NCBI RefSeq assembly: GCF_947495665.1
Contig: NZ_CANLZV010000015.1
Coordinates: 1 to 64,000 of the forward strand
DNA length: 64,000 bases
Origin: an uncultured Sunxiuqinia sp.
GTDB taxonomy: Bacteria > Bacteroidota > Bacteroidia > Bacteroidales > Prolixibacteraceae
Direction: 5' to 3'
Below the pieces are notes generated by a model that worked only from the letters and a program-made list of their open reading frames with translations, made no database searches and had not been told where the DNA came from. Numbering within the stretch: the first letter of the stretch is position 1; every line of letters begins with the position of its first letter. The translations under genes were made by a program, and so were the position numbers. Below, one piece after another: positions 1 to 64,000 of the stretch.

Positions 1-77
1 CAACATCACTTTTTAAACTCAGTCCAAAAGTGCTGTTCCCCATCTTCTTTTCCGCTTTCCACTTCCAGTTTCCTGAA
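1..77. repeat. Direct repeat copy 1 (77 bp, exact)
   Basis: Bases 1-77 are identical to 250-326, an offset of 249 bases (83 codons), so the copies are in phase. The repeat may extend beyond the left edge of the window. Confidence 0.95.
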
Positions 78-103
78 CTCAGCCTGTTGATTGTCTTTTT
101 CAT
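1..103 (-). pseudogene. Partial second copy of the small lipoprotein gene (runs off left edge)
   Basis: Reading leftwards from an ATG at 103, an open frame encodes about 34 residues starting MKKTINRLSS and then continues with the internal segment of the neighbouring lipoprotein (GNWKWKAEKKMGNSTFGLSL). It has no signal peptide. It is in the same reading frame as the upstream gene, 66 bases after that gene's TAG stop. The shared part is identical at DNA level over 77 bases. This looks like a recent partial tandem duplication or the start of a truncated paralogue; the rest lies outside the window, so its integrity cannot be judged. Confidence 0.5.
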
Positions 104-142
104 ACCTGTTCTTTTTAGTCTGGTTTTGATTTTATTCTCCAA

Positions 143-574
143 CTACGATTTGGAAACTAAATAAACATGTTTTCCAACTGTCAGTCGTATTTCTCCATCC
201 ACTTTTTCAAGGAGTAAGCCAAGAATTATCTTTCCCTGAACTTCAATGACAACATCACTTTTTAAACTCAGTCCAAAAGTGCTGTTCCCCATCTTCTTTT
301 CCGCTTTCCACTTCCAGTTTCCTGAAATATCACTTTTAGTCCCCCTGTCATAAACCACCACGGTAGCTGTCGAATCCGAATTTAGCTTAAAACTAGTTAC
401 TAACCTTCCTGTTGAATCCTGCTTTTGGATCGCTGAATCATCCTTCTCCTTTTCAGCCAGTTGCCAGGAACCTACCACATGGTCTCGCTTGATGGAGTCA
501 GTACTTGTAGGCGAAGAACACGAGGCCATAACAAGAATTGAAAAAACAAGGGCAGCTGTCTTGAAATATTTCAT
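143..574 (-). CDS. Small lipoprotein, lipocalin-like, function unknown
   Basis: This 143-residue protein begins with a signal peptide and lipobox ending at Cys19 (LVMASC), so it is predicted to be a lipid-anchored envelope protein. The mature part carries a GSWQL motif near residue 36 followed by beta-rich sequence (FKLNSDSTATVVV), the pattern of the small lipocalin-like lipoproteins common in Bacteroidota, which resemble the gene at 27820-28299 in size and layout. I do not recognise a specific function. Downstream in the same frame is a partial copy of residues about 83-108 (positions 1-77). The ATG at 574 is chosen because it gives a complete signal peptide. Confidence 0.75.
   Translation of the reverse strand: MKYFKTAALVFSILVMASCSSPTSTDSIKRDHVVGSWQLAEKEKDDSAIQKQDSTGRLVTSFKLNSDSTATVVVYDRGTKSDISGNWKWKAEKKMGNSTFGLSLKSDVVIEVQGKIILGLLLEKVDGEIRLTVGKHVYLVSKS
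250..326. repeat. Direct repeat copy 2 (77 bp, exact), inside the lipoprotein gene
   Basis: This copy encodes residues about 83-108 of the lipoprotein at 143-574 and is identical to bases 1-77. The absence of any substitution, even at third codon positions, implies very recent duplication or gene conversion. Confidence 0.95.
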
Positions 575-902
575 AGCTCGGCTGTTTAGATTTTAGGAGT
601 CAGCAAACAAAAATTTAGTCCTTTTGCCAGAATCAACTCTTGTTAAATTTAGCAATAATATTTCACATGATAACAAACAACCCCGCTATTTTTTTTGAAT
701 CAACACAAAAACACGACTAACAACGTCAATTTAAAACAATCCTCGAGGAGTGAACCAAAGGGCATCACAGCCCTTTAAACAAAGTGCATCTTTCTTAAAA
801 AAGCCAACAAAAAAAGTAGCTATACTCAATACACATAATAAAGTATAACCTATTTAGAAATAAAAAAGGAGCTGACTTTCATTTCCCGACGCCAATTATA
901 AG
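575..902. other. AT-rich intergenic region, one weak hairpin
   Basis: No gene was found in these 328 bases. A 7-bp hairpin with a 6-base loop (arms AAAGGGC at 757-763 and GCCCTTT at 770-776) could be a weak transcription end for the queF operon, but it has no strong T-run. The part nearest 575 must hold the promoter of the lipoprotein gene; I could not assign a convincing -7 element. Confidence 0.4.
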
Positions 903-1373
903 CTAGCGATTGTCTACACGCTCCGGGTTTAAATCATGATGCTGCATCCGAAACCACGCCAGTTCCTCATACTTGGTACCCGGCTGCCCATAGTTGGCAT
1001 ACGGATCGATGCTGATGCCACCACGAGGTAAAAACTTCCCCCACACTTCAATGTATTTGGGATTCATCAACCCAATCAGGTCTTTCATAATGATATTGAT
1101 ACAATCTTCATGAAAGTCGCCACGATTGCGAAAACTAAATAAATACAACTTCAGCGACTTGCTTTCAACCATTCTTTTACCCGGCACATAACTGATGTAA
1201 ATGGTGGCAAAATCAGGCTGACCGGTAATCGGGCATAAGCTTGTAAATTCCGGGGCATTAAATTTCACCCAGTAATCATTGTCCGGATGCTTGTTATCAA
1301 AAGCTTCCAACGCTTCAGGGCTGTAATCAAACGAATAATTGGTTTCGTTGCCCAATTGTTTTAACTCATTCAT
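903..1373 (-). CDS. queF: NADPH-dependent preQ0 reductase QueF
   Basis: QueF reduces the nitrile of 7-cyano-7-deazaguanine (preQ0) to the aminomethyl group of preQ1 in cytoplasmic queuosine synthesis. The 156-residue length fits the short, unimodular QueF type. Visible family features are the nucleophilic Cys47 in [12 protein letters not shown], the proton-transfer Asp54 in the same stretch, and the NADPH-binding ESKSLKLY motif at about 70-77 followed by GDFHED. It is the last gene of a probable yhhQ-queC-queF operon, 86 bases after queC. The order transporter, synthase, reductase supports the assignment strongly. Confidence 0.96.
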
Positions 1374-1459
1374 AAACCAGTAATTTGTAATTAAACTATA
1401 AGGAAATCGTCTTCAGCTAGCGGTCTTGTGGAGAAAGCCCCACAAGTAGCGCAGCTCTT

Positions 1460-2107
1460 TTACCGTCTTTCTAAGTAGGCCTCTAAGCCATTTTGGCGCA
1501 AGCGACAAGCCGGACACTGTCCACAACCCGCTCCAACCAGTCCGTTGTAGCATGTGAGCGTTTCGTACCGAACCAAATCGAATACCCCCAAGTCATCAGC
1601 CAACTGCCAAATTTCTTCTTTGGTTTTCCACATCAAAGGCGTATGAATTTCATACGGGTAATCCATAGACAGGTTCAGGGTTTGATTCAAAGACCGGATA
1701 AACTCATCCCGACAATCCGGATAGCCACTGTAGTCAGCCTGCCCAACTCCAGTTACCAGGTGATGAATCTCTTTGGATTTGGCAAATATGGCAGCATAAG
1801 TCAGAAACAAGAGATTACGCCCTTCAACCAAGGTATTGGGAGGACGGTCAGCCGGTTTATCAGTTTCCACCGCCAAGGCAGGATCCGTTAACGCATTGCT
1901 GGTCAATTGCGACAATAGATCAAGCTGAAAGACATGCAAAGGAATGCCAGCTCGCTCAGCAATCGAAGTGGCCAGTTCCAACTCTAACCGGTGCTTTTGG
2001 CCGTAATCAAATGAAATGGCTTCGACTCTGTCGAATTGAGATTTGGCCCAGTACAGACAAGTCGTTGAATCCTGCCCGCCTGAAAACACAACCAATGCCT
2101 TCTTCAT
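1460..2107 (-). CDS. queC: 7-cyano-7-deazaguanine synthase QueC
   Basis: QueC converts 7-carboxy-7-deazaguanine to preQ0 using ATP and ammonia. The N-terminal PP-loop VVFSGGQDSTTCLYWA binds ATP, and the C-terminal CGQCPAC motif, together with the cysteine in LTCYNG, supplies the structural zinc site. The protein is 215 residues, normal for the family. The start is the ATG at 2107, which overlaps the stop of yhhQ by one base (TGATG); an in-frame TTG three bases further up is less likely. The tight overlap indicates translational coupling within the queuosine operon. Confidence 0.96.
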   Translation of the reverse strand: MKKALVVFSGGQDSTTCLYWAKSQFDRVEAISFDYGQKHRLELELATSIAERAGIPLHVFQLDLLSQLTSNALTDPALAVETDKPADRPPNTLVEGRNLLFLTYAAIFAKSKEIHHLVTGVGQADYSGYPDCRDEFIRSLNQTLNLSMDYPYEIHTPLMWKTKEEIWQLADDLGVFDLVRYETLTCYNGLVGAGCGQCPACRLRQNGLEAYLERR

Positions 2108-2787
2108 CAAATTTCTTTTAAGCGAAATGGATTGTAGGAAATGTTTTCATCAAAGGTATCTACCCCTTCAATGGATTTTACCTTTTGCACCACTTGAAAA
2201 GTCAGGGGCAAAACCAGGATTTCATAGGCTGTTTTCAGCAAGGCCTGTGTCAGAATCATACCCAGAATAACGGGTATTGGGAAGATACCGGCAAAAGCAA
2301 TCGTAATAAAAATCAGCGAGTCAGCTCCTTCTCCCGCCAAGGTTGATACAATGGCCCGCAACGAGAAATTCTTTCCCTGAGTCATCAGTTTGAACTTACT
2401 CATTACATAGGCATTCAAAAAAGAACCAACGACATAGGCCATTAAACTGGCAAAAACAATACGAATGGAACTTCCCAGAATGGACTGAAAAGCAGCCTGA
2501 TCCTCATAAAACGGAGCCGACGGCATGCTAATGGCCAGCATAAAAAAGAAAGCGGCCAAAACGTTAACACCAAAGCCAGCCCAGATAATCAACCGCGCTT
2601 TCGCATAGCCCCACACTTCTGCAATCACATCGTTGATGATATAAGCCAATGGGAAAATTAACACACCCGCTGGTGCCGACCATGGCCCAATGAGAATAAT
2701 TTTTGACGCTAAAATGTTTGAGATTAACAGGCAGGCAGCAAACAATACTCCTGCCAACAGGAATAAGACAGATACTTTGTTCTTCAT
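2107..2787 (-). CDS. yhhQ: Queuosine precursor transporter, YhhQ/VUT family
   Basis: A 226-residue integral membrane protein with about six hydrophobic segments and the family's characteristic N-terminal half (SNILASKIILIGPWSAPAG, then IINDVIAEVWGYAKAR). YhhQ-type proteins import preQ0 and preQ1, so the cell can both make and salvage the queuosine precursor. It is the first gene of the operon with queC and queF and overlaps queC by one base. A TATCTTTG -7 element lies about 50 bases upstream. Assignment to the family is firm; the exact substrate (preQ0, preQ1 or queuine) is inferred. Confidence 0.92.
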   Translation of the reverse strand: MKNKVSVLFLLAGVLFAACLLISNILASKIILIGPWSAPAGVLIFPLAYIINDVIAEVWGYAKARLIIWAGFGVNVLAAFFFMLAISMPSAPFYEDQAAFQSILGSSIRIVFASLMAYVVGSFLNAYVMSKFKLMTQGKNFSLRAIVSTLAGEGADSLIFITIAFAGIFPIPVILGMILTQALLKTAYEILVLPLTFQVVQKVKSIEGVDTFDENISYNPFRLKEI

Positions 2788-2837
2788 GATTTCTTGTTTT
2801 TTACGTGGTTACCAAGCACACGATGTTCATACTGCCG

Positions 2838-2867
2838 CAAAGATAATTGTTTTTCCTGAGATGCAAT
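2838..2867 (-). promoter_or_regulatory. Bacteroidota-type promoter of yhhQ-queC-queF
   Basis: Read on the minus strand, TATCTTTG (2838-2845) matches the Bacteroidota -7 consensus TAnnTTTG, with ATTG (2864-2867) 18 bases upstream as a -33-like element. It sits about 50 bases before the yhhQ start. No preQ1 riboswitch could be recognised in this leader. Confidence 0.55.
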
Positions 2868-2916
2868 CCGCCATTTTAAAATCGATCTATCAAGATCTGA
2901 GGCAACTAGCAAATAA

Positions 2917-2991
2917 ATGTTAACAGCTCCTACCCTATTCAATTTTTATTAATTTTGATAAAATGTTACCTTTTCACTAAAAGATGTTACT
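2917..2991 (+). promoter_or_regulatory. Promoter/operator region of the NikR-like gene with three ATGTTAMC repeats
   Basis: The motif ATGTTA(A/C)(C/T) occurs three times, at 2917-2924, 2963-2970 and 2984-2991, the last one touching the start codon. A TAATTTTG -7 element is at 2950-2957. A related TGTTAACC half-site recurs before larE. Ribbon-helix-helix regulators bind repeated short half-sites, so this is a plausible autoregulatory operator; that is inference. Confidence 0.4.
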
Positions 2992-3393
2992 ATGAGTGTT
3001 TCCCGATTTGGAGTTTCCCTGGAAAAAGACCTGCTGGATGCGTTGGACCAATACGTTAAGGAAAATCATTTCTCCAACCGTTCGCAGGCCATCCGCCAGT
3101 TAATCAGCCGGAACATTGCTGAACAAAAATGGCAATGCAACAACTTGGTAGCAGGCTCAGTGACTTTGGTCTATGATCCCAGTCGCCGGGAAATTCTCGC
3201 ACAACTTGCCGATGTTATGGCTCAATACCATGAAGAAATTTTGTCGACCCAGCGGTTAATCTTAAGTCCGGCAAAACACATGGAAATTGTAGCCATCAAA
3301 GGAGTTGCCAAACGGCTGACCGAACTGGCCGACAAATTAATCACAATAAAAGGCATACAACACGGCAAACTCTCAATGAGCCGGGCTGACTAG
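2992..3393 (+). CDS. NikR-like ribbon-helix-helix regulator with altered metal site
   Basis: The 133-residue protein has an N-terminal ribbon-helix-helix DNA-binding domain (FGVSLEKDLLDALDQYV ... NRSQAIRQLI, about 5-40) and a C-terminal ACT-like domain (about 53-130) ending in GIQHGKLS, the full layout of the nickel regulator NikR. Aligned without gaps to E. coli NikR, the nickel ligands His76, His87, His89 and Cys95 correspond to Ala77, Arg88, Ile90 and His96, so the classical square-planar site is missing; His80 and His96 remain near it. It lies directly before larE, larC, larB and a nickel permease, so it probably controls this cofactor operon, perhaps sensing a different metal or ligand. 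Confidence 0.8.
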   Translation: MSVSRFGVSLEKDLLDALDQYVKENHFSNRSQAIRQLISRNIAEQKWQCNNLVAGSVTLVYDPSRREILAQLADVMAQYHEEILSTQRLILSPAKHMEIVAIKGVAKRLTELADKLITIKGIQHGKLSMSRAD

Positions 3394-3417
3394 GCATTTT
3401 ATCCAGCCTTGTCATTC

Positions 3418-3437
3418 GGTTAAAATTTCTGTTAACC
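3418..3437 (+). promoter_or_regulatory. Inverted repeat before larE (candidate operator)
   Basis: GGTTAA and TTAACC are separated by 8 bases, 19 bases before the larE start codon. The right arm contains TGTTAACC, resembling the ATGTTA(A/C)C repeats before the regulator gene, which suggests the same protein binds both places. Confidence 0.4.
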
Positions 3438-3455
3438 CAATGAAAATCAGAAAAC

Positions 3456-4292
3456 ATGAACAATCCAGACCCCCAACTTCAAAATAAACTCAACCTGCTG
3501 GAAAAATGGTATTCCGAGCGAAAAGGCTCCATTGTTGCTTTTTCCGGAGGAATCGATTCAACGCTGGTTCTTTTTCTTGCCCGGAAATTTCAGGGGAAGG
3601 ACAATGCCATTGGTGTAATCTCCAACTCCGAGAGTTTGAAAACAAAGGACTTTGAGCTGGCTCAATCATTCTGCCAGGACTTTGACATCCACCTGGAGAT
3701 CATCAAAACAGAGGAGCTAAGCGACCTGCGCTACAATCAAAACCCGGAAAATCGCTGCTATTTTTGTAAAGAGCACCTGTTTCACGACTTGCAGACCATC
3801 CAGCAGAAATACCCCGCTTTTGACGTTTTAAGCGGAACCAATCAGGACGATTTGGGCGACTATCGGCCCGGCTTGCAAGCTGCAGCCAAGTACCAGGTAT
3901 TGTCTCCTATGACTGACTGCCAGATCAGCAAAGAAGAGCTGCGCCAGATAGCCCGGTATTTTGAGTTACCCAACTGGGACAAACCCGCCAGCCCGTGCCT
4001 GAGTTCACGCATCCCTTACAACCACCAAATTACCCGTGAAAAACTGCAGCAGGTTGAAGCAGCCGAAAACTACCTCAACGAAATGGGATTCCGGGATGTG
4101 CGCGTTCGGCACTATGGAGACTATGCCAAAGTAGAAGTTCAGCCCTCCGAAATACAAAAGCTGTTAATCCTTGAAAAGGAAGTGGTTGAAAAGATTGCAG
4201 CATTTGGCTTTCAGGAAGTTCAAATAGACAAAGAAGGCTTGGTGTCCGGGAAATTGAACCGGGCTTTGAAAGGAATTAATTACACGAAATAA
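3456..4292 (+). CDS. larE: ATP-dependent sulfurtransferase LarE (three-cysteine type)
   Basis: LarE adenylates pyridinium-3,5-biscarboxylate mononucleotide and replaces its carboxylate oxygens by sulfur on the way to the nickel-pincer nucleotide (NPN) cofactor. The 278-residue protein has the PP-loop AFSGGIDSTLVLFLA at about 28-42, a NRCYFCKEH motif (Cys101, Cys104) and the active-site ASPCLSSRIPY motif (Cys181). Lactiplantibacillus plantarum LarE has only the last cysteine and sacrifices its sulfur; homologues with the extra CxxC pair are reported to hold a [4Fe-4S] cluster, so this one is predicted to be cluster-dependent. It is followed 6 bases later by larC. Confidence 0.94.
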   Translation: MNNPDPQLQNKLNLLEKWYSERKGSIVAFSGGIDSTLVLFLARKFQGKDNAIGVISNSESLKTKDFELAQSFCQDFDIHLEIIKTEELSDLRYNQNPENRCYFCKEHLFHDLQTIQQKYPAFDVLSGTNQDDLGDYRPGLQAAAKYQVLSPMTDCQISKEELRQIARYFELPNWDKPASPCLSSRIPYNHQITREKLQQVEAAENYLNEMGFRDVRVRHYGDYAKVEVQPSEIQKLLILEKEVVEKIAAFGFQEVQIDKEGLVSGKLNRALKGINYTK

Positions 4293-4298
4293 CCAGCT

Positions 4299-5474
4299 AT
4301 GAAAATTCTATATTACGATTGTTTTGCAGGAATAAGTGGCGATATGAATTTAGGCGCCCTGCTTGACCTGGGTGTTGACGCCAACTACCTGAAAACAGAA
4401 TTGGAAAAACTCAATATTGAAGGTTTTCACCTCGAAATAAAACAAGACCAGCGACGGGGCATAACCGGCACCAAAGCCGATGTGATTATTGAAAACCCGG
4501 ATAATGAAAAGCACCGTCATCTGCGACACGTAGAAGAAATTGTCAACAACAGTTCGCTGCCACAACAAGTCAAAACCAATGCCCTGAAAATTTTTGATCT
4601 GGTAGCCGAAGCTGAAGCCAAAGTTCACAACATTTCAAAAGAGAAAGTCCATTTTCATGAGGTAGGTGCGCTCGACTCCATTGCTGACATTGTCGGGGCT
4701 GCCATTTGCCTCGACTACCTGAAAGTGGACAAAGTTATGGCCGCCCCCATTCAACTGGGTGCCGGAACCGTCAAGTGTGCCCATGGCATTATGCCCGTAC
4801 CCGCTCCTGCTACGGCTGAAATTGTAAAAAACGTTCCCGTCAAAACCGGCCTCGTAAACCACGAAGCCACCACGCCCACCGGTGCAGCTATTCTGGTTGC
4901 CATGGTCGATCAGTTTACCGGGCACATCAATCTGCCCATTACAAAAACAGCTTACGGCATTGGCAATCGCGACAGCGAAGTTCCCAATGTTTTGCGCGTG
5001 TACTTGCTCGAGGATGTTCAGGCCCTGCATGATGTTAGCACCGAGGAAGCCCTCGTGCTGGAAAGCAACATTGACGATATGAATCCTGAGCATTATGATT
5101 TTTTGCTGGATCAACTTTTTGATGCCGGCGCCAACGATGCCTGGCTCACGCCCATCATCATGAAAAAGTCACGCCCGGCCGTTCAGGTTTCCGTATTATG
5201 CCCGCTGGAACAGGCCTTCAATCTTAAAAATGTGATTTTCAAACACAGCACCTCGTTGGGCATACGCGAATACCGCGTAAGCAAAAACAAACTGCGTCGC
5301 GAAGAAACAACGGTCGCAACCTCTTATGGCCCTGTTCGGGTGAAAAACAGTTATTTTGACGGACAACGGGTTCGTTCAAAAGCAGAATTTGAAGACTGTA
5401 AAAAGCTGGCTTTAAAACACAAGGTCAGCCTTTCAGAAATTGAAAAAGAAATTCGTAAGCAACTGGAATCATGA
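4299..5474 (+). CDS. larC: Nickel-inserting cyclometallase LarC (single full-length ORF)
   Basis: LarC inserts nickel into the dithiolated pyridinium nucleotide in a CTP-dependent reaction, forming the NPN cofactor. The 391-residue protein starts with the family signature YYDCFAGISGDMNLGALLDLG, contains a His-bearing loop (KHRHLRH, about 71-77) likely to deliver nickel, and a C-terminal nucleotide-binding region (ESNIDDMNPEHY about 258-269). In L. plantarum the gene is split as larC1/larC2 and joined by programmed frameshifting; here it is one uninterrupted frame. Its stop overlaps the larB start by 4 bases (ATGA), indicating coupled translation. Confidence 0.95.
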   Translation: MKILYYDCFAGISGDMNLGALLDLGVDANYLKTELEKLNIEGFHLEIKQDQRRGITGTKADVIIENPDNEKHRHLRHVEEIVNNSSLPQQVKTNALKIFDLVAEAEAKVHNISKEKVHFHEVGALDSIADIVGAAICLDYLKVDKVMAAPIQLGAGTVKCAHGIMPVPAPATAEIVKNVPVKTGLVNHEATTPTGAAILVAMVDQFTGHINLPITKTAYGIGNRDSEVPNVLRVYLLEDVQALHDVSTEEALVLESNIDDMNPEHYDFLLDQLFDAGANDAWLTPIIMKKSRPAVQVSVLCPLEQAFNLKNVIFKHSTSLGIREYRVSKNKLRREETTVATSYGPVRVKNSYFDGQRVRSKAEFEDCKKLALKHKVSLSEIEKEIRKQLES

Positions 5475-6208
5475 GTCCCAAAGAACTGCTGGAGAAATAT
5501 AAAAAAGGAGAGATCAGCCTGACAGAAGCTCTGGAACATTTTCCCGACCGCGGAATTGAAGAAATGGGTTTTGCCACCATCGACACCGACCGGTTGAGCA
5601 GAACCGGTCTGCCGGAAGTAATTTATGCCTCAGGCAAAACCGTGGAGCAGGTCAGCCTGATTGCCGAACGCATGTACCAAAAAGGAATTGATGTACTTGC
5701 CACACGCGCCACTCCAGCAATGTTTGAAAGCGTGAAACAGCGAATTCCGGGGGCTCAATACAACGAGCTGGCCAAAACCATTACTTACAAGCAAAGCCAA
5801 ACACCTGCAACAAAAGGCTATATTGCTATTGTTGCAGCCGGAACTTCTGACATTCCTGTGGCCGAAGAAGCCGCTGAAACAGCCCTTTTTCTGGGTAACC
5901 GCGTTGAAAAAATCTACGACGTGGGAGTGGCGGGCATCCATCGCCTGTTTCATCGCCTGGAATTGATCCGCAATGCGCGTGTGATTATCGTCGTGGCCGG
6001 CATGGAAGGCGCTTTGGCCAGTGTGGTTGGCGGACTGGTAGACAAACCGGTGATCGGTGTGCCAACCAGCATTGGCTATGGAGCCAATTTTGAAGGGCTG
6101 TCCGCTTTACTATCCATGCTCAACAGCTGTGCCAGTGGCGTTAGCGTGGTCAACATCGACAATGGCTTTGGTGCAGGCTGCCAAGCTTCACTAATCAATA
6201 AACTCTAA
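5471..6208 (+). CDS. larB: Pyridinium-3,5-biscarboxylate mononucleotide synthase LarB
   Basis: LarB carboxylates nicotinic acid adenine dinucleotide and hydrolyses its phosphoanhydride, the first step of NPN synthesis. The 245-residue protein has an N-terminal helical part and a C-terminal domain related to PurE, with the signature AGTSDIPVAEEAAETALFLG (about 118-137), VVAGMEGALASVVGGL and the C-terminal NGFGAGCQA. It overlaps larC by 4 bases and is followed 14 bases later by the permease gene. With larE and larC the NPN assembly pathway is complete, although no larA-type enzyme that would use the cofactor is in the window. Confidence 0.95.
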   Translation: MSPKELLEKYKKGEISLTEALEHFPDRGIEEMGFATIDTDRLSRTGLPEVIYASGKTVEQVSLIAERMYQKGIDVLATRATPAMFESVKQRIPGAQYNELAKTITYKQSQTPATKGYIAIVAAGTSDIPVAEEAAETALFLGNRVEKIYDVGVAGIHRLFHRLELIRNARVIIVVAGMEGALASVVGGLVDKPVIGVPTSIGYGANFEGLSALLSMLNSCASGVSVVNIDNGFGAGCQASLINKL

Positions 6209-6222
6209 AGCAAACAAATAAA

Positions 6223-6918
6223 ATGAACGAACTGTATTTACTATCTCTTTCAGCCGCCTCGTTAGGTTTTATTCATACCATTTTAGGTCCTGACCACTAC
6301 CTGCCTTTCATTGTATTGAGTAAAGCCAGACAATGGTCGAGCAACAAAACAATGTGGATTACCTTTGTTTCCGGCGTAGGGCACGTTGCCAGCTCCGTCT
6401 TGATTGGGTTCCTTGGAATTGCCTTGGGAATCAGCCTCAACAAGCTCGAATCAATTGAAGCGATCCGCGGCGAAATGGTCGGTTGGCTGTTACTGGCCTT
6501 TGGACTGGGTTACTCCATCTACGGAATTTACAAATACCTGAAAAGTGTGCCTCACAGCCATCTACCAGCCTTTCTGGTTCCTAAAAAAGTAAGCGAATGG
6601 CAACATCTTTCTGCTGAAGAAAAAGAAGATAACACCAAGTTAACGCCATGGCTCCTGTTTCTCATTTTTGTTTTTGGTCCCTGCGAAGTGTTAATTCCCG
6701 TGCTTATTTTCCCTGCCTATGCCCACAGCACCGTCGGCATGGTTACCGTATCCCTGATCTTTGGAATAGCCACCATTGGCACCATGCTATTAACCGTTTA
6801 CCTCGGTCACAAAGGCAGCGCGATGGTTCGTTTTAAAAAGCATGAACGCTACCTGCATTTGCTGGCCGGCATGGTTATCCTGATCAGCGGAGTTGGCATT
6901 GTCTTTATGGGGTGGTAA
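6223..6918 (+). CDS. Nickel/cobalt permease-like membrane protein (UreH/NicO-like)
   Basis: The 231-residue protein has about six membrane segments (roughly 8-33, 45-72, 85-103, 142-163, 168-195, 211-230). The first carries HTILGPDH (18-25), resembling the HxxxxxDH metal motif seen in UreH/SafE-type nickel permeases. A short His-containing loop (HSH, 111-113) follows the third segment. As the last gene of the lar operon it most likely supplies nickel for LarC. Family membership is inferred from motif and context; substrates of the wider TauE/UreH group vary. Confidence 0.75.
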   Translation: MNELYLLSLSAASLGFIHTILGPDHYLPFIVLSKARQWSSNKTMWITFVSGVGHVASSVLIGFLGIALGISLNKLESIEAIRGEMVGWLLLAFGLGYSIYGIYKYLKSVPHSHLPAFLVPKKVSEWQHLSAEEKEDNTKLTPWLLFLIFVFGPCEVLIPVLIFPAYAHSTVGMVTVSLIFGIATIGTMLLTVYLGHKGSAMVRFKKHERYLHLLAGMVILISGVGIVFMGW

Positions 6919-6955
6919 TAAGAGCCATACTTCCAAAGGATAAAGAACCATATTT

Positions 6956-7018
6956 AATCTCCGGAATAGTAGATTGAGGTACGAGCTCAAGATGCTGTAT
7001 TCTGGGGATTAACTTTTT
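6956..7018 (+). terminator. Long hairpin with T-run ending the lar operon
   Basis: A 13-bp outer stem (6956-6968 with 6998-7010, two G-U pairs) encloses a 5-bp inner stem (TTGAG 6974-6978, CTCAA 6986-6990) and is followed by five T at 7013-7017. It begins 38 bases after the permease stop, so it is probably the operon terminator, although the stem is unusually elaborate. Confidence 0.5.
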
Positions 7019-7036
7019 ACTCCAGAACCCCACTCC

Positions 7037-7065
7037 TTTAAACTCCAAAAAAAATACTACTTTTG
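7037..7065 (+). promoter_or_regulatory. Promoter of the DEAD-box helicase gene
   Basis: TACTTTTG at 7058-7065 matches TAnnTTTG, with TTTA (7037-7040) 17 bases upstream as a -33-like element. The predicted leader is about 75 bases long. Confidence 0.5.
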
Positions 7066-7147
7066 TGTGGAACAGATCCGGACAAGCACCTTTCTCAAAA
7101 GGCAAGATTCTTATTCCTGATAGTTAGAAACACATTCCATTTTTTAT

Positions 7148-8371
7148 ATGAGATTTGACGATTTTGATTTACATGATGACATTCTAGATGCCGTTTTCGA
7201 TATGGGCTTCGAAGAAGCCACTGCCATTCAGGAAAGCACCATACCGATTATTCTTGAAGGGCACGATTTAATTGCCTGTGCACAAACAGGAACCGGAAAA
7301 ACTGCCGCATTCATTCTTCCTATTCTGGATAAAATAGCCAGCTACCCGGAAGGAAAAACCCGCGCTTTGGTTATTGCTCCTACACGCGAATTAGCCATTC
7401 AAATTGAACAGCAAGTGCAAGGCTTTGCCTATTATTTGGGCATCACCTCCATTGCCATGTATGGCGGTGGCGATGGCAGCGAGTGGGAACTTCAGCGTCA
7501 GGCGCTGAACAAAGGAGTTGATCTGATAGTCGCTACTCCGGGGAAATTAATTTCTTTTCTTGATAACGGAATTGCCCAACTGGACAGTGTTGAGTTTGTG
7601 GTGCTGGATGAAGCCGACCGTATGCTGGACATTGGCTTTTACGATGACATCATCAAAATTTTCAGCAACCTGCCGGAAAAACGACAGACCCTAATGTATA
7701 GCGCCACCATGCCACCCAAAATCCGCACGCTGGCGTCTAAAATTTTAACCGATCCCAAAGAGTTCAGCACAGCCATCAGCAAACCGGCAGAAGGCGTATT
7801 GCAAGCAGCTTATTTGTGCTTCGAAAATCAAAAAACACCGCTGATTGAATCGCTGATTGAAGGCAAGGACGACTGCCAAAGCATCATCATTTTCAGCTCA
7901 ACCAAGAAAAAAGTGTCCACAATTGCGCGCACACTTAAAAAGAAAGGATTTGTTGCAGAAGGCATCTCCTCGGATTTGGAGCAAAAAGAGCGGGAAGATG
8001 TGCTGATGCGCTTCAAAGCCAGACAGGTTCGTATTTTGGTTGCAACCGATGTACTAAGCCGTGGAATTGACATCAAGGACATTAACCTGGTTATTAACTA
8101 CGATGTGCCAGGTGATGCCGAAGACTATGTCCACCGCATTGGACGTACGGCCCGTGCCAACACCACCGGAATTGCCCTGACCCTGATTAATGAGGACGAC
8201 ATGTACAAGTTTCAACAGATTGAATCGCTGATTGAAACCGAAGTCTTTAAAGCGCCACTTCCTCCACACCTGGGTGATGGTCCTGCTTGGAAAGTTAGCT
8301 CCAAAGGAAAGGGCAAAGGGAAATACGGCAAAAAGAAAAATTTTCGGGGAAAATCAGGAAAACGCAACTAA
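7148..8371 (+). CDS. DEAD-box ATP-dependent RNA helicase (RhlE-like)
   Basis: The 407-residue cytoplasmic protein carries the helicase motifs in order: Q motif region (EATAIQESTIP), motif I AQTGTGKT, Ia PTRELA, GG, TPGK, motif II VLDEADRML, motif III SAT, motif V ATDVLSRGIDI and motif VI HRIGRTAR. A basic Gly/Lys tail (SSKGKGKGKYGKKKNF...) after residue about 383 probably binds RNA non-specifically. Such proteins remodel RNA in ribosome assembly or RNA decay, often during cold growth. It is a single-gene unit between its own promoter and a strong terminator. Subfamily naming is tentative. Confidence 0.93.
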   Translation: MRFDDFDLHDDILDAVFDMGFEEATAIQESTIPIILEGHDLIACAQTGTGKTAAFILPILDKIASYPEGKTRALVIAPTRELAIQIEQQVQGFAYYLGITSIAMYGGGDGSEWELQRQALNKGVDLIVATPGKLISFLDNGIAQLDSVEFVVLDEADRMLDIGFYDDIIKIFSNLPEKRQTLMYSATMPPKIRTLASKILTDPKEFSTAISKPAEGVLQAAYLCFENQKTPLIESLIEGKDDCQSIIIFSSTKKKVSTIARTLKKKGFVAEGISSDLEQKEREDVLMRFKARQVRILVATDVLSRGIDIKDINLVINYDVPGDAEDYVHRIGRTARANTTGIALTLINEDDMYKFQQIESLIETEVFKAPLPPHLGDGPAWKVSSKGKGKGKYGKKKNFRGKSGKRN

Positions 8372-8396
8372 GTTCCAACCCCATTTAAAATAAAAG

Positions 8397-8434
8397 AACC
8401 CTCTGGAGTCAAAGCGCTCACAGAGGGTTTTTAG
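8397..8434 (+). terminator. Rho-independent terminator of the helicase gene
   Basis: A 9-bp stem (AACCCTCTG 8397-8405 with CAGAGGGTT 8421-8429) with a 15-base loop is followed by TTTTT. It lies 25 bases after the helicase stop. Confidence 0.85.
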
Positions 8435-8471
8435 TTTATTCCGATCCGGAATCCCAAACAATCGGTTGGGG

Positions 8472-10124
8472 CTATACCACCTCAATCCCTTGTTTCTTCA
8501 GTAATTCCAGACCAACTTCTTTCAGTTTATATTTTTGTATTTTTCCGCTGGCAGTCATCGGATATTCTTTAACAAAAAAGATGTACTTTGGAATTTTAAA
8601 CCGGGCAATTTTTCCACGGCAGTACTCCTTAATGTCTTCTTGTTCTAGGGTCATTCCTTCTTTCAGTTTGATGAATGCCCCCACTTGCTCTCCATATTTG
8701 GGACTGGGAATTCCGGCAACTTCTACCGATTCAATCTCCGGCATTTGGTACAGAAAGTTTTCAATTTCACGGGGATAGATATTTTCACCGCCCCGGATAA
8801 TCATGTCTTTAATTCGTCCGGTGATCCGGTAAAACCCATCGGTAGTTTTAACGGCCAGGTCCCCCGAATGCAGCCATCCGTCTTCATCAATAGCGTTGCG
8901 GGTAGCTTCCTCATTTTTGTAGTAGCCTTTCATGATGTTATAGCCACGACAGCAAATCTCTCCCTGCTCGCCTTCTTCGCACTCTTCTCCTGTTTCCGGA
9001 TTGACAATCTTCACCTCCACATTCGGAAATTCAAAACCAACCGTTGTGGCACGTACTTCTGCCGAGTTGTGGCTGCGTGTTGCCGTCATTCCCGGTGAAG
9101 TTTCGGTTAAACCATACACACTGATGATGTCTTTACAGTGCATTTTGGTCATCACTTCCTTCATGGTCTCAATCGGACACAAAGCGCCCGCCATAATTCC
9201 GGTACGCAGCGAACTCAGATCAAACATGTTAAACATGGGGTGATTAAGCTCGGCGATAAACATGGTAGGCACGCCATGAAGCGCTGTACAACGCTCTTTC
9301 TCCACCGAGGCAAGCACCATCAACGGATCAAAGTTTTCAGTAACAACCATGGTTGCACCATGACTAACAATCGCACAAACCGCTAAAACACAACCGAAGC
9401 AGTGGAAGAAAGGTACACATACCAACAAACGATCGTCGGCGGTAAATTTCATACACTCGCCAGCCGAATAGCCGCTGTTCAGAATATTGTGATGCGACAA
9501 CATGACCCCTTTGGGAAAACCAGTTGTCCCTGATGTATATTGCATGTTAACCACATCGTGTGGATTCACCTTCAGCTTAGCTTCTTCCAACTCCAGGTCA
9601 TCCAGATGCTCACCAAGCAAAATCAGTTCGGCGGTATTAAACATGCCCCGGTGCTTTTCCGGCCCAATGAAAATAACATTGCGAAGTTCCGGAAACTTCT
9701 CTGATTTGAGATGACAGCGGGGATGCGTTTTCAGCTCCGGCACCAACTCAAATATCATGTTGACATAGTCGCTGTCGCGCCAACCATCCACCAGGCACAG
9801 GGTATGAATATCTGCATTCTTCAGCAAATACTCCAGCTCGGCCAGCTTGTAGTTGGTGTTAATAGTCACCAGAACTGCTCCGATCTTTGCCGTTGCAAAC
9901 ATAAAAGTTAACCAATCCGGAACATTATTGGCCCAGATGCCCACTTTATCGCCAACGCCAACCCCGTTGAACATTAACCCTTTGGCCAGTTTATCTACCC
10001 GTTCGTTAAATTCGTGGTAAGTAAAACGCAGGTCGCGATCAGGATACACGATGAATTCCTGATCGGGAGTTTCGTAAGCATACTTCTCTAAAATTCCGCC
10101 TAGCGTGTAGTCGAGTAATTGCAT
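8472..10124 (-). CDS. AMP-forming acyl-CoA ligase (FadD-like)
   Basis: The 550-residue protein belongs to the ANL adenylate-forming superfamily and probably activates a fatty or other carboxylic acid to its CoA thioester. Motifs in order: the ATP-binding P-loop [16 protein letters not shown] (about 199-214), YGLTETSP (about 330-337), [10 protein letters not shown] (about 415-424), the hinge [20 protein letters not shown], and the C-terminal catalytic lysine in [10 protein letters not shown]. It follows the XRE-cupin regulator gene by 30 bases in the same direction, an arrangement that suggests joint transcription and regulation by ligand supply. Chain-length preference cannot be read from the sequence. 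Confidence 0.9.
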
Positions 10125-10154
10125 TTTTCTTTCTTTTATAAATCGAAGCGTGTT

Positions 10155-10730
10155 TTAGTAAGGAGCATACACTACCGCCAATATTTTGGCTGGCTGTTTG
10201 TTTCCTGCATGCACATTGTGCGATACAATGGAGTCCAGGTAAATGCTGTCACCGGTTCCCAGTTGATACAGTTCTTTACCATAATTTATCTCGATTTGTC
10301 CTTCCAAAACATAGATAAACTCTTCTCCTTCATGCGATGATAGCATGTAATCCGATTGCTCTCCGGGTTCTATTTCTACGATAAATGGTTCCATGTTACG
10401 TCCTACTTTGTCAAATGCCAGCGACAGAAAATTCAGGTGTTCACGCGAGCCATTTTGCTGCGAGGTAAACCGAACGCCTTTTTCATGCTCGTTGGCACGC
10501 ACAATTGCCGGCCCCAGGTTACTGCTGTCATCCAGGAAAGTTCCAAGACGAACACCCAAGGCCCGGGCTATTTTTATGAGGGGTGCCAGAGAAGGCAACA
10601 CCTCACCTTTTTCTATTTTTTGAAGCTGATCAATACTGATATTCGTTTTTTCGGCCATGATTTCCAGGCTTACTTCTTTCATCTCACGAATTTGCTTTAC
10701 TTTCTTTCCAAGATCATGTTTTTTTGCCAT
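10155..10730 (-). CDS. XRE-type regulator with C-terminal cupin domain
   Basis: The 191-residue protein combines an N-terminal helix-turn-helix (KKVKQIREMKEVSLEIMAEK ... IDQLQKIEKG, about 9-53) with a C-terminal cupin barrel (EGEEFIYVLEGQIEINYG, about 133-150, and SHNVHA). Proteins of this build sense small molecules in the cupin and often control adjacent metabolic genes. It is the first gene of a two-gene unit with the acyl-CoA ligase, so it probably regulates itself and the ligase. A complete Bacteroidota promoter is found just upstream. Confidence 0.9.
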   Translation of the reverse strand: MAKKHDLGKKVKQIREMKEVSLEIMAEKTNISIDQLQKIEKGEVLPSLAPLIKIARALGVRLGTFLDDSSNLGPAIVRANEHEKGVRFTSQQNGSREHLNFLSLAFDKVGRNMEPFIVEIEPGEQSDYMLSSHEGEEFIYVLEGQIEINYGKELYQLGTGDSIYLDSIVSHNVHAGNKQPAKILAVVYAPY

Positions 10731-10754
10731 GCTGGTCCACTTTAAGTCTGGTCA

Positions 10755-10785
10755 CAAATTTAATTTTATTTTTAAGCCAGACAAA
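10755..10785 (-). promoter_or_regulatory. Promoter of the XRE-cupin/acyl-CoA ligase unit
   Basis: On the minus strand TTTG (10782-10785) is followed 19 bases later by TAAATTTG (10755-10762), an exact match to the Bacteroidota consensus TTTG-N19-TAnnTTTG, 25 bases before the regulator start codon. Confidence 0.65.
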
Positions 10786-10945
10786 CCTGAACTTCCAAGA
10801 AACCGCTTATTTATCGCCATTTACATGACATTTAGAAACAATATAAATTTCAATCCGACTTGTGAAAAAATCCAGATTTTTACTAAAGAATTCATATCGA
10901 AGTGAATTAAAAATCGCAGGTATTTTGCTCAAAAAGCACACAAAA

Positions 10946-12766
10946 TCAGAGATCATCCAAAAGTAAATGCCGCTTCTCCAGTTCAATAATGACCGCATCG
11001 AGGAATTTCGTAGCCATTAGCTTTTTGGCTTGGGCAATACCAACACGCCTCCCCACCCGCGAAGCCACCCGCAACAGGATCTTTTTCAGCAGGCTTTTTT
11101 GGCGCAAGCGGCCAATGATTTGGCTGGGAGCCTTATCGCCTTGTCCATGCCGTTCGCCATTCATGATGTTTTCCAATACTGCTTCAAACCGATCCTGCAG
11201 TTTATCTTCCAACTCCAGCAACTCCCGCACACTCATTTTAACCGAATCATAGGCAATACCAGTTTCTTCAGGCACCTGCTCCAGCAATCGACTTGTTCCA
11301 TCCGGGTTTTCCACCACCCGCAAATCCGGGATAATCGGCAGAAAGACACCGGGTCCTTCCTGCGCCGGAATCCGGAAGCGTTCTACATCACGGTATCCTG
11401 CCATCAGGATGGGATTGTTCTTTTCCAACGGAACGCTGAAATACTTTTGCAAAAAAAGCTGACAATTTCGCCGTCCCAATAAGAAGTCGTGCTCCCGGAA
11501 TTCCTTTTTAAAGAACCCGGCAAAGCCGCCTAAACCACCACATGCTAAGGGAAAGCTCTGCTTTTCATGATTCTGATAACGGACAGGCAACACCATAAAA
11601 CGGGTGTAGTTTTCCTCATCGTAAGCCTTAACCAACTCTTCCTCCTTAAACATCAATTGTTGCCGCATAGCATTCACCAACTCCGGAACGGCAAACTTAA
11701 TCGCGTCCATGGGTTCGTTTTCCTCCACCATCCCCTGATCACTCGGAAAAGGATCAATCATAATCAGGGTGGTATCGAACGACGATGCAGACCGTTTTAA
11801 CTCATAGTTGCGGGCTTCCATCTTTTTCCCTTCTGCCAGCAGGCAATCCTTGGCGCGACGTATCAAAATCTGGTCTGTCAGGCCAAAAGGTTCATTGTTG
11901 ATCACTCCGCCATCCACATTCACACAGGTATAATCGTGTTCCGTTTCCAGTTTGAGATGCTCTTTCCCCGTGTTCAGAAACAAATTATCAAGCACATAAC
12001 GTGGTGAACGGCTCAATTTACGGGGACTTAAGCCTACCGGGAATGCTCCGGTGGCAATGGCAGCATCAATCAATAATTCCTTATTAACTCCTTCTATACT
12101 ATTAAACGACAAAGGAATCATGCCATTCCCTTCGTAGTGCCCATCTTCGGAAAGTTTGAAATGCGCCAAATCCTGGTGACGGGTCATGCGATGAACGCTT
12201 TCACCCAAAGCCGTTTTAAAGCGCAACTCATAATTGTACCCCCGCAAATTGGTTTGGGTGGTTAGAATTTCCAAATCCGAAGCAACATAAGGCCGGTCGA
12301 CCTGTGGATCTTTAACTGCCGGATCAATCAAGCGAGAAGCGACTTTTTCAATAAAGCCAGAATCAAAAAGCGATTTTACTTCATGGCCCGGATGCCGACT
12401 GATATCTTCCGTATCCAACATTTGCTCCATCATGTTTTGATACTCGGTTTCGGTCAGGTTCACCCAGGCATCAAACAAGGGATTGCTAGCGGCTTCCGAT
12501 GATTGGTAGTTGGCTGTTGTTACCGGCGGAAATTGTTGCTCAAAGGCACAGGAGCTAATCGCTGCGGTCATTCCTCCCGCCGAAGCTCCGGTAAGCACTT
12601 CAATGACCACATTATGCCTGGGAACTCCCGGCAAGTTCAGGTCTTTCGCTTTTTGCCAATGTTCCAGCGATTCGAGCAAATAATCAATCACTCCAGCCGT
12701 GTAAGCGCCTGCCGAAACAGCACCAGCCATGCAAATACCAATCCGAATTGTTTTAGGTTCAGTCAT
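10946..12766 (-). CDS. Large patatin-like phospholipase
   Basis: A 606-residue cytoplasmic protein with the patatin catalytic dyad: the nucleophile elbow GASAGG (about 66-71, Ser in GxSxG) and the Asp in VDGGVINNEP (about 288-297). An oxyanion-type glycine stretch (ICMAGAVSAGAYTAG) is near the N-terminus. It has no signal peptide and is much longer than ordinary bacterial patatins; the C-terminal 300 residues contain no domain I recognise. I chose the ATG at 12766 because the 23-residue extension available from 12835 (including PSPCKAC) does not look like family sequence, but a promoter-like element near 12870 leaves the longer start possible. It probably hydrolyses lipid acyl esters. Confidence 0.8.
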   Translation of the reverse strand: MTEPKTIRIGICMAGAVSAGAYTAGVIDYLLESLEHWQKAKDLNLPGVPRHNVVIEVLTGASAGGMTAAISSCAFEQQFPPVTTANYQSSEAASNPLFDAWVNLTETEYQNMMEQMLDTEDISRHPGHEVKSLFDSGFIEKVASRLIDPAVKDPQVDRPYVASDLEILTTQTNLRGYNYELRFKTALGESVHRMTRHQDLAHFKLSEDGHYEGNGMIPLSFNSIEGVNKELLIDAAIATGAFPVGLSPRKLSRSPRYVLDNLFLNTGKEHLKLETEHDYTCVNVDGGVINNEPFGLTDQILIRRAKDCLLAEGKKMEARNYELKRSASSFDTTLIMIDPFPSDQGMVEENEPMDAIKFAVPELVNAMRQQLMFKEEELVKAYDEENYTRFMVLPVRYQNHEKQSFPLACGGLGGFAGFFKKEFREHDFLLGRRNCQLFLQKYFSVPLEKNNPILMAGYRDVERFRIPAQEGPGVFLPIIPDLRVVENPDGTSRLLEQVPEETGIAYDSVKMSVRELLELEDKLQDRFEAVLENIMNGERHGQGDKAPSQIIGRLRQKSLLKKILLRVASRVGRRVGIAQAKKLMATKFLDAVIIELEKRHLLLDDL

Positions 12767-12869
12767 ACCACGTTTTTTAGGGTTAACATTCAAAAACATA
12801 CATGCCTTGCAGGGAGAAGGTGTTGGCTTTGCCAACTACACGGCTAGTCGGGTTGACTGGTTTTAGTAC

Positions 12870-12902
12870 TAAAGATACAACATAAAAAGCAGACGAGTCA
12901 AA
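12870..12902 (-). promoter_or_regulatory. Possible promoter of the patatin gene
   Basis: On the minus strand TTTG (12899-12902) precedes TATCTTTA (12870-12877) by 21 bases; the last base departs from the TAnnTTTG consensus. Confidence 0.4.
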
Positions 12903-12939
12903 TATAATCAGAGAATGGTTCCACGCCCCTGTAAAACGC

Positions 12940-12976
12940 AAAAACGGAAGACAAGCACCAGGCTTATCTTCCGTTT
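12940..12976 (-). terminator. Rho-independent terminator of glgP
   Basis: A 10-bp stem (12942-12951 with 12967-12976, arm TCTTCCGTTT) is followed on the minus strand by five T. It lies 26 bases after the glgP stop and closes the glycogen cluster. Confidence 0.8.
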
Positions 12977-13001
12977 ATAGATTCATTTTCAATCCTTTTT
13001 A

Positions 13002-15590
13002 TCAGAACCAGCGAAGGTAGGTAAAGTCTTGCCGGTGTGGTAATTTTTCGTTTTTAGGAAACATCCGAATGGCATAATTGTAAGCCCCTGGATGAACCAG
13101 ATGAAGGTTCAATTTATAGGTTGTCAATCCATTTTCCGATTTCACCAAGTCAAATTCCTTTCGCTCTACCAGTTCCGGTTCATCATTGAGGCCAGCCGTC
13201 TCAGTCATCACAATTTCCACGCCTACTTCGTCGGGCGACAGACCTTTCAAATCCAGAACCACCTGTGCCAGATATTCTTCTCCAATACGAATGGCGTTGG
13301 TAATACCATCTGCCATTTCAAGTTCCTTGAGCTCAATGCTCTCCCAGGTGGAGGCAACCTTATTCTTCCAGGCCACAATTTCCCGTGCTTCTTTAAAATC
13401 ATCCGCTTTCAACCGATTGCCACGCGCTGCCTGCGGCACATAAAAGCGCTCCTGGTAATCCCGGATCATCCGGCTGGTTGTAAAGTTTGGCGCCACCTGA
13501 GCCTGTGTATTCTTGATGTAGCCAACCCACTCTTCAGGAATATTATCTGCGTTCCGCTTGTAAAAAGTCGGTACAATCTCATCCTCAAACAGGTTGTAAA
13601 TTGTTTGCGCATCCAATTCATCCTGGAAGTCCTGAACATCGTAAGATCGCTCCAAAGGCAAAGCCCAACCGGCCCCTTCGTGGTAACCTTCCACCCACCA
13701 GCCATCCAATACCGAAAAGTGCAAGGTTCCATTCATCACTCCTTTTTCACCGCTGGTTCCGGAAGCTTCAAGCGGACGGGTTGGAGTATTCAACCAAATA
13801 TCAACCCCCTGAAGCAATCGTTTGGCCAAATCCATATCGTAATTCTGAATGAATAGAATCTTACCCAGAAATTCAGGACGTTTGGAAATTTCGATAATGT
13901 ATTTAATCAAATCCTGTCCGGCTTTGTCAGCAGGATGGGCCTTCCCGGCAAAAATAAACTGAACGGGACACTCGGGATTATTAACAATTGCCGCCAGACG
14001 ATCGAGGTTGCGGAACAGCAAATGCGCCCGCTTGTAGGTGGCAAAACGCCGGGCAAAACCAATCGTCAATGCTTTGGGATTAAGACTGCTAATCACCTCT
14101 GTAATCAACTTGGGGCTTTCATTCCGCTTCACCCAGTTGTCGGCAAAACGTTTCTTGATATACTCAATCAGCTTGGCTCGCAGGCTCTCTTTGAGTTCCC
14201 AAATTTCCTCATCAGGCACTTTATAAATCTTATCCCATAAATCAGCATCCAGCTGGTTGCGGGTAAAGTTATCGCCAAAATATTTCTGATGAATGGTCTT
14301 CCACTCATTGGCAGTCCAGGTATCGTAATGAACACCATTGGTCACATAGCCAATATTCAGTTCTTCAGATAAATAGCCCTGATACAAGGGTTTTAAAATA
14401 TGTTTAGAGACCTCGCCATGCAGCATACTAACACCATTGATGCCTTGGGACAGGTTTGCCGCCAAGAAACTCATGTTGAAATGATCTTCATGCGGAGCCG
14501 CTTTCCCTAGCATAATGAATTCTTCCCAGGCCAAACCAATTTTCGCCGGGAATTTATTCATATACGTGGCAAACAAATCCTGGTGAAACGAATCGTGACC
14601 GGCAGGAACCGGCGTGTGCGTTGTAAATAAGGTAGACGCCCGAACAATTTCCTTGGCTTCGGCGTAGGTCAGCTTACTTTCTTCAACCAAACCCCGAATC
14701 CGCTCCAGCCCAATCATAGCTGCATGCCCTTCGTTACAGTGGTAGATTTCAGCATCCCGATGGCCCAGTTTCTGCAGGGCGCGAATTCCCCCCAGACCAA
14801 GCAACATTTCCTGCTTCAGCCGGTTTTCATTATCTCCGCCATACAGGTGATGCGTTACAAAACGGTCGTTCTCACTGTTGGCATCAAAATCAGCATCAAG
14901 CAAATACAAGCTAACGGCTCCAACTTTCGCTTCCCAAACCTGCGCATAAAGCGTCCGTCCGGGATACTCCACTTCCACTTGGATCCACTTTCCGTCTTTG
15001 TCTAAAGCCGGCTGCACTGGTATTTTCGAGAACTGCTGTGCTTCGTAGTTGGCCATCTGGTCGCCTTGCAACGAAATGGTTTGTTTAAAATACCCATACC
15101 GGTAAAGCAGCCCTACAGCCACCAGGTTCGCTTTCGAATCGCTGGCTTCTTTCAGGTAATCACCCGCAAGAATTCCCAGGCCACCTGAAAATATCTTCAG
15201 GCTGTCATGTAAACCATATTCCATACTGAAATAAGCCACTTTGGGCCCTTCCCGTTGCTCCCGTTCCTTCTGGTAATTTTGAAAACGGCCATAAATTTGA
15301 TTCATCGCTTCAAGGAAGGCTTCATCGCTTTCCAATTCGATAAAACGCTGGTAGCTCACCTGTTCCAAAAGCGTAATTGGGTTACGCTCACAGTCTTCCC
15401 ATACATCTCCATCTATACTAGCAAATAATTCACTGGTTTCGGTATTCCAGGCCCACCAAAGGTTTTTACTTAACTCTTTCAAAGGAGTTAACTTCTCCGG
15501 CAAGTTCGACTCAACAAACAACTTTTTCCAATTGGGCATATCTACAACAGGTCGCTTAATATATCTTACACCTTCTGTCTTCATCTCCAT
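13002..15590 (-). CDS. glgP: Alpha-glucan phosphorylase
   Basis: The 862-residue enzyme of family GT35 releases glucose 1-phosphate from the non-reducing ends of glycogen. The N-terminal NLWWAWN region, GGLGILAGDYLKEASD (about 136-151) and the pyridoxal-phosphate region EASGTSGEKGVMNG, whose lysine carries the cofactor, mark it as the short archaeal/bacterial alpha-glucan phosphorylase type. A C-terminal beta-rich extension after about 720 is normal for this type. It is the last gene of the glycogen cluster, 130 bases after the GH57 gene, and is closed by a strong terminator. The start could also be Met3 or Met18; conserved sequence begins near NWKKLFVES. Confidence 0.93.
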   Translation of the reverse strand: MEMKTEGVRYIKRPVVDMPNWKKLFVESNLPEKLTPLKELSKNLWWAWNTETSELFASIDGDVWEDCERNPITLLEQVSYQRFIELESDEAFLEAMNQIYGRFQNYQKEREQREGPKVAYFSMEYGLHDSLKIFSGGLGILAGDYLKEASDSKANLVAVGLLYRYGYFKQTISLQGDQMANYEAQQFSKIPVQPALDKDGKWIQVEVEYPGRTLYAQVWEAKVGAVSLYLLDADFDANSENDRFVTHHLYGGDNENRLKQEMLLGLGGIRALQKLGHRDAEIYHCNEGHAAMIGLERIRGLVEESKLTYAEAKEIVRASTLFTTHTPVPAGHDSFHQDLFATYMNKFPAKIGLAWEEFIMLGKAAPHEDHFNMSFLAANLSQGINGVSMLHGEVSKHILKPLYQGYLSEELNIGYVTNGVHYDTWTANEWKTIHQKYFGDNFTRNQLDADLWDKIYKVPDEEIWELKESLRAKLIEYIKKRFADNWVKRNESPKLITEVISSLNPKALTIGFARRFATYKRAHLLFRNLDRLAAIVNNPECPVQFIFAGKAHPADKAGQDLIKYIIEISKRPEFLGKILFIQNYDMDLAKRLLQGVDIWLNTPTRPLEASGTSGEKGVMNGTLHFSVLDGWWVEGYHEGAGWALPLERSYDVQDFQDELDAQTIYNLFEDEIVPTFYKRNADNIPEEWVGYIKNTQAQVAPNFTTSRMIRDYQERFYVPQAARGNRLKADDFKEAREIVAWKNKVASTWESIELKELEMADGITNAIRIGEEYLAQVVLDLKGLSPDEVGVEIVMTETAGLNDEPELVERKEFDLVKSENGLTTYKLNLHLVHPGAYNYAIRMFPKNEKLPHRQDFTYLRWF

Positions 15591-15720
15591 CTAACAATTA
15601 ATGTTTTACTAAACTCATTTCAAACTGAATCTTAAGCACGTTAATTTGAAAAAGCGTCCAAGCATACAACGCTTCCTTCAATTTCTCACAACGATCAGAT
15701 TCACTGTCTTTTCGCTATAC

Positions 15721-17091
15721 TTATTTCTTGCTTTTTGCTTTTTTTATTGAAGTCGTTTTCGATTTAGCTGCGGCTTTTTTTCGTTTTTCCCGGCTTTGAA
15801 GCTGAGCAATCTCCAGCTCATATTTTTTTAACTTTTCTTCCTTCTCTCCCAAAACTTTATTGAGTGCAGCCAATTTGATTTCCAGCTCACTCTCTGGAAC
15901 AAATGTATTGAGTCTTAGTTTAAAGTCGCTGTACACATTCATGAAATTGATAAACGCTTCATAAGGACTTTCATACGGATTGAAGTAATTATGCACTTCT
16001 CCGTCAGAGAAAAATTTGGTACTCATGTAATAAAAGTGGTCACTTACCTGAAGGTAATGCCAGTCTTTATTCAAGGCTTCATCACTTACCTTGCTCATAC
16101 GGTCTGCCAGCTGGTATACTTTATCGAAGGCCTCCTGCTGCATTTCATTGCCCAGCCAGGCAGTAATATCCCGCTCCTCGTCCGCCCACGAAATAGGATG
16201 TTGCACACTAACCGCCGAAACTGGTTGAAATTCATCAGCGATTTCAGAAGGCGTTGCAAAACGGAAATTGGATTGGCTGAACACCGCCTGGGGCAAATGC
16301 TCCATAAAGCGAAAAATACCGGACTCTTCCGATTGACGTTCGCCAAAGGCTTCATAGTTCATAAACAGGTTGATAATTTCATCCTTCTTATCATGATTGA
16401 TCCAACGCACAAATTTCTCAGCCGTTAAAGGGTATTCATTCCATGCCTGGTTGGAAAAGCGAAAAGCAATGTCATCGCTCAATTTGTGGTTGCGCATCAA
16501 TACCTTTAGTCTGGGCTTAATTGCATTGCAATACAAAAAGTTGGGCGACTTCCAACCCAGAATATGTTTGGCCCCTTCGGTTAACATGGCTTTAAAGCCC
16601 ATATCAGCCACCATGGCACCTATTTCATCGGAATAGACCAGTTCGGTATTCCTAAAAACCTGCGGTTTCTGCCCAAAATAATGCTCAATGGTTTCGCTGT
16701 GTTTTTGCACCTGTTCTTCAAAAAGCTCCTTGCTTTTCAAGGCCACCAGTGAGTTGGAATAGGTTTCAGCCAAAAACTCAACCTGCCCGGTTTGGGCCAG
16801 TTCCTGAAAAGACTGCAGCACCTCGGGCGCATACAGTTCAAACTGTTCCAGTGCAGTGCCGGTAATGGAAAAAGCAATTTTAAATTTTCCTTTATGCTTT
16901 TTAATGAGCTCAAGCATCCGTTTATTGGTCGGCAAATAGCAGTGGTCAGCTACTTTTCGAAGAATGGTTTCATTGGCATAATCATCGTAGTAGTAATGAT
17001 CATTTCCAATATCGAAAAAACGGTAACGACGATAACGAAAAGGCTGATGGACTTGAAAATAAAAACAAATGGCTCTCATATCTCTTGTCAT
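15721..17091 (-). CDS. Glycoside hydrolase family 57 protein with altered catalytic Asp
   Basis: GH57 enzymes act on alpha-1,4-glucans. Family motifs are visible: VHQPFRY (about 10-16), TGQVEFLAE, and FRNTEL with the nucleophile Glu150. In the motif holding the general acid/base, usually D-Y-E-T-F-G in bacteroidal homologues, this protein reads MNYEAFG, so Asn245 replaces the expected Asp; activity may be lost or changed. The C-terminus ends in a coiled-coil-like segment (about 400-440) and a Lys/Ala-rich tail (KKAAAKSK...). The start at 17091 lies one base after the stop of the glycosyltransferase gene; an upstream ATG at 17181 would overlap that gene by 89 bases. Confidence 0.88.
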   Translation of the reverse strand: MTRDMRAICFYFQVHQPFRYRRYRFFDIGNDHYYYDDYANETILRKVADHCYLPTNKRMLELIKKHKGKFKIAFSITGTALEQFELYAPEVLQSFQELAQTGQVEFLAETYSNSLVALKSKELFEEQVQKHSETIEHYFGQKPQVFRNTELVYSDEIGAMVADMGFKAMLTEGAKHILGWKSPNFLYCNAIKPRLKVLMRNHKLSDDIAFRFSNQAWNEYPLTAEKFVRWINHDKKDEIINLFMNYEAFGERQSEESGIFRFMEHLPQAVFSQSNFRFATPSEIADEFQPVSAVSVQHPISWADEERDITAWLGNEMQQEAFDKVYQLADRMSKVSDEALNKDWHYLQVSDHFYYMSTKFFSDGEVHNYFNPYESPYEAFINFMNVYSDFKLRLNTFVPESELEIKLAALNKVLGEKEEKLKKYELEIAQLQSREKRKKAAAKSKTTSIKKAKSKK

Positions 17092-17092
17092 T

Positions 17093-18385
17093 TTAATCAT
17101 TTTGTAATGCTTGATTATACACATCGCGAACATTTTTAGCAGAGTTTTTCCACTGCAAACTGTCCACTTCTTTTTTTCCATGTTTCATAAACATGTTCCA
17201 CATTCCCGGGTAGTTAAGCAGGCCGTATATGGCATCGGCCATGGCGTGCACATCCCAGTAATCTGTTTTGACGGCATATTTCAGAATTTCCGCAACACCT
17301 GACTGGTTTGAAATAATAACCGGCACATTGGTCTGCATGGCTTCAAGCGGCACAATGCCAAAAGGCTCCGACACGGATGGCATGACAAACACATCACTCA
17401 TTCGGAACATATCAAAAACATCATCCCCTTTTAGGAAGCCCGTAAAGTGAAAGTGATCCGCGATTTTCAATTCAGCAGCACGTTTCACCATTCGGTTCAT
17501 CATATCTCCGCTTCCGGCCATCACAAAACGAACATTTTTCATTTGCTTCAGCACCAAATTGGCTGCCTCCACAAAATATTCCGGTCCTTTTTGCATGGTA
17601 ATGCGCCCCAGAAAAGTGACGATCTTCTCATCGACTCCTTTCTTCAGGCGGATTTTGTCTTCCCGGCTTAAGGGTTCCACCGCATTGTAAACCGTGGTTA
17701 CCTTCTGCGGATCAATGCCGTATTTTTCAATCACAATCCGGCGGGTCATGTTGCTCACCGTAATAATTTTATCAGCGGCCTGCATGCCGCGTTGCTCGAT
17801 TTCAAACACCTGAGGATTTACACTTCCGCCACTCCGGTCAAAGTCGGTGGCATGCACATGAATGACCAGCGGCTTTCCACTAACCTCCTTCGCCGCAATA
17901 CCTGCCGGATAAGCCAGCCAGTCATGCGCATGAATCAGGTCAAACTCCTCGTCGCGGGCAATCACCTCCGCCACCAGCGAATACTTGTAGATTTCGTGCA
18001 AGAGATCATTGCCATAGGTTCCGGTAAACTCCAACCGTCCTTCTTCATTGGTTTCAACAAAGCGCGTCTTTTTTGAATATTTCTTACTGCTTAATTTCCA
18101 GAATTCTTCCGGGTCCATGTAAGGTACCATGCCGGATTCTACTTCGTAATAGTCAATTTTACGCTGAAGGTCCCGAAACTGAACCTGTTTTCGGGTAATG
18201 GGGACTTCGTTCGCTCCGATCAGTTTCATGCTTGATTGATCCTCGTCACCATGCGCCTTGGGAACAACAAAAATGACTTCCACATCCTTGTATTCTGCCA
18301 GCCCTTTGGTTAATCCATAACAAGCTGTACCTAAACCTCCGGAAATGTGTGGAGGAAACTCCCAACCAAACATTAAAACTTTCAT
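17093..18385 (-). CDS. Glycogen-synthase-like glycosyltransferase (GT4/GT5 fold)
   Basis: The 430-residue protein has a GT-B fold: the N-terminal sugar-acceptor part opens with MFGWEFPPHISGGLGTACYG, where GGLG is the nucleotide-sugar loop of starch and glycogen synthases, and the C-terminal part has FLGRITMQKGPEYF and the catalytic SEPFGIVPLEAM (E-x7-E). Its place between debranching enzyme and GH57 genes makes it the likely glycogen synthase of this cluster. No glgC (ADP-glucose pyrophosphorylase) is nearby, so the glucose donor, UDP- or ADP-glucose, is open. It is 18 bases after the debranching-enzyme gene. Confidence 0.88.
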   Translation of the reverse strand: MKVLMFGWEFPPHISGGLGTACYGLTKGLAEYKDVEVIFVVPKAHGDEDQSSMKLIGANEVPITRKQVQFRDLQRKIDYYEVESGMVPYMDPEEFWKLSSKKYSKKTRFVETNEEGRLEFTGTYGNDLLHEIYKYSLVAEVIARDEEFDLIHAHDWLAYPAGIAAKEVSGKPLVIHVHATDFDRSGGSVNPQVFEIEQRGMQAADKIITVSNMTRRIVIEKYGIDPQKVTTVYNAVEPLSREDKIRLKKGVDEKIVTFLGRITMQKGPEYFVEAANLVLKQMKNVRFVMAGSGDMMNRMVKRAAELKIADHFHFTGFLKGDDVFDMFRMSDVFVMPSVSEPFGIVPLEAMQTNVPVIISNQSGVAEILKYAVKTDYWDVHAMADAIYGLLNYPGMWNMFMKHGKKEVDSLQWKNSAKNVRDVYNQALQND

Positions 18386-18403
18386 AAATATTCCGTTTTT
18401 CAG

Positions 18404-20350
18404 TTATTCGATAAATTTAAGAGCCATTTTATAGGCACGAATCAAGGCAGAAACACTCCAGGCCTGCGATATCGCTCCCTTCCCTTTGTGTGGCGGATTA
18501 CCATTATAATTCTCAGGAATGGTACCAATACAATGCTCTGTCATTTCTTCTTCAAACCCCTCAATTATTTTTTTGACAAAGGGCAAACCACCTCTTTTAT
18601 GAATTTTCAGGTACCCCTCAACAAAAAACTGCAACAACCAGGGCCAAACCGTTCCCATGTGCAATGTTTTCTCCCGCTCAGCCACACTTCCAGCACAAAT
18701 TCCCTCATAGTCATTGCTCTCGGGCGACAAAGTCCGCAAGCCTCTGGGTGTTAACAGCTGTTGCTTGGCAACACTGAGGATTTGTTTTTGCTTTTCCCGA
18801 TCCAAAGGGCTGTAGTCAAGCGCTGCGGCAATGACCATGTTGGGGCGAACCGACCAGTCTTTCTTATCGCCTCGCACGCTGTCGGCCAAATAGCCATGTT
18901 CTTCGCACCAGAATTCCTGAATGAAGGAATCAGCGATCTGCTTGGGCAAAGCCTCCCACTCTTTCACAAAGGCCTTGTCGCCCACAGCCTGCGCCAGTTC
19001 AAGGGCAAAGCAAATTGTGTTGTACCATAAAGCATTCACCTCAACAGGCATGCCGGCACGTTGTACCACCGGCTTTCCGCCAACATAAGAATCCATCCAC
19101 GTCAAGGCCATGTTTTCAGCTTCCCCTTCAATCAAGCCCAAGTGGTTCATCCGAATGTTGAAGTTGGTTCCATTGCGATAAGCATCCAGAATTTGTTTCA
19201 TCGCCTGCCCGTACTTTTCCCAGATATAATTGCTGTTTTTCACCTCATTGGCATATTGTTGCAAGGCCCAGAAAAACCAAAGTGGCGTATCCATGCAATG
19301 GTAGGCCGGGTGTTTCTTTCCATTCACACAGGGAAACAAGCCATCTTTAAGGTACTTCAACTGGGTGTCAACCACGGCTTCAAACAAGTCTGTCTTTTCC
19401 AGGTCAAGCGTCAGGCCGGGCAACGCAACAAAGGTTTGGCGTGGCATGTAGCCATACCAGGGGAAACCGGCCACCAGATCCGCCGTTTGTCCTTTGAATA
19501 CAAAGAACTGCTGTCCGGCATTCACCAGGCTGCCAATAAAGGTATCACGGGGATGTCGTTTATTGAGCTCACGCGTAAACCGGGTTTTCAAAGCATTGGC
19601 ATTCACTTCGCTGGTAGAGGCTGAGAAAACAATGCTTTCTCCTTTTTCTATCGGCACTTCAAAATAACCCGGCACAAATAAATCTTCCTGATAATCATAT
19701 CCCCTGTTTTTCTCTTTCAGGTATTCAATATTGTTGTACCAGTCGGGAACAGCGACGAACTCGGCTGTTTTTGAAAATTGCATGTGTAAAAACGGATAGC
19801 CCTCATACAATTTCATCTTTATTCCGTTGGGCACCTTCTGATACTTGGTATTGGCATACAGGTTGGCCTTACTCAACTGATGCACACTTCGAAACGCCAA
19901 AAAAGGCTTAAACCTCAACACGGTAGGCGAACTGGCCTCCTTAAGCGTGTATCGGGTGAGTACCTGCTGCCCCTCCGGAACCAAAATTCGCTCCTTATGA
20001 AGAATGACCCCGCCAACCCGAAACGTTGTTTTGGGGATGCGGTCAATCACAAAGTCGCGGATGTATTTATGTCCCTTGGGCTCATAATAATCATCGCCAT
20101 ATTTGTGAATTCCCAGGTTGAATTCAGCACCACGCTGAACAACGGTCTCATCAAAAGCTGAGAGCAGCACATGCCGGTCTCCGTCCAGTTCATCCAGCGG
20201 ACAAACCAGCAGTCCATGGTATTTTCGGGTGTTGCATCCGGAAATAGTTGTACTTACATACGAACCTGTCCGATTGGACCGGAGTACTTCTCTTGACAGG
20301 GAATACTCCAGGTTCACTAAACGACTTTTATCAAATTTCAGGTAGCTCAT
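18404..20350 (-). CDS. Glycogen debranching enzyme (amylo-alpha-1,6-glucosidase)
   Basis: The 648-residue protein matches the archaeal/bacterial GDE type: an N-terminal beta-sandwich domain (to about 240, with SNRTGSYVSTTISGCNTRKY at 25-44 and HGLLV after it) and a C-terminal (alpha/alpha)6 barrel with AGFPWYG, the acidic motif LTWMDSYVGGKPVV and the substrate motif NALWYN. It removes alpha-1,6 branch points so that GlgP can continue degradation. The distal LSPESNDYEG and GTVWPWL stretches are also typical. It is encoded between the GSCFA gene and the glycosyltransferase gene in the same direction. Confidence 0.93.
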   Translation of the reverse strand: MSYLKFDKSRLVNLEYSLSREVLRSNRTGSYVSTTISGCNTRKYHGLLVCPLDELDGDRHVLLSAFDETVVQRGAEFNLGIHKYGDDYYEPKGHKYIRDFVIDRIPKTTFRVGGVILHKERILVPEGQQVLTRYTLKEASSPTVLRFKPFLAFRSVHQLSKANLYANTKYQKVPNGIKMKLYEGYPFLHMQFSKTAEFVAVPDWYNNIEYLKEKNRGYDYQEDLFVPGYFEVPIEKGESIVFSASTSEVNANALKTRFTRELNKRHPRDTFIGSLVNAGQQFFVFKGQTADLVAGFPWYGYMPRQTFVALPGLTLDLEKTDLFEAVVDTQLKYLKDGLFPCVNGKKHPAYHCMDTPLWFFWALQQYANEVKNSNYIWEKYGQAMKQILDAYRNGTNFNIRMNHLGLIEGEAENMALTWMDSYVGGKPVVQRAGMPVEVNALWYNTICFALELAQAVGDKAFVKEWEALPKQIADSFIQEFWCEEHGYLADSVRGDKKDWSVRPNMVIAAALDYSPLDREKQKQILSVAKQQLLTPRGLRTLSPESNDYEGICAGSVAEREKTLHMGTVWPWLLQFFVEGYLKIHKRGGLPFVKKIIEGFEEEMTEHCIGTIPENYNGNPPHKGKGAISQAWSVSALIRAYKMALKFIE

Positions 20351-20453
20351 AGTTCCAGACTTTGGGCTTTATCAATTGAGTAATTTCTATTTGTCTGAAC
20401 AGGCGATCAGAAAGCCAGCGAGGCTATGCACAAATGTAAAGAAAGAAACCGGT

Positions 20454-21470
20454 TCATTTACCGGCTCTCTGCTGATAACCAATCCATTCCTGTTCAAAGT
20501 GTTTTTTTTCACTTTCTAAATTAAGAAAAGGAAAAATTTCCAATAATTTACTGATCTCTTTTAAGTTATATAACAGGAATTTCGCGTAAGCCTGAGCATC
20601 TTCATTTTGCGGACGATGCTCGCGGGCCTTCACAATCTTCATTACCTTTTTATTGACTTCCAGGCTTTCCTTGCTCAGCATTTTTGAGCAGAACTTTTGC
20701 CAGATGTGCTCTACCGCCTGCTCACTAATATGCAACATATCAGGCGCATAAAACCGATAATCACGTAGTTCATCCATCACAATCTCGTAGGATGGGAAGT
20801 AGGCGCATTGCTCTTCTCCGAAGCCGGTTACCAACCGGTCGATGGCCAGCAACAAGGTGGCTTTGCTAAGCTGATTCTCCACGGCACCATCTTTCCAGTG
20901 GCGTATTGGACTGACTGTGAAGAGGATCTTTAAGTTTGGGTTAAATTTCCAAAGCGCTAAAATCAGCTCCCGGTATTCTTCCACAATTTCGCCCGGCGTC
21001 AGGCGAAGTCGCTTAAAATCAGCAGCCGGCAACTTGTGGCAGTTTGACACGATTTCGCCGGTTCGTTTCAACTCATAAATCCAGGCAGTCCCCATCGAAA
21101 GAATCAAAAAATCGCTTGTTTTCAAATGCGCTGCCGACTGAGCAATTTGCCGGTTCATACCATCCAGCGCTTCCTGCTTATCGGTAGAAGAAAAGCGGCT
21201 GTGATGGTCAAAACTGTGCCACACGCCCTGGTGCTCAAATAAGTCGTCGGCGGTATATTGTTTTTCCTCCATCAGCAAGCGAAGACTTTTGGCCAACGAT
21301 TGCGGATTGTATAAAATTCCAAAGGGATTCAGATCCACCTGAAACTTGAGCCGCTGCATTTTTAGCCCAATATTTTCAGCAAAACAGGATCCAGCCATCA
21401 TCAGCTTCGACTGATGATTAATCTCCCATCCAAAATCTTTTAATTTAACTTCTGTAAAAAACTGATTCAT
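20454..21470 (-). CDS. GSCFA domain protein
   Basis: The 338-residue protein contains the eponymous AGSCFAENIG motif at about 26-35, then NPFGILYNP (about 48-56), and LSMGTAWIYE and SPIRHWKDG further on, the signature of the GSCFA family, a branch of SGNH-type esterases in which the Ser of GSCFA would be the nucleophile. Biochemical function is not established. It starts one base after the glgB stop, so it is translationally linked to glycogen branching; an acyl-ester hydrolase acting on modified glucan or on an unrelated glycoconjugate is conceivable but unproven. No signal peptide is visible, so it is predicted cytoplasmic. Confidence 0.88.
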   Translation of the reverse strand: MNQFFTEVKLKDFGWEINHQSKLMMAGSCFAENIGLKMQRLKFQVDLNPFGILYNPQSLAKSLRLLMEEKQYTADDLFEHQGVWHSFDHHSRFSSTDKQEALDGMNRQIAQSAAHLKTSDFLILSMGTAWIYELKRTGEIVSNCHKLPAADFKRLRLTPGEIVEEYRELILALWKFNPNLKILFTVSPIRHWKDGAVENQLSKATLLLAIDRLVTGFGEEQCAYFPSYEIVMDELRDYRFYAPDMLHISEQAVEHIWQKFCSKMLSKESLEVNKKVMKIVKAREHRPQNEDAQAYAKFLLYNLKEISKLLEIFPFLNLESEKKHFEQEWIGYQQRAGK

Positions 21471-21471
21471 A

Positions 21472-23484
21472 TTATCGTATTCGTTTAAACGCCTCTCTTC
21501 TTAAAACCAAGGCTGTTCGTGCTGGTAAGTAGAGATGCAAATAGTGCTGACTCGCGAAGCCGGCTGACGGCCGCGTAAAATAAGTCATTCGTTGGTCAAT
21601 GCGTTCCTGTCCTCCAAAGCGTTCCTCATCGGTTGTGAAAATAATCTTGAATTTAGACGGCTCAAAAGGAATTCCATAGTCGGTAAAAGACTGGGTTGGA
21701 TGAAAATTGAAAACCATCAGGAAGTCGCCCCGCTGGTAACTCAAAATCTTATCCATCTTATTGTCATAACGCCAATTCACTTCCGGAGTTTCCAGCAAAT
21801 GCTCCTGCCGTACCCACTGCATCATCACCTGGTCAAAATCAGCCAACAAGTGGTAACGCAGCTCCGTGTCATCGGTCAAACTCCAGATTCGTCGGGCATG
21901 CTTGTACGACCAGTCATTTCCCTGCCGGGGAAAATCAATCCACTCGGGATGCCCAAACTCATTGCCCATAAAATTGAGGTAAGCGCCGCCGGCACAGGTC
22001 ACCGTGGCCAGCCTTATCATTTTATGCAAAGCCATTCCCCGGTCAACAATCATGTTCGGCTGATCTTTCCGCATGCTGTAATACATTTCCTTGTCGAGCA
22101 AACGGAAGATCAGAGTCTTGTCACCCACCAGTGCCTGATCATGCGACTCGGCATAACTCACCACCTTCTCGTCCATACGCTTCGAGGTGAGCTCATGAAA
22201 AATCTGCCCCATATCCCAGTTATCATCCGGCACTTCCTTAATCAGCTTGATCCAAAAATCGGGCACGCCCATAGCCATCCGATAGTCAAAGCCATAGCCT
22301 CCCTCATCAATGGGCGTGGCCAGCCCGGGCATGCCACTCATTTCTTCGGCAATCGACAGCGCGTTGGAAGCCACTTCGTGAATCAGCTTGTTGGCCAGGT
22401 AGAAATAACTGACCGCTTCTGGGTCCACGCCTCCATCATAGTAATCGTCATATTTGGTAAAGGCTTTACCCAGCCCATGATCGAAATACAACATGCTGGT
22501 TACCCCATCAAAGCGAAAGCCATCAAACTTAAAGTCTTCAAGCCAGTAGCGAATGTTGGACAGCAGAAAATGCAAGACTTCATTTTTGCCGTAGTTGAAG
22601 CAGTAAGAATCCCACGCCGGATGCTCGCCCTTGGCGCCGGAATGAAAAAACTGATAGCGGGTACCATCGTAGTTACCGAGGCCCTCCATTTCATTCTTTA
22701 CCGCATGCGAGTGGACCAGGTCAATAATAATCGCCAGCCCCATGCCATGCGCTTCATCAATCAGTTGTTTCAACTCTTCGGGCGTACCAAAACGCGAGGA
22801 AGGCGCAAAAAAACTGGAAACATGGTAACCAAAACTTCCGTAGTACGGATGTTCCGGTATCGCCATCAACTGCACCGTGTTGTATCCGGCAGCTTTGATT
22901 CGAGGTAAAACCTGCTCGCGAAATTCATTGTACGTGTGTACCCGTTCTTCTTCGCCGGCCATGCCAATATGGCTTTCATAAATCAGCGGCGCTTCATCGG
23001 TTCGTTTGTAATCCGGGTGCTTCCATTCAAAATCCTTCTCCTGAATCCACACCTGTGCATTGAAAATCTTGGTGTGCTCATCCTGCACCACACGCTTGCT
23101 CCAGGCCGGAATTCGTTTTCCACTTCCTCCATTCCAGTGCATGGAAAAGGCATACAACTGCCCGTGACTCAACTGCTCTTCCCCCAACACCAGTTCCCAG
23201 CCTCCATCACCAATCCGGTTCAAGCGGTAGGCTTCCTGCTCTTCCCAGTTGTTGAATTCGCCAATCATAAAAATCTGCGAGGCATTGGGGGCCCAATCGC
23301 GAATCACCCATCCGTCTGTTGTTTTATGCAAACCATACCAATGATGTCCGCTGGCAAAGTCGCGCAAGGAGCCTTGCTGCGTGAGTTCTTCTTCTTTTTC
23401 GCGGGCTTGATTCAGGCGTTCCACAATAACCGCGGCATGCGGCTCCAGGTATCGGTCGTTTTTTACTAGCTGAGGTAATTCCAT
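21472..23484 (-). CDS. glgB: 1,4-alpha-glucan branching enzyme
   Basis: The 670-residue enzyme of family GH13 introduces alpha-1,6 branches into glycogen. An N-terminal CBM48-like domain (WVIRDWAPNASQIFMIGEFN, about 59-78) precedes the catalytic barrel with DLVHSHAVKN, the nucleophile Asp in FRFDGVTSM, the acid/base Glu in IAEEMSG, and the SHDQ motif, followed by a C-terminal beta domain. Length and motifs match the eukaryote-like GH13_8 type common in Bacteroidota. It is the first gene of the glycogen cluster; a near-consensus TATCTTTA element (23500-23510 region, minus strand) lies just upstream. Confidence 0.94.
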   Translation of the reverse strand: MELPQLVKNDRYLEPHAAVIVERLNQAREKEEELTQQGSLRDFASGHHWYGLHKTTDGWVIRDWAPNASQIFMIGEFNNWEEQEAYRLNRIGDGGWELVLGEEQLSHGQLYAFSMHWNGGSGKRIPAWSKRVVQDEHTKIFNAQVWIQEKDFEWKHPDYKRTDEAPLIYESHIGMAGEEERVHTYNEFREQVLPRIKAAGYNTVQLMAIPEHPYYGSFGYHVSSFFAPSSRFGTPEELKQLIDEAHGMGLAIIIDLVHSHAVKNEMEGLGNYDGTRYQFFHSGAKGEHPAWDSYCFNYGKNEVLHFLLSNIRYWLEDFKFDGFRFDGVTSMLYFDHGLGKAFTKYDDYYDGGVDPEAVSYFYLANKLIHEVASNALSIAEEMSGMPGLATPIDEGGYGFDYRMAMGVPDFWIKLIKEVPDDNWDMGQIFHELTSKRMDEKVVSYAESHDQALVGDKTLIFRLLDKEMYYSMRKDQPNMIVDRGMALHKMIRLATVTCAGGAYLNFMGNEFGHPEWIDFPRQGNDWSYKHARRIWSLTDDTELRYHLLADFDQVMMQWVRQEHLLETPEVNWRYDNKMDKILSYQRGDFLMVFNFHPTQSFTDYGIPFEPSKFKIIFTTDEERFGGQERIDQRMTYFTRPSAGFASQHYLHLYLPARTALVLRREAFKRIR

Positions 23485-23663
23485 AGTTGAATGCTTTCTC
23501 TAAAGATAAAAAATTGCGCGATAGCTTACCCTAAAGTCACTTTTAAATCAACAATAAATTATTCATCCATGTTTTCTGAAGAATTAACCAAAACCTATTA
23601 TTGAACAGTCGATAAAATTTCATCCACAACTTAATTCCGCTTATCTTATACAACAAAAGCTGA

Positions 23664-25622
23664 ATGGATGCCAACATGAAAACACTATTTAAAGCCACAC
23701 TCTATTTTGTATTGATCGCCCTTGGAATCATCCTGGTGGCCACCCTCATTTTTAACAGCTATTACAGGCTGGTGAACAAGCGAGCGGAAAAAGAACTGCA
23801 GGCAGTATCCTTATTAACTGTTGACGGGCTTCAGTTTCGTGACCTGAATAAGAACGGAAAGCTTGATCCTTATGAAGACCGCCGCCAGCCGGTGGAGGTT
23901 CGGGGGGACGATATTCTGAAACAAATGACACTGGAAGAAAAAGTTGGTTTGATGTGGCATCCGCCAATTGGCATTGACGACGGAGGTGAGCTTCAAGCCA
24001 AGCCCAGCATCCTCAGCCCGGTTTCGACCTACGACGCCATCATCCACCGAAAGCTTAATCATTTCAACCTGTTTGCGGTTCCCGGAACACGGGAGCTGGC
24101 ACTCTGGTCGAACAAAATCCAGCAACTGGCCGAGAAAACACGGCTGGGCATTCCGGTAAGCATCAGCACCGACCCGCGACACGGCATTCAACCCGATACC
24201 GACCTATTGGGGGGAAACTGGTCGAGATGGCCGGCCCCCATTGGGCTGGCAGCTACCCGCGACTCGGCGCTGGTGGTTGAGTTTGGACGCATCGCCAGCC
24301 AGGAATACCGTGCCGTAGGCATCCGGACAGCCCTTCACCCCATGGCCGACCTGGCTACCGACCCGCGCTGGGCCCGCATCAACGGCACCTTTGGCGAAGA
24401 TGCCCAGCTGGCAGCCCAAATGACCGCCGCTTATATTTACGGCTTTCAGGGCGATGAGCTGGGCCCCAACAGTGTGGCCTGCATGACCAAGCACTGGCCA
24501 GGTGGCGGCCCCCAGGAAAACGGCGAAGATGCCCACTTTCACTATGGCAAAAACCAGGTTTACCCCGGCAACAATTTCAAGTATCATTTAATTCCGTTTC
24601 AGGCTGCCTTAAAAGCCAACACGGCCATGATCATGCCCTATTACGGCATTGCGGTGGACCAGACCAATGAAAATGTGGGCATGAGCTTCAACAAGGAAAT
24701 CATTACCAAGCTGCTGCGCGAAGAATACGGATACGATGGCGTGGTATGTACCGACTGGGGCATCATTGAAGGGTTTTCGTTTCTGGGGTACGAATTGGTG
24801 GAAGCCAAAAACTGGGGCGTGGAGAAACTTCCGGTTGAAGAGCGGATTGCCAAGGTCATTCGTGCCGGTGTTGACCAGTTTGGCGGCAACATGCATACCC
24901 GCCAGCTGCTTCGGCTGGTCCGGAAAGGCGAAATTTCAGAAAATCGAATTGATGAATCGGCCCGCCGCTTGCTACGCGCCAAATTTGTGCTGGGCTTGTT
25001 CGACGATCCTTTTGTTGATCCGGACCGCGCGGTTGAGATTGTCAACCAGGAAGCCTTTGCCGCCAAGGGGAAGTTAGCCCAGCGTCGATCACTGGTGCTG
25101 CTGAAAAACAAAGCAAACGCTACAGGCACGCCGATCCTTCCGCTGCAAAAAGGAATTAAGGTGTACACCGAGAATATTGCTCCCGCAGCAATCTCAAACT
25201 ATGCCCAGCCAGCCAAACTGGATGAAGCTGATGTGGCCATCCTGCGCCTGAGAACGCCTTTCGAAGAGCGGGATGACGATTTCATGGAGAATAAGTTCCA
25301 CCAGGGAAACCTGAATTTCCCCGAACCCGAGCTGTCCCGGATCCTGAAGATCATACAGCAAAAACCCACCATTATTTGCCTGTATATGGACCGCCCGCCG
25401 GTGATTCCCGAAATCAACCGCCAGTGCAGTGGCCTGCTCGCCGACTTTGGCGCCCAGGATGATGCCGTGCTGGATGTTTTATTTGGAAACTACACCCCAA
25501 CAGGAAAGCTGCCTTTCGAAGTGCCATCGTCCATGGAAGCAGTAAGCGCCCAAAAGGAAGACCTGCCCTACGACTCAAAAGACCCCTTGTTTCCCTTTGG
25601 CTTTGGACTGACTTACGAGTGA
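23664..25622 (+). CDS. Membrane-anchored GH3 beta-glucosidase-like enzyme
   Basis: The 652-residue protein has an N-terminal membrane segment (about 9-32), a short EF-hand-like acidic loop DLNKNGKLDPYED (60-72), the GH3 (beta/alpha)8 domain with KHWPGGG (276-282), and the nucleophile Asp364 in GYDGVVCTDWG. A C-terminal alpha/beta sandwich follows to residue 652, ending at a typical PFGFGLTY. Such enzymes hydrolyse beta-linked glucosides or xylosides in the periplasm or at the membrane. It is divergent from the alpha-glucan cluster and acts on a different linkage type, so the neighbourhood does not imply a shared pathway. Met5 is an alternative start. Confidence 0.9.
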   Translation: MDANMKTLFKATLYFVLIALGIILVATLIFNSYYRLVNKRAEKELQAVSLLTVDGLQFRDLNKNGKLDPYEDRRQPVEVRGDDILKQMTLEEKVGLMWHPPIGIDDGGELQAKPSILSPVSTYDAIIHRKLNHFNLFAVPGTRELALWSNKIQQLAEKTRLGIPVSISTDPRHGIQPDTDLLGGNWSRWPAPIGLAATRDSALVVEFGRIASQEYRAVGIRTALHPMADLATDPRWARINGTFGEDAQLAAQMTAAYIYGFQGDELGPNSVACMTKHWPGGGPQENGEDAHFHYGKNQVYPGNNFKYHLIPFQAALKANTAMIMPYYGIAVDQTNENVGMSFNKEIITKLLREEYGYDGVVCTDWGIIEGFSFLGYELVEAKNWGVEKLPVEERIAKVIRAGVDQFGGNMHTRQLLRLVRKGEISENRIDESARRLLRAKFVLGLFDDPFVDPDRAVEIVNQEAFAAKGKLAQRRSLVLLKNKANATGTPILPLQKGIKVYTENIAPAAISNYAQPAKLDEADVAILRLRTPFEERDDDFMENKFHQGNLNFPEPELSRILKIIQQKPTIICLYMDRPPVIPEINRQCSGLLADFGAQDDAVLDVLFGNYTPTGKLPFEVPSSMEAVSAQKEDLPYDSKDPLFPFGFGLTYE

Positions 25623-25715
25623 GGAAGAGTGACAGTTGATAGTTATCAGTTCCTGAGTGCATGAGTACATGAGGATTTGGACTCATACGTTTGTCGATTT
25701 TTAATGACTTTTGTG

Positions 25716-25784
25716 AACATCACCTACTCCTTTCTCCTCCTGCCAAGGAGGAGTCCTTTCGCCCAACGCGAAAGGGAGGTGGTT
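25716..25784 (+). repeat. REP-like element A, downstream of the DUF559 gene
   Basis: This 69-bp element is identical at 68 positions to 26397-26465. It holds two consecutive palindromes: CTCCTCC-TGCCA-GGAGGAG and CTTTCGC-CCAAC-GCGAAAG. It ends 38 bases beyond the stop of the DUF559 nuclease gene. Confidence 0.9.
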
Positions 25785-25822
25785 GTTGGGAATTTTAGTT
25801 CGGAGTGCATAAGTCAGTTAAA

Positions 25823-26194
25823 TTACTTTTTTGCTTTTCGCTCCTTAACTTTCTCAATTTCCTCAATAATATCCTGTGGGTATTCATAAACCCAGCGATT
25901 TTCAAAATGAAGAACTTCAATCCCATTCTGTTTCATAAATGCGTCTCGTTCACGATCTTTCTCTTCAGCATGGTATCCGGCGTGCGTTTCTCCATCCAGT
26001 TCAATGGCCAGCTGAAGTCCTGGGCAATAAAAATCAAGGATGTAGTTTCCAATAGAATGCTGCCGTCTGAATTTTAGCTTAGCAACTTGTTTGTTTTTTA
26101 GCAGTTTCCACAAGCTTGCTTCAGCAGCCGTTGAATGACTACGTAAGCCTTTGCGGTAATTCTTCAGGTAGTTATGGTTATTAAGCCTGACCAT
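25823..26194 (-). CDS. DUF559-family (VSR-like) endonuclease domain protein
   Basis: The 123-residue protein is a stand-alone DUF559 domain: TAAEASLWKLLKNKQ (22-36), KFRRQHSIGNYILDFYC (41-57) and AIELDGETH (63-71). These give the acidic residues Asp54, Glu65 and Asp67 and His71 of a PD-(D/E)xK / VSR-type nuclease active site. A basic, charged C-terminus follows. Function is unknown for the family. The gene sits alone between REP-like palindromic elements: one 38 bases downstream, an inverted relative 63 bases upstream, and a direct copy further upstream. This resembles, by layout only, the association of RAYT transposases with REP sequences. Confidence 0.85.
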   Translation of the reverse strand: MVRLNNHNYLKNYRKGLRSHSTAAEASLWKLLKNKQVAKLKFRRQHSIGNYILDFYCPGLQLAIELDGETHAGYHAEEKDRERDAFMKQNGIEVLHFENRWVYEYPQDIIEEIEKVKERKAKK

Positions 26195-26257
26195 TTTTTT
26201 TATTGAAGTTCTGAAAATTACGGGAATTAGTCAAGCTCCTTATTTGCTGCAAGTTTT

Positions 26258-26309
26258 GACCACCCCGTCCCCGACAAGTCGGGGCCACCCCTCCTTGGCA
26301 GGCGGGGAA
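26258..26309 (-). repeat. REP-like element C, inverted, upstream of the DUF559 gene
   Basis: On the minus strand this element contains the same 13-base core as elements A and B (CCTGCCAAGGAGG, at 26290-26302) and ends in GGTGGTC, as they end in GGTGGTT, but its second palindrome differs (CCCCGAC / GTCGGGG at 26269-26284). It is thus a diverged member in the opposite orientation, 63 bases from the start of the nuclease gene. Confidence 0.8.
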
Positions 26310-26396
26310 ATGGGCCTGAGGCGAACAGCAAGGGTTCGAAACTAGATGCATATGTTTGTTTGTCTGGGACACTGTCGGATTATATTGGCTTTAGTA

Positions 26397-26465
26397 AACA
26401 TCACCTACTCCTTTCTCCTCCTGCCAAGGAGGAGTACTTTCGCCCAACGCGAAAGGGAGGTGGTT
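26397..26465 (+). repeat. REP-like element B, second direct copy
   Basis: A 69-bp element with one mismatch to 25716-25784 (C at 25755, A at 26436), carrying the same two palindromes. It lies 203 bases upstream of the DUF559 start codon and 115 bases before the 21-bp tandem array. Confidence 0.9.
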
Positions 26466-26579
26466 ATTGTAAAGCTCATGCTTCATCCATTCAAGGCTTT
26501 TAATCGGAAGATCCCGAAACCCTTGATTTTACTGTCCCCCAGCCAGGTCGGACCCTCCACAGCCTCAATTGATGCTCCC

Positions 26580-26831
26580 ATCGCCCAATTTTTTGATTCA
26601 ATTGGCAATTTTTTCTTTCCATTGGTCAATTTTCTGAATTCATTGGCTGCATTGACAGCTTCATTGCCCACTTTTTTTGACTCCCTCGGGGAAATGATTG
26701 CTTCCATTGGCCATTTTTCAAATTTAATCGGGGAAATTTCCGCTCCAACTGGCTATTGCTTTGATTTAATTGGTCGGAGTAAGGGCCTCATTGGCAATTT
26801 TTCAAAGCCGGCTGGCAAACTCAACCCGCCA
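26580..26831. repeat. Degenerate 21-bp tandem array, 12 units
   Basis: Units starting with ATTGG or close variants begin at 26580, 26601, 26621, 26642, 26663, 26685, 26706, 26727, 26748, 26769, 26790 and 26811. Most contain a T-tract 7-12 bases into the unit. The period is two turns of B-DNA, so the T-tracts fall on one helix face. An open frame crosses it on the plus strand (26346-26894) and reads as a seven-residue repeat of the type xLIGxFS, but its start lies in element B's flank and coding is doubtful. Confidence 0.85.
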
Positions 26832-27143
26832 CGTGCTCTTTTCTTTGGTTTAATTGCAGGAAGGCGGTATTCACAAAGATTGTCAACTATTTAGAACGAA
26901 AACAAAGTACGCTTACCGACACATACATTTAGTAAAGTTTTGTAACTTGATCAGCGAACCTAAAATGACCTAAACGAAAGAATATGAACACGAATAAGCG
27001 CTCCCCTCTAATTTGTGAGCCAGCCCTAAAAAGTTTTTCGACAAAACAAAAAAAGCAATCCGAATAATAGCGGGATATATGTACCTGGTAAATATACACA
27101 GACGTTATAGCCTACTTAACAACCAGCAACGACAAATACACCT
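26832..27143. other. AT-rich spacer between the 21-bp array and the YkgJ-like gene
   Basis: I see no gene in these 312 bases. They become strongly AT-rich to the right, matching the composition of the next two genes. No clear promoter element could be assigned. Confidence 0.4.
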
Positions 27144-27701
27144 ATGACAACAAACGATGATCAGCGAAAAATAAGTTTCATTTCTTCTTTCTATTCGCAG
27201 ATCGATGAAAAAGTAAATTATTTTGAAAATTGTTGCCAAAAGGGATGTTCATATTGTTGCCATCAATCAATAGAAGTATTTTCAATGGAAAGAGTATTGA
27301 TTGGTAAATATATTAAAGACAGTATTTCAAGAGCACTATTCTCTAAAATAAAAAGTAACCTAAATAATTGGTTAGATTACTTTGATAAACAAACACAAAA
27401 TAAAACTGAGTTGGCAATGAACAACGATTATCCTGCATTCCGAGAACAAATTGTAAAAGATAAGATACCATGTCCTTTTTTAGTTGACAATCTTTGTTCA
27501 ATCTATCCTGTTCGACCAATGACCTGTAGAACTCATTTTGTCCAAAACTCGCCACAACTATGTGCAAAAGACGGATTGAGAAATCCGTGCAAGATTTCAA
27601 CAAACATAAGAGATGCCAGTGTTCTATATATGACAACCCATACAACATCAGAGATTTACTTACTGCCTATTACTGTAATTGAATTCTTTGAGGAAAACTA
27701 A
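27144..27701 (+). CDS. YkgJ-family cysteine-cluster protein
   Basis: The 185-residue protein has the metal-binding cysteine pattern of the YkgJ family: CCQKGCSYCCHQS (about 29-41) near the N-terminus and CPFLVDNLCSIYPVRPMTCR (about 111-130). The family is thought to bind zinc or iron; its role is unknown. The gene is much richer in A and T than the glycogen genes to its left and purT to its right, and it stands alone with long spacers, which suggests horizontal acquisition. The ATG at 27144 gives a cytoplasmic protein without signal peptide. Confidence 0.82.
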   Translation: MTTNDDQRKISFISSFYSQIDEKVNYFENCCQKGCSYCCHQSIEVFSMERVLIGKYIKDSISRALFSKIKSNLNNWLDYFDKQTQNKTELAMNNDYPAFREQIVKDKIPCPFLVDNLCSIYPVRPMTCRTHFVQNSPQLCAKDGLRNPCKISTNIRDASVLYMTTHTTSEIYLLPITVIEFFEEN

Positions 27702-27819
27702 GCCAATTCAGAAAATAAAAACAATTCAAAGTATTTAGTATACTTTATAGCGATTACAGTGGTATGCACGGGCGGGCTCCAGGACTAGTAAACAACAAAC
27801 CAATCCATTATCAATTAAA

Positions 27820-28299
27820 ATGAGAACAAGCTTAAAATTGATTTTAATTCTGATTTCTTATTTATTCGTCTCTTGTTCTGAGGATATCTCTCATCAAATG
27901 ATCGGTGAATGGAAAGTTTCGGATATGAGGGTCACTATGAAAAATGTACCCGAACAGTTACTTACAAATGCGAAGACCTTATCGCTTGCTACGAGCTATC
28001 AATTTAAAAATGACGGGCAATATTGTATGACCATTTCTAAAAACTCGTTAGAGCATGGACGAAAGCATAAAGGTGAAATGATCCTTGATCCTAAAAACAA
28101 TCAAATTCATTTAAAAACAGACTCCTTACTGGTAGAGAAAAACGGCAACTGGGCGCTGATTGAAAAAAATGATTTGAATCGTCCTCTGTTTCAATCCATG
28201 TCTCTGAAAATTGAACAAATCACTTCAAATCAAATGATTCTATCAGAAAAAGAAAGCAACGGTGTGATTTATTACACCTTAGACCGAATCAATGAATAA
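27820..28299 (+). CDS. Small lipoprotein, lipocalin-like, function unknown
   Basis: The 159-residue protein starts with a signal peptide and lipobox ending at Cys19 (YLFVSC). The mature part has the GEWKVSDM motif near residue 29 and alternating beta-rich stretches, the layout of lipocalin-like Bacteroidota lipoproteins, similar to the gene at 143-574. No specific role can be assigned. Like its upstream neighbour it is AT-rich and isolated, within what looks like a small accessory island. Confidence 0.75.
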   Translation: MRTSLKLILILISYLFVSCSEDISHQMIGEWKVSDMRVTMKNVPEQLLTNAKTLSLATSYQFKNDGQYCMTISKNSLEHGRKHKGEMILDPKNNQIHLKTDSLLVEKNGNWALIEKNDLNRPLFQSMSLKIEQITSNQMILSEKESNGVIYYTLDRINE

Positions 28300-28399
28300 T
28301 GCCTTTGCTCGACACGGGGCGACGTTGTAGTACCATAACGATTAAGCCATTACCTGTTCAAACTCAGCTAGACGTCTATAAACACCAGCAGGGTAAAGC

Positions 28400-29539
28400 C
28401 TATTGACTGCCGGATTCTTTGTCTTTTCTCTGTCGCAGGCGCATACGGCCCAGGCTGTACCCCAGGGCAAAGGGAACGCCAAACAAGACACACACCAGCA
28501 AAATGACATACACAATCACCTGGCGGATTAGTTTCACCAGGCCGTCGGTGGCTGTTTCAATCATGCTGTTGCCGGTTTGTTCCAACTCCTTGGTGAGGAT
28601 GGCCCGCTGTTCATCGAAATAAATCTGCAGGGAGTCGCGTTGTACATCCAGTTTTTCAAGGGCATTGGTCAGGGTGGCGTTCATGGAAAACACCAGGGGC
28701 GACAATTCCTCACTCATCCGCACCGCAATAATTCCCATCATCTCGGGCGACTCTTCGGCAATGGTGGCCAGGTTGTCGAGCAAAAGCGCCAGACTGTCGG
28801 CCCGCGCCAGCAGTTTCTCGTCAAGATCACCTTGCTCCCACCAAATCGACATGCGGTCTTTTTCCCATTCCAGGGTATTGCCCAGCTGGTTTTGGTAGCG
28901 TCCCAGGCGATCGCCAAAATCGGCCCAAACTTCGGCCTGGGTTCCAATGGTTCGGGTGTAGGCCGTATCGGGAAGTTCCAAATGGTCGAGCAGCGGGTTC
29001 AAGGTTTTGGGGGCTTGGGTGGAGAAGCCCGGCAAGGGATGAGCCATCGCGTAACTTTCCGCAAATGCTTTGAGCTTGCGGTATTCGGCGCCATCGTTAA
29101 TTTTCCGCGCCATTTCATCCATCTTATGGGCAATCCGTTGGGTGGTTCCACGGGCCCGGTAGCCATAGTCTCCGAGCAAAGAATCGGCCTGCGTGTCCAT
29201 CAATTGCTTCCACTGCAGGCTCAACACCCACACATCGGTTAAGGAGCTCTCCGGAATGGTTTGATAGCCCGCCTTGGTGTAAGCTGTTCCTGCATTCATT
29301 TTCCACCGAATGGCATTGATTTGGTACAAGGGTGCATGAGCCGTTTCGGCAATGATGGAGTCGGCTGTTTTCTCAATGTCGTCGCCAATTTCCTCCACAA
29401 AATTGCGGACCAAAATACGGGTGGTTAACTGGCGGGCCGTTAAAGGCTCGGCGTCAGTTTCAATACTAAACTTTAAAAGCGAGCAATTGCTAAACAGGAT
29501 GCTGATCGCTATGAAAAGAGTTATACGGAGTAGCTTCAT
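28400..29539 (-). CDS. Double-anchored envelope protein, function unknown
   Basis: The 379-residue protein has an N-terminal lipoprotein-type signal ending at Cys19 (ILFSNC) and a single membrane segment near residues 337-360 (VIVYVILLVCVLFGVPFALG) followed by a strongly basic tail (RMRLRQRKDK). The basic tail should be cytoplasmic, so the long alpha-helical middle part (about 30-335) would sit in the periplasm tethered at both ends. A helical, coiled-coil-like stretch (about 290-335) precedes the membrane segment. I do not recognise the family. It is separated from purT by a terminator and from the accessory genes by 100 bases. Confidence 0.75.
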   Translation of the reverse strand: MKLLRITLFIAISILFSNCSLLKFSIETDAEPLTARQLTTRILVRNFVEEIGDDIEKTADSIIAETAHAPLYQINAIRWKMNAGTAYTKAGYQTIPESSLTDVWVLSLQWKQLMDTQADSLLGDYGYRARGTTQRIAHKMDEMARKINDGAEYRKLKAFAESYAMAHPLPGFSTQAPKTLNPLLDHLELPDTAYTRTIGTQAEVWADFGDRLGRYQNQLGNTLEWEKDRMSIWWEQGDLDEKLLARADSLALLLDNLATIAEESPEMMGIIAVRMSEELSPLVFSMNATLTNALEKLDVQRDSLQIYFDEQRAILTKELEQTGNSMIETATDGLVKLIRQVIVYVILLVCVLFGVPFALGYSLGRMRLRQRKDKESGSQ

Positions 29540-29658
29540 ACTTTTTTCGCAAAGTTATATGATTTCATGGCTTGAAACAATGCCCGGACAAGCACCAGGA
29601 ATGGCAGGAAGTGCGGGCTAAAACAGGAATCTGCCAAGTGATCCAACCAGCTGACCGC

Positions 29659-29690
29659 TAAAAAAAGCAGACCCGAAACCGGATCTGCTT
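29659..29690 (-). terminator. Rho-independent terminator of purT
   Basis: On the minus strand an AAGCAGA...TCTGCTT stem, with further pairing inside, is followed by six T. It starts 25 bases after the purT stop. Confidence 0.8.
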
Positions 29691-29714
29691 GCTGATGGTA
29701 TTTTGAAAATGCAT

Positions 29715-30911
29715 TTACAATTTCACAACGACAGAAGCGCTGGCGCGGTTGGCTTTCTCGCGGGCTTCGTCAACCGAGTTGGCACGGGCCAGACAAACTC
29801 CCATGCGGCGCTCGCCCTGAACTCCGGGCTTTCCGAAAAGGCGCACCTGCGTATCGGTTTCTTGAAGCACTTCGCCCAGGTTGCCAAAAGCCACTTGGGT
29901 CGACTCGCCTTTAACCATGATGACGCTGCTGGCTGACGGACCATGAAAATGAATGTTTGGAATGGGTAAGCCAAGCACGGCTCTTGCGTGCAGGGCAAAT
30001 TCGCTTAAATCCTGCGAAATCATGGTCACCATGCCGGTATCGTGTGGGCGTGGCGACAGCTCGCTGAAATAGACCTGGTCATTTTTAATGAAGAATTCAA
30101 CACCAAACAGGCCATAGCCTCCCAGTGCTTCCACAACAGCCTTGGCAATGCGCTGGGCTTCGCTCAGGGCTTTATCGGTCATCACTTGCGGCTGCCACGA
30201 TTCCTGGTAGTCGCCACCTTCCTGGCGGTGTCCAATGGGTTCGCAAAACGAAACGCCATCCACATGACTGATGGTCAACAGGGTAATTTCGTAATCGAAG
30301 TCAACAAAACCTTCCACAATCACGCGGTCGCTTTTTCCACGGCCTCCTTCCAACGCATAGTTCCACGCTTGATCTATGTCGGCGGCACTTTTAACCACGC
30401 TCTGTCCTTTGCCCGACGAGCTCATGATGGGTTTTACCACACAAGGAAAACCAATGGCTTCAATAGCCGCATCAAACTCTTCCTTGCTTCCTGCAAAACG
30501 GTAAGGCGAAGTTGAAAGGCCCAGTTTTTCAGCTGCCAGCGTCCGGATTCCTTCGCGGTTCATGGTCAGCTTGGTCGCATTGGCTGTGGGAATAACGTTG
30601 AAACCTTCCTTTTCCAGCTCAATCAGCGTGTCGGTAGCAATGGCCTCCACTTCGGGAATGATGTAATCCGGTTTTTCGCTGCGAATAATTTCGGCCAGCT
30701 TCTCGCCATCCAGCATGGAGGCAACATACGAGCGGTCGGCGACCTGCATGGCCGGCGCATTTTCGTAGCTGTCCACGGCAATCACTTCCAGCCCATAACG
30801 CTGAAATTCAATAACCACTTCTTTTCCCAATTCACCCGAGCCAAGCATCAAGGCTTTGGTTGCTGTTGCAGAAAACGGAGTTCCTATGATTCTTTCGGTT
30901 TTAGTTCCCAT
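29715..30911 (-). CDS. purT: Formate-dependent phosphoribosylglycinamide formyltransferase PurT
   Basis: PurT formylates glycinamide ribonucleotide with formate and ATP, a folate-independent route for the third step of purine synthesis. The 398-residue protein shows the ATP-grasp fold: [15 protein letters not shown] (about 22-36), [23 protein letters not shown] (about 151-165), and [15 protein letters not shown] (about 266-280). The ATG at 30911 gives the usual family N-terminus ([15 protein letters not shown]); an upstream frame to 31067 adds 52 residues unlike the family. Use of formate fits a fermentative or anaerobic metabolism. Confidence 0.95.
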
Positions 30912-30934
30912 TGTTTTGATTTTTTTTGAAAGCG

Positions 30935-30942
30935 CAAAAATA
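30935..30942 (-). promoter_or_regulatory. -7 element of purT
   Basis: TATTTTTG on the minus strand matches TAnnTTTG, 24 bases before the purT start codon. No convincing -33 partner was seen. This supports the 30911 start, since the longer frame would include the promoter. Confidence 0.5.
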
Positions 30943-31174
30943 GTGTTATTTCTGAAAAAGAAGGGCTTTCCGGCAGCCTGTTTACCCACCGGGAGCGATC
31001 TTAATTTAAACTTTAAGTTGCCATTGCTCAGCTCGTTTTCATGGCCTTCTCCACATTCAAAAACCATCCCTGCCTGTTGACTGTTTCTATACTTTTGTTG
31101 AAAAATCCCATTCGCCGAGTCTTCTTATTTGCCCGCTTATACGTAGATTCGAAGAAAAATAGTCCAACAGCCGC

Positions 31175-31738
31175 ATGAAAGAGTACCTCCAGTCGTTTAA
31201 TTTGCTGACAAAGGAAGAAATTGATTCGTTTGAACGCCAGGTTACCTGCAAGCACCTGAAAAAAGGTGAGTATTTTATCCGCGAAGGGAAGATTTGCAAG
31301 GAAGTGGCTTTCGTGCGTCAAGGCGTATTCCGGTCCTACTACCACTCCTCGTCCGGCGAAGAGATCACTTATTGTTTTACCTTTTCCAACGCGTTCCTCA
31401 CGGCCTATTCTTCCTTATTGTCTCAGGCTGAAACGGCCGAAAACATCCAGGCGCTCACTGATGTGGAGCTGTACTCCATCTCCAGGACAGCCCTATTAAA
31501 GCTGGAAGCGTCCAGCCCCAACTGGGTGAAGCTACTCAAGCTTATTGCTGAGGAGCAATACATCAAACTGGAAAAGCGTATCTTCATTTTGCAAAAAGAA
31601 ACGGCCGAAAAGCGCTATGAAGACTTGCTTAACAACAAGCCGGAACTGCTGCAGCTCATCCCGCTTAACTACCTGGCATCCTACCTGGGCATTACCCAGC
31701 GGCACTTGAGCCGAATCAGAAAGTCCTTGTCGAATTAG
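31175..31738 (+). CDS. Crp/Fnr-family transcriptional regulator
   Basis: The 187-residue protein has an N-terminal cyclic-nucleotide-binding-like barrel (KHLKKGEYFIREGKICKEVAF, about 27-47) and a C-terminal helix-turn-helix (IPLNYLASYLGITQRHLSRI, about 162-181). The barrel lacks the cAMP phosphate-binding cassette and the N-terminal cysteines of Fnr. It precedes an NAD(P)H reductase gene by 62 bases in the same direction and may control it. A TACTTTTG -7 element is at 31090-31097. Such short regulators are often annotated as CRP-like in Bacteroidota; the signal is unknown. Confidence 0.88.
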   Translation: MKEYLQSFNLLTKEEIDSFERQVTCKHLKKGEYFIREGKICKEVAFVRQGVFRSYYHSSSGEEITYCFTFSNAFLTAYSSLLSQAETAENIQALTDVELYSISRTALLKLEASSPNWVKLLKLIAEEQYIKLEKRIFILQKETAEKRYEDLLNNKPELLQLIPLNYLASYLGITQRHLSRIRKSLSN

Positions 31739-31800
31739 ACAAATGTCCTTCGCCGGCATTGGTTTCGCCCCTTTCTTTGTCAGAAAAATAAGACATCGCC

Positions 31801-32379
31801 ATGAAACACGTTTTAATCATCAACGGGCATCCCGACAAAGAAAGCTACAACCATGCCCTGGCAGAAGCCTACCTGGAAGGGGCCCGCAAAACCAAGGCCG
31901 TAATCTCGCAGATTCATATTTCGGATTTGGACTTCAACCCCAACCTGAAGTTTGGGTACCGCAAACGAACCGAACTGGAGCCAGATTTAACCGAAGCCCT
32001 GGCAAAAATAAAAGCCGCCGATCATCTTGTTTGGGTTTTCCCGATGTGGTGGTCCGGCTACCCGGCACTCCTCAAAGGATTTATCGACCGGCTTTTTCTT
32101 CCGGGAATAACCTTTCAGCCCGTGAAAGGGAAGCCCCTGCCCCAGAGGCTGCTAAAAGGGAAAAGCGCCCGGATCATTCTGACAGCAGATTCTCCCCAAT
32201 GGTACGATTACCTGTTTATGAAAAGGCCAGCCATTAACCAATTCAAAAAAGGCACCCTGGAGTTCTGCGGAATTAAGCCCGTTAAGGTAAGCTACATTGG
32301 ACCGGTTAAAGACAGCAGTGCCAGCTATCGCGAAAAATGGCTGACTAAAGTAGGCCTGCTGGGCGAGCAATTGAAATAA
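31801..32379 (+). CDS. Flavodoxin-fold NAD(P)H oxidoreductase
   Basis: The 192-residue protein resembles the flavodoxin_2 / KefF-MdaB group of FMN- or FAD-dependent quinone reductases. Recognisable parts are INGHPDKESYNHALAEAYL (about 6-24), the flavin-binding VWVFPMWWSGYPALLKGFID (about 77-96) and the following FLPGITF. It probably carries out two-electron reduction of quinones or similar electrophiles in the cytoplasm. It follows a Crp/Fnr regulator gene and is followed by a 22-bp tandem array that separates it from a convergent DsbA-like gene. Confidence 0.88.
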   Translation: MKHVLIINGHPDKESYNHALAEAYLEGARKTKAVISQIHISDLDFNPNLKFGYRKRTELEPDLTEALAKIKAADHLVWVFPMWWSGYPALLKGFIDRLFLPGITFQPVKGKPLPQRLLKGKSARIILTADSPQWYDYLFMKRPAINQFKKGTLEFCGIKPVKVSYIGPVKDSSASYREKWLTKVGLLGEQLK

Positions 32380-32438
32380 GTCAGCAAGCACCTGAACCTT
32401 AATCCGGAAAACCGGACACAGGGAGTTTCCCAAAAGAT

Positions 32439-32592
32439 CAAGTTCTTTTGGGAAACTTCTCTTTATCTCTTCGGAAAAAGTACTTTATCTTTTCAGGAAC
32501 TTCTCTTTATCTTTTCGGCAAAAGCTCTTTATCTTTTTGCAAAAAGTATTTGATGATTTTTCAAACTTCTCTTGTTCTTTTGCTGTTTCAGG
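32439..32592. repeat. 22-bp tandem array, seven units
   Basis: Units begin at exactly 22-base steps: 32439, 32461, 32483, 32505, 32527, 32549 and 32571. The middle three share CTTTATCTTTT in their first half and an A-rich or AACTTCT second half. The array fills the space between two convergent genes and its last unit reaches the 3' end of the DsbA-like gene at 32588. The T-tracts recur about every two helical turns, as in the array at 26580-26831, but the unit sequence is unrelated. Confidence 0.88.
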
Positions 32593-33508
32593 CTTGCTTT
32601 CGAGTCCACAGCACACCACTTTTAATGACCGTTTTTTCCAACTCCTGCTGGTCGGCCAGTTGCTGCAACAGCGCTTCGCTGGCCTCCCTGCTTTGTCCGC
32701 TTAGTTCAGTAAACTCGCGGGTGGTCAGGGTCGGAAACTGATCGAACAAAGCGTTCCACGATTGATCGTAGTCCTTTTTCACCGCTTCCGGATGACTGTC
32801 GACAACGGCCTTTTCAAACATTTCATAGGGCTTAAACCCGATAATCACATGCTGCTCTTTGCCTTCACCGGAAATCAACAGCGTAGGAAAGCCCTTAACA
32901 CCAAGCTCGCGGGCCAACTCCCGATCCCGGGCAAACAGCTCTTCCCCCTGCCCGTCCACATCGGCCTGAAGCTGGTCCACATCCAGCCCGCTTTGCTGAG
33001 CGGCAACAGCCATCGTTTCCCACCGGGCAATGTTTTTCTTTTCCACAAAAACCATCTCCCGCAACCGTCTTAAAAACTGAAGGGCCTTGGTTTCATCCTG
33101 CAACTGCGCCGCCTTAAAAGCAACCGACGGCGGAAAAGAAGAATGCAACGGATCTTCCAGCCAAATGTCTCCATCAATAGGCATGTCGAAATAACTGCTC
33201 AGTTCGTCCCAGTGGTGAGCCACATCCGACGGCTTACTTATTCCGCCACGGTTGTAGTTCCAGTCGGGAAGCAAGCCTCCCATGCGGTACTCCAGTTCCA
33301 CCTCATCGCCATACTGCAGCATCAGCTTTCGCAAATGCGGTTCAATGCCCCAGCAAAAAGAGCAAATCGGATCGGAGAAGCAGATGATTTTTACCGGTTT
33401 CTTACCGGCCAAGCGATTGGTCTGCTTGCTTTGCAGAGGCTCCTCCGGCAGGCCACATACTCCAAGCACGGGATCACAAACCAAGGGGTTATTCTTTTTT
33501 TCTTCCAT
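32588..33508 (-). CDS. DsbA-family thiol oxidoreductase (FrnE-like)
   Basis: The 306-residue cytoplasmic protein has a short N-terminal cysteine pair (CDPVLGVC, about 10-17), then a thioredoxin fold with the redox motif FSDPICSFCWGIEP (about 42-55), and the cis-Pro region GVKGFPTLLIS (about 204-214), with a long helical insertion between them as in FrnE-like DsbA relatives. It probably reduces or isomerises disulfides or binds a client in the cytoplasm. It is divergent from an HxlR-type regulator gene, a common arrangement for redox-controlled genes. The ATG at 33508 was preferred over 33544 since the conserved part begins MEEKKNNPLVCDP. Confidence 0.82.
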   Translation of the reverse strand: MEEKKNNPLVCDPVLGVCGLPEEPLQSKQTNRLAGKKPVKIICFSDPICSFCWGIEPHLRKLMLQYGDEVELEYRMGGLLPDWNYNRGGISKPSDVAHHWDELSSYFDMPIDGDIWLEDPLHSSFPPSVAFKAAQLQDETKALQFLRRLREMVFVEKKNIARWETMAVAAQQSGLDVDQLQADVDGQGEELFARDRELARELGVKGFPTLLISGEGKEQHVIIGFKPYEMFEKAVVDSHPEAVKKDYDQSWNALFDQFPTLTTREFTELSGQSREASEALLQQLADQQELEKTVIKSGVLWTRKQA

Positions 33509-33679
33509 ATCATTTTTGATTTCAATGCCTGTAAAAGGCTTCATTTAAGTGACTATTTCAAATTTCCAACACCCGAACAATTTGGCGTTCTGTTCGTTTG
33601 GATAGGTTCTATCAGCTGATGAATCTCACAGTTGCAAAAATGTTTTTTTTAAAGATACCAGTCAATAAGTCAGAAAAAT

Positions 33680-33991
33680 ATGACTACTACAAACGCCTGT
33701 AATACCGATGGAAATTGCCCGGCTGAGGGCCTGTTGAAACAGCTTTCGGGCAAGTGGAAACCCCAGATTTTTCGATTGGCCGCTGAAGGGCCGGTTCGTT
33801 TCAATGCCCTTTTACGCCAGTTGGAAGGCGCAAACAAGCAATCCATTGCGGTGGCACTGCGCGAACTTGAAAGCGGGGAAATACTGGAGAAAGTGGTTGT
33901 CCGGGAGAAACCCCTGCACATTGAATACCATTTATCGGAGAAAGGAAAATCGCTGCTTCCTGTTTTCAAAACACTGGAAACCCTGCTGTAG
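33680..33991 (+). CDS. HxlR-family winged-helix regulator
   Basis: The 103-residue protein has the HxlR/MarR-like winged helix: LLKQLSGKWKPQIFRLAAEG (about 20-39), RFNALLRQLEGANKQSIAVA, and VVREKPLHIEYHLSEKGKSLL (the wing, about 75-95). Two cysteines near the N-terminus (CNTDGNC, 7-13) are in the position used for redox sensing in some HxlR-type proteins. It is divergent from the DsbA-like gene and probably represses it; the 171-base gap contains a perfect 10-bp palindrome ATCAGCTGAT at 33611-33620 that could be the operator. Confidence 0.88.
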   Translation: MTTTNACNTDGNCPAEGLLKQLSGKWKPQIFRLAAEGPVRFNALLRQLEGANKQSIAVALRELESGEILEKVVVREKPLHIEYHLSEKGKSLLPVFKTLETLL

Positions 33992-34001
33992 GATACTACA
34001 G

Positions 34002-34073
34002 AGCGGGAAACGGGGATCGAACCCGCGACCCTCAGCTTGGGAAGCTGATGCTCTACCACTGAGCTACTCCCGC
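34002..34073 (-). tRNA. tRNA-Gly (anticodon CCC)
   Basis: The 72-base minus-strand sequence folds into a cloverleaf: acceptor GCGGGAG/TTCCCGC, D-arm GCTC...GAGC, anticodon stem TCAGC/GCTGA with loop TTCCCAA, and T-arm CGGGTTCGATCCCCG. Loop positions 34-36 are CCC, reading glycine GGG codons. The discriminator is U as in glycine tRNAs, and the 3' CCA is not encoded. Confidence 0.95.
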
Positions 34074-34148
34074 CTGCTTACGCGAACTTGTTCAAATGTA
34101 GTTCATTTTCAAATCCGTTGGATCACCGAGCATCGTTTTTTTGTGGTT

Positions 34149-35117
34149 TTAATCTTCGGAAGCGCGGCTTTCCTTTGGATCGACAGCCTGTTCAATAAAG
34201 CGTAGGTTGCGCTTCAGCCCTTCAAACTTGGTACGCTTAACGGCTGATTTTCGAAACAACTCGTTAAACATCGGACGCTCCATCTCCTGCCAATCCTGAC
34301 GGGTAAGTGACAACAGTTGCGGATGAGGCTCAAAATCGGGCTCCTGATGGGACTCTGATTTCAGGTTCCAGGGACACACATCCTGGCAAATATCGCAGCC
34401 AAACACCCGGTTCTTGAATTGTCCTTTTAGCGTTTCATCCAGTTCTCCTTTCAGCTCAATGGTTTGATAAGAAATGCAACGCCGGGCATCCACCACCCGC
34501 GGAGCCACAATTGCCTGCGTAGGACAAGCATCAATACAACGGGTACAAGTACCACAGTGGTCACGCACCTGACGCGTGTCGGGTTCCAGCTCCAGGTCGA
34601 CAATCAGCTCTCCAATAAAAAAGAAGCTGCCATGCTCTACCGAAATCAGGTTGGTGTGCTTGCCTACCCAGCCCAGTCCGGCTTTGGCAGCCCACGCCTT
34701 ATCCAGCACCGGAGCCGAATCCACAAACGGACGTCCGTTGCAAGGCGCCAGTTCTTCCTGAATAAAGTTCATCAAGGCATTCAGCTTGTCTTTCAGCACA
34801 AAATGATAGTCTTTGCCATAAGCGTACTTCGAAAGTACCGGTGCATCAGCCTCCTGCTGTTGGGTGCCGGGAAAGTAATTCAGCAAAACGGAAATCACCG
34901 ACTGTGCCCCCTCCACAATCAGGCGCGGGTCCAGGCGCATATCAACATGACGGGCCATATAGCCCATTTCGCCATGCATGCCCTCATGCAGCCAGCGTTC
35001 CAGCCGGGGTCTCTCCTCGTCCAGTTGCTCTGCCCTGGAAATCCCACAATCCAGAAACCCCAGTTCGCGGGCTTTGGCTTTTATTTTTTCTGAAAATATT
35101 TTTTGTGCTGTGCTCAT
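34149..35117 (-). CDS. queG: Epoxyqueuosine reductase QueG
   Basis: QueG reduces epoxyqueuosine to queuosine in the wobble position of tRNAs, using cobalamin and two [4Fe-4S] clusters. The 322-residue protein shows the two ferredoxin-like cluster motifs CGTCTRCIDACPTQAI (about 191-206) and CDICQDVCPWN (about 240-250), and N-terminal family sequence (AKARELGFLDCGISRAEQL). Its length matches the short QueG type without the C-terminal HEAT-repeat extension. It stands apart from the queF-queC-yhhQ operon 31 kb away but completes the same pathway. Confidence 0.95.
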   Translation of the reverse strand: MSTAQKIFSEKIKAKARELGFLDCGISRAEQLDEERPRLERWLHEGMHGEMGYMARHVDMRLDPRLIVEGAQSVISVLLNYFPGTQQQEADAPVLSKYAYGKDYHFVLKDKLNALMNFIQEELAPCNGRPFVDSAPVLDKAWAAKAGLGWVGKHTNLISVEHGSFFFIGELIVDLELEPDTRQVRDHCGTCTRCIDACPTQAIVAPRVVDARRCISYQTIELKGELDETLKGQFKNRVFGCDICQDVCPWNLKSESHQEPDFEPHPQLLSLTRQDWQEMERPMFNELFRKSAVKRTKFEGLKRNLRFIEQAVDPKESRASED

Positions 35118-35324
35118 ACAAGGCTTAAATCTATAAACAAGTACGCTAAATTGAAACTCTTTGGCTTTAAATCGAAGGATATCAAGAACAAAGCTGGGTA
35201 GCCTACCCTTGGTTAATATCTCCTGCCTGCTCTACCACAAAAACACTCCGCATCGCTTGCCACATGTTGCTTGTAGAGGTTATCAACAATTTGTTCATAA
35301 CTTCAAATTCAGCGCCTTGGCGAC

Positions 35325-35359
35325 AAAAAAAGGGTTCAGCTAACTAAAGCTCAACCCTT
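35325..35359 (-). terminator. Rho-independent terminator of the sufE-sufT-like unit
   Basis: On the minus strand AAGGGTT pairs with AACCCTT, with a further inner AGCT/AGCT pairing, followed by a run of seven or more T. It starts 34 bases after the last stop codon. Confidence 0.85.
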
Positions 35360-35393
35360 GCATCCTATTTTGGTTGTTACCGAAAACCTTTTT

Positions 35394-35699
35394 TTAAAAG
35401 AATCCCAGTTCTAAACGGGCTTCTTCACTCATCATCGATTTGTCCCATGGCGGTTCAAAAGTGAGCTCCACATGCGCATCTTCCACTCCATCAACCGACA
35501 AAGCAGCCTGCCGGGTATCTTCTACCAGCATATCGGCCACCGGACAGCCCGGAGCAGTCAGGGTCATAATCACAATGGCCTTGTTATTTTCATCCACATC
35601 GATGTTATAAATCAGGCCTAAATCGTATATGTTTACCGGAATCTCCGGGTCATAAACTTCTTTTAAGTTCTCAATTATCAAATCTATTCTGGCATCCAT
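35394..35699 (-). CDS. SufT-like MIP18/DUF59 iron-sulfur assembly protein
   Basis: The 101-residue protein is a single MIP18-family domain with DPEIPVNIYDLGLIY (17-31), the cysteine-containing TLTAPGCPVADML (about 46-58) and the C-terminal FEPPWDKSMMS. Proteins of this family help maturation of iron-sulfur proteins, and the next gene upstream is sufE, 12 bases away in the same direction, with a clear AAGGAGG ribosome site between them. The main suf operon lies 3-8 kb further on. The cysteine is the expected cluster or thiol ligand. Confidence 0.92.
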   Translation of the reverse strand: MDARIDLIIENLKEVYDPEIPVNIYDLGLIYNIDVDENNKAIVIMTLTAPGCPVADMLVEDTRQAALSVDGVEDAHVELTFEPPWDKSMMSEEARLELGFF

Positions 35700-35711
35700 A
35701 GCGTGTCCTCC

Positions 35712-36134
35712 TTAGCTTGAAATTCTGTTATAAGCAACAGCATATAACTTAATTTGTTTGATCATGGCCACCAATCCGTTGGAGCGTGTTGGCGACAAAT
35801 GTTGCTTCAGACCAATGTCATCCACAAAGTGCAAATCGCTCTCCATCAGTTCCTGGGGTGTGCGCCCCGAAACCACGCGCAACAAAAGGGCTACCAAGCC
35901 TTTTACAATCACCGCATCACTTTCCCCTTCAAAATAGATTTTACCATCCTTAAACTCGGGTACCAGCCACACCCGCGACTGGCATCCTTTAATCAGATGC
36001 TGATCATTTTTTTGTTTTGGGTCCAGGTCCTTTAAATCATTTCCCAACTCAATGAGGTAACTGTATTTATCCATCCAGTCTTCATAAATTGAGAATTCCT
36101 CCACAATCTCTTGTTGTATATTTTCTATGGTCAT
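35712..36134 (-). CDS. sufE: Sulfur acceptor protein SufE
   Basis: SufE takes persulfide sulfur from the cysteine desulfurase SufS and passes it to SufB. The 140-residue protein has the typical N-terminal helix, the active cysteine in the DQHLIKGCQSRVWL motif (Cys about 51), and the C-terminal GLKQHLSPTRSNGLVAMI. It is first in a two-gene unit with the MIP18-type gene and divergent from rubrerythrin across 218 bases. The other suf genes are in the same orientation nearby, so all parts of the pathway are in this 9-kb stretch. Confidence 0.94.
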   Translation of the reverse strand: MTIENIQQEIVEEFSIYEDWMDKYSYLIELGNDLKDLDPKQKNDQHLIKGCQSRVWLVPEFKDGKIYFEGESDAVIVKGLVALLLRVVSGRTPQELMESDLHFVDDIGLKQHLSPTRSNGLVAMIKQIKLYAVAYNRISS

Positions 36135-36352
36135 GAGCTTTAGCTTTTAAGGCTGCAAAGGTCGTAATTTTTTTAAGAAACACATAACAAATTAGCGCTC
36201 AACTCTTACCGTTTCTTCCAAAAAAATCCGGGATCAGTTGCAGTTTTTTGAATCATTCTAAATATCCCGGTGAATCTTCAATTTACAAACCAATTGATTA
36301 TCTTCAAACCTCCCAAAAATCAATCACTATAAATCTTTAAATACATCAGAAA

Positions 36353-36928
36353 ATGAATTCAATTGTAGGAACACAAACGGAAAAAAACTTACTAAAGGCC
36401 TTTGCCGGTGAGTCGCAAGCCAAAAACCGTTATGAGTTTTTTGCCAAGCAAGCGCGCAAAGAAGGCTTGCAGCAAATTGCTGCCATTTTTGAAGAAACTG
36501 CCATTAACGAACAAGCACATGCCAAACGCTTCTTCCGCTTTTTGGAAGGTGGCATGGTTGAAATTACAGCCAGCTATCCGGCCGGTGTTATCGGATCGAC
36601 TCTGGAAAACCTGAAAGCAGCAGCTGATGGTGAAAACGAGGAGTGGACTGACTTGTACCCTGAGTTTGCCCGTATTGCCGAAGAGGAAGGATTCAAGCAA
36701 ATTGCTATGGTTTTCAAAACCATTGCTAAAATTGAGAAGCACCACGAAGAGCGCTACCGCAAGCTTTACGAAAACCTGGAAGAAGGTCGGGTGTTTGAGC
36801 GCGAGGACAAAGTAATCTGGAAATGCCGGGTTTGTGGCTTGTTGCACGAATCACAACGTCCACCAAAAAAATGTCCTGCCTGCGAGCATGAGCAAGAATA
36901 TTTCGAAATTGAAGCGACAAACTATTAA
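36353..36928 (+). CDS. Rubrerythrin
   Basis: Rubrerythrin reduces hydrogen peroxide in anaerobes through a non-haem di-iron site. The 191-residue protein has a ferritin-like four-helix domain with the iron ligands in [13 protein letters not shown] (about 17-29) and [13 protein letters not shown], then EEEGFKQIA and IEKHHEERY, and a C-terminal rubredoxin domain with CRVCG (about 160-164) and CPACE (about 176-180). It is a single-gene unit divergent from sufE. Its presence supports an anaerobic lifestyle with protection against oxygen. Confidence 0.95.
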
Positions 36929-36938
36929 GCTCAACTAA

Positions 36939-37040
36939 AAAAAATCGCCTGCTAAAAAGACAGGAAGACAGTAGCTGAAGGCTTCTGAAGCACGCTCAGC
37001 ATAACTCGGTCTTTCGATCGCCTTTTGCAGGCGATTTTTT
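36939..37040 (+). terminator. Terminator with two alternative stems after rubrerythrin
   Basis: The end is a compact terminator hairpin (ATCGCC 37017-37022, loop TTTTGCA, GGCGAT 37030-37035, then T-run). An upstream strand ATCGCCTGC (36944-36952) preceded by A8 can also pair with GCAGGCGAT (37027-37035) as a longer stem across a 74-base insert. The two pairings exclude each other, but both end at the same T-run. Confidence 0.65.
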
Positions 37041-37069
37041 CATTATTCTTGCTATTTTTATGCATATTC

Positions 37070-37723
37070 ATGCCCAACATTCAACACATATTATCCAAGC
37101 GCTTCCCGTTTTTTGAAAGCGAGCTCCTGCAGGAAATTGAACAACATGGGGTTGTTCAGGAACTACATGCCGGAGAAGAGATTTTGCGCGAAGGGCAATT
37201 CATCAAGTCCTTTCCACTAATCCTGGAAGGAAGCCTGCGGGTAATCCGCCAGGAAGCCGACGGCCGCGAGTTACTCCTTTACTTTCTGAATCCGGGCGAG
37301 GTATGCTCCATGGCGCTTACCTGCTGCATGGGCCAGCAGCAAAGCAACATCAGCGCCATTGCTGAGCAGGACAGCCTGATTATTCGCATTCCGGTTGAAT
37401 TGCTAGACCAATGGATGGTACGCTTTCCCGAGTGGAAGTCGTATGTGATGTACGCCTACCGCAAGCGCTTTGACGAGCTGCTCGATACCATTGATGCCAT
37501 CGCCTTTCAGAATTTGGACCAACGACTGCGACGCTTTTTTATGACCCGCTTTGAGGCGACCGGTGAAAAACGATACATCGGCAAACACCAGGACATTGCC
37601 TACCAACTAAATAGCTCGCGCGAAGTGATTTCACGGCTACTGAAAAAGATGGAACAACAAGGGCTGGTTAAAATCAGCCGAAATGAACTGGACTTCTCCC
37701 CGTTAATTAAGCTCAACGCTTAG
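37070..37723 (+). CDS. Crp/Fnr-family regulator of the DUF6132-thioredoxin unit
   Basis: The 217-residue protein has an N-terminal effector barrel (LHAGEEILREGQFIKSFPLIL, about 33-53), a dimerisation helix and a C-terminal winged helix (GKHQDIAYQLNSSREVISRLLKKMEQ, about 169-194). The recognition helix SSREVISRLL is close to that of Crp and Fnr proteins that read TGTGA/TCACA sites, and exactly such a site lies 13 bases after its stop, before the next genes. It lacks an Fnr-type N-terminal cysteine cluster. The ATG at 37070 was chosen over one at 37025 because the earlier part falls in the terminator. Confidence 0.9.
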   Translation: MPNIQHILSKRFPFFESELLQEIEQHGVVQELHAGEEILREGQFIKSFPLILEGSLRVIRQEADGRELLLYFLNPGEVCSMALTCCMGQQQSNISAIAEQDSLIIRIPVELLDQWMVRFPEWKSYVMYAYRKRFDELLDTIDAIAFQNLDQRLRRFFMTRFEATGEKRYIGKHQDIAYQLNSSREVISRLLKKMEQQGLVKISRNELDFSPLIKLNA

Positions 37724-37735
37724 GGAACTGGCTTA

Positions 37736-37751
37736 TGTGACCCAAGTCACT
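37736..37751 (+). promoter_or_regulatory. Crp/Fnr-type operator before DUF6132-trx
   Basis: GTGAC-CCAA-GTCAC (37737-37750) is a perfect palindrome embedded in TGTGA-N6-TCACT. A -7-like element TTTCTTTG is at 37773-37780, which places the operator centre about 43 bases before the predicted transcription start, the position of class II Crp activation. Confidence 0.6.
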
Positions 37752-37798
37752 TGCTGAAAGCAGGCAATCCTATTTCTTTGCTAAAAAATCAGAGTACC

Positions 37799-38017
37799 AT
37801 GAAACAATTTTTCCTCAAACATAAATGGCGCATTGCCGGAACGCTCATCGGCGCTTTTGCCGGCTTTTTATATTGGCACTACATTGGCTGTAATTCGGGC
37901 ACCTGCCCCATCCAGGCCAACTGGCACACCAGCTCTTTGTACGGAGGATTGATGGGCTTTCTGATTAGTGATTTAAAAAAGAAAGAGAAAAAAACAGCAG
38001 ACGATGGAAAAGTTTAA
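37799..38017 (+). CDS. DUF6132-like small membrane protein
   Basis: The 72-residue protein has two short hydrophobic segments (WRIAGTLIGAFAGFLYWHYIG, about 9-29, and SSLYGGLMGFLISDLK, about 45-60) and a conserved pair of cysteines in CNSGTCPI between them, then a Lys-rich tail. Its function is unknown; the cysteines between membrane segments together with a co-transcribed thioredoxin (14-base overlap) suggest a redox role. The ATG at 37799 was chosen over an in-frame start at 37751, since that one lies next to the operator and upstream of the likely -7 element. Confidence 0.75.
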   Translation: MKQFFLKHKWRIAGTLIGAFAGFLYWHYIGCNSGTCPIQANWHTSSLYGGLMGFLISDLKKKEKKTADDGKV

Positions 38018-38303
38018 TCAGATTATTCAGGGAAACACGCCGGTGCTGATCGATTTTTCAGCCGAATGGTGTGGCCCGTGTAAAATGATGGCTCCCATAC
38101 TGAAACAGGTTAAAGAGCAGCTGGGAGAACAGGTTCGTATTTTAAAAATTGATGTGGATAAGAATCAGGAAATTGCCATGAAGTTTCAAATTCGCAATGT
38201 TCCTACACTGATGATTTTTCAGAACGGACAACGCAAATGGACCGGAAGCGGCGTTATGCAGGCGGATCAGCTAGTTTCTGTTATCCGGCAAGCCACCGCT
38301 TAA
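38004..38303 (+). CDS. Thioredoxin
   Basis: The 99-residue protein is a classical thioredoxin with FSAEWCGPCKMMAP (about 18-31, redox CGPC) and the cis-Pro loop IRNVPTLMIF (about 64-73). It is a general disulfide reductant of the cytoplasm. It overlaps the DUF6132 gene by 14 bases and shares its promoter with the Crp/Fnr operator, so its synthesis is likely to respond to the upstream regulator, probably under redox or nitrosative stress. Confidence 0.95.
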   Translation: MEKFNQIIQGNTPVLIDFSAEWCGPCKMMAPILKQVKEQLGEQVRILKIDVDKNQEIAMKFQIRNVPTLMIFQNGQRKWTGSGVMQADQLVSVIRQATA

Positions 38304-38392
38304 TTCAAAAAAAACCAATCTATAATACCCCACATAGTAAGAAAATATAGCGTTTAGCTGAGATCGAGAAGTTGATGAAAAGGGGAAAGAAG

Positions 38393-38432
38393 AAAACAGG
38401 GATTCGAAAGGATTCCTGTTTTTGTTTTTTTT
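38393..38432. terminator. Bidirectional terminator between trx and sufS
   Basis: A 13-bp stem closed by a GAAA tetraloop (AAAACAGG 38393-38400 with CCTGTTTT 38415-38422 as outer part) is followed by T-rich sequence on the plus strand. It separates two convergent transcription units. Confidence 0.75.
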
Positions 38433-38462
38433 ACGGTCAACCTCCTGCCTGCAAGCCAACTT

Positions 38463-39683
38463 CTAACTCAGCATGACAACCAGCTTTTTGAGTGCCTCGA
38501 TAAACTGGTCAATTTCCTCCAACGTATTGTACACGGCAAATGAAACCCGAATGGTTGCCGGCTGCTGAAAATGATCCATCACCGGATCGGCACACAAGCG
38601 GCCAGTGCGAACAGCAATGCCCATCTTGTCCAGCATGGTGCCCAAGTCAAACGGATGGATACCTTCAATATTAAAAGTAATCACGCCTGACTTTTCCTTC
38701 TGCGTGCCGAAAATCAGCATCCCAGGAATTGCGTTCATCTTTTGCGTGGCATACTCCAGCAACTGGTGCTCGTAAGCAGCTACTTCGTCCATCGCCAAAC
38801 TTTGCAAATAGCGAATGGCCTCTCCAAAAGCAATAACTCCAGTAATGTTAGGGGTTCCGGCTTCAAACTTATAGGGCAACTCGTTAAACGAAGTTTTCTG
38901 AAAAGTCACTTCCGAAATCATTTCCCCCCCGCTCTGGTAGGGTGGCATTTGGTTCAGCAGCTCCTTTTTTCCGTATAAAACGCCCACCCCGTTGGGGCCA
39001 TACATTTTGTGGGCTGAGAATACATAAAAATCAGCATCCAGGTCTTGCACATCCACCTTCAAATGCGAAATGGCCTGCGCACCATCAACCAATACCTTTA
39101 CGCCAGCCTGATGCGCCTTCGCAATAATTTGCTTCACCGGATTGATGGTTCCCAGCGTATTGGCAACATGAGCTACAGCAATCAGCTTGGTTTTGGAAGT
39201 CATCAGTTCGTCCAGCTTTTCAATCTCCAATCGGCCATGGTCATCAAAAGGCAAAACAACAATTTTAGCCCCTTTTCGCGCGGCCATCAACTGCCAGGGG
39301 ACAATGTTGGCATGGTGTTCCATTTCCGAAACAATGATTTCGTCACCCGCATTGACAAAGGCTTCGCCAAACGAAAAAGCCACCAGATTGATGCTCTCCG
39401 TGGTGCCTTTGGTAAAAATAATTTCCTCGCGCGAATTGGCTCCAAGCAAGTCTTTCGTCAGGTCGCGAACAGCCTCAAAATCATTGGTGGCCTGGTCGGC
39501 CATAAAATGTGCCCCCCGGTGAATATTGCCATAATACTCCAGATGCAACTGCTCCTCCTTTTTTAAAACCGACAGCGCTTTTTGCGAAGAAGCGGCACTA
39601 TCCAGGTAAACGAGTGGTTTATTATAAACCTGTTGGTCTAATATTGGAAAATCTTTCCGTATGCGGGCAATATCGAGTGTCAT
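38463..39683 (-). CDS. sufS: Cysteine desulfurase SufS
   Basis: SufS removes sulfur from cysteine for iron-sulfur cluster assembly. The 406-residue PLP enzyme has YLDSAASSQK near the N-terminus, the SEMEHHANIVPW motif (about 120-131), the PLP lysine in VFSAHKMYGPNGVGVLYG (about 220-237) and the catalytic cysteine in RTGRLCADP (about 357-365). The ATG at 39683 gives the family N-terminus MTLDIARIRKDFPIL; a longer frame to 39737 adds 18 unrelated residues. It lies 297 bases after sufD with a terminator in between, so it is probably transcribed partly on its own. Confidence 0.95.
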   Translation of the reverse strand: MTLDIARIRKDFPILDQQVYNKPLVYLDSAASSQKALSVLKKEEQLHLEYYGNIHRGAHFMADQATNDFEAVRDLTKDLLGANSREEIIFTKGTTESINLVAFSFGEAFVNAGDEIIVSEMEHHANIVPWQLMAARKGAKIVVLPFDDHGRLEIEKLDELMTSKTKLIAVAHVANTLGTINPVKQIIAKAHQAGVKVLVDGAQAISHLKVDVQDLDADFYVFSAHKMYGPNGVGVLYGKKELLNQMPPYQSGGEMISEVTFQKTSFNELPYKFEAGTPNITGVIAFGEAIRYLQSLAMDEVAAYEHQLLEYATQKMNAIPGMLIFGTQKEKSGVITFNIEGIHPFDLGTMLDKMGIAVRTGRLCADPVMDHFQQPATIRVSFAVYNTLEEIDQFIEALKKLVVMLS

Positions 39684-39833
39684 GATTGTTTTTGAATTAA
39701 ATGGAAATTGAGGCCATCCTTGTATCGGTGTTCTCAATACACTAACAGAAGTACAAAACTAATGTTTTTGATTAAACTTTTGAAGTTTACAGCCAGCTGC
39801 TCCGTTCCCCGGCTTTTCCCAGGAATTTGCATG

Positions 39834-39925
39834 TGGCTAAAGCCAAACAACGCTGAGAGTTCGATTTCTCTAGGCTTTATGGGACAACATATTCCAATTT
39901 TTCATTTCCATTGGCTTTACCGCTG
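39834..39925. repeat. Degenerate REP-like palindrome between sufD and sufS
   Basis: TGGCT-AA-AGCCA at 39834-39845 is followed by related half-sites TAGGCTTTA near 39871 and TTGGCTTTA near 39911. GGCTAAAGCC-type palindromes are widespread intergenic elements in Bacteroidota. Apart from this and the sufD terminator I see nothing in the 297-base gap. Confidence 0.45.
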
Positions 39926-39937
39926 AAAGTTTAGAAG

Positions 39938-39968
39938 CCAAAAAAAAGCCTCACACTAGTGAGGCTTT
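39938..39968 (-). terminator. Rho-independent terminator after sufD
   Basis: A 10-bp stem (AAAGCCTCAC 39945-39954 with GTGAGGCTTT 39959-39968) and a 4-base loop are followed on the minus strand by eight T, 13 bases after the sufD stop. It would end or attenuate sufBCD transcription before sufS. Confidence 0.85.
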
Positions 39969-39980
39969 GATGGTATCTTG

Positions 39981-41342
39981 TTAATTTTTATCGCAAGCGT
40001 GGCAACGGGCCAGTTCTCCGCGAAGTCGCTTTTCGACCAGCTCATCAATCCGGTCACGAAGCGGTTCCACCCGGATGTTCTGAACCACCTCATGAGCAAA
40101 GGCATTCATCAGCATCATGCGGGCATCGGCCTCTCCAATACAACGGGCACGCAGGTAAAACAGGGCCTCTTCATCAATCTGACCAATGGTGGCACCATGG
40201 CTACATTTTACATCATCCGCATCAATAATCAGCTGCGGCTTGGTATTCATTTTGGCCGAGTCGGTCAACAACACATTGTTGTTTCTTTGGAAAGCGTTGG
40301 TTTTTTGAGCATCGCGCACCACGTGAATCCGTCCGGTAAAAGCACCTACGGAGTCCTCGTCCAACACATTCTTATACACCTGGTTACTCAAGCAATTGGG
40401 TACCGCATGTTCGATGTTGGTAAAGTTATCAACATGCTGATTTTTGTCGGTGAAGGACATGCCATACAAGTTGGCTTCTGCATGTTCACCAGCCATCTCA
40501 ACCTTCAAATTGTTCCGAATCAGTCCGCCATGCAAAGTAGCTACGCTGCTTAGCAAGTTCGAATTGGCTTCCTGTCTGAAAAAGGAAGAGTTCACCGAAT
40601 TGGCCTGATTGTTTTGGTTTTGAATGGTATAGATATCCAGAACGGCATCCTGACCGACAAAAACTTCCGTGACACTGTTGGTCAGAAAATCCACCGGATT
40701 CATCGTATGATCGCAAAAGATCACTTTAGCCTGGCTGTTTTTGCCGGCAATAATCAGGTTGCGCTGCGTAGCAAAAACAGGTTCTTCAGCCCGCATCAGG
40801 TTAATCACCTGGATAGGCTTTTCGACCACCACCTGATCAGGAACGTACATGAAAAAACCGTCCTGCGCAAAAGCCGTATTTAAGGCCACAATCGGATCGT
40901 CGCTCAGGCCAGCCTGACGGTTCAGGTAGTCCTTTACCAGTTCGGGCTGTTCATTGGCAACCTGCTTCAAACTTCCTACAACCACCCCTTTAGGAAGGTT
41001 GTTCAACGGTTGATTCTTCGCATAGTACCAACCATTAACCAACAGAACCACATCGGTATCCAACTGCGGAACATCGCAACGGAAGGCTTCATTCAGATCC
41101 ACATCCACCGGTTGGTACTCCAGCAAGTGACGGAATGACTTTCCGAAAACCCGCTCAAGGTTGGTGTATTTGTAATTTTCGTTTTTGAAGCCGGGAATTC
41201 CCACCTTTTCAAAACGTTTAATTGCAATTTCACGCATCCGGTTGAGCAAGTCGGATGAACCTTCATCCAGCAAGCTGCGGTTTGCATGAAAAAGCTCGGT
41301 ATATTTTTCGCTTAACGCGACTTTATTTGCTGTCAATGTCAT
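39981..41342 (-). CDS. sufD: Fe-S cluster scaffold subunit SufD
   Basis: SufD forms the SufBC2D scaffold complex that assembles [4Fe-4S] clusters. The 453-residue protein has a helical N-terminal part (REIAIKRFEKVGIPGFKNENYKYTNLE, split by family consensus) and the beta-helix core with DDVKCSHGATIGQIDEEALF (about 373-392) containing the conserved HG, and the C-terminal RARCIGEADARMMLMNAFAH. It overlaps sufC by 4 bases (ATGA), which indicates coupled translation. A strong terminator follows. Confidence 0.94.
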   Translation of the reverse strand: MTLTANKVALSEKYTELFHANRSLLDEGSSDLLNRMREIAIKRFEKVGIPGFKNENYKYTNLERVFGKSFRHLLEYQPVDVDLNEAFRCDVPQLDTDVVLLVNGWYYAKNQPLNNLPKGVVVGSLKQVANEQPELVKDYLNRQAGLSDDPIVALNTAFAQDGFFMYVPDQVVVEKPIQVINLMRAEEPVFATQRNLIIAGKNSQAKVIFCDHTMNPVDFLTNSVTEVFVGQDAVLDIYTIQNQNNQANSVNSSFFRQEANSNLLSSVATLHGGLIRNNLKVEMAGEHAEANLYGMSFTDKNQHVDNFTNIEHAVPNCLSNQVYKNVLDEDSVGAFTGRIHVVRDAQKTNAFQRNNNVLLTDSAKMNTKPQLIIDADDVKCSHGATIGQIDEEALFYLRARCIGEADARMMLMNAFAHEVVQNIRVEPLRDRIDELVEKRLRGELARCHACDKN

Positions 41343-42088
41343 AAACTATGATTTTTTAACCAGTCGTACCCTTTTTCTTCCAACTCCAAGGCCAATTCTT
41401 TGCCGGCTGATTTTACAATCTGTCCCTGGTACAAAACATGCACAAAATCCGGAACAATATAGTCTAACAGGCGCTGGTAGTGAGTAATCACAATGGTTGA
41501 ACGCTCAGGGTGTTTCAAGGCGTTTACACCATCAGAAACAATTCGAAGCGCATCGATATCCAGACCGGAGTCTGTTTCATCCAAAATGGCTAATTTGGGT
41601 TCCAGCATGGCCATCTGGAAAATTTCATTTTTCTTTTTCTCCCCGCCGGAAAAACCTTCATTCACCGAACGGTTGGTTAACTGAGAATCCAGATGAACCA
41701 GTTCTTTTTTCTCCCGCATCAGTTTCAGAAACTCACCTGCTGTTAAAGGCTCCAGACCTTTAAATTTGCGCATTTCATTTACTGAGGTTTTGATGAAGTT
41801 GACCATCGGTACACCCGGAATTTCTACCGGATACTGAAAGCCCAAAAAGACACCCATACGGGCACGGTCTTCCGCTGAAAGATCCAACAAGTCTTGTCCT
41901 TCATAGATCACCTCGCCATCCAGTATCTCGTATTCTTCTTTTCCTGCCAAAACATTACCCAGGGTACTTTTTCCTGAACCATTGGGTCCCATGATGGCAT
42001 GTACTTCGCCTGCTTTAATTTCAAGGTTGATTCCTTTCAGGATTTCCTTTCCTTCAATAGCAACTCTTAAATTTTTTATTGTTAGCAT
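41339..42088 (-). CDS. sufC: SUF ATPase SufC
   Basis: SufC is the ABC-type ATPase of the SUF scaffold complex. The 249-residue protein has Walker A GPNGSGKSTLGNVLAG (about 35-50), the signature FSGGEKKKNEI (about 144-154) and Walker B LAILDETDSGLDIDAL (about 166-181), with the SufC-specific ETDSGLD. It lies between sufB (165-base gap) and sufD (4-base overlap). The spacer 42089-42253 between sufC and sufB holds no recognisable feature. Confidence 0.96.
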   Translation of the reverse strand: MLTIKNLRVAIEGKEILKGINLEIKAGEVHAIMGPNGSGKSTLGNVLAGKEEYEILDGEVIYEGQDLLDLSAEDRARMGVFLGFQYPVEIPGVPMVNFIKTSVNEMRKFKGLEPLTAGEFLKLMREKKELVHLDSQLTNRSVNEGFSGGEKKKNEIFQMAMLEPKLAILDETDSGLDIDALRIVSDGVNALKHPERSTIVITHYQRLLDYIVPDFVHVLYQGQIVKSAGKELALELEEKGYDWLKNHSL

Positions 42089-42253
42089 GTTATTCTAAGT
42101 TTCGCGTTTCGAGCTATGAGTTTCATTTGCAATCGTCCGTGATATCTGTGTGCTTCTCCCTCTTCCTTTTTTTTGAGGGATTGAAACCGGATCAGGCAAG
42201 TGACCGCCAGGCAAAAAACTCACTCAAAATCTATGATTTATATATACATTCTA

Positions 42254-43699
42254 TTATCCAACACTTCCTTCCAAACTGATGGCCAGCAGCTTTTGGGCCT
42301 CTACGGCAAATTCCATTGGCAGCTTATTCAAGACCTCCTTGGCATAACCGTTCACAATCATTCCAATGGCATCCTCGGTTGAAATTCCCCGCTGGTTGCA
42401 ATAGAAAATCTGGTCTTCGCCAATTTTGGAAGTGGTTGCCTCATGTTCCACCACCGATGATTTGTTTCCCACTTCGATGTAGGGGAACGTGTGTGCGCCA
42501 CAAGTTGATCCTAGCAAGAGGCTGTCACACTGTGAAAAGTTTCGCGAATTAACGGCTCCAGGCAGTACTTTCACCAAGCCGCGGTAAGCGTTATTGCTTA
42601 CGCCGGCTGAAATACCTTTGGAAATGATGGTACTTTTCGTGTTTTTCCCGATATGAACCATCTTCGTTCCGGTGTCGGCCTGCTGGTGATTGTTGGTTAC
42701 GGCTACGGAATTAAACTCTCCAACCGAATTGTCGCCCATCAAAATACAGCTTGGGTATTTCCAGGTAATGGCCGAACCGGTTTCCACCTGTGTCCAGCTA
42801 ATTTTTGAAGAAACACCGCGGCAAATTCCCCGTTTGGTTACAAAGTTGTAAACACCACCTTTTCCTTCTTTATTTCCCGGATACCAGTTTTGAACCGTTG
42901 AGTATTTTACTTCGGCCCGATCCAGCGCAATGATCTCAACCACGGCAGCGTGCAATTGATTTTCATCCCGCATGGGCGCGGTACATCCTTCCAGGTAGCT
43001 TACGTAGCTTTCGTCTTCAGCCACAATCAAAGTCCGCTCAAACTGGCCGGTTCCGGCTGCATTGATCCGGAAGTAGGTAGACAACTCCATGGGGCAACGA
43101 ACTCCTTTGGGAATATAGCAGAAAGAACCATCGGAGAAGACAGCTGAGTTTAAAGCGGCAAAAAAGTTATCAGAGGTGGGAACAGCCATTCCCAAGTATT
43201 TTTTGATCAAGTCAGGATGTTCCTGCACGGCCTCGCTGAAAGAGCAAAAGATAATGCCTTTCTCTGCCAGGGTTTCCTTAAAGGTCGTTTTAACCGACAC
43301 ACTGTCAATGACCGCGTCAACAGCCACGCCAGCCAACACCTTCTGCTCCTCCAGTGGAATTCCAAGCTTGTTGAAGGTTTCGATCAAATCCGGATCTACT
43401 TCATCCAGACTCTCATACTGCGGTTTTGTTTTAGGGGCTGAATAGTAAATGATATCCTGAAAGTCAATGGGTGGAATCTTCAGATAAGCCCAATCCGGCA
43501 TGGGCATTTCCAGCCACTTACGATAGGCATCCAACCGAAACTGCAGCATAAACTCAGGTTCATTCTTTTTGGCCGAAATCACCCGAATAACATCTTCATT
43601 TAAGCCTTTGGGAATTGATTCTGACTCAAAATCAGAGACAAATCCAAATTTATATTCTTGCGAGGTTACCTCATGTAATATCTTGTCTTGTTCTTCCAT
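42254..43699 (-). CDS. sufB: Fe-S cluster scaffold subunit SufB
   Basis: SufB is the main scaffold of the SUF pathway. The 481-residue protein shows [20 protein letters not shown], the cysteine in [19 protein letters not shown]-like sequence ([10 protein letters not shown]), and the C-terminal [20 protein letters not shown] whose cysteine near 385-390 is used for sulfur transfer, followed by [12 protein letters not shown]. The ATG at 43699 gives the normal family start; the longer frame to 43741 would include the probable promoter leader. It is first in the sufBCD unit. Confidence 0.96.
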
Positions 43700-43767
43700 T
43701 ATCCCACTTTTATACGTTACTTTTTCCGCTTGTAATAACAAACTTTAAAATAGACTGTTTAAAAATA

Positions 43768-43799
43768 ATTGCAAAGATAAGGAAGTAAAGCTATTTTTG
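43768..43799 (+). promoter_or_regulatory. Promoter of thiL
   Basis: TATTTTTG (43792-43799) matches TAnnTTTG with ATTG (43768-43771) 20 bases upstream. The leader to the thiL start is about 40 bases. It overlaps the sufB promoter on the other strand. Confidence 0.5.
43772..43779 (-). promoter_or_regulatory. -7 element of sufBCD
   Basis: TATCTTTG on the minus strand is an exact match to the Bacteroidota -7 consensus, 72 bases before the sufB start codon. A -33 partner was not obvious. Confidence 0.55.
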
Positions 43800-43846
43800 C
43801 AGGCGAAAACACTTAAATCCACACCTTAAGGTCTGATATTTAAAAA

Positions 43847-44881
43847 ATGGATAATACTAAAAATCAAACAGCACTCTCTACTCTCGGCGAATTTGGACTC
43901 ATTGACCGACTGACTCAAGCCGTCCAAATTCAACACAAGAGCACGATCAAAGGCGTTGGAGATGATGCTGCCGTACTTCGCTTTGATGACAAACAAATTG
44001 TTGTAACGACTGATCTCCTGACGGAGGGCATTCACTTCAACCTGATGTATGTCCCTCTCAAGCATCTAGGCTACAAAGCAGTGGTGGTTAATTTATCCGA
44101 TGTTTTTGCCATGAATGCCCAACCTCGTCAAATTACCGTTTCGCTGGCTATTTCCAGTAAATTTTCGGTGGAAGCGATTGATGAGTTGTATGCCGGTATT
44201 CATCTGGCCTGCGAAAAATATGGCGTCGATTTGGTGGGTGGCGACACCACCAGCTCGCTAACCGGGCTGACCATCAGCATAACTGCCATTGGCGAAGCCA
44301 ACGCCGAGGATGTGGTTTACCGCAGTGGTGCTCAGCTGAACGATTTGATTTGTGTTTCGGGCGATTTGGGAGGAGCCTACATGGGACTTCAACTACTGGA
44401 GCGCGAAAATGAAGTGTTCAAGGTAAACCCAAAAGAGCAGCCCAAACTGGAAGGCTATGATTATATCCTGGAGCGCCAGCTTAAGCCCGAAGCCCGCGCC
44501 GATGTCATTAGCGCCCTGAAAAGACTGGGTGTTAAACCAACGGCCATGATTGACATTTCGGATGGCTTGTCGTCTGAAATTATGCACATCTGCAAAAAAT
44601 CCAATGTGGGCTGCAGCATTTACGAAGAGAAAGTTCCGCTGGATTTTCAAACCAAGAAATTTGCTGAAGAGCTAAGCATCAACCCCCTTGTGGCTGCCCT
44701 GAATGGTGGCGAAGACTATGAGTTGCTGTTTACCATTCCCCTGGCCGATCATGACAAAATAAAGAATGATCCGGACATTACCGTCATTGGGCACATTACC
44801 GAAGCCAGTGGCGGAACCAACATGATTACTGGTGCCGGGACAGCCATCGCGCTGCAGGCTCAGGGCTGGAACCCGATTTAA
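43847..44881 (+). CDS. thiL: Thiamine-monophosphate kinase ThiL
   Basis: ThiL phosphorylates thiamine monophosphate to thiamine diphosphate, the last step of cofactor synthesis. The 344-residue protein has GVGDDAAVLRFDDKQIVVTTD (about 38-58, split: GVGDDAAVL and TTDLLTEGIHF), LSDVFAMNAQPRQ (about 85-97), DLVGGDTTSS (about 127-136), MIDISDGLSSE, and the C-terminal GGEDYELLFTI. It is divergent from sufB and stands alone. Confidence 0.95.
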   Translation: MDNTKNQTALSTLGEFGLIDRLTQAVQIQHKSTIKGVGDDAAVLRFDDKQIVVTTDLLTEGIHFNLMYVPLKHLGYKAVVVNLSDVFAMNAQPRQITVSLAISSKFSVEAIDELYAGIHLACEKYGVDLVGGDTTSSLTGLTISITAIGEANAEDVVYRSGAQLNDLICVSGDLGGAYMGLQLLERENEVFKVNPKEQPKLEGYDYILERQLKPEARADVISALKRLGVKPTAMIDISDGLSSEIMHICKKSNVGCSIYEEKVPLDFQTKKFAEELSINPLVAALNGGEDYELLFTIPLADHDKIKNDPDITVIGHITEASGGTNMITGAGTAIALQAQGWNPI

Positions 44882-44920
44882 CCAGCTCCTGCCAACATTC
44901 CGGCAATAAGAAATACAGTT

Positions 44921-44958
44921 AAAAAAAGAAATCCGGCCCAATGACAAAGCCGGATTTC
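44921..44958 (-). terminator. Rho-independent terminator of the LVIVD unit
   Basis: A 10-bp stem (GAAATCCGGC 44928-44937 with GCCGGATTTC 44949-44958) is followed by seven T on the minus strand. It may also end thiL from the other side. Confidence 0.8.
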
Positions 44959-44976
44959 AAACTGAATTAACTGAAA

Positions 44977-46272
44977 TTAATTACCTGCCATAGAAATGGG
45001 AATTGACGAAAGCAAGGTAATATTTTGAAGATCGGAATAATCGTACAGGTAAAATCCGCCGTCACCAACCATAAAAAGGTAGTCATTCAAAGGAATTACA
45101 TCATAGGTGTTGATATCCTCAAATTCTGCCAATAAGTGAGAACCAATCTGTAAAGGATCCGATGCATCAAAAACTTTTAAGCCGGCATCTCCATCACAAA
45201 TAAACAGGACATCATCGTCGATCCCCAAGCCGTGAGGATTGGTCATCGAATAACTTGCAATGGGTGTCAACTGCGAATAGTCATCATTCATTTCAATAAC
45301 ATCAAGCCGGTTGACTGATCGTCCGCAAGCACCGCCATCATGCAGTGTTACATAAGCTAAATCATCCTGCACCACTACCGGATCGCAACTTGTAATATGC
45401 TGATATCGACTAATATATTTGGGGCTCTGCTCAATCTCCAGGCTGTATATCAACATGCCTGTGGTTGTTCCAAAAAACAAATGATCGTTATAAATAAACA
45501 TCGTTTCAATGTTCCACCCAATGTTGTTCGAGCCTAATTCCTGCGGATTCTCCAGATCGGTAATCCGGAACGTGTACAGGGTACTATTATCCACCGTATA
45601 AAGAAAATCCTTGTACAGGCCAAAGCGAGCCATTGATCCCCCAACACCAAAGGTGGTTCCACTGCCTCCGCCAACACCGGAGTTCGTCAAAAAGCTACCG
45701 CCTGTTTCCAAACGATCAGAGAAACTATCGTAATAATAAATGGGGTAATAGTTGCGCTCAATTTCGCGCTTGACCTTCTTTATTTCCCAATCTACAACAA
45801 CTCCCAATTCATCATCCACCTCTCCCAAACGGTATTCCGAATCGTACTCTGGCAACATGTAGGGAAAAATATCTTCAACGCGTCCCACTTCCTTCACCGA
45901 AGCTAAATCAGACACATCCACAGCGACCAAATCAATATAGCTATCGGCATACAAAACATTCTCTTTGATTGCAATGTCCACATTCCCGGGAATTGCAATA
46001 AATCCAACAGAATTTGGACTTGCAGGGTCTGACACATCGACCACATGAACTCCTTTCATCACCTCATTAATGAAGATGTAGTTATCTTTGAAATAGATCT
46101 TCCCCGGGTTTTCAATATCCCGGGCACTTTCCATTTTTACAGCATTGCGCAAATCGGCATAGCTCATGTAAACCGGCGAGTTTCCCAAATAAGTTTCAAC
46201 AATTTTATCTTCGCAGCCTGCAAACACTACCGCAACAAACAACAGGCAACTGTATATCCATTTTGCATTCAT
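44977..46272 (-). CDS. LVIVD-repeat surface lipoprotein
   Basis: The 431-residue protein has a lipoprotein signal ending at Cys20 (VVFAGC) followed by Glu-Asp-Lys, an acidic stretch of the kind that directs lipoproteins to the surface in Bacteroidota. The rest consists of beta-propeller-like repeats with VHVVDVSDPASPNSVGF (about 74-90), VAVDVSDLASVKEVG and KVFDASDPLQIG, the LVIVD pattern. Function is unknown, perhaps ligand or polysaccharide binding. The ATG at 46272 is used rather than an upstream TTG at 46281. It is 13 bases after the beta-barrel gene and probably co-transcribed with it. Confidence 0.85.
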   Translation of the reverse strand: MNAKWIYSCLLFVAVVFAGCEDKIVETYLGNSPVYMSYADLRNAVKMESARDIENPGKIYFKDNYIFINEVMKGVHVVDVSDPASPNSVGFIAIPGNVDIAIKENVLYADSYIDLVAVDVSDLASVKEVGRVEDIFPYMLPEYDSEYRLGEVDDELGVVVDWEIKKVKREIERNYYPIYYYDSFSDRLETGGSFLTNSGVGGGSGTTFGVGGSMARFGLYKDFLYTVDNSTLYTFRITDLENPQELGSNNIGWNIETMFIYNDHLFFGTTTGMLIYSLEIEQSPKYISRYQHITSCDPVVVQDDLAYVTLHDGGACGRSVNRLDVIEMNDDYSQLTPIASYSMTNPHGLGIDDDVLFICDGDAGLKVFDASDPLQIGSHLLAEFEDINTYDVIPLNDYLFMVGDGGFYLYDYSDLQNITLLSSIPISMAGN

Positions 46273-46285
46273 TTCTCTCAATTTA

Positions 46286-47032
46286 CTAGTTAAACAGAAT
46301 ACCTATCCGTATCGTCAGGCGATTATACTCCCGCTCCAACTTATACTCGTCCTTTCCACCCTCAAAACTCACTTGGTGAAAACGATAGCCAAATGACATC
46401 ATCAAGGCCAGGTTTTCATTAAGCTGATTCACCATGCCGAAGCTAGGACTAAGCATAAATCCACCTTGACAATCCAACTTCTGGGCGGCGTAATAAGAGC
46501 TTGACCAAGGCATAATATCGTAGTAATAATTAGAGCCCACCATGATATTATCGTCGAGCGGGAAAAGATAACCCGCCTGAACTCCAACAAAAGGGGTAAA
46601 CATCGACTCACGAAAATGGTACTCCAGGTTCCCAAAAACAGGCAAGTACGACTCCTCCAAAAAATCGACGCCAGTCCCCACGCCTGCATACCAGTTCGGT
46701 AACACTTTTAAATTGAAAGATGCGTCGAATGAAAAGGGCTTGGATTTATCGTTGGATGAACTTCCGATAAGCAAACCACCGGTCGTTTTGATGAAGTAAG
46801 CTTTCTGACCGCTTAAAACAGCTGTGGAGAACTTTGAACTTACAGAGTCGATTTCTGATGTCTGAAAAACCCAGGTATCCTTGCCCGAACGGACAACCAC
46901 TTTTTCATCATCAACCGGGATGTGCTGTCCTTTCAGAACTGTCCCATTTTTGAGGTAGATCACTTCTTTTTTTTGAGCCTGGGCCGTCCCCATTGCCAAT
47001 AAAAAAGCAAGCAAACAGACTAGCTGTTTCAT
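46286..47032 (-). CDS. Outer-membrane beta-barrel protein, unknown function
   Basis: The 248-residue protein starts with a signal peptide (MKQLVCLLAFLLAMGTAQAQ), then KEVIYLKNGTVLKGQHIPVD, a small beta-domain common at the N-terminus of exported Bacteroidota proteins, and from about residue 95 a series of aromatic-rich beta strands (WYAGVGTGVDF, MFTPFVGVQAGYLF, NLALMMSFGYRFHQV) ending in the terminal strand LTIRIGILFN, typical for an outer-membrane barrel. The ATG at 47032 was chosen since it gives a complete signal peptide. It is encoded just before the LVIVD lipoprotein, so the two may work together at the surface. Confidence 0.8.
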   Translation of the reverse strand: MKQLVCLLAFLLAMGTAQAQKKEVIYLKNGTVLKGQHIPVDDEKVVVRSGKDTWVFQTSEIDSVSSKFSTAVLSGQKAYFIKTTGGLLIGSSSNDKSKPFSFDASFNLKVLPNWYAGVGTGVDFLEESYLPVFGNLEYHFRESMFTPFVGVQAGYLFPLDDNIMVGSNYYYDIMPWSSSYYAAQKLDCQGGFMLSPSFGMVNQLNENLALMMSFGYRFHQVSFEGGKDEYKLEREYNRLTIRIGILFN

Positions 47033-47193
47033 AAGTTTATTTTGGTGTTTGTTTGCCTTTAAGATGTCTATTGACAAAAAAAGGTTGCGTGAGGACATTC
47101 GTTTTCTGGCACTTACAGCTAACAAGTCAGATACAGCAAGCGAAATAAGGAATTTGTTTATATCTTTCTTTTACTAAATCAACACCTCCAAGC

Positions 47194-47307
47194 ATGTGTT
47201 ATTGCAAGCAAATTCTCATATTCTTCCTGGCATTTACCCCTATTCTAACACAAGGTCAAACCGCTCAAAAAAAATACCGAATCAGTTTTACTGAGGAACT
47301 ATCATAA
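47194..47307 (+). CDS. Possible 37-residue exported peptide or gene remnant
   Basis: An ATG at 47194 opens a 37-residue frame beginning MCYCKQILIFFLAFTPILTQ, which looks like a signal peptide, followed by only about 14 residues (AQKKYRISFTEELS). It could be a small secreted peptide or the 5' remnant of a lost gene. A TATCTTTC element is at 47161-47168. Evidence is limited to the signal-like N-terminus. Confidence 0.3.
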   Translation: MCYCKQILIFFLAFTPILTQGQTAQKKYRISFTEELS

Positions 47308-47346
47308 TAGTGACTTTTTTAAAAGTAAGAGAACAGCTCCTGCCAA

Positions 47347-48876
47347 CTAGCTTCGTTTAACCTGAAAAATATCACTACGCCGATCTTTCAGGTTTCGCAC
47401 ACTTCCAAACTGATTTAATTCCCGAAGCAGGTCAATATCCACATCGGCTATTACAATCATCTCGGTGTTGGGTGTTGCTTCTGCCTTTATTCCATTCATG
47501 GGGAAGGAAAAATCACAGGGCGTAAAAACCATCGACTGCGCATACTGAATATCCATGTTGTGCACCTTGGGAAGATTCCCAACGCCACCAGCAATCGCCA
47601 CGTAGCACTCATTCTCGATTGCACGGGCCATCGCACAGTTGCGCACGCGTGAATAGCCATTCTGGGTATCCGTCAAAAACGGAACAAACAAAATATCAAC
47701 CCCTTCATCGGCCAGCAAACGGCCCAATTCGGGGAACTCTACATCGTAGCAAATCAGTACGCCAATTTTCCCACAGTCCGTTTCAATCGCTTTAAGCTCC
47801 GATCCGCCCTGCATCCCCCAAACCTTAGCTTCATCAGGAGTTACATGCAGCTTTTCAAACCGATCAACCGAACCATCGCGTTTGCAAACATAGCCGACAT
47901 TGTATAAGCGGTCATTTACCATTTCAGGCATGCTACCCGTAATGATGTTAATATTGTACGAAATGGCCAACTCAGAAAACCGTCGAATAATTTCATCGGT
48001 GTGCTTAGCTAGCTCACGGATGGCTTCCGGCTCGCTTAAATGGTTATTTTCAGCCATCAAAGGAGCCATGAAAAACTCGGGAAACAAGGCAAAATCAGAG
48101 CGATATCCCGAAACCGCATCTACAAAATATTCTGCCTGATTCATCACATCATCCAGGTTTTTATAAGGACGCATTTGCCACTGAATCAATCCCAATCGCA
48201 CAATCTTTTTGTTGATTACCGGCTTCCGGCTTTCTTCTTCGTAATAAATATTGTCCCATTTGAGCAGAACAGCATAATCGTTGGAAGCCTCATCTCCTTC
48301 CAGGTAGTTCTTTAGGATTTTTGACGGATAAAAGTCATTAGAAATCTGAAAGTTGAACACGGGATCCTCAATCTCCTTACGCCTGACTTTGGCAATGTAT
48401 TCCTTGGGAGACATTTGGTCAGCGTATTTATGGTAATTGGGAATTCGCCCGCCAAAAGCAACGCCTTTCAGGTTTAATCGCTCACAAAGTTCTTTCCGGT
48501 AATCGTATAAACGCCGGCCAAGCCTTAAACCACGAAACTCAGGACGAATGAAAACCTCAATTCCATAGAGCAAATCGCCTTCCGGATTATGGGTATTAAA
48601 CGTATAGTTTCCGGTAATTTTCCTGTAGGTATGCTGACTGCCGAACTTCGTTGAATCAACAATGATGGAGAAGGCACATCCCGCAATTTGGCCATTGACT
48701 TTCACCACTACCTGTCCCTCCGGAAAGCGGTTGATTAAAGTCTTCAGATGCGGTTTCAACCAATAAGAGTCGGGCATTTCCGGATACGACTCAATCAAGG
48801 CTTGTTTCAACTCTTCATAATCACTGAGCTTTAAAAACGACAGCTCAATATTCTCAATTTCATTTGCACTTGTCAT
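47347..48876 (-). CDS. GNAT acetyltransferase-nitrilase fusion protein
   Basis: The 509-residue protein joins an N-terminal GNAT acyltransferase domain (about 8-165, with VFIRPEFRGLRLGRRLYDYR as the acetyl-CoA loop) to a C-terminal carbon-nitrogen hydrolase (about 225-505) whose catalytic residues are visible: Glu in ALFPEFFMAP, Lys in FEKLHVTPDE and Cys in GVLICYDVEFPELG. Such fusions are common in Bacteroidota; the substrate is not established, but hydrolysis of an amide coupled to acyl transfer is implied. It is a single-gene unit. Confidence 0.93.
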   Translation of the reverse strand: MTSANEIENIELSFLKLSDYEELKQALIESYPEMPDSYWLKPHLKTLINRFPEGQVVVKVNGQIAGCAFSIIVDSTKFGSQHTYRKITGNYTFNTHNPEGDLLYGIEVFIRPEFRGLRLGRRLYDYRKELCERLNLKGVAFGGRIPNYHKYADQMSPKEYIAKVRRKEIEDPVFNFQISNDFYPSKILKNYLEGDEASNDYAVLLKWDNIYYEEESRKPVINKKIVRLGLIQWQMRPYKNLDDVMNQAEYFVDAVSGYRSDFALFPEFFMAPLMAENNHLSEPEAIRELAKHTDEIIRRFSELAISYNINIITGSMPEMVNDRLYNVGYVCKRDGSVDRFEKLHVTPDEAKVWGMQGGSELKAIETDCGKIGVLICYDVEFPELGRLLADEGVDILFVPFLTDTQNGYSRVRNCAMARAIENECYVAIAGGVGNLPKVHNMDIQYAQSMVFTPCDFSFPMNGIKAEATPNTEMIVIADVDIDLLRELNQFGSVRNLKDRRSDIFQVKRS

Positions 48877-49366
48877 ATGCCAATAATCTCTTTAAACACT
48901 ATTTTCAGTTCTTTCAACAGCTAACCGGCAGCTAAAGTTAGAACGAGTCCTCTAGAAAAAAAATATTCCGGGAATATTTTAAATAGACGACTTACTGGGA
49001 AACACAGAATTCCTCCCGAGAGAATGCCTTACACCAACCGTTGTTCACTACAATGTCTTTTCCGGTTCAACAAAGCATTAAACACCTCATTTTTTTTCAA
49101 AAACGACAAAACCAACCTTCATTATGCTGAAGATCAACAAACAACAACTAATACCATCTGGTGAATTCGGAATTAAAAGCTTACCTACAATTCAACATCA
49201 ATAACTCATTAACATTTATTAACAAACAAGCCATCCCTTCTACAAACACTATAAACAAAGGAGTGTAAGATTTTTACAGCCACATTTGTTTAATACTTAC
49301 ACAAAATACATAAACACTTTTAGCTTACGATCCGTTTATAAGATTGAATTCAAAAACTTAACGACG
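48877..49366. other. 490-base intergenic region with a perfect palindrome
   Basis: No gene was found. The region between the divergent GNAT-nitrilase and FAS1 genes becomes AT-rich towards the right and must contain both promoters, but I could not assign a confident TAnnTTTG element. The palindrome at 48960-48980 is the only clear structure. Confidence 0.5.
48960..48980. promoter_or_regulatory. 21-bp perfect palindrome (candidate operator)
   Basis: Ten-base arms AAAATATTCC and GGAATATTTT surround a central G with no mismatch. It is 84 bases upstream of the GNAT-nitrilase start. The symmetry and length fit a dimeric regulator site; it could also be a weak bidirectional hairpin. Confidence 0.5.
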
Positions 49367-51196
49367 ATGAAAACACTTGAAAACACAAAATTGAATCCAG
49401 CCAGGTACCTATCCCTGGTAATGTTAGTCTTATTCTCTGTTGCTTTTGTTAGCTGTAACGATGACGATGATCCTGTCATGCCAGAAATCACTTCTCCTGT
49501 TGATATTGCCGCATCCCTGCAACAGATTACTGATGACCCGGCGACCTATTCCGGTCAAATTTCCGATTCGAAGCGTCAAATGCTTATTGCCCAGAATCCA
49601 AAATTTAACACCCTGATTGCCGCTATCGGAAAAGCTGGTCTGGCAGGTACAATAGCCGAAAGCAATTTAACCGTCTTTGCTCCAACTGATCAGGCGTTCG
49701 AAGAGTTATTCTCAGCACTCGGAGTCAATGGAATTGATGCACTGACAGCCGAGCAACTGAGTCCAATCCTTCTTTACCATGCTGTTGCAGGCCGTGTACT
49801 AGCCGGCGACTTGTCAAATGGTTTGGTTGAAACTGCCAACGGTGCCTACATCACCGTGGACAAATCCAATGGAGTGATGATTGACGAGGCATCGGTTGAG
49901 CTGCATGACCTACCAGCCAAAAACGGAGTTATTCACATTGTTGATAAAGTATTACTACCTCCTTCCATGGACCTGGTGGAGAAGGCGATCAGTTTCAATC
50001 CTGAGTTCTCGATTTTGGTGGATGCTGTGGTGAAAGCCGACCTGGCTACAACACTGGCCGAAGGTGGACCGTTCACCGTATTTGCCCCAACCAATGCTGC
50101 TTTCGAAGCGTTGTTTGCTGAGCTTGGCGTAGGTGGCGTGGCCGACCTGACAGCTGAGCAGTTGACTCCGATTTTACTTTACCACGTGGTTGACGGAAGT
50201 GTGTTCTCCTTCGATTTGGAAGCCGGATCAGTACCCACGCTGAATGGCGAAACTGTTGAAGTAGACCTTTCCAGCGGTGTCATGATCAATGATGCCAATG
50301 TGATCATTGCTGATCAACAAGCAACCAATGGTGTTATTCACGCCATCGACAAAGTATTATTGCCTCCAACTGATTTGGTCAGCACAGCAATCAGCTTCAA
50401 TCCTGAGTTCTCGATTCTGGTTGATGCTGTGGTGAAAGCCGACTTGGCAACAACACTAGCGGAAGGTGGACCATTCACCGTATTTGCTCCTACCAATGCC
50501 GCATTTGAAGCCTTGTTTGCCGAGATTGGCGTAAGTGGTGTAGCCGACCTGACTGCCGATCAATTAACACCGATTTTACTGTATCATGTGGTTGACGGAA
50601 GTGTTTATTCCACTGATTTGGCCAATGGCTTTGTGCCTACCTTGAGCGGATCAGCCGTTGAAGTTGACCTTTCCGGTGGGGTAATGATCAATGACGCCAA
50701 TGTGGCTATTGCCGATGTGAAAGCAACCAACGGGGTAATTCACGCCATCGACAAAGTGCTGCTTCCGCCAAGCATGAACCTGGTTGAAACCGCCCTGAGC
50801 TACGATCCTGAGTTCTCCATCCTGGTTGCTGCCGTTCAAAAAGCCGACTTGGTGAGCACCTTAGCAGAAGGAGGCCCATTTACCATCTTTGCGCCAACCA
50901 ACCAGGCCTTTGCCGACTTATTGGAAGAGCTGGGTCCCGATTTCAACAGTCTGGATGACATTCCGGTAGACCTCTTAACCAACGTATTGCTATACCATGT
51001 GGTTGATGGCCGGGTGTACTCGAGCGACCTGGAGTCCGGAACAGTAACGACTAAAAACGGAACATTTGAACTGGATCTTTCCACACTGACCATTACCGAT
51101 GCCAACGAGCGTGAGTCGGGGCTGGTTAGCGGATTGCTGAACGTACAAGCCACCAACGGAGTGATTCACGTCATCAACAAAGTGATTCTTCCATAA
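49367..51196 (+). CDS. Surface lipoprotein with four fasciclin (FAS1) domains
   Basis: The 609-residue protein has a lipoprotein signal ending at Cys30 (VAFVSC) followed by Asn and four Asp, an export signal for surface lipoproteins in Bacteroidota. Four FAS1 domains follow (about 60-200, 202-337, 338-472, 473-609), each with the H1 motif (TVFAPTNAAFEAL in domains 2 and 3) and the H2 motif (NGVIHAIDKVLLPP). Domains 2 and 3 are nearly identical in protein but differ at many third codon positions. FAS1 domains mediate adhesion. The ATG at 49367 was chosen since it gives the proper signal; a longer frame begins at 49286. Confidence 0.93.
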   Translation: MKTLENTKLNPARYLSLVMLVLFSVAFVSCNDDDDPVMPEITSPVDIAASLQQITDDPATYSGQISDSKRQMLIAQNPKFNTLIAAIGKAGLAGTIAESNLTVFAPTDQAFEELFSALGVNGIDALTAEQLSPILLYHAVAGRVLAGDLSNGLVETANGAYITVDKSNGVMIDEASVELHDLPAKNGVIHIVDKVLLPPSMDLVEKAISFNPEFSILVDAVVKADLATTLAEGGPFTVFAPTNAAFEALFAELGVGGVADLTAEQLTPILLYHVVDGSVFSFDLEAGSVPTLNGETVEVDLSSGVMINDANVIIADQQATNGVIHAIDKVLLPPTDLVSTAISFNPEFSILVDAVVKADLATTLAEGGPFTVFAPTNAAFEALFAEIGVSGVADLTADQLTPILLYHVVDGSVYSTDLANGFVPTLSGSAVEVDLSGGVMINDANVAIADVKATNGVIHAIDKVLLPPSMNLVETALSYDPEFSILVAAVQKADLVSTLAEGGPFTIFAPTNQAFADLLEELGPDFNSLDDIPVDLLTNVLLYHVVDGRVYSSDLESGTVTTKNGTFELDLSTLTITDANERESGLVSGLLNVQATNGVIHVINKVILP

Positions 51197-51235
51197 AACA
51201 CAATCGAAATACGCCAAAAACAATAAACATTTCAG

Positions 51236-51277
51236 AAAGAAAAGGGAATCTCTAACCCGGGATTCCTTTCTTTTTTG
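51236..51277 (+). terminator. Rho-independent terminator of the FAS1 gene
   Basis: The arms AAGGGAATC (51242-51250) and GATTCCTTT (51261-51269) are followed by CTTTTTT. It lies 46 bases after the FAS1 stop and may also serve the convergent HU-like gene. Confidence 0.8.
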
Positions 51278-51291
51278 TCGGAAAAGTCCGA

Positions 51292-51690
51292 CTAATAAGC
51301 ACTCCTGGCCGACTTGGCATACTCCGGAAATTTTACAGCGTCCTTTAAGTACGGACTTGGCCTGAAACTAATGTTTGCCGATTTGATTAATCGAAAGCCA
51401 TCGGTTCGCGGCTCATCCGAGGCCTGGCTCTTCAGGTTTAAGCTGAAGGTTCCCAACTCACCCAATTCAACCGTACGATTATCCAACAACAATTGAGGAA
51501 TCAGATCAACCAAACCAACCAGGTTGGCAATGATATCGGCCCGGCTTAGGGTTGACCGGCTGGCCAGCATATCTGCCACTTGATTCAAACTCACTTTCTT
51601 CCGTTCACAAGCCCTCGCATAATATTTATAGGCACCTCCGCCTTTTACTCCCGGGCTCGCCTGCCGAATCAAACAATACTTTACGCTCAT
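51292..51690 (-). CDS. HU-family DNA-binding protein (HU-HIG type)
   Basis: The 132-residue protein belongs to the HU-like group of Bacteroidota: KYYARACERKKVSLNQVADML (about 22-42, split) with RSTLSRADIIANLVGLVDLIP following, then the beta-arm region VELGELGTFSLNLKSQ (about 74-89) and a C-terminal NISFRPSPYLKD. It probably bends or coats DNA; no specific target is known. An inverted repeat GTATCA-N10-TGATAC (51742-51763) lies 50-70 bases upstream and may be part of its regulation. Confidence 0.88.
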   Translation of the reverse strand: MSVKYCLIRQASPGVKGGGAYKYYARACERKKVSLNQVADMLASRSTLSRADIIANLVGLVDLIPQLLLDNRTVELGELGTFSLNLKSQASDEPRTDGFRLIKSANISFRPSPYLKDAVKFPEYAKSARSAY

Positions 51691-51875
51691 AATTTCAGGC
51701 TTTAAAAAGTTATTAACAATTGTTAGTTTCTATTTTCATACGTATCAAATCTTAAAATGATACCTGTTAAATTAGAATTTCACAAGTATTAAAAATTTCG
51801 CCTGTCCTGAGAGAAGTATCAAGCGCCCCCAATGTTTTCAACTTGATTTCGCTATCGTTTATTTCTGAAGTCAGC

Positions 51876-52883
51876 TTATTCCTTTAGAAACTCCACCAGT
51901 GGCCCGATAAACCGGTCAAAGGCTTCGATGTGGGGCAAGTGTCCCACATTGTCCAGTTCAATCAAACGGGCATTGGGGATTTGCTCCCGGGTGCGCCGGC
52001 CCAGTTCGGGGTAGTTGCCCATGGTTGCCCTTACATCATCACTTACCAGTGGCTTTCCAAGCGCTGTCCGGTCGCGTTGGCCAATAATTAGCAGGGTGGG
52101 TGATTCAATGTGCTTAAACTCATAGCAAACCGGCTGCGTAAAAATCATGTCATAAGTCAGGGCTGCATTCCACGCAATACGCGGATAATCGATGTTCAGC
52201 GTCCAGCCGGCCAGCAGGTTGACCCACTCGTCGTATTCGGGCTGCCAGTTGTTATCGTAGTAACTCTCCAACTGGTATTTCCTGATCCCTTCATAGGTTT
52301 TTCCCAGCTCGTAGGCATACCACCATTGTACTGGCTGATAAGGCACTTTCAGCTTCCAGTCTTCCAACCCGATGGGATTGGCCAAAATCAACTTGTCGGT
52401 TTGTTCCGGGTACATCAGTGCGAAACGGGTGGCCAGCATGCCGCCCATGGAGTGTCCGAGTACACTAATTTTTTCAATCCCCAGGTCGTCGAGCAAGGCC
52501 TTGGTGTTGGCAGCCAGTTGCTGAAACGTGTACTGGTAATGTTCCGGTTTTGACGATTTCCCAAAACCAATCTGGTCGGGAATAATCACACGAAAACCCT
52601 GTTCGCCGGCCAAAACAGTTGCGGTTTCGCGCCAGTACGCACCGTTAAAGTTCTTGCCATGAAGCAGCAAAATGGCTTGACCATTAGGGTTAGCCGGCCT
52701 TACGTCCATAAAGGCCATTTGGTAGCTTTCGTTTTGGCTTTCGATGCTGAGGTAATTCACATCAAAAGGGTACGCGTAATTTTCGAGGTTGATACCAAGG
52801 GCTTTCAGCCCAGTTTGTTGGGCCGAAATACTGAGGCTGATTACAAGCGCCACAATCAGCAATAATGGTTTATGGAATTTCAT
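51876..52883 (-). CDS. Exported alpha/beta hydrolase
   Basis: The 335-residue protein has a signal peptide (MKFHKPLLLIVALVISLSIS, cleavage likely after AQ) and the alpha/beta-hydrolase core: the HGKNFNG oxyanion region (about 75-81), the nucleophile Ser145 in LGHSMGGM, and the C-terminal His in NVGHLPHIEAFDRF. It is predicted to act in the periplasm as an esterase or related hydrolase; the substrate cannot be inferred. It is a single-gene unit. Confidence 0.9.
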   Translation of the reverse strand: MKFHKPLLLIVALVISLSISAQQTGLKALGINLENYAYPFDVNYLSIESQNESYQMAFMDVRPANPNGQAILLLHGKNFNGAYWRETATVLAGEQGFRVIIPDQIGFGKSSKPEHYQYTFQQLAANTKALLDDLGIEKISVLGHSMGGMLATRFALMYPEQTDKLILANPIGLEDWKLKVPYQPVQWWYAYELGKTYEGIRKYQLESYYDNNWQPEYDEWVNLLAGWTLNIDYPRIAWNAALTYDMIFTQPVCYEFKHIESPTLLIIGQRDRTALGKPLVSDDVRATMGNYPELGRRTREQIPNARLIELDNVGHLPHIEAFDRFIGPLVEFLKE

Positions 52884-52975
52884 GATGTTCCTGTTTTTAT
52901 AGTATAGTAGTTTAAAACAGGAAGCGCTGCGGATGGTTTAGTGGCGAATTGTGCTTTTATTGCGGCTCGTTTGCG

Positions 52976-53767
52976 TTAGCCTTGATCCAGCAGGCTTTTA
53001 TCCAGCTGATCGCTTTTATTGAATCCCTGCCGGATAGCAAAGAACAGCTGCAGAACATTACTGAGCAAGCTGTTGAAAAAGATAATCACCATCACCATAA
53101 TCTGGTATTTCACTGCCAGCACCGGGTCGGAACCGCCAAGGATCTGTCCGGTCATAACGCCGGGAAGCGACACCAGCCCCACCGTAGCCATGGTCGCCAG
53201 ATTGGGAGCCATCGCCATGCGAATCGCTTCTTTCATAAAAGGGCGGGCAGCCTCCTGTTTCGACGCACCGTTGCCCAGTAAGAAACAGTAGGTTTTCTCT
53301 TCTTTTCGAATGCTGTTGAAAAAGGTCTTTAAGGCCACAATGTTTGACTTGAGCGTATTGCCCAGCATCAGGCCCGCCACAGGAATCAGCACATCGGCCT
53401 GAAAAATATGCTCGAGCTGTACAATGGCCCAGTTGAAATACAGCAAGGTAGCCAAAGTAGGCAGCAACATGGCGATAAAAGTAGGCACCAACAACTTTTT
53501 CAGCCGTAACGAAGAGCTGCGGATACCCGAGTGGGCGGCAAACAAAACCATCAGCAGGATGTAGGCCAGATTAACCAGAATATGGTCGAGTAAAAAAATG
53601 TATTTCAGGTAAAGGGCAACAAAGCTAAGCTGCACCAACATGCGAACCACCGAAACCAACAGCTGCTTGTTTATTCCCAGCCTAAACCACCAGATCAGCA
53701 GGATGCTTGGTGCAATCAGCAGCAAGCCAAACACCAATCCGCTAATGGGTATGGTGGCCGCGTTCAT
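52976..53767 (-). CDS. UPF0014/FetB-like ABC transporter permease
   Basis: The 263-residue membrane protein has about seven hydrophobic segments and the UPF0014 family features RMLVQLSFVALYLKYIF (about 42-58), PVAGLMLGNTLKSNIVALK, and GLVSLPGVMTGQILGGSDP (about 198-216). E. coli FetB works with FetA in iron export under oxidative stress. The gene overlaps the ATPase gene by 4 bases, so both form one transporter. The iron substrate is inferred from the family. Confidence 0.9.
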   Translation of the reverse strand: MNAATIPISGLVFGLLLIAPSILLIWWFRLGINKQLLVSVVRMLVQLSFVALYLKYIFLLDHILVNLAYILLMVLFAAHSGIRSSSLRLKKLLVPTFIAMLLPTLATLLYFNWAIVQLEHIFQADVLIPVAGLMLGNTLKSNIVALKTFFNSIRKEEKTYCFLLGNGASKQEAARPFMKEAIRMAMAPNLATMATVGLVSLPGVMTGQILGGSDPVLAVKYQIMVMVIIFFNSLLSNVLQLFFAIRQGFNKSDQLDKSLLDQG

Positions 53768-54384
53768 GTGATTAAATTCGTGATTACTTTCATTTCGGGA
53801 ATTTGCCAGGCCGGGTCATGGCTGACACAGATGACGGTCTTCCGGGTTTGGGCAACATAGTCGATGAACCGCTGCTTTTGCTTTTCATCCATGGCCGAAG
53901 TAGGCTCATCAAGTAACAGAACAGGACGGTCGAGTAGTTGGATCAGCGCCCAGCCCAACCGCTGCCGCTCGCCTCCAGAGATGATGCTGGTATTTTTAGT
54001 CAGCAGTGCTTCGGGCAAGTCAAAAGCCCGTAACTTCTCCAGCAACTTTTCTTCGGAATAGGCAACATGCTTATTCGAGTCGAATTGAAAAATTTCCTGA
54101 AAAACGTCGCGCACCTTTCCATTGGGAAAATCAACATCCTGGCTCAGGTAGGCCATCTGGCTGCGAATCTTTTGAATACTTTCCGGGCTGATCGCTTTCT
54201 TTTTATAAAACAGCTGACCGGAATCGGAATCAATAAAGCCCAGAATCAGCCGCAGCAAACTGGTTTTTCCACTTCCGGACTGAGCTGCCAGCAATACCTT
54301 ATCGCCCTTGGCAATACGAAGGTTGAAGTTTTTCAGCAACTGCTTATTTCCAAGCCTGAGAGACACATCTTTGAATCGTATCAT
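53764..54384 (-). CDS. FetA-like ABC transporter ATPase
   Basis: The 206-residue ATPase has Walker A AAQSGSGKTSLLR (about 33-45), the Q-loop YLSQDVDFP, signature ISGGERQRLGWA (about 135-146) and Walker B VLLLDEPTSAMDEKQ. It partners the UPF0014 permease encoded with a 4-base overlap. The ATG at 54384 gives the normal N-terminus MIRFKDVSLRLGN; the frame extends upstream to 54468, but those 28 residues are hydrophobic and unrelated to the family. Confidence 0.9.
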   Translation of the reverse strand: MIRFKDVSLRLGNKQLLKNFNLRIAKGDKVLLAAQSGSGKTSLLRLILGFIDSDSGQLFYKKKAISPESIQKIRSQMAYLSQDVDFPNGKVRDVFQEIFQFDSNKHVAYSEEKLLEKLRAFDLPEALLTKNTSIISGGERQRLGWALIQLLDRPVLLLDEPTSAMDEKQKQRFIDYVAQTRKTVICVSHDPAWQIPEMKVITNLIT

Positions 54385-54535
54385 GAGGAAAGAGTATGGA
54401 AAAAGTAAGACAAAAAAAGCCGGAACATGTCCGGCTATATCTTGGAAAAGGCACAAACACATGACCATTGTTGGATTGCATTTTATGTAATCGCATGCTC
54501 ATGGTTTTACCTGATTAGGTTTTATGAATCACTCT

Positions 54536-55750
54536 TTAGCTTGCCTTTAAACGGTGGGCATGAGCGGGATCAAGTTTTCCCTCCGCATACTCCCGGGTAA
54601 TCACAAGGCTTTTTATTCCATCGGAAGGACTGTCGAACATGGCATCAATCATGATACTTTCACAAATTGAGCGCAATCCGCGGGCTCCCAAACTGAATTC
54701 CACCGCTTTATCAACAATGAATTCCAAGGCATCCTCTTCAAACGTCAAGTCAATATCGTCCAGCTTAAACAGCTTAATGTATTGCTTGATAATTGAGTTT
54801 CGGGGCTCGGTCAAAATATTGCGCAGCGCCGTACGATCCAGCGGCTCCAGGTACGCCAGCACGGGCAGACGGCCAATGATTTCAGGAATCAAGCCAAAGC
54901 TTTTCAAATCCTGAGGAGCAATGTACTGCAACATGTTGTCGCGGTCCAGGTTGTCCACCAGCTTTTGCGCGCCAAAACCAACCACCGAGGTATTCAGGCG
55001 TTTGGCAATTTTCTTTTCAATGCCATCAAAAGCACCACCACATACAAACAGGATGTTCTTGGTGTTCACCGGAATCATTTTCTGCTCCGGATGCTTACGT
55101 CCTCCCTGCGGCGGAACATTTACAATGGCACCTTCAAGCAATTTCAGCAAACCTTGCTGAACACCTTCGCCCGACACGTCGCGGGTAATGGAAGGGTTAT
55201 CACCTTTACGTGCAATTTTATCCAGCTCATCAATAAAGACAATACCACGCTCGGCTGCCTCTACGTTGTAGTCGGCTGCCTGCAGCAAACGGGTCAACAA
55301 ACTTTCAATATCTTCACCCACGTAGCCGGCTTCGGTTAATACCGTCGCGTCAACGATGGTGAACGGGACATGCAACATTTTTGCAATGGTGCGGGCCAGC
55401 AAGGTTTTACCGGTACCGGTTTGTCCTACCAGAATGATGTTTGATTTTTCAATCTCAGTCTCATCACTGGTCACCTTTTGGGTCAAGCGTTTGTAGTGGT
55501 TATACACCGCAACAGCTAAGGTCCGTTTGGCCTGATCCTGTCCAATTACGTATTGATCGAGAAAATCCTTAATTTCTTTTGGCTTCAACAGCTTCAACCC
55601 TGCGAGGTCAAATTCACTGTCGTGTTTCAGCTCTTCCTCAATAATAGCATAAGCTTGTTCAATGCAGTGGTCGCAAATATGACCATCCATCCCGGCAATC
55701 AACAAGTTGGTATCTTTCTTCTCTTTTCCGCAAAAAGAACATTTATCCAT
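54536..55750 (-). CDS. clpX: ATP-dependent protease ATPase subunit ClpX
   Basis: ClpX unfolds substrates and feeds them to ClpP. The 404-residue protein has the N-terminal zinc-binding domain (CSFCGK at 4-9 and CDHC near 26-29), Walker A VGQTGTGKTLLART, the pore loop GYVGEDIE, Walker B IVFIDELDKIA, and a VGFGAQ loop in the place of the IGF loop that docks to ClpP. It follows clpP by 23 bases and is probably part of a tig-clpP-clpX unit. Confidence 0.97.
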   Translation of the reverse strand: MDKCSFCGKEKKDTNLLIAGMDGHICDHCIEQAYAIIEEELKHDSEFDLAGLKLLKPKEIKDFLDQYVIGQDQAKRTLAVAVYNHYKRLTQKVTSDETEIEKSNIILVGQTGTGKTLLARTIAKMLHVPFTIVDATVLTEAGYVGEDIESLLTRLLQAADYNVEAAERGIVFIDELDKIARKGDNPSITRDVSGEGVQQGLLKLLEGAIVNVPPQGGRKHPEQKMIPVNTKNILFVCGGAFDGIEKKIAKRLNTSVVGFGAQKLVDNLDRDNMLQYIAPQDLKSFGLIPEIIGRLPVLAYLEPLDRTALRNILTEPRNSIIKQYIKLFKLDDIDLTFEEDALEFIVDKAVEFSLGARGLRSICESIMIDAMFDSPSDGIKSLVITREYAEGKLDPAHAHRLKAS

Positions 55751-55773
55751 GATCTACTCCTCTGTTGCTATGC

Positions 55774-56448
55774 TTATTTATTCCTGATTAAAATATCGTC
55801 AATCATGCCATACTCTTTGGCCTCTTCCGAGGTCATCCAGTAGTCGCGATCAGCGTCTTTCTCTACTTGCTCGTAGGGGTTTTCTGAATGTTTGGCAATG
55901 ATATCGTATAGTTCTTTCTTCAACTTCATAATCTCACGCGCTGTGATCTCGATATCAGACGCTTGTCCTTGTGCACCACCCATGGGCTGGTGAATCATGA
56001 TCCGTGAGTGTTTCAATGCTGAGCGTTTGCCTTTGGTTCCGGCAGTCAGCAATACGGCTCCCATCGAAGCAGCCATACCGGTACAAATCGTCGCAATGTC
56101 CGGTGATATATATTGCATGGTATCGTAAATGCCGAGTCCGGCATGAACAGAACCTCCAGGACTGTTGAAATAGATCTGAATGTCCTTGCTTGGATCAGTC
56201 GACTCTAAAAACAGTAACTGAGCCTGGATGATATTGGCGATGTAATCATCAATCGGTGTTCCTAAAAAGATGATCCGGTCCATCATCAAGCGGGAGAACA
56301 CATCCATTGAAGCAACGTTCAATTGTCTTTCTTCGATGATGTAGGGCGTCAGACTGTTGGTGAACAGCGAGTCGTAACGATGCATGTTCAAGCTACTAAT
56401 CCCCATGTGCCCCTGGGCATATTTATGAAATTCTTTTTTATCGTTCAT
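55774..56448 (-). CDS. clpP: ATP-dependent Clp protease proteolytic subunit ClpP
   Basis: ClpP is the serine peptidase chamber partnering ClpX. The 224-residue protein shows the catalytic serine in [13 protein letters not shown] (about 115-127), histidine in [11 protein letters not shown] (about 143-153) and the aspartate-containing [11 protein letters not shown]. Its N-terminal extension of about 25 residues before the conserved core is typical of bacteroidal ClpP. It lies between tig (135 bases upstream) and clpX (23 bases downstream). Confidence 0.96.
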
Positions 56449-56583
56449 CTCTTTAAATTCTGGTTAAAAAAAAACTTTGTAAACTCCGGTTTCGCAATGC
56501 TTTCGACACAGAGTGCCATTGAAAGCCAAAAACGGAGTTTACAAAGTTATAAAATTATGCTATTTGCCTAAGCAGCAGTCGAA

Positions 56584-57939
56584 TTATTTTTCGAGTAATT
56601 CGTTAAACTTGTCATGGCTGATTGGTTTCTCATCCAGGTTAACGTTTTCCTTGATGATGGCCATGATTTTATCCTCCTGCACTTTGGTTGTGATGCGACG
56701 TCTTTCTTCTTCGTTTTGAAGAATCTGATCGGCATAAGCACTCAATTGCTCGTCTGGCATGCTGAACATACCGTACTGACGGAATTGCATAGCTGCAACT
56801 TCTTTAGCCATTGCTTTCACTTCCTCAGGCTTAATGTCTACTTCGTTATCTTTCGCAATGCGATCTTTAATCAACTGCCAGCGAAGGTCTTTCATGAAAT
56901 TATCGAAATCAGCTTCGATCTGCTCGTCAGTCAACTCGTTGTTTGTTTCTTTCAACCAACGTTTCAGGAATTCTTCCGGCAATTCAATGTCGATTTTTTC
57001 AACCAAAATATCACGGCTGTCGATGTTGAATTTGTAGTCGCTTGAATATTTCAGTTGCTCTTCGATATCAGCTTTCAGCTTGTTACGGAAATCTTCTTCC
57101 GTTTTGATTTCAGTTTCTTCACCAAAGGCTTTTTTGAACAAGTCTTCGTTGATTTCGGCTTTTTTGAATCGCAGAATTTCTGAAATGGTGAATTTGAAGT
57201 CTCCTTCGATGTTTTCAGCTTCTTCGTGCGAGATATTCAGCATATGACCCACTTCGTGTTTATTTTCATAAACTTTGATTGGATCGAATACAATTGTATC
57301 GCCTACTTTTTTACCTTGAATGGCTTGCTTAACCTCCTCGTCTTTCATCACATCAACCGCGATGATTACTTGCTCGGCTTTGATGCCATCTTCCAGCTCA
57401 TTTCCTTCGGCATCCAACTGCACAAAGTTTCCGCGGATAGTATCTTTTTCTTCAACGGCATCAACCGTTTCATTTTCTCCAAAACGTCCGGTATATGAAT
57501 CTACCTGTTGATCGATCATTTTATCATCTACTTCGATCTGGTAGTAAGGGTATTTTTTGCGCTTATCGAATTTCACTTCAACTTCAGGAGCAACGGCTAC
57601 ATCAAAAGCAAATTCGAAATCTTCAGCTGTTTCCCAAGAGAACTCAGGTGTTTTTTCTTCGTTTGGAAGGGGCTCTCCAAGAATATTCAATTTCTCGTCA
57701 ACAATGAATTTTGACAAGTTATTTGACAACATCTTATTTACCTCTTCAGCCAGAATTGCTTTTCCGTACATCTTTTTAACCAAACCGGCAGGTACTTTCC
57801 CTGGTCTGAATCCAGGCATGTTGGCTTTCTTACGATATTCTTTTAGTTTTTCGTTTACTGTTGCTTCGTAATCGCTTTTTTCAATTTTAACAGTAATAAT
57901 CGCATTTAGCTCGTTGATGTTCTCTTTTGTAATATTCAT
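56584..57939 (-). CDS. tig: Trigger factor
   Basis: Trigger factor is the ribosome-bound folding chaperone. The 451-residue protein has the N-terminal ribosome-binding domain with the signature GFRPGKVP (about 43-50), a middle PPIase-like region (about 150-245) and a long helical C-terminal domain (from about 250). The ATG at 57939 gives the family N-terminus MNITKENINEL; a longer frame to 57972 is less likely. It is followed by clpP and clpX in the same direction, the usual bacterial order. Confidence 0.95.
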   Translation of the reverse strand: MNITKENINELNAIITVKIEKSDYEATVNEKLKEYRKKANMPGFRPGKVPAGLVKKMYGKAILAEEVNKMLSNNLSKFIVDEKLNILGEPLPNEEKTPEFSWETAEDFEFAFDVAVAPEVEVKFDKRKKYPYYQIEVDDKMIDQQVDSYTGRFGENETVDAVEEKDTIRGNFVQLDAEGNELEDGIKAEQVIIAVDVMKDEEVKQAIQGKKVGDTIVFDPIKVYENKHEVGHMLNISHEEAENIEGDFKFTISEILRFKKAEINEDLFKKAFGEETEIKTEEDFRNKLKADIEEQLKYSSDYKFNIDSRDILVEKIDIELPEEFLKRWLKETNNELTDEQIEADFDNFMKDLRWQLIKDRIAKDNEVDIKPEEVKAMAKEVAAMQFRQYGMFSMPDEQLSAYADQILQNEEERRRITTKVQEDKIMAIIKENVNLDEKPISHDKFNELLEK

Positions 57940-58081
57940 ATAAATCCGCTTATGATTTTGGAAAAAGTTCAAGTAACCAAATAGTTAACTCTTATTGTCA
58001 AGTTAAACTAAAGCCTATAAATCAATAAAAACCGCATGCTCAGATTTTTTTCAATCAAGCACTACGGTTATTTTTGTTGTT

Positions 58082-58165
58082 TGGTGCGGGCGAAGGGACT
58101 CGAACCCCCACGTCAAAGACACTAGATCCTAAGTCTAGCGCGTCTACCAATTCCGCCACGCCCGC
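58082..58165 (-). tRNA. tRNA-Leu (anticodon UAG)
   Basis: The minus-strand sequence folds as a class II tRNA with acceptor GCGGGCG/CGCCCGC, a long variable arm, anticodon stem CTAGA/TCTAG with loop CTTAGGA (anticodon UAG, leucine CUA) and T-arm GGGGGTTCGAGTCCCTT. The discriminator is A and the 3' CCA is encoded (58082-58084 on the plus strand read TGG). Confidence 0.95.
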
Positions 58166-58251
58166 TAATTGCGGTGCAAATGTATGTTATTTTTTTTATT
58201 CGCCAAACAGTTTTAAAAGTTTTCTTTAAAAAAAATGGCTTGTTTTTTCCA

Positions 58252-58974
58252 TTACCGCAAGGTGAAGTTCTGTCCCAGGTAAACCCGTCGCACATCTTCA
58301 TCATTGGCCAGGTCTTCGGCGGAGCCAGCCTTCATGATTGATCCTTCGAACAATAGGTAAGAACGATCGGTAATCGACAGGGTTTCGTGCACGTTGTGGT
58401 CGGTAATTAATACCCCAATATTTTTTTCTTTCAGGGTCATCACAATTTCCTGAATATCTTCCACGGCAATGGGGTCTACCCCTGCAAAGGGCTCATCAAG
58501 TAAAATAAATTTCGGGTCAATGGCCAAGGCCCGTGCAATCTCCGTACGGCGACGCTCCCCTCCGGACAATTGAAAGCCTTTACTTTTCCGGATATGCTGC
58601 AATCGAAACTCTTCCAGCAGCGATTCCATCTTTTCCTTTTGATAACTTTTCGAATAGCTAGTCATTTCGAGCACTGCCCGCAAGTTATCTTCAATACTCA
58701 GTTGCCGAAAGACGGATGCTTCCTGCGCCAGATACCCAATGCCCAACTGAGCACGCTTGTATACCGGAAGTTTGGTAATATCGCGGTCGTCCAAAAACAC
58801 TTTCCCCGAAAGCGGTTGAATCAAGCCAACAATCATATAAAAAGAGGTTGTTTTTCCGGCCCCATTGGGCCCAAGCAATCCAACGATCTCCCCTTGGTTT
58901 ACCTCAATGGAAACTCCTTTTACAACAGTTCTTTTTCGGTACTTCTTGACAATGTTCTCGCCCCGTAATTTCAT
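58252..58974 (-). CDS. lptB: LPS transport ATPase LptB
   Basis: LptB powers extraction of lipopolysaccharide from the inner membrane. The 240-residue ABC ATPase has Walker [15 protein letters not shown] (about 34-47), the Q-loop [14 protein letters not shown], signature [10 protein letters not shown] (about 135-144) and Walker [16 protein letters not shown] (about 154-168), all close to the LptB consensus. It lies 36 bases after tatC in the same direction. The other lpt genes are not in the window. Confidence 0.94.
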
Positions 58975-59010
58975 AATATCTATTCGCTTATCGCTTGTTG
59001 TGTAATTCTA

Positions 59011-59877
59011 CTATATCGATTCCAGGTTTTCCTCTGCTTTTTTGTTCACCCGGCGCGAAATAATGATACCTATTTCATACAGGAAAGCCAAAGGAATACA
59101 AACCATAATCTGACTGAACACATCCGGAGGCGTGATGATTGCTGACAACAGCAACAGCGCCACGTAAGCATGTCTCCGGTAGTTTTTCATCAATTCAGGA
59201 GTTAAAATCCCAATCTTACTCAGGAAATAAACAAAGATAGGTAATTCAAAAATAACCCCGCTGGCCAGACTGATCGAGGTCACCGTACCGATATACGACC
59301 GCATATTGATCTGGTTGATCACTTCACTCGATATGGAATAAGACCCTAAAAAGTGAATGGAAAGCGGAACAATTAAATAATAGCCAAACAATACGCCGAG
59401 AATAAACAAAACGGACATATAAATAACAGCACCACCTGAATGACGGCGTTCCTTGTCATACAAGGCCGGGCTGATAAACCGCCAGATCTCATAAAAAACA
59501 TAAGGCGACGAAACAATCAAGCCGGCAATGATCGAGGTCATCACGTGGGTCATGAAGTTGTCGGCCATTTTTATACTAATCAGCTGCAGCTCGGTATTGT
59601 TAATTCGAAGCGAATCGGTTCCAGTCAGTTCTGCCAGCTTGGCAAACATCCGATTGGTCCAAAAATCGGCTGTTTTCGGATTGAAAATCACCGTGTCGAA
59701 AATAAAATCTTTGTTGATAAAAGCTAAGACCGCAAACAGGACAATGGCCAGAAAAGCACGGATCAAATGCCACCTTAATTCTTCCAGATGTTCAAGAAAA
59801 GACATTTCTTCCTGTGGGTCTTTTTTGCTCTTTTTCTTATTGGATTTTTGATTCTCAGAATATTTTGTCTCAGTCAT
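59011..59877 (-). CDS. tatC: Twin-arginine translocase subunit TatC
   Basis: TatC recognises twin-arginine signal peptides and forms the Tat translocase. The 288-residue protein has about six membrane segments, the cytoplasmic N-terminal motif MSFLEHLEELRWHLI (about 25-39), PYVFYEIWRFISPALYDKER (about 126-145) and LPIFVYFLSKIGILTPELM in the C-terminal half. The lysine-rich N-terminus (KSNKKKSKKDP) is specific to this lineage. The ATG at 59877 is preferred to an upstream TTG. tatA is not in the window. Confidence 0.95.
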   Translation of the reverse strand: MTETKYSENQKSNKKKSKKDPQEEMSFLEHLEELRWHLIRAFLAIVLFAVLAFINKDFIFDTVIFNPKTADFWTNRMFAKLAELTGTDSLRINNTELQLISIKMADNFMTHVMTSIIAGLIVSSPYVFYEIWRFISPALYDKERRHSGGAVIYMSVLFILGVLFGYYLIVPLSIHFLGSYSISSEVINQINMRSYIGTVTSISLASGVIFELPIFVYFLSKIGILTPELMKNYRRHAYVALLLLSAIITPPDVFSQIMVCIPLAFLYEIGIIISRRVNKKAEENLESI

Positions 59878-59886
59878 TATCGGCAA

Positions 59887-60305
59887 TTTGGTTCAGAAAA
59901 AAGATTTAAAATTAGCTGTTTAAAAATCACGACAAATATAGTTTATATTACGGATTAAGCTTTTGTGTGAGGTCTTAATTTTTACCTGACAAAAAGAAAA
60001 TCCCAAATTTTGACACACTCCTTCCAGCCATCAACCTGACAACCTCAGACTTTCAAATTGAGTGATTAACGAATAGAAAGCGCAAAAAGAATGATTTATG
60101 ATTGCTTTCAATCACTTCTCCAGCCTACACATGCTTCGGGCAGTCTCAAGGACTACAACCAACTAAATACCAACAGAATACTACTCACGCTCTTTCAACT
60201 TGGCGTTATTTAAAAAAATCATTGCGAAATGAAGCATATTTTATCTATCTTAGATTCTGCGATTGTAAAAAGAAAAAGGTTTAACGTAAACAAATTCAGG
60301 CTTTT
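59887..60305. other. Intergenic region between tatC and recQ
   Basis: This 419-base AT-rich region separates two divergent genes. A TATATTTG -7 element for tatC is at 59933-59940. A 60-residue frame at 60102-60284 has no signal, motif or family-like sequence and is probably not a gene. No clear promoter for recQ could be assigned. Confidence 0.5.
59933..59940 (-). promoter_or_regulatory. -7 element of tatC
   Basis: TATATTTG on the minus strand matches TAnnTTTG, 56 bases before the tatC start codon; a -33 partner was not evident. Confidence 0.4.
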
Positions 60306-62492
60306 ATGAAGAATGAGCTATCATTAACCGAGCAACTCCAAAAGTATTTTGGTTTTGATCGGTTTAAGGGTCAGCAGGAAGAGGTCATCAAAAGTGTTCT
60401 TGATGGGAAGGATTCTTTTGTGCTGATGCCTACGGGGGGAGGAAAGTCATTGTGCTATCAGTTGCCTGCGTTAATAATGGAAGGGACTGCTATTGTTATA
60501 TCACCACTGATAGCACTAATGAAGAATCAGGTTGATTCAATCCGAAGTTTTGGTACGGACGATGGAATTGCCCACTTTTTAAATTCTTCATTAACCAAAG
60601 TGGCTATTCAAAATGTGAAGGATGATGTGCTTGCCGGAAAGACAAAACTGTTGTATGTCGCTCCGGAGTCATTGACCAAACAGGACAATATTGATTTTTT
60701 AGCCAAAGTCAATATCTCTTTTTATGCCATTGATGAAGCACACTGTATCTCTGAGTGGGGTCACGACTTTAGGCCCGAGTATCGACGAATTCGCCCCATT
60801 GTCCAAGACATCGGGGCGGCTCCAATTATGGCGTTGACGGCTACCGCCACGGCCAAAGTACAACATGACATCCAGAAAAACCTGGGCATGCTGGATGCGC
60901 GCGTGTTCAAGGCCTCCTTTAACAGGCCAAATCTTTACTACGCGGTCAAGCCCAAAATCAAACCGGAAACTCAAATCATTCGGTTTATCAAGGAAAATGA
61001 AGGAAAGTCGGGCATCATCTATTGCCTAAGCCGCAAACGAGTGGAAGAACTGGCCGAAGCGCTGCAGGTTAACGGCATCAAAGCCCTGGCCTACCACGCT
61101 GGCATGGACTCCGCTACCCGTTCCGGGAATCAGGATAAATTTCTGATGGAAGAAGTGGATGTCATTGTTGCAACCATCGCTTTTGGGATGGGTATTGACA
61201 AGCCAGATGTTCGGTTTGTTATGCATTATGATATTCCCAAGAGCCTGGAAGGCTATTACCAGGAAACCGGACGAGCCGGACGCGATGGCGGCGAAGGACA
61301 GTGCATTGCCTTTTATTCGTATAAGGATATTCAGAAACTTGAAAAGTTCATGCAGGGCAAGCCAGTGGCCGAACAGGAAATTGGTCGCCAACTGCTGCTC
61401 GATACAGCTTCCTATGCTGAAACAGCCATTTGCCGGCGAATTATGCTGCTAAACTATTTCGGCGAAAACCTGGAAGAGCCTTGCGGCAATTGCGACAACT
61501 GCCTGAACCCAAAAGAGCAGGTGGAAGCCAGCGATGAAGTGGTTCGTGCCCTGAGAGTAATTGACGAGGTGCATGAGAAATACAAAGCCGATCACATTTC
61601 AGACATCCTGACCGGACGAATGTCCGCAGCTGTCAAATCATTCAAGCACGATCAACTAAAAACATTTGGCTCGGGCGACGACCACAGCGACCGTTTCTGG
61701 AATGCCGTTTTTCGCCAGAGCATGATTGCCGGCTTAATCAACAAGGATATCGAGAATTATGGCTTGCTGAAGATTAATGAAAAGGGACGCCAGTTTATGG
61801 AGAAACCCGAATCGTTCATGCTTGTACGCAACCACAACTACGATGAACTGGAAGAAGAAGCATCTGCATCGGGTTCGGGACCATCAGGAGGCTCCGGTGG
61901 CGATCCGGCCTTGTTTGCCATGCTGAAAGATTTGCGGAAAAAGGTGGCAAAAAAACACAAGCTTCCTCCTTTCGTAATTTTCCAGGATCCGTCGTTGGCT
62001 GATATGTCCATCCAGTATCCGATTACCTTGGAAGAAATGAAATTCATTCAGGGAGTGGGCGAAGGAAAAGCCCGGCGCTACGGTAAAGAATTTGTCGCCA
62101 TGATCAAGAGCTATGTCGAGGACAATGAAATAGAGCGCCCTCAAGACATGGTGGTAAAAATGGTCGCCAATAAGTCAAAAATGAAAGTTTACATCATCCA
62201 AAGCATTGACCGCAAACTTTCGCTGGATGACATTGCCGAATCCAAAGGACTTGAGTTGAAAGACTTGATAACCGAACTGGAAGCCATTGTCAATTCAGGA
62301 ACGAAAATCAACATTGACTATTATATCAACGATGTAATGGATGAAGACCATCAGGAAGAAGTGTTTGACTATTTCCGCGAAGCCGAGGAAGACTCCATCG
62401 AGGCAGCCATTGAAGAGCTGGGCGAAGATGAATACACCGAGGAAGACATTCGTCTGATGCGCATTAAGTTTATGTCAGAAATGGGGAACTAA
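60306..62492 (+). CDS. recQ: ATP-dependent DNA helicase RecQ
   Basis: RecQ unwinds DNA 3' to 5' in recombination and repair. The 728-residue protein has the helicase core with GGGKSLCYQLPA (about 44-55), AIDEAHCISEWGHDFRPEY (about 140-158), and QETGRAGRDGGEGQ (about 319-332), the zinc-binding CRRIML...CGNCDNC region (about 378-400), an RQC winged-helix domain and an HRDC domain (about 540-620, with PPFVIFQDPSLADM). An acidic C-terminal extension of about 100 residues follows. A strong terminator ends the unit. Confidence 0.96.
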   Translation: MKNELSLTEQLQKYFGFDRFKGQQEEVIKSVLDGKDSFVLMPTGGGKSLCYQLPALIMEGTAIVISPLIALMKNQVDSIRSFGTDDGIAHFLNSSLTKVAIQNVKDDVLAGKTKLLYVAPESLTKQDNIDFLAKVNISFYAIDEAHCISEWGHDFRPEYRRIRPIVQDIGAAPIMALTATATAKVQHDIQKNLGMLDARVFKASFNRPNLYYAVKPKIKPETQIIRFIKENEGKSGIIYCLSRKRVEELAEALQVNGIKALAYHAGMDSATRSGNQDKFLMEEVDVIVATIAFGMGIDKPDVRFVMHYDIPKSLEGYYQETGRAGRDGGEGQCIAFYSYKDIQKLEKFMQGKPVAEQEIGRQLLLDTASYAETAICRRIMLLNYFGENLEEPCGNCDNCLNPKEQVEASDEVVRALRVIDEVHEKYKADHISDILTGRMSAAVKSFKHDQLKTFGSGDDHSDRFWNAVFRQSMIAGLINKDIENYGLLKINEKGRQFMEKPESFMLVRNHNYDELEEEASASGSGPSGGSGGDPALFAMLKDLRKKVAKKHKLPPFVIFQDPSLADMSIQYPITLEEMKFIQGVGEGKARRYGKEFVAMIKSYVEDNEIERPQDMVVKMVANKSKMKVYIIQSIDRKLSLDDIAESKGLELKDLITELEAIVNSGTKINIDYYINDVMDEDHQEEVFDYFREAEEDSIEAAIEELGEDEYTEEDIRLMRIKFMSEMGN

Positions 62493-62513
62493 CTCCGTTC
62501 AACTAGCGATATA

Positions 62514-62552
62514 AAAAAACCGGCTGATTCTTCATGAATCAGCCGGTTTTTT
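62514..62552. terminator. Bidirectional terminator between recQ and valS
   Basis: A near-perfect stem (AACCGGCTGATTC 62519-62531 with GAATCAGCCGGTT 62537-62549) with a 5-base loop is flanked by A6 and T6, so it works on both strands for the convergent genes. Confidence 0.9.
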
Positions 62553-62582
62553 ATGTATTCAATTTAGTATCTGCCGGCAAAC

Positions 62583-64000
62583 CTACTTCAGGTTGGCAAT
62601 TTGCTCCTGCAGAACTTTTATCTTGGCCTCAGCATCGGCTTGTTTGGCTTTTTCTTTGGCCACAACCGCTTCAGGCGCTCCACTAACAAAGCGCTCATTG
62701 CTGAGTTTTTTCATCACCGAATTTAAAAAGCCCTGGGTATATTTCAGTTCTTCTTCCAGTTTCTTCAATTCTTCTTCGGCATCAATCAAATCACCCAAAT
62801 CAATAAAATAGCTGGATGAATACACCCGGAATGAAGCAGCGCCTTTCACTTCTTCGTTAACCAGATTGATGGCCGATAAGTTTGCCATTTTGGCAATCAC
62901 CGAATCGTACTGCTGGTTATAACCTTTATCGCCCGACTGAATCTTCAGCTCCAGCTGATCTTTCATCGGCAGGTTATTGTTGTTCCGAATATTCCGAATT
63001 CCGGCAATGGCTTCTTTTACCGATTCAAAATCGTTCAGCACGCTGGCATCCACCACTCCGGCTTCCGGCCATTGGCTGATCATGATGCTTTCGCCGTCCT
63101 GACGTTCGCGGAGCAACTGCCAGATTTCTTCTGAAATAAAAGGCATAAACGGATGCAGTATCCGCAGCACTTTATCCAATGCTTCCAACACCTCTTCATA
63201 AGTCTTTTGATCAATCGGTTGTTGGTAAGCCGGCTTCACCACTTCAAGCAACCACGATGAGAAATCATCGCGAATGGTAGTATAAACCGTCATCAAGGCA
63301 TCCGAAATCCGAAACTTTTCAAAGTGATCATTAATTATTGCAATCTGTTCGTTCAATTTATGGTTGAACCAGTCGAGGGCTAAGCGCGAATGCTCGGGCT
63401 GTTTCAAAAAGCCGGCAACCTCCCATCCTTTAATCAAGCGGAAAGAGTTCCAGATTTTAGCCGTGAAGTTACGTCCCTGCTCCGTCAGCGCCTCATCAAA
63501 CAGCAAGTCGTTTCCTGCAGGCGAACACAGCAGCATGCCCACCCGGACACCATCGGCACCATATTGCTTAATCAGGTCAAGCGGGTCAGGTGAATTCCCA
63601 AGCGACTTGCTCATTTTCCGACGCAGCTTATCGCGTACAATTCCCGTAAAGTAAACGTTCTTGAACGGTTTATCCTGACGGTATTCGTAGCCGGCAATAA
63701 TCATTCGGGCCACCCAGAAAAAGATAATTTCCGGCGCGGTTACCAAATCATCAGTCGGATAATAATATTGAATATCCTTATTGTTCGGATCGTTGATACC
63801 ATCAAACACCGAGATCGGCCACAACCAGGAAGAAGCCCAAGTGTCAAGCACATCTTCATCCTGAGTCAGGTCAGCCATTGTCAGCTGAGCGTTGCCTGTT
63901 TTTTCCTTGGCTGCCTCCAGCGCTTTTTCAGCCGTTTCGGCTACCACAAAGCTGCCATCAGCCAGGTAATACACGGGTATTTGATGCCCCCACCACAATT
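62583..64000 (-). CDS. valS: Valyl-tRNA synthetase, C-terminal part (runs off right edge)
   Basis: The frame encodes the last 472 residues of a class I valyl-tRNA synthetase. It enters the window at (L)WWGHQIPVYY, continues through the rest of the Rossmann fold with DTWASSWLWP and the KMSKS loop RRKMSKSLGNSPDPL (about 129-143), the anticodon-binding helical domain, and the C-terminal coiled coil (EEELKKLEEELKYTQGFLNSV, split) that binds tRNA. The full enzyme should be about 870 residues, so roughly half is outside the window. The TTG at 63998 is an internal leucine codon and not a start. Confidence 0.95.
   Translation of the reverse strand, partial: LWWGHQIPVYYLADGSFVVAETAEKALEAAKEKTGNAQLTMADLTQDEDVLDTWASSWLWPISVFDGINDPNNKDIQYYYPTDDLVTAPEIIFFWVARMIIAGYEYRQDKPFKNVYFTGIVRDKLRRKMSKSLGNSPDPLDLIKQYGADGVRVGMLLCSPAGNDLLFDEALTEQGRNFTAKIWNSFRLIKGWEVAGFLKQPEHSRLALDWFNHKLNEQIAIINDHFEKFRISDALMTVYTTIRDDFSSWLLEVVKPAYQQPIDQKTYEEVLEALDKVLRILHPFMPFISEEIWQLLRERQDGESIMISQWPEAGVVDASVLNDFESVKEAIAGIRNIRNNNNLPMKDQLELKIQSGDKGYNQQYDSVIAKMANLSAINLVNEEVKGAASFRVYSSSYFIDLGDLIDAEEELKKLEEELKYTQGFLNSVMKKLSNERFVSGAPEAVVAKEKAKQADAEAKIKVLQEQIANLK

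Follow-up and report, generated by a model that had tools for sequence, protein, structure and literature searches.

Does a small nuclease gene that is found between palindromic repeats belong with these repeats, or do the two lie together by chance? The question is raised by a stand-alone DUF559 gene in the stretch of 64,000 nucleotides analyzed here (referred to as the window), which is part of a draft genome of 4.73 Mb in 70 contigs. The comparisons described below give good support for an association of the gene with the elements, and we consider, with a probability of roughly 0.55, that the DUF559 gene and the surrounding palindromes make up a single system, either selfish or semi-domesticated.

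The DUF559 gene and its elements in the window

The module of ~0.8 kb consists of element A, the DUF559 gene on the minus strand, a diverged inverted element C and element B, and is flanked by a glycosidase gene (23664-25622) on one side and by an array of ~20-nt repeats, which starts at 26586, on the other. The gene (25823-26194, minus strand) encodes a YcjD/Vsr-like protein of 123 aa with a Pfam DUF559 match (E 7.3e-29), and this match agrees with the repeat comparison in placing a stand-alone DUF559 gene between palindromic elements, as the initial annotation had proposed. Its finer claims were borne out by the coordinates as well. Element A (25716-25790, plus strand), a double hairpin repeat, lies 38 bases downstream of the gene, and element B (26397-26471, plus strand), upstream of the gene, is a direct copy of A with 97% identity. 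The 68/69 identity that had been stated for the two corresponds to a single mismatch between 25716-25784 and 26397-26465, and a wider repeat (25692-25788 and 26373-26469) was 91% identical. Element C (26254-26315, minus strand), a diverged inverted copy with the same layout as A, starts ~60 bases upstream of the gene and holds the 13-base core that it was said to share. Exact copies of this core in the 64 kb window were found in A, B and C only; when two mismatches were allowed four were found against 1.5 expected, and 5 of 100 shuffles reached four. At gathering threshold the Rfam matches in the window were two tRNAs only (34002-34073 and 58085-58165, both minus strand), and no Rfam family was matched there by A, B or C.

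Two consecutive hairpins had been claimed for each element, and for A and B this stands: both fold into two hairpins enclosed by an outer stem (DNA z-scores of -4.9 and -5.3), and none of 200 shuffles folded as well. For C the layout is the same but the fold is weak, with a z-score of -1.3 on the minus strand. Since 21 of 200 shuffles of that strand folded at least equally well, C alone was rejected as proof of a palindrome. Hairpin 1 of element A (25734-25753, plus strand) is made up of a pyrimidine arm (25734-25741) and a purine arm (25746-25753), and among 10 copies from five genomes it varied on one side only. Hairpin 2 (25755-25775, plus strand) sits inside the second loop and varies among relatives with a few compensatory changes: in the same 10 copies both sides had changed at five of seven pairs (0 of 500 shuffles reach five), which amounts to six cells in all, with the pairing taken from RNAalifold and so derived from the very alignment on which covariation was tested. 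Next to it is the tail GAGGTGG (25776-25782, plus strand), which was invariant in the 10 copies. This tail is what we call the third block, a stretch next to the hairpins whose order mirrors the purine arm, here that of hairpin 1, as an antiparallel purine triplex requires; hairpin 2 sits between tail and hairpin 1. It is possible that the tail forms the third strand of a putative triplex, and in the duplex fold part of it also pairs with 25721-25725. Perfect mirrored third blocks (G·G, A·A, T·A) were found in A, in C, in an element on contig C6 of the same genome and in the element at E. coli ycjD, for all of which the arms were chosen by hand.

The DUF559 protein also has a weak match to the REase MTES_1575 family, and the YcjD-type model of NCBIfam scored below its cut-off. 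Residues invariant in 16 aligned homologues include R17, E24, F41, R43, Q44, D53, E64, D66, H70 and D79. The AlphaFold model (pLDDT 87.7) was used in a fold search in which 3hrl, itself matched by the DUF559 profile at E 4e-32, came first, followed as best remaining PDB match by the homing endonuclease I-Bth0305I (3r3p, E 9e-5 by fold), which was also reached by the sequence profile (E 4e-7). Weaker fold matches were mitoribosomal proteins, AbaSI/PvuRts1I and Vsr, the last at E 0.04. From model and profiles the enzyme is predicted to be a PD-(D/E)XK, homing-type nuclease. The likeness to I-Bth0305I, which we take to be of the EDxHD type, is one of profile and fold, and that to Vsr one of fold; the window gene differs from I-Bth0305I in that it has no intron, is flanked by repeats and does not lie inside a conserved coding site. 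A YcjD profile is described as picking up Vsr in the accessible part of PMC1189080, and a DUF559 protein of Caulobacter, VsrA, is placed behind an SOS response in cells without a cytosine methyltransferase in that of PMC12907096.

Four full copies of element A were found in the whole genome, two in the window and one each on contigs C14 (737-806) and C20 (61181-61247), together with fragments. The C14 and C20 copies have ~580 bp in common. Each is less than 0.8 kb away from the end of its contig, which puts one side out of view, and on the side available no DUF559 gene was found within the contig stretches. The only other DUF559 match of the genome, on contig C6, also has repeats on both sides, but their sequence belongs to another family.

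Repeats and hairpins beside DUF559 genes

Regions of up to 20 kb around 80 DUF559 loci of the window's order, chosen among the matches listed, were combined with the window and the C6 stretch, and an ORF was scored as bracketed when the 500 bases on its two sides shared a repeat of at least 40 bits. As 500 nt were required on both sides, 80 of 91 DUF559 matches entered this first set (78 fetched and two from the window's genome), two of which are fragments of 64 and 67 aa. Among the matches listed for the order, 46 of the 80 stand-alone DUF559 genes were bracketed versus 46 of 1073 other ORFs, and 44 of 78 (Fisher p 4e-33) when the two genes of the window's genome were left aside. The repeats were direct at 33 and inverted at 13 of the 46 bracketed genes. 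At least one bracketed DUF559 gene was present in 36 of 51 genomes, and in the 53 regions having any bracketed ORF the DUF559 gene was the top one in 33, with 5.5 expected.

The hairpins beside these genes were of one polarity. Within 300 bases, hairpins whose 5' arm contains CCC were found at 53 of the 80 DUF559 genes versus 138 of 1073 other ORFs, and hairpins whose 5' arm contains GGG at none of the 80 versus 24 of the 1073. C-rich hairpins flanked both sides of the gene in 24 of 80 cases and the median distance between gene and hairpin was 74 bases. Stand-alone DUF559 genes are therefore usually found beside such elements, since 66 of the 80 show a bracket or a C-rich hairpin and 14 show neither sign. 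Long DUF559 proteins of the same order served as a control (18 of 19 proteins, from 20 regions), and 0 of 18 were bracketed and 1 of 18 had a C-rich hairpin.

A second set was taken from named GTDB genomes (mostly Bacteroidota and some Cyanobacteria, judging by their titles) and from a plasmid collection, and 76 (61 + 15) of its 88 DUF559 genes were used. Brackets were found at 30 of 61 DUF559 genes of the GTDB loci versus 45 of 837 other ORFs. Five of these loci, with seven genes, were contigs already in the first set; in the unshared loci 27 of 54 DUF559 genes were bracketed versus 41 of 779 other ORFs, and the CCC hairpin was present at 34 of 54 versus 113 of 779. With the strict script the plasmid-collection loci gave hairpins at 10 of 15 versus 22 of 68 other ORFs and brackets at 3 of 15 versus 4 of 68. 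Some DUF559 genes of this collection lie inside operons by gene order, as in Sphingomonas, where one was found between sufB and sufC.

A perfect third block accompanied many of the hairpins beside DUF559 genes: 45 of 105 hairpins matched in the mirrored order and 4 of 105 when read unmirrored in the first set, 29 of 92 and 3 of 92 at the GTDB and plasmid loci, and 21 of 68 and 1 of 68 at the GTDB loci unshared with the first set. Hairpins beside neighbouring ORFs also had a third block (85 of 198), as would be expected if these hairpins were the same dispersed elements.

For 295 genomes of the order we counted a hairpin pattern, used its reversed form as control and took the count over control as the excess. 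Of five candidate patterns this one had been selected because it fitted the flanks of DUF559 genes in the same genomes, a choice that favours a positive result. The 99 genomes whose DUF559 match was strong had a mean excess of 21.2 (median 9), the 171 genomes without a match one of 1.5 (median 0; p 4e-11), and the 25 with a weak match, three of which were hairpin-rich, one of 4.2. The reversed pattern gave no difference between strong-DUF559 genomes and those without (p 0.66). Within 40 families of mixed composition the genomes with DUF559 had more hairpins in 32, fewer in six and equal numbers in two (p 4e-6), and with the reversed control there was a slight tendency in this direction too (22 up, 13 down; p 0.07). 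Such hairpins are thus not equally common in genomes lacking the gene. Exceptions, under one and the same rule, were 9 of the 171 genomes without DUF559 which were hairpin-rich and 68 of the 99 with DUF559 which were not. The excess is far greater than the few copies that flank the genes.

BoxC/PIT elements and E. coli ycjD

A class of dispersed repeats with this architecture has a literature of its own. BoxC, described from E. coli in the 1990s, was later named PIT and TMECO, and frequent rearrangement is reported for the loci that contain it. According to the accessible part of Holder et al. 2015 (PMC4666352), K-12 holds 23 copies with five inverted A+B pairs, and BoxC loci are unusually variable by a mechanism termed unclear; in the same text neither a transposase nor an integrase is recorded close to the motifs, and no partner nuclease is named. 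The elements described here share with BoxC/PIT/TMECO a pyrimidine arm, a purine arm, a mirrored G-rich third block, dispersal and inverted pairs. They differ in the second loop, which in element A is a hairpin of 20 nt rather than a short loop (TTA or CCG in E. coli), and in their low copy number. Because of this loop the window family is a variant of BoxC/PIT and not a plain member. Judged by arms and third block, BoxC/PIT-like is a better description of the repeats than REP.

In E. coli the DUF559 gene is ycjD, whose neighbours are sapF and fabI; adjoining it is a BoxC-type element that fits type A of Holder et al. (TTA in the second loop) as defined in the part of that paper available. At least 80% of the ycjD stretch was covered by one place in 3333 of the 5375 genomes with a match. 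Two of the remaining genomes were inspected and had an efflux operon at the ycjD position, as also described in the accessible text of PMC12817139. To compare BoxC copy number we used 60 of the 5399 records listed, from which one plasmid row was dropped to leave 59 chromosomes. With a BoxC query from one strain, 12-29 places (n=37, median 20) were counted in chromosomes with the ycjD-locus element versus 1-17 (n=22, median 7.5) in those without, where the split is by coverage of the ycjD-locus query, and where a row with 82% coverage and 88.7% identity was placed in the element-absent group. As the split tracks phylogroup (PMC12817139, same portion), it represents few independent events; ST69 and ST182 are reported to retain ycjD although they fall outside phylogroups A, B1 and C.

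No link between DUF559 or ycjD and repeats was found in the titles and abstract openings searched, a body of text that mostly excludes the subscription literature. Stand-alone DUF559 nucleases could be the missing mobilisers of BoxC/PIT elements across bacteria, acting by cut-and-repair, with YcjD and BoxC of E. coli as one case, and we see the chances of this as evenly balanced. The pairing, seen again in many other bacteria and in E. coli among them, suggests which gene may partner a class of repeats whose spread has so far been unexplained, and with the candidate nuclease present in K-12 the question is directly testable. It also suggests a possible biochemical role for a widespread domain whose function is unknown.

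Spread of the elements

If gene and palindromes do form one system, the nuclease would recognise its cognate element as a hairpin, cruciform or triplex and would nick or cut it, and repair from another copy would then spread the element, and the gene too when the donor copy carries it. Such a pair would work like REP-RAYT, or like a homing gene with non-autonomous relatives, with an unrelated enzyme in either case. The embedding of the gene, the copy number and the specificity would be most simply explained by a nuclease that acts on the elements; it may spread them, or it may home into them.

The relatives of the window give examples of both solitary and gene-associated copies. Element A was found in five of 60 genomes of the window's family, its own genome included. 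In one of these (G295) two copies of A lie 736 bases apart with a DUF559 gene in between, and in another (G350) a DUF559 gene is flanked by an A-type element and, across the gene from it, by what looks by eye like a C-type element. No DUF559 gene was found in the 3-kb stretches that contain one further G350 copy or the single copies in G339 and G333. G339 and G350, which are of the same genus as the window, have orthologues of the window's glycosidase with 78 and 76% identity, and within 1.5 kb below these genes neither a DUF559 gene nor, by eye, an element A was found. In G339 an array of 21-nt repeats (L343, 3657-3840) begins ~200 bases past the glycosidase without DUF559 or A between, as if the module were absent from this locus; the far side of the glycosidase region showed no synteny with the window in G339 or G350. 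Another genome, G262, has a dispersed family in which the element at one DUF559 gene gave 47 matches on ~30 contigs. The copies inspected have common ends and a variable spacer, and by eye the full-length copies start with ACCTCACCC and end with GGGTGAGGT, so that they have the fixed inverted termini by which MITEs with TIRs are recognised. Inspection of these copies by eye revealed no target-site duplication.

A different direction of cause would be that the palindromes arise and spread by other means, and that the DUF559 gene only inserts into them as its cutting site. The homing-type fold of the enzyme and the mixture of 33 direct and 13 inverted brackets among the 46 agree with such homing, and the counts give no direction for the correlation between gene and copy number. 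The flanks of paralogues within a genome speak against it: none of 29 pairs with less than 70% identity shared flanking repeats that reach 50 bits, and all six pairs above this identity did. That diverged paralogues share no flanks suggests co-spread rather than insertion into a common pool, with the reservation that four of the six similar pairs are near neighbours and probably local duplications. We regard homing alone as rather unlikely.

The locus had been likened to RAYT genes with their REP elements, and in layout the likeness holds: as in REPtrons, a small nuclease gene has a palindromic repeat to either side, and copies of the repeat are dispersed. It does not extend to membership. The partner here is a predicted PD-(D/E)XK, homing-type DUF559 protein and theirs an HUH tyrosine (Y1) transposase, which upholds the view that the enzyme is from another nuclease family (DUF559 match, homing/Vsr-type fold), and the hairpin type differs. 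The elements were therefore rejected as REPs, since RAYT-type genes of the same order carry another hairpin. If the proposed system exists, a second, unrelated type of enzyme would be added to the REP-RAYT idea. Small palindromes that are reported to lack an association with transposase genes, the CGTC-tagged REPs, are listed for C. crescentus in the accessible part of PMC3733652, and this species has the DUF559 protein VsrA (PMC12907096, in the portion cited above).

Could RAYT-type Y1 transposases nevertheless move the elements, with DUF559 as a passenger? Y1_Tnp matches were present in 204 of the 295 genomes and co-occurred strongly with DUF559: in 233 of the 295 genomes, weak matches of either gene being left out, 82 had both genes, five DUF559 only, 68 Y1 only and 78 neither (odds ratio 18.8). 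Both genes predicted hairpin excess (partial rank correlations of 0.28 and 0.26), and Y1 did so independently among genomes without DUF559 (p 1e-4). The effect of DUF559 among genomes without Y1 was not significant (n=5, p 0.11), one of these five DUF559-only genomes being element-rich. A GGGGWSAS motif in TIRs, reported for some relatives of RAYT (PMC3733652, accessible part), would also suit a Y1 mover. The flanks of 39 of the 42 Y1 matches argue otherwise. A hairpin with a CTACG or CGTAG loop was found at 13 of 39 Y1 genes and 40 of 373 Y1 neighbours versus one of the 80 DUF559 genes of the first set and none of the 61 from GTDB, and C-rich hairpins beside Y1 genes had a third block in 0 of 23 cases. 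The DUF559 hairpin pattern was present at 31 of the 80 and 18 of the 61 DUF559 genes of these two sets and at none of the 39 Y1 genes, a zero which says little because the 373 Y1 neighbours were also without it. The difference in flanking hairpins means that the elements of DUF559 and Y1 look like two repeat systems which tend to share genomes and which may have a shared role. A Y1 transposase as mover of the DUF559-associated elements is in our judgement improbable.

The hairpins could also be local terminators, insulators or autoregulatory sites of the nuclease gene, to which the short median distance and the C-rich hairpins on both sides would be suited. Dispersed copies far from the gene are at odds with this, terminators need neither a strict C-then-G polarity nor a mirrored third block, and PIT elements are stated to be without promoter or terminator activity in the accessible part of PMC4666352, so that we give local regulation very little credence. 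Chance or an artefact of a 70-contig draft assembly, in which two of the four copies lie near contig ends, is hardly credible, as the association was repeated in unshared loci and the ycjD locus is present in complete E. coli genomes.

Beyond the module the window contains further repeats, which are described here in their own right. After the array at 26586-26806, whose units are ~20 nt long, comes a conserved motif of ~86 nt (26880-26965) with 13 further matches in the genome, 12 of them at E 2.3e-6 or better. By eye, at least seven of the 12 other copies are preceded by an array of different sequence, and many copies are followed by one of two types of leader (eight and five good matches), past which the sequences are unrelated, in the manner of a cassette platform. 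The sequence downstream of the module resembles integron-like cassettes. Copies of the motif lie within 300 bases of the ends of contigs C2, C5, C14, C16 and C33, and the repeated sequence beside them looks like IS ends, presumably IS256-like, which may have broken the assembly at these five contigs.
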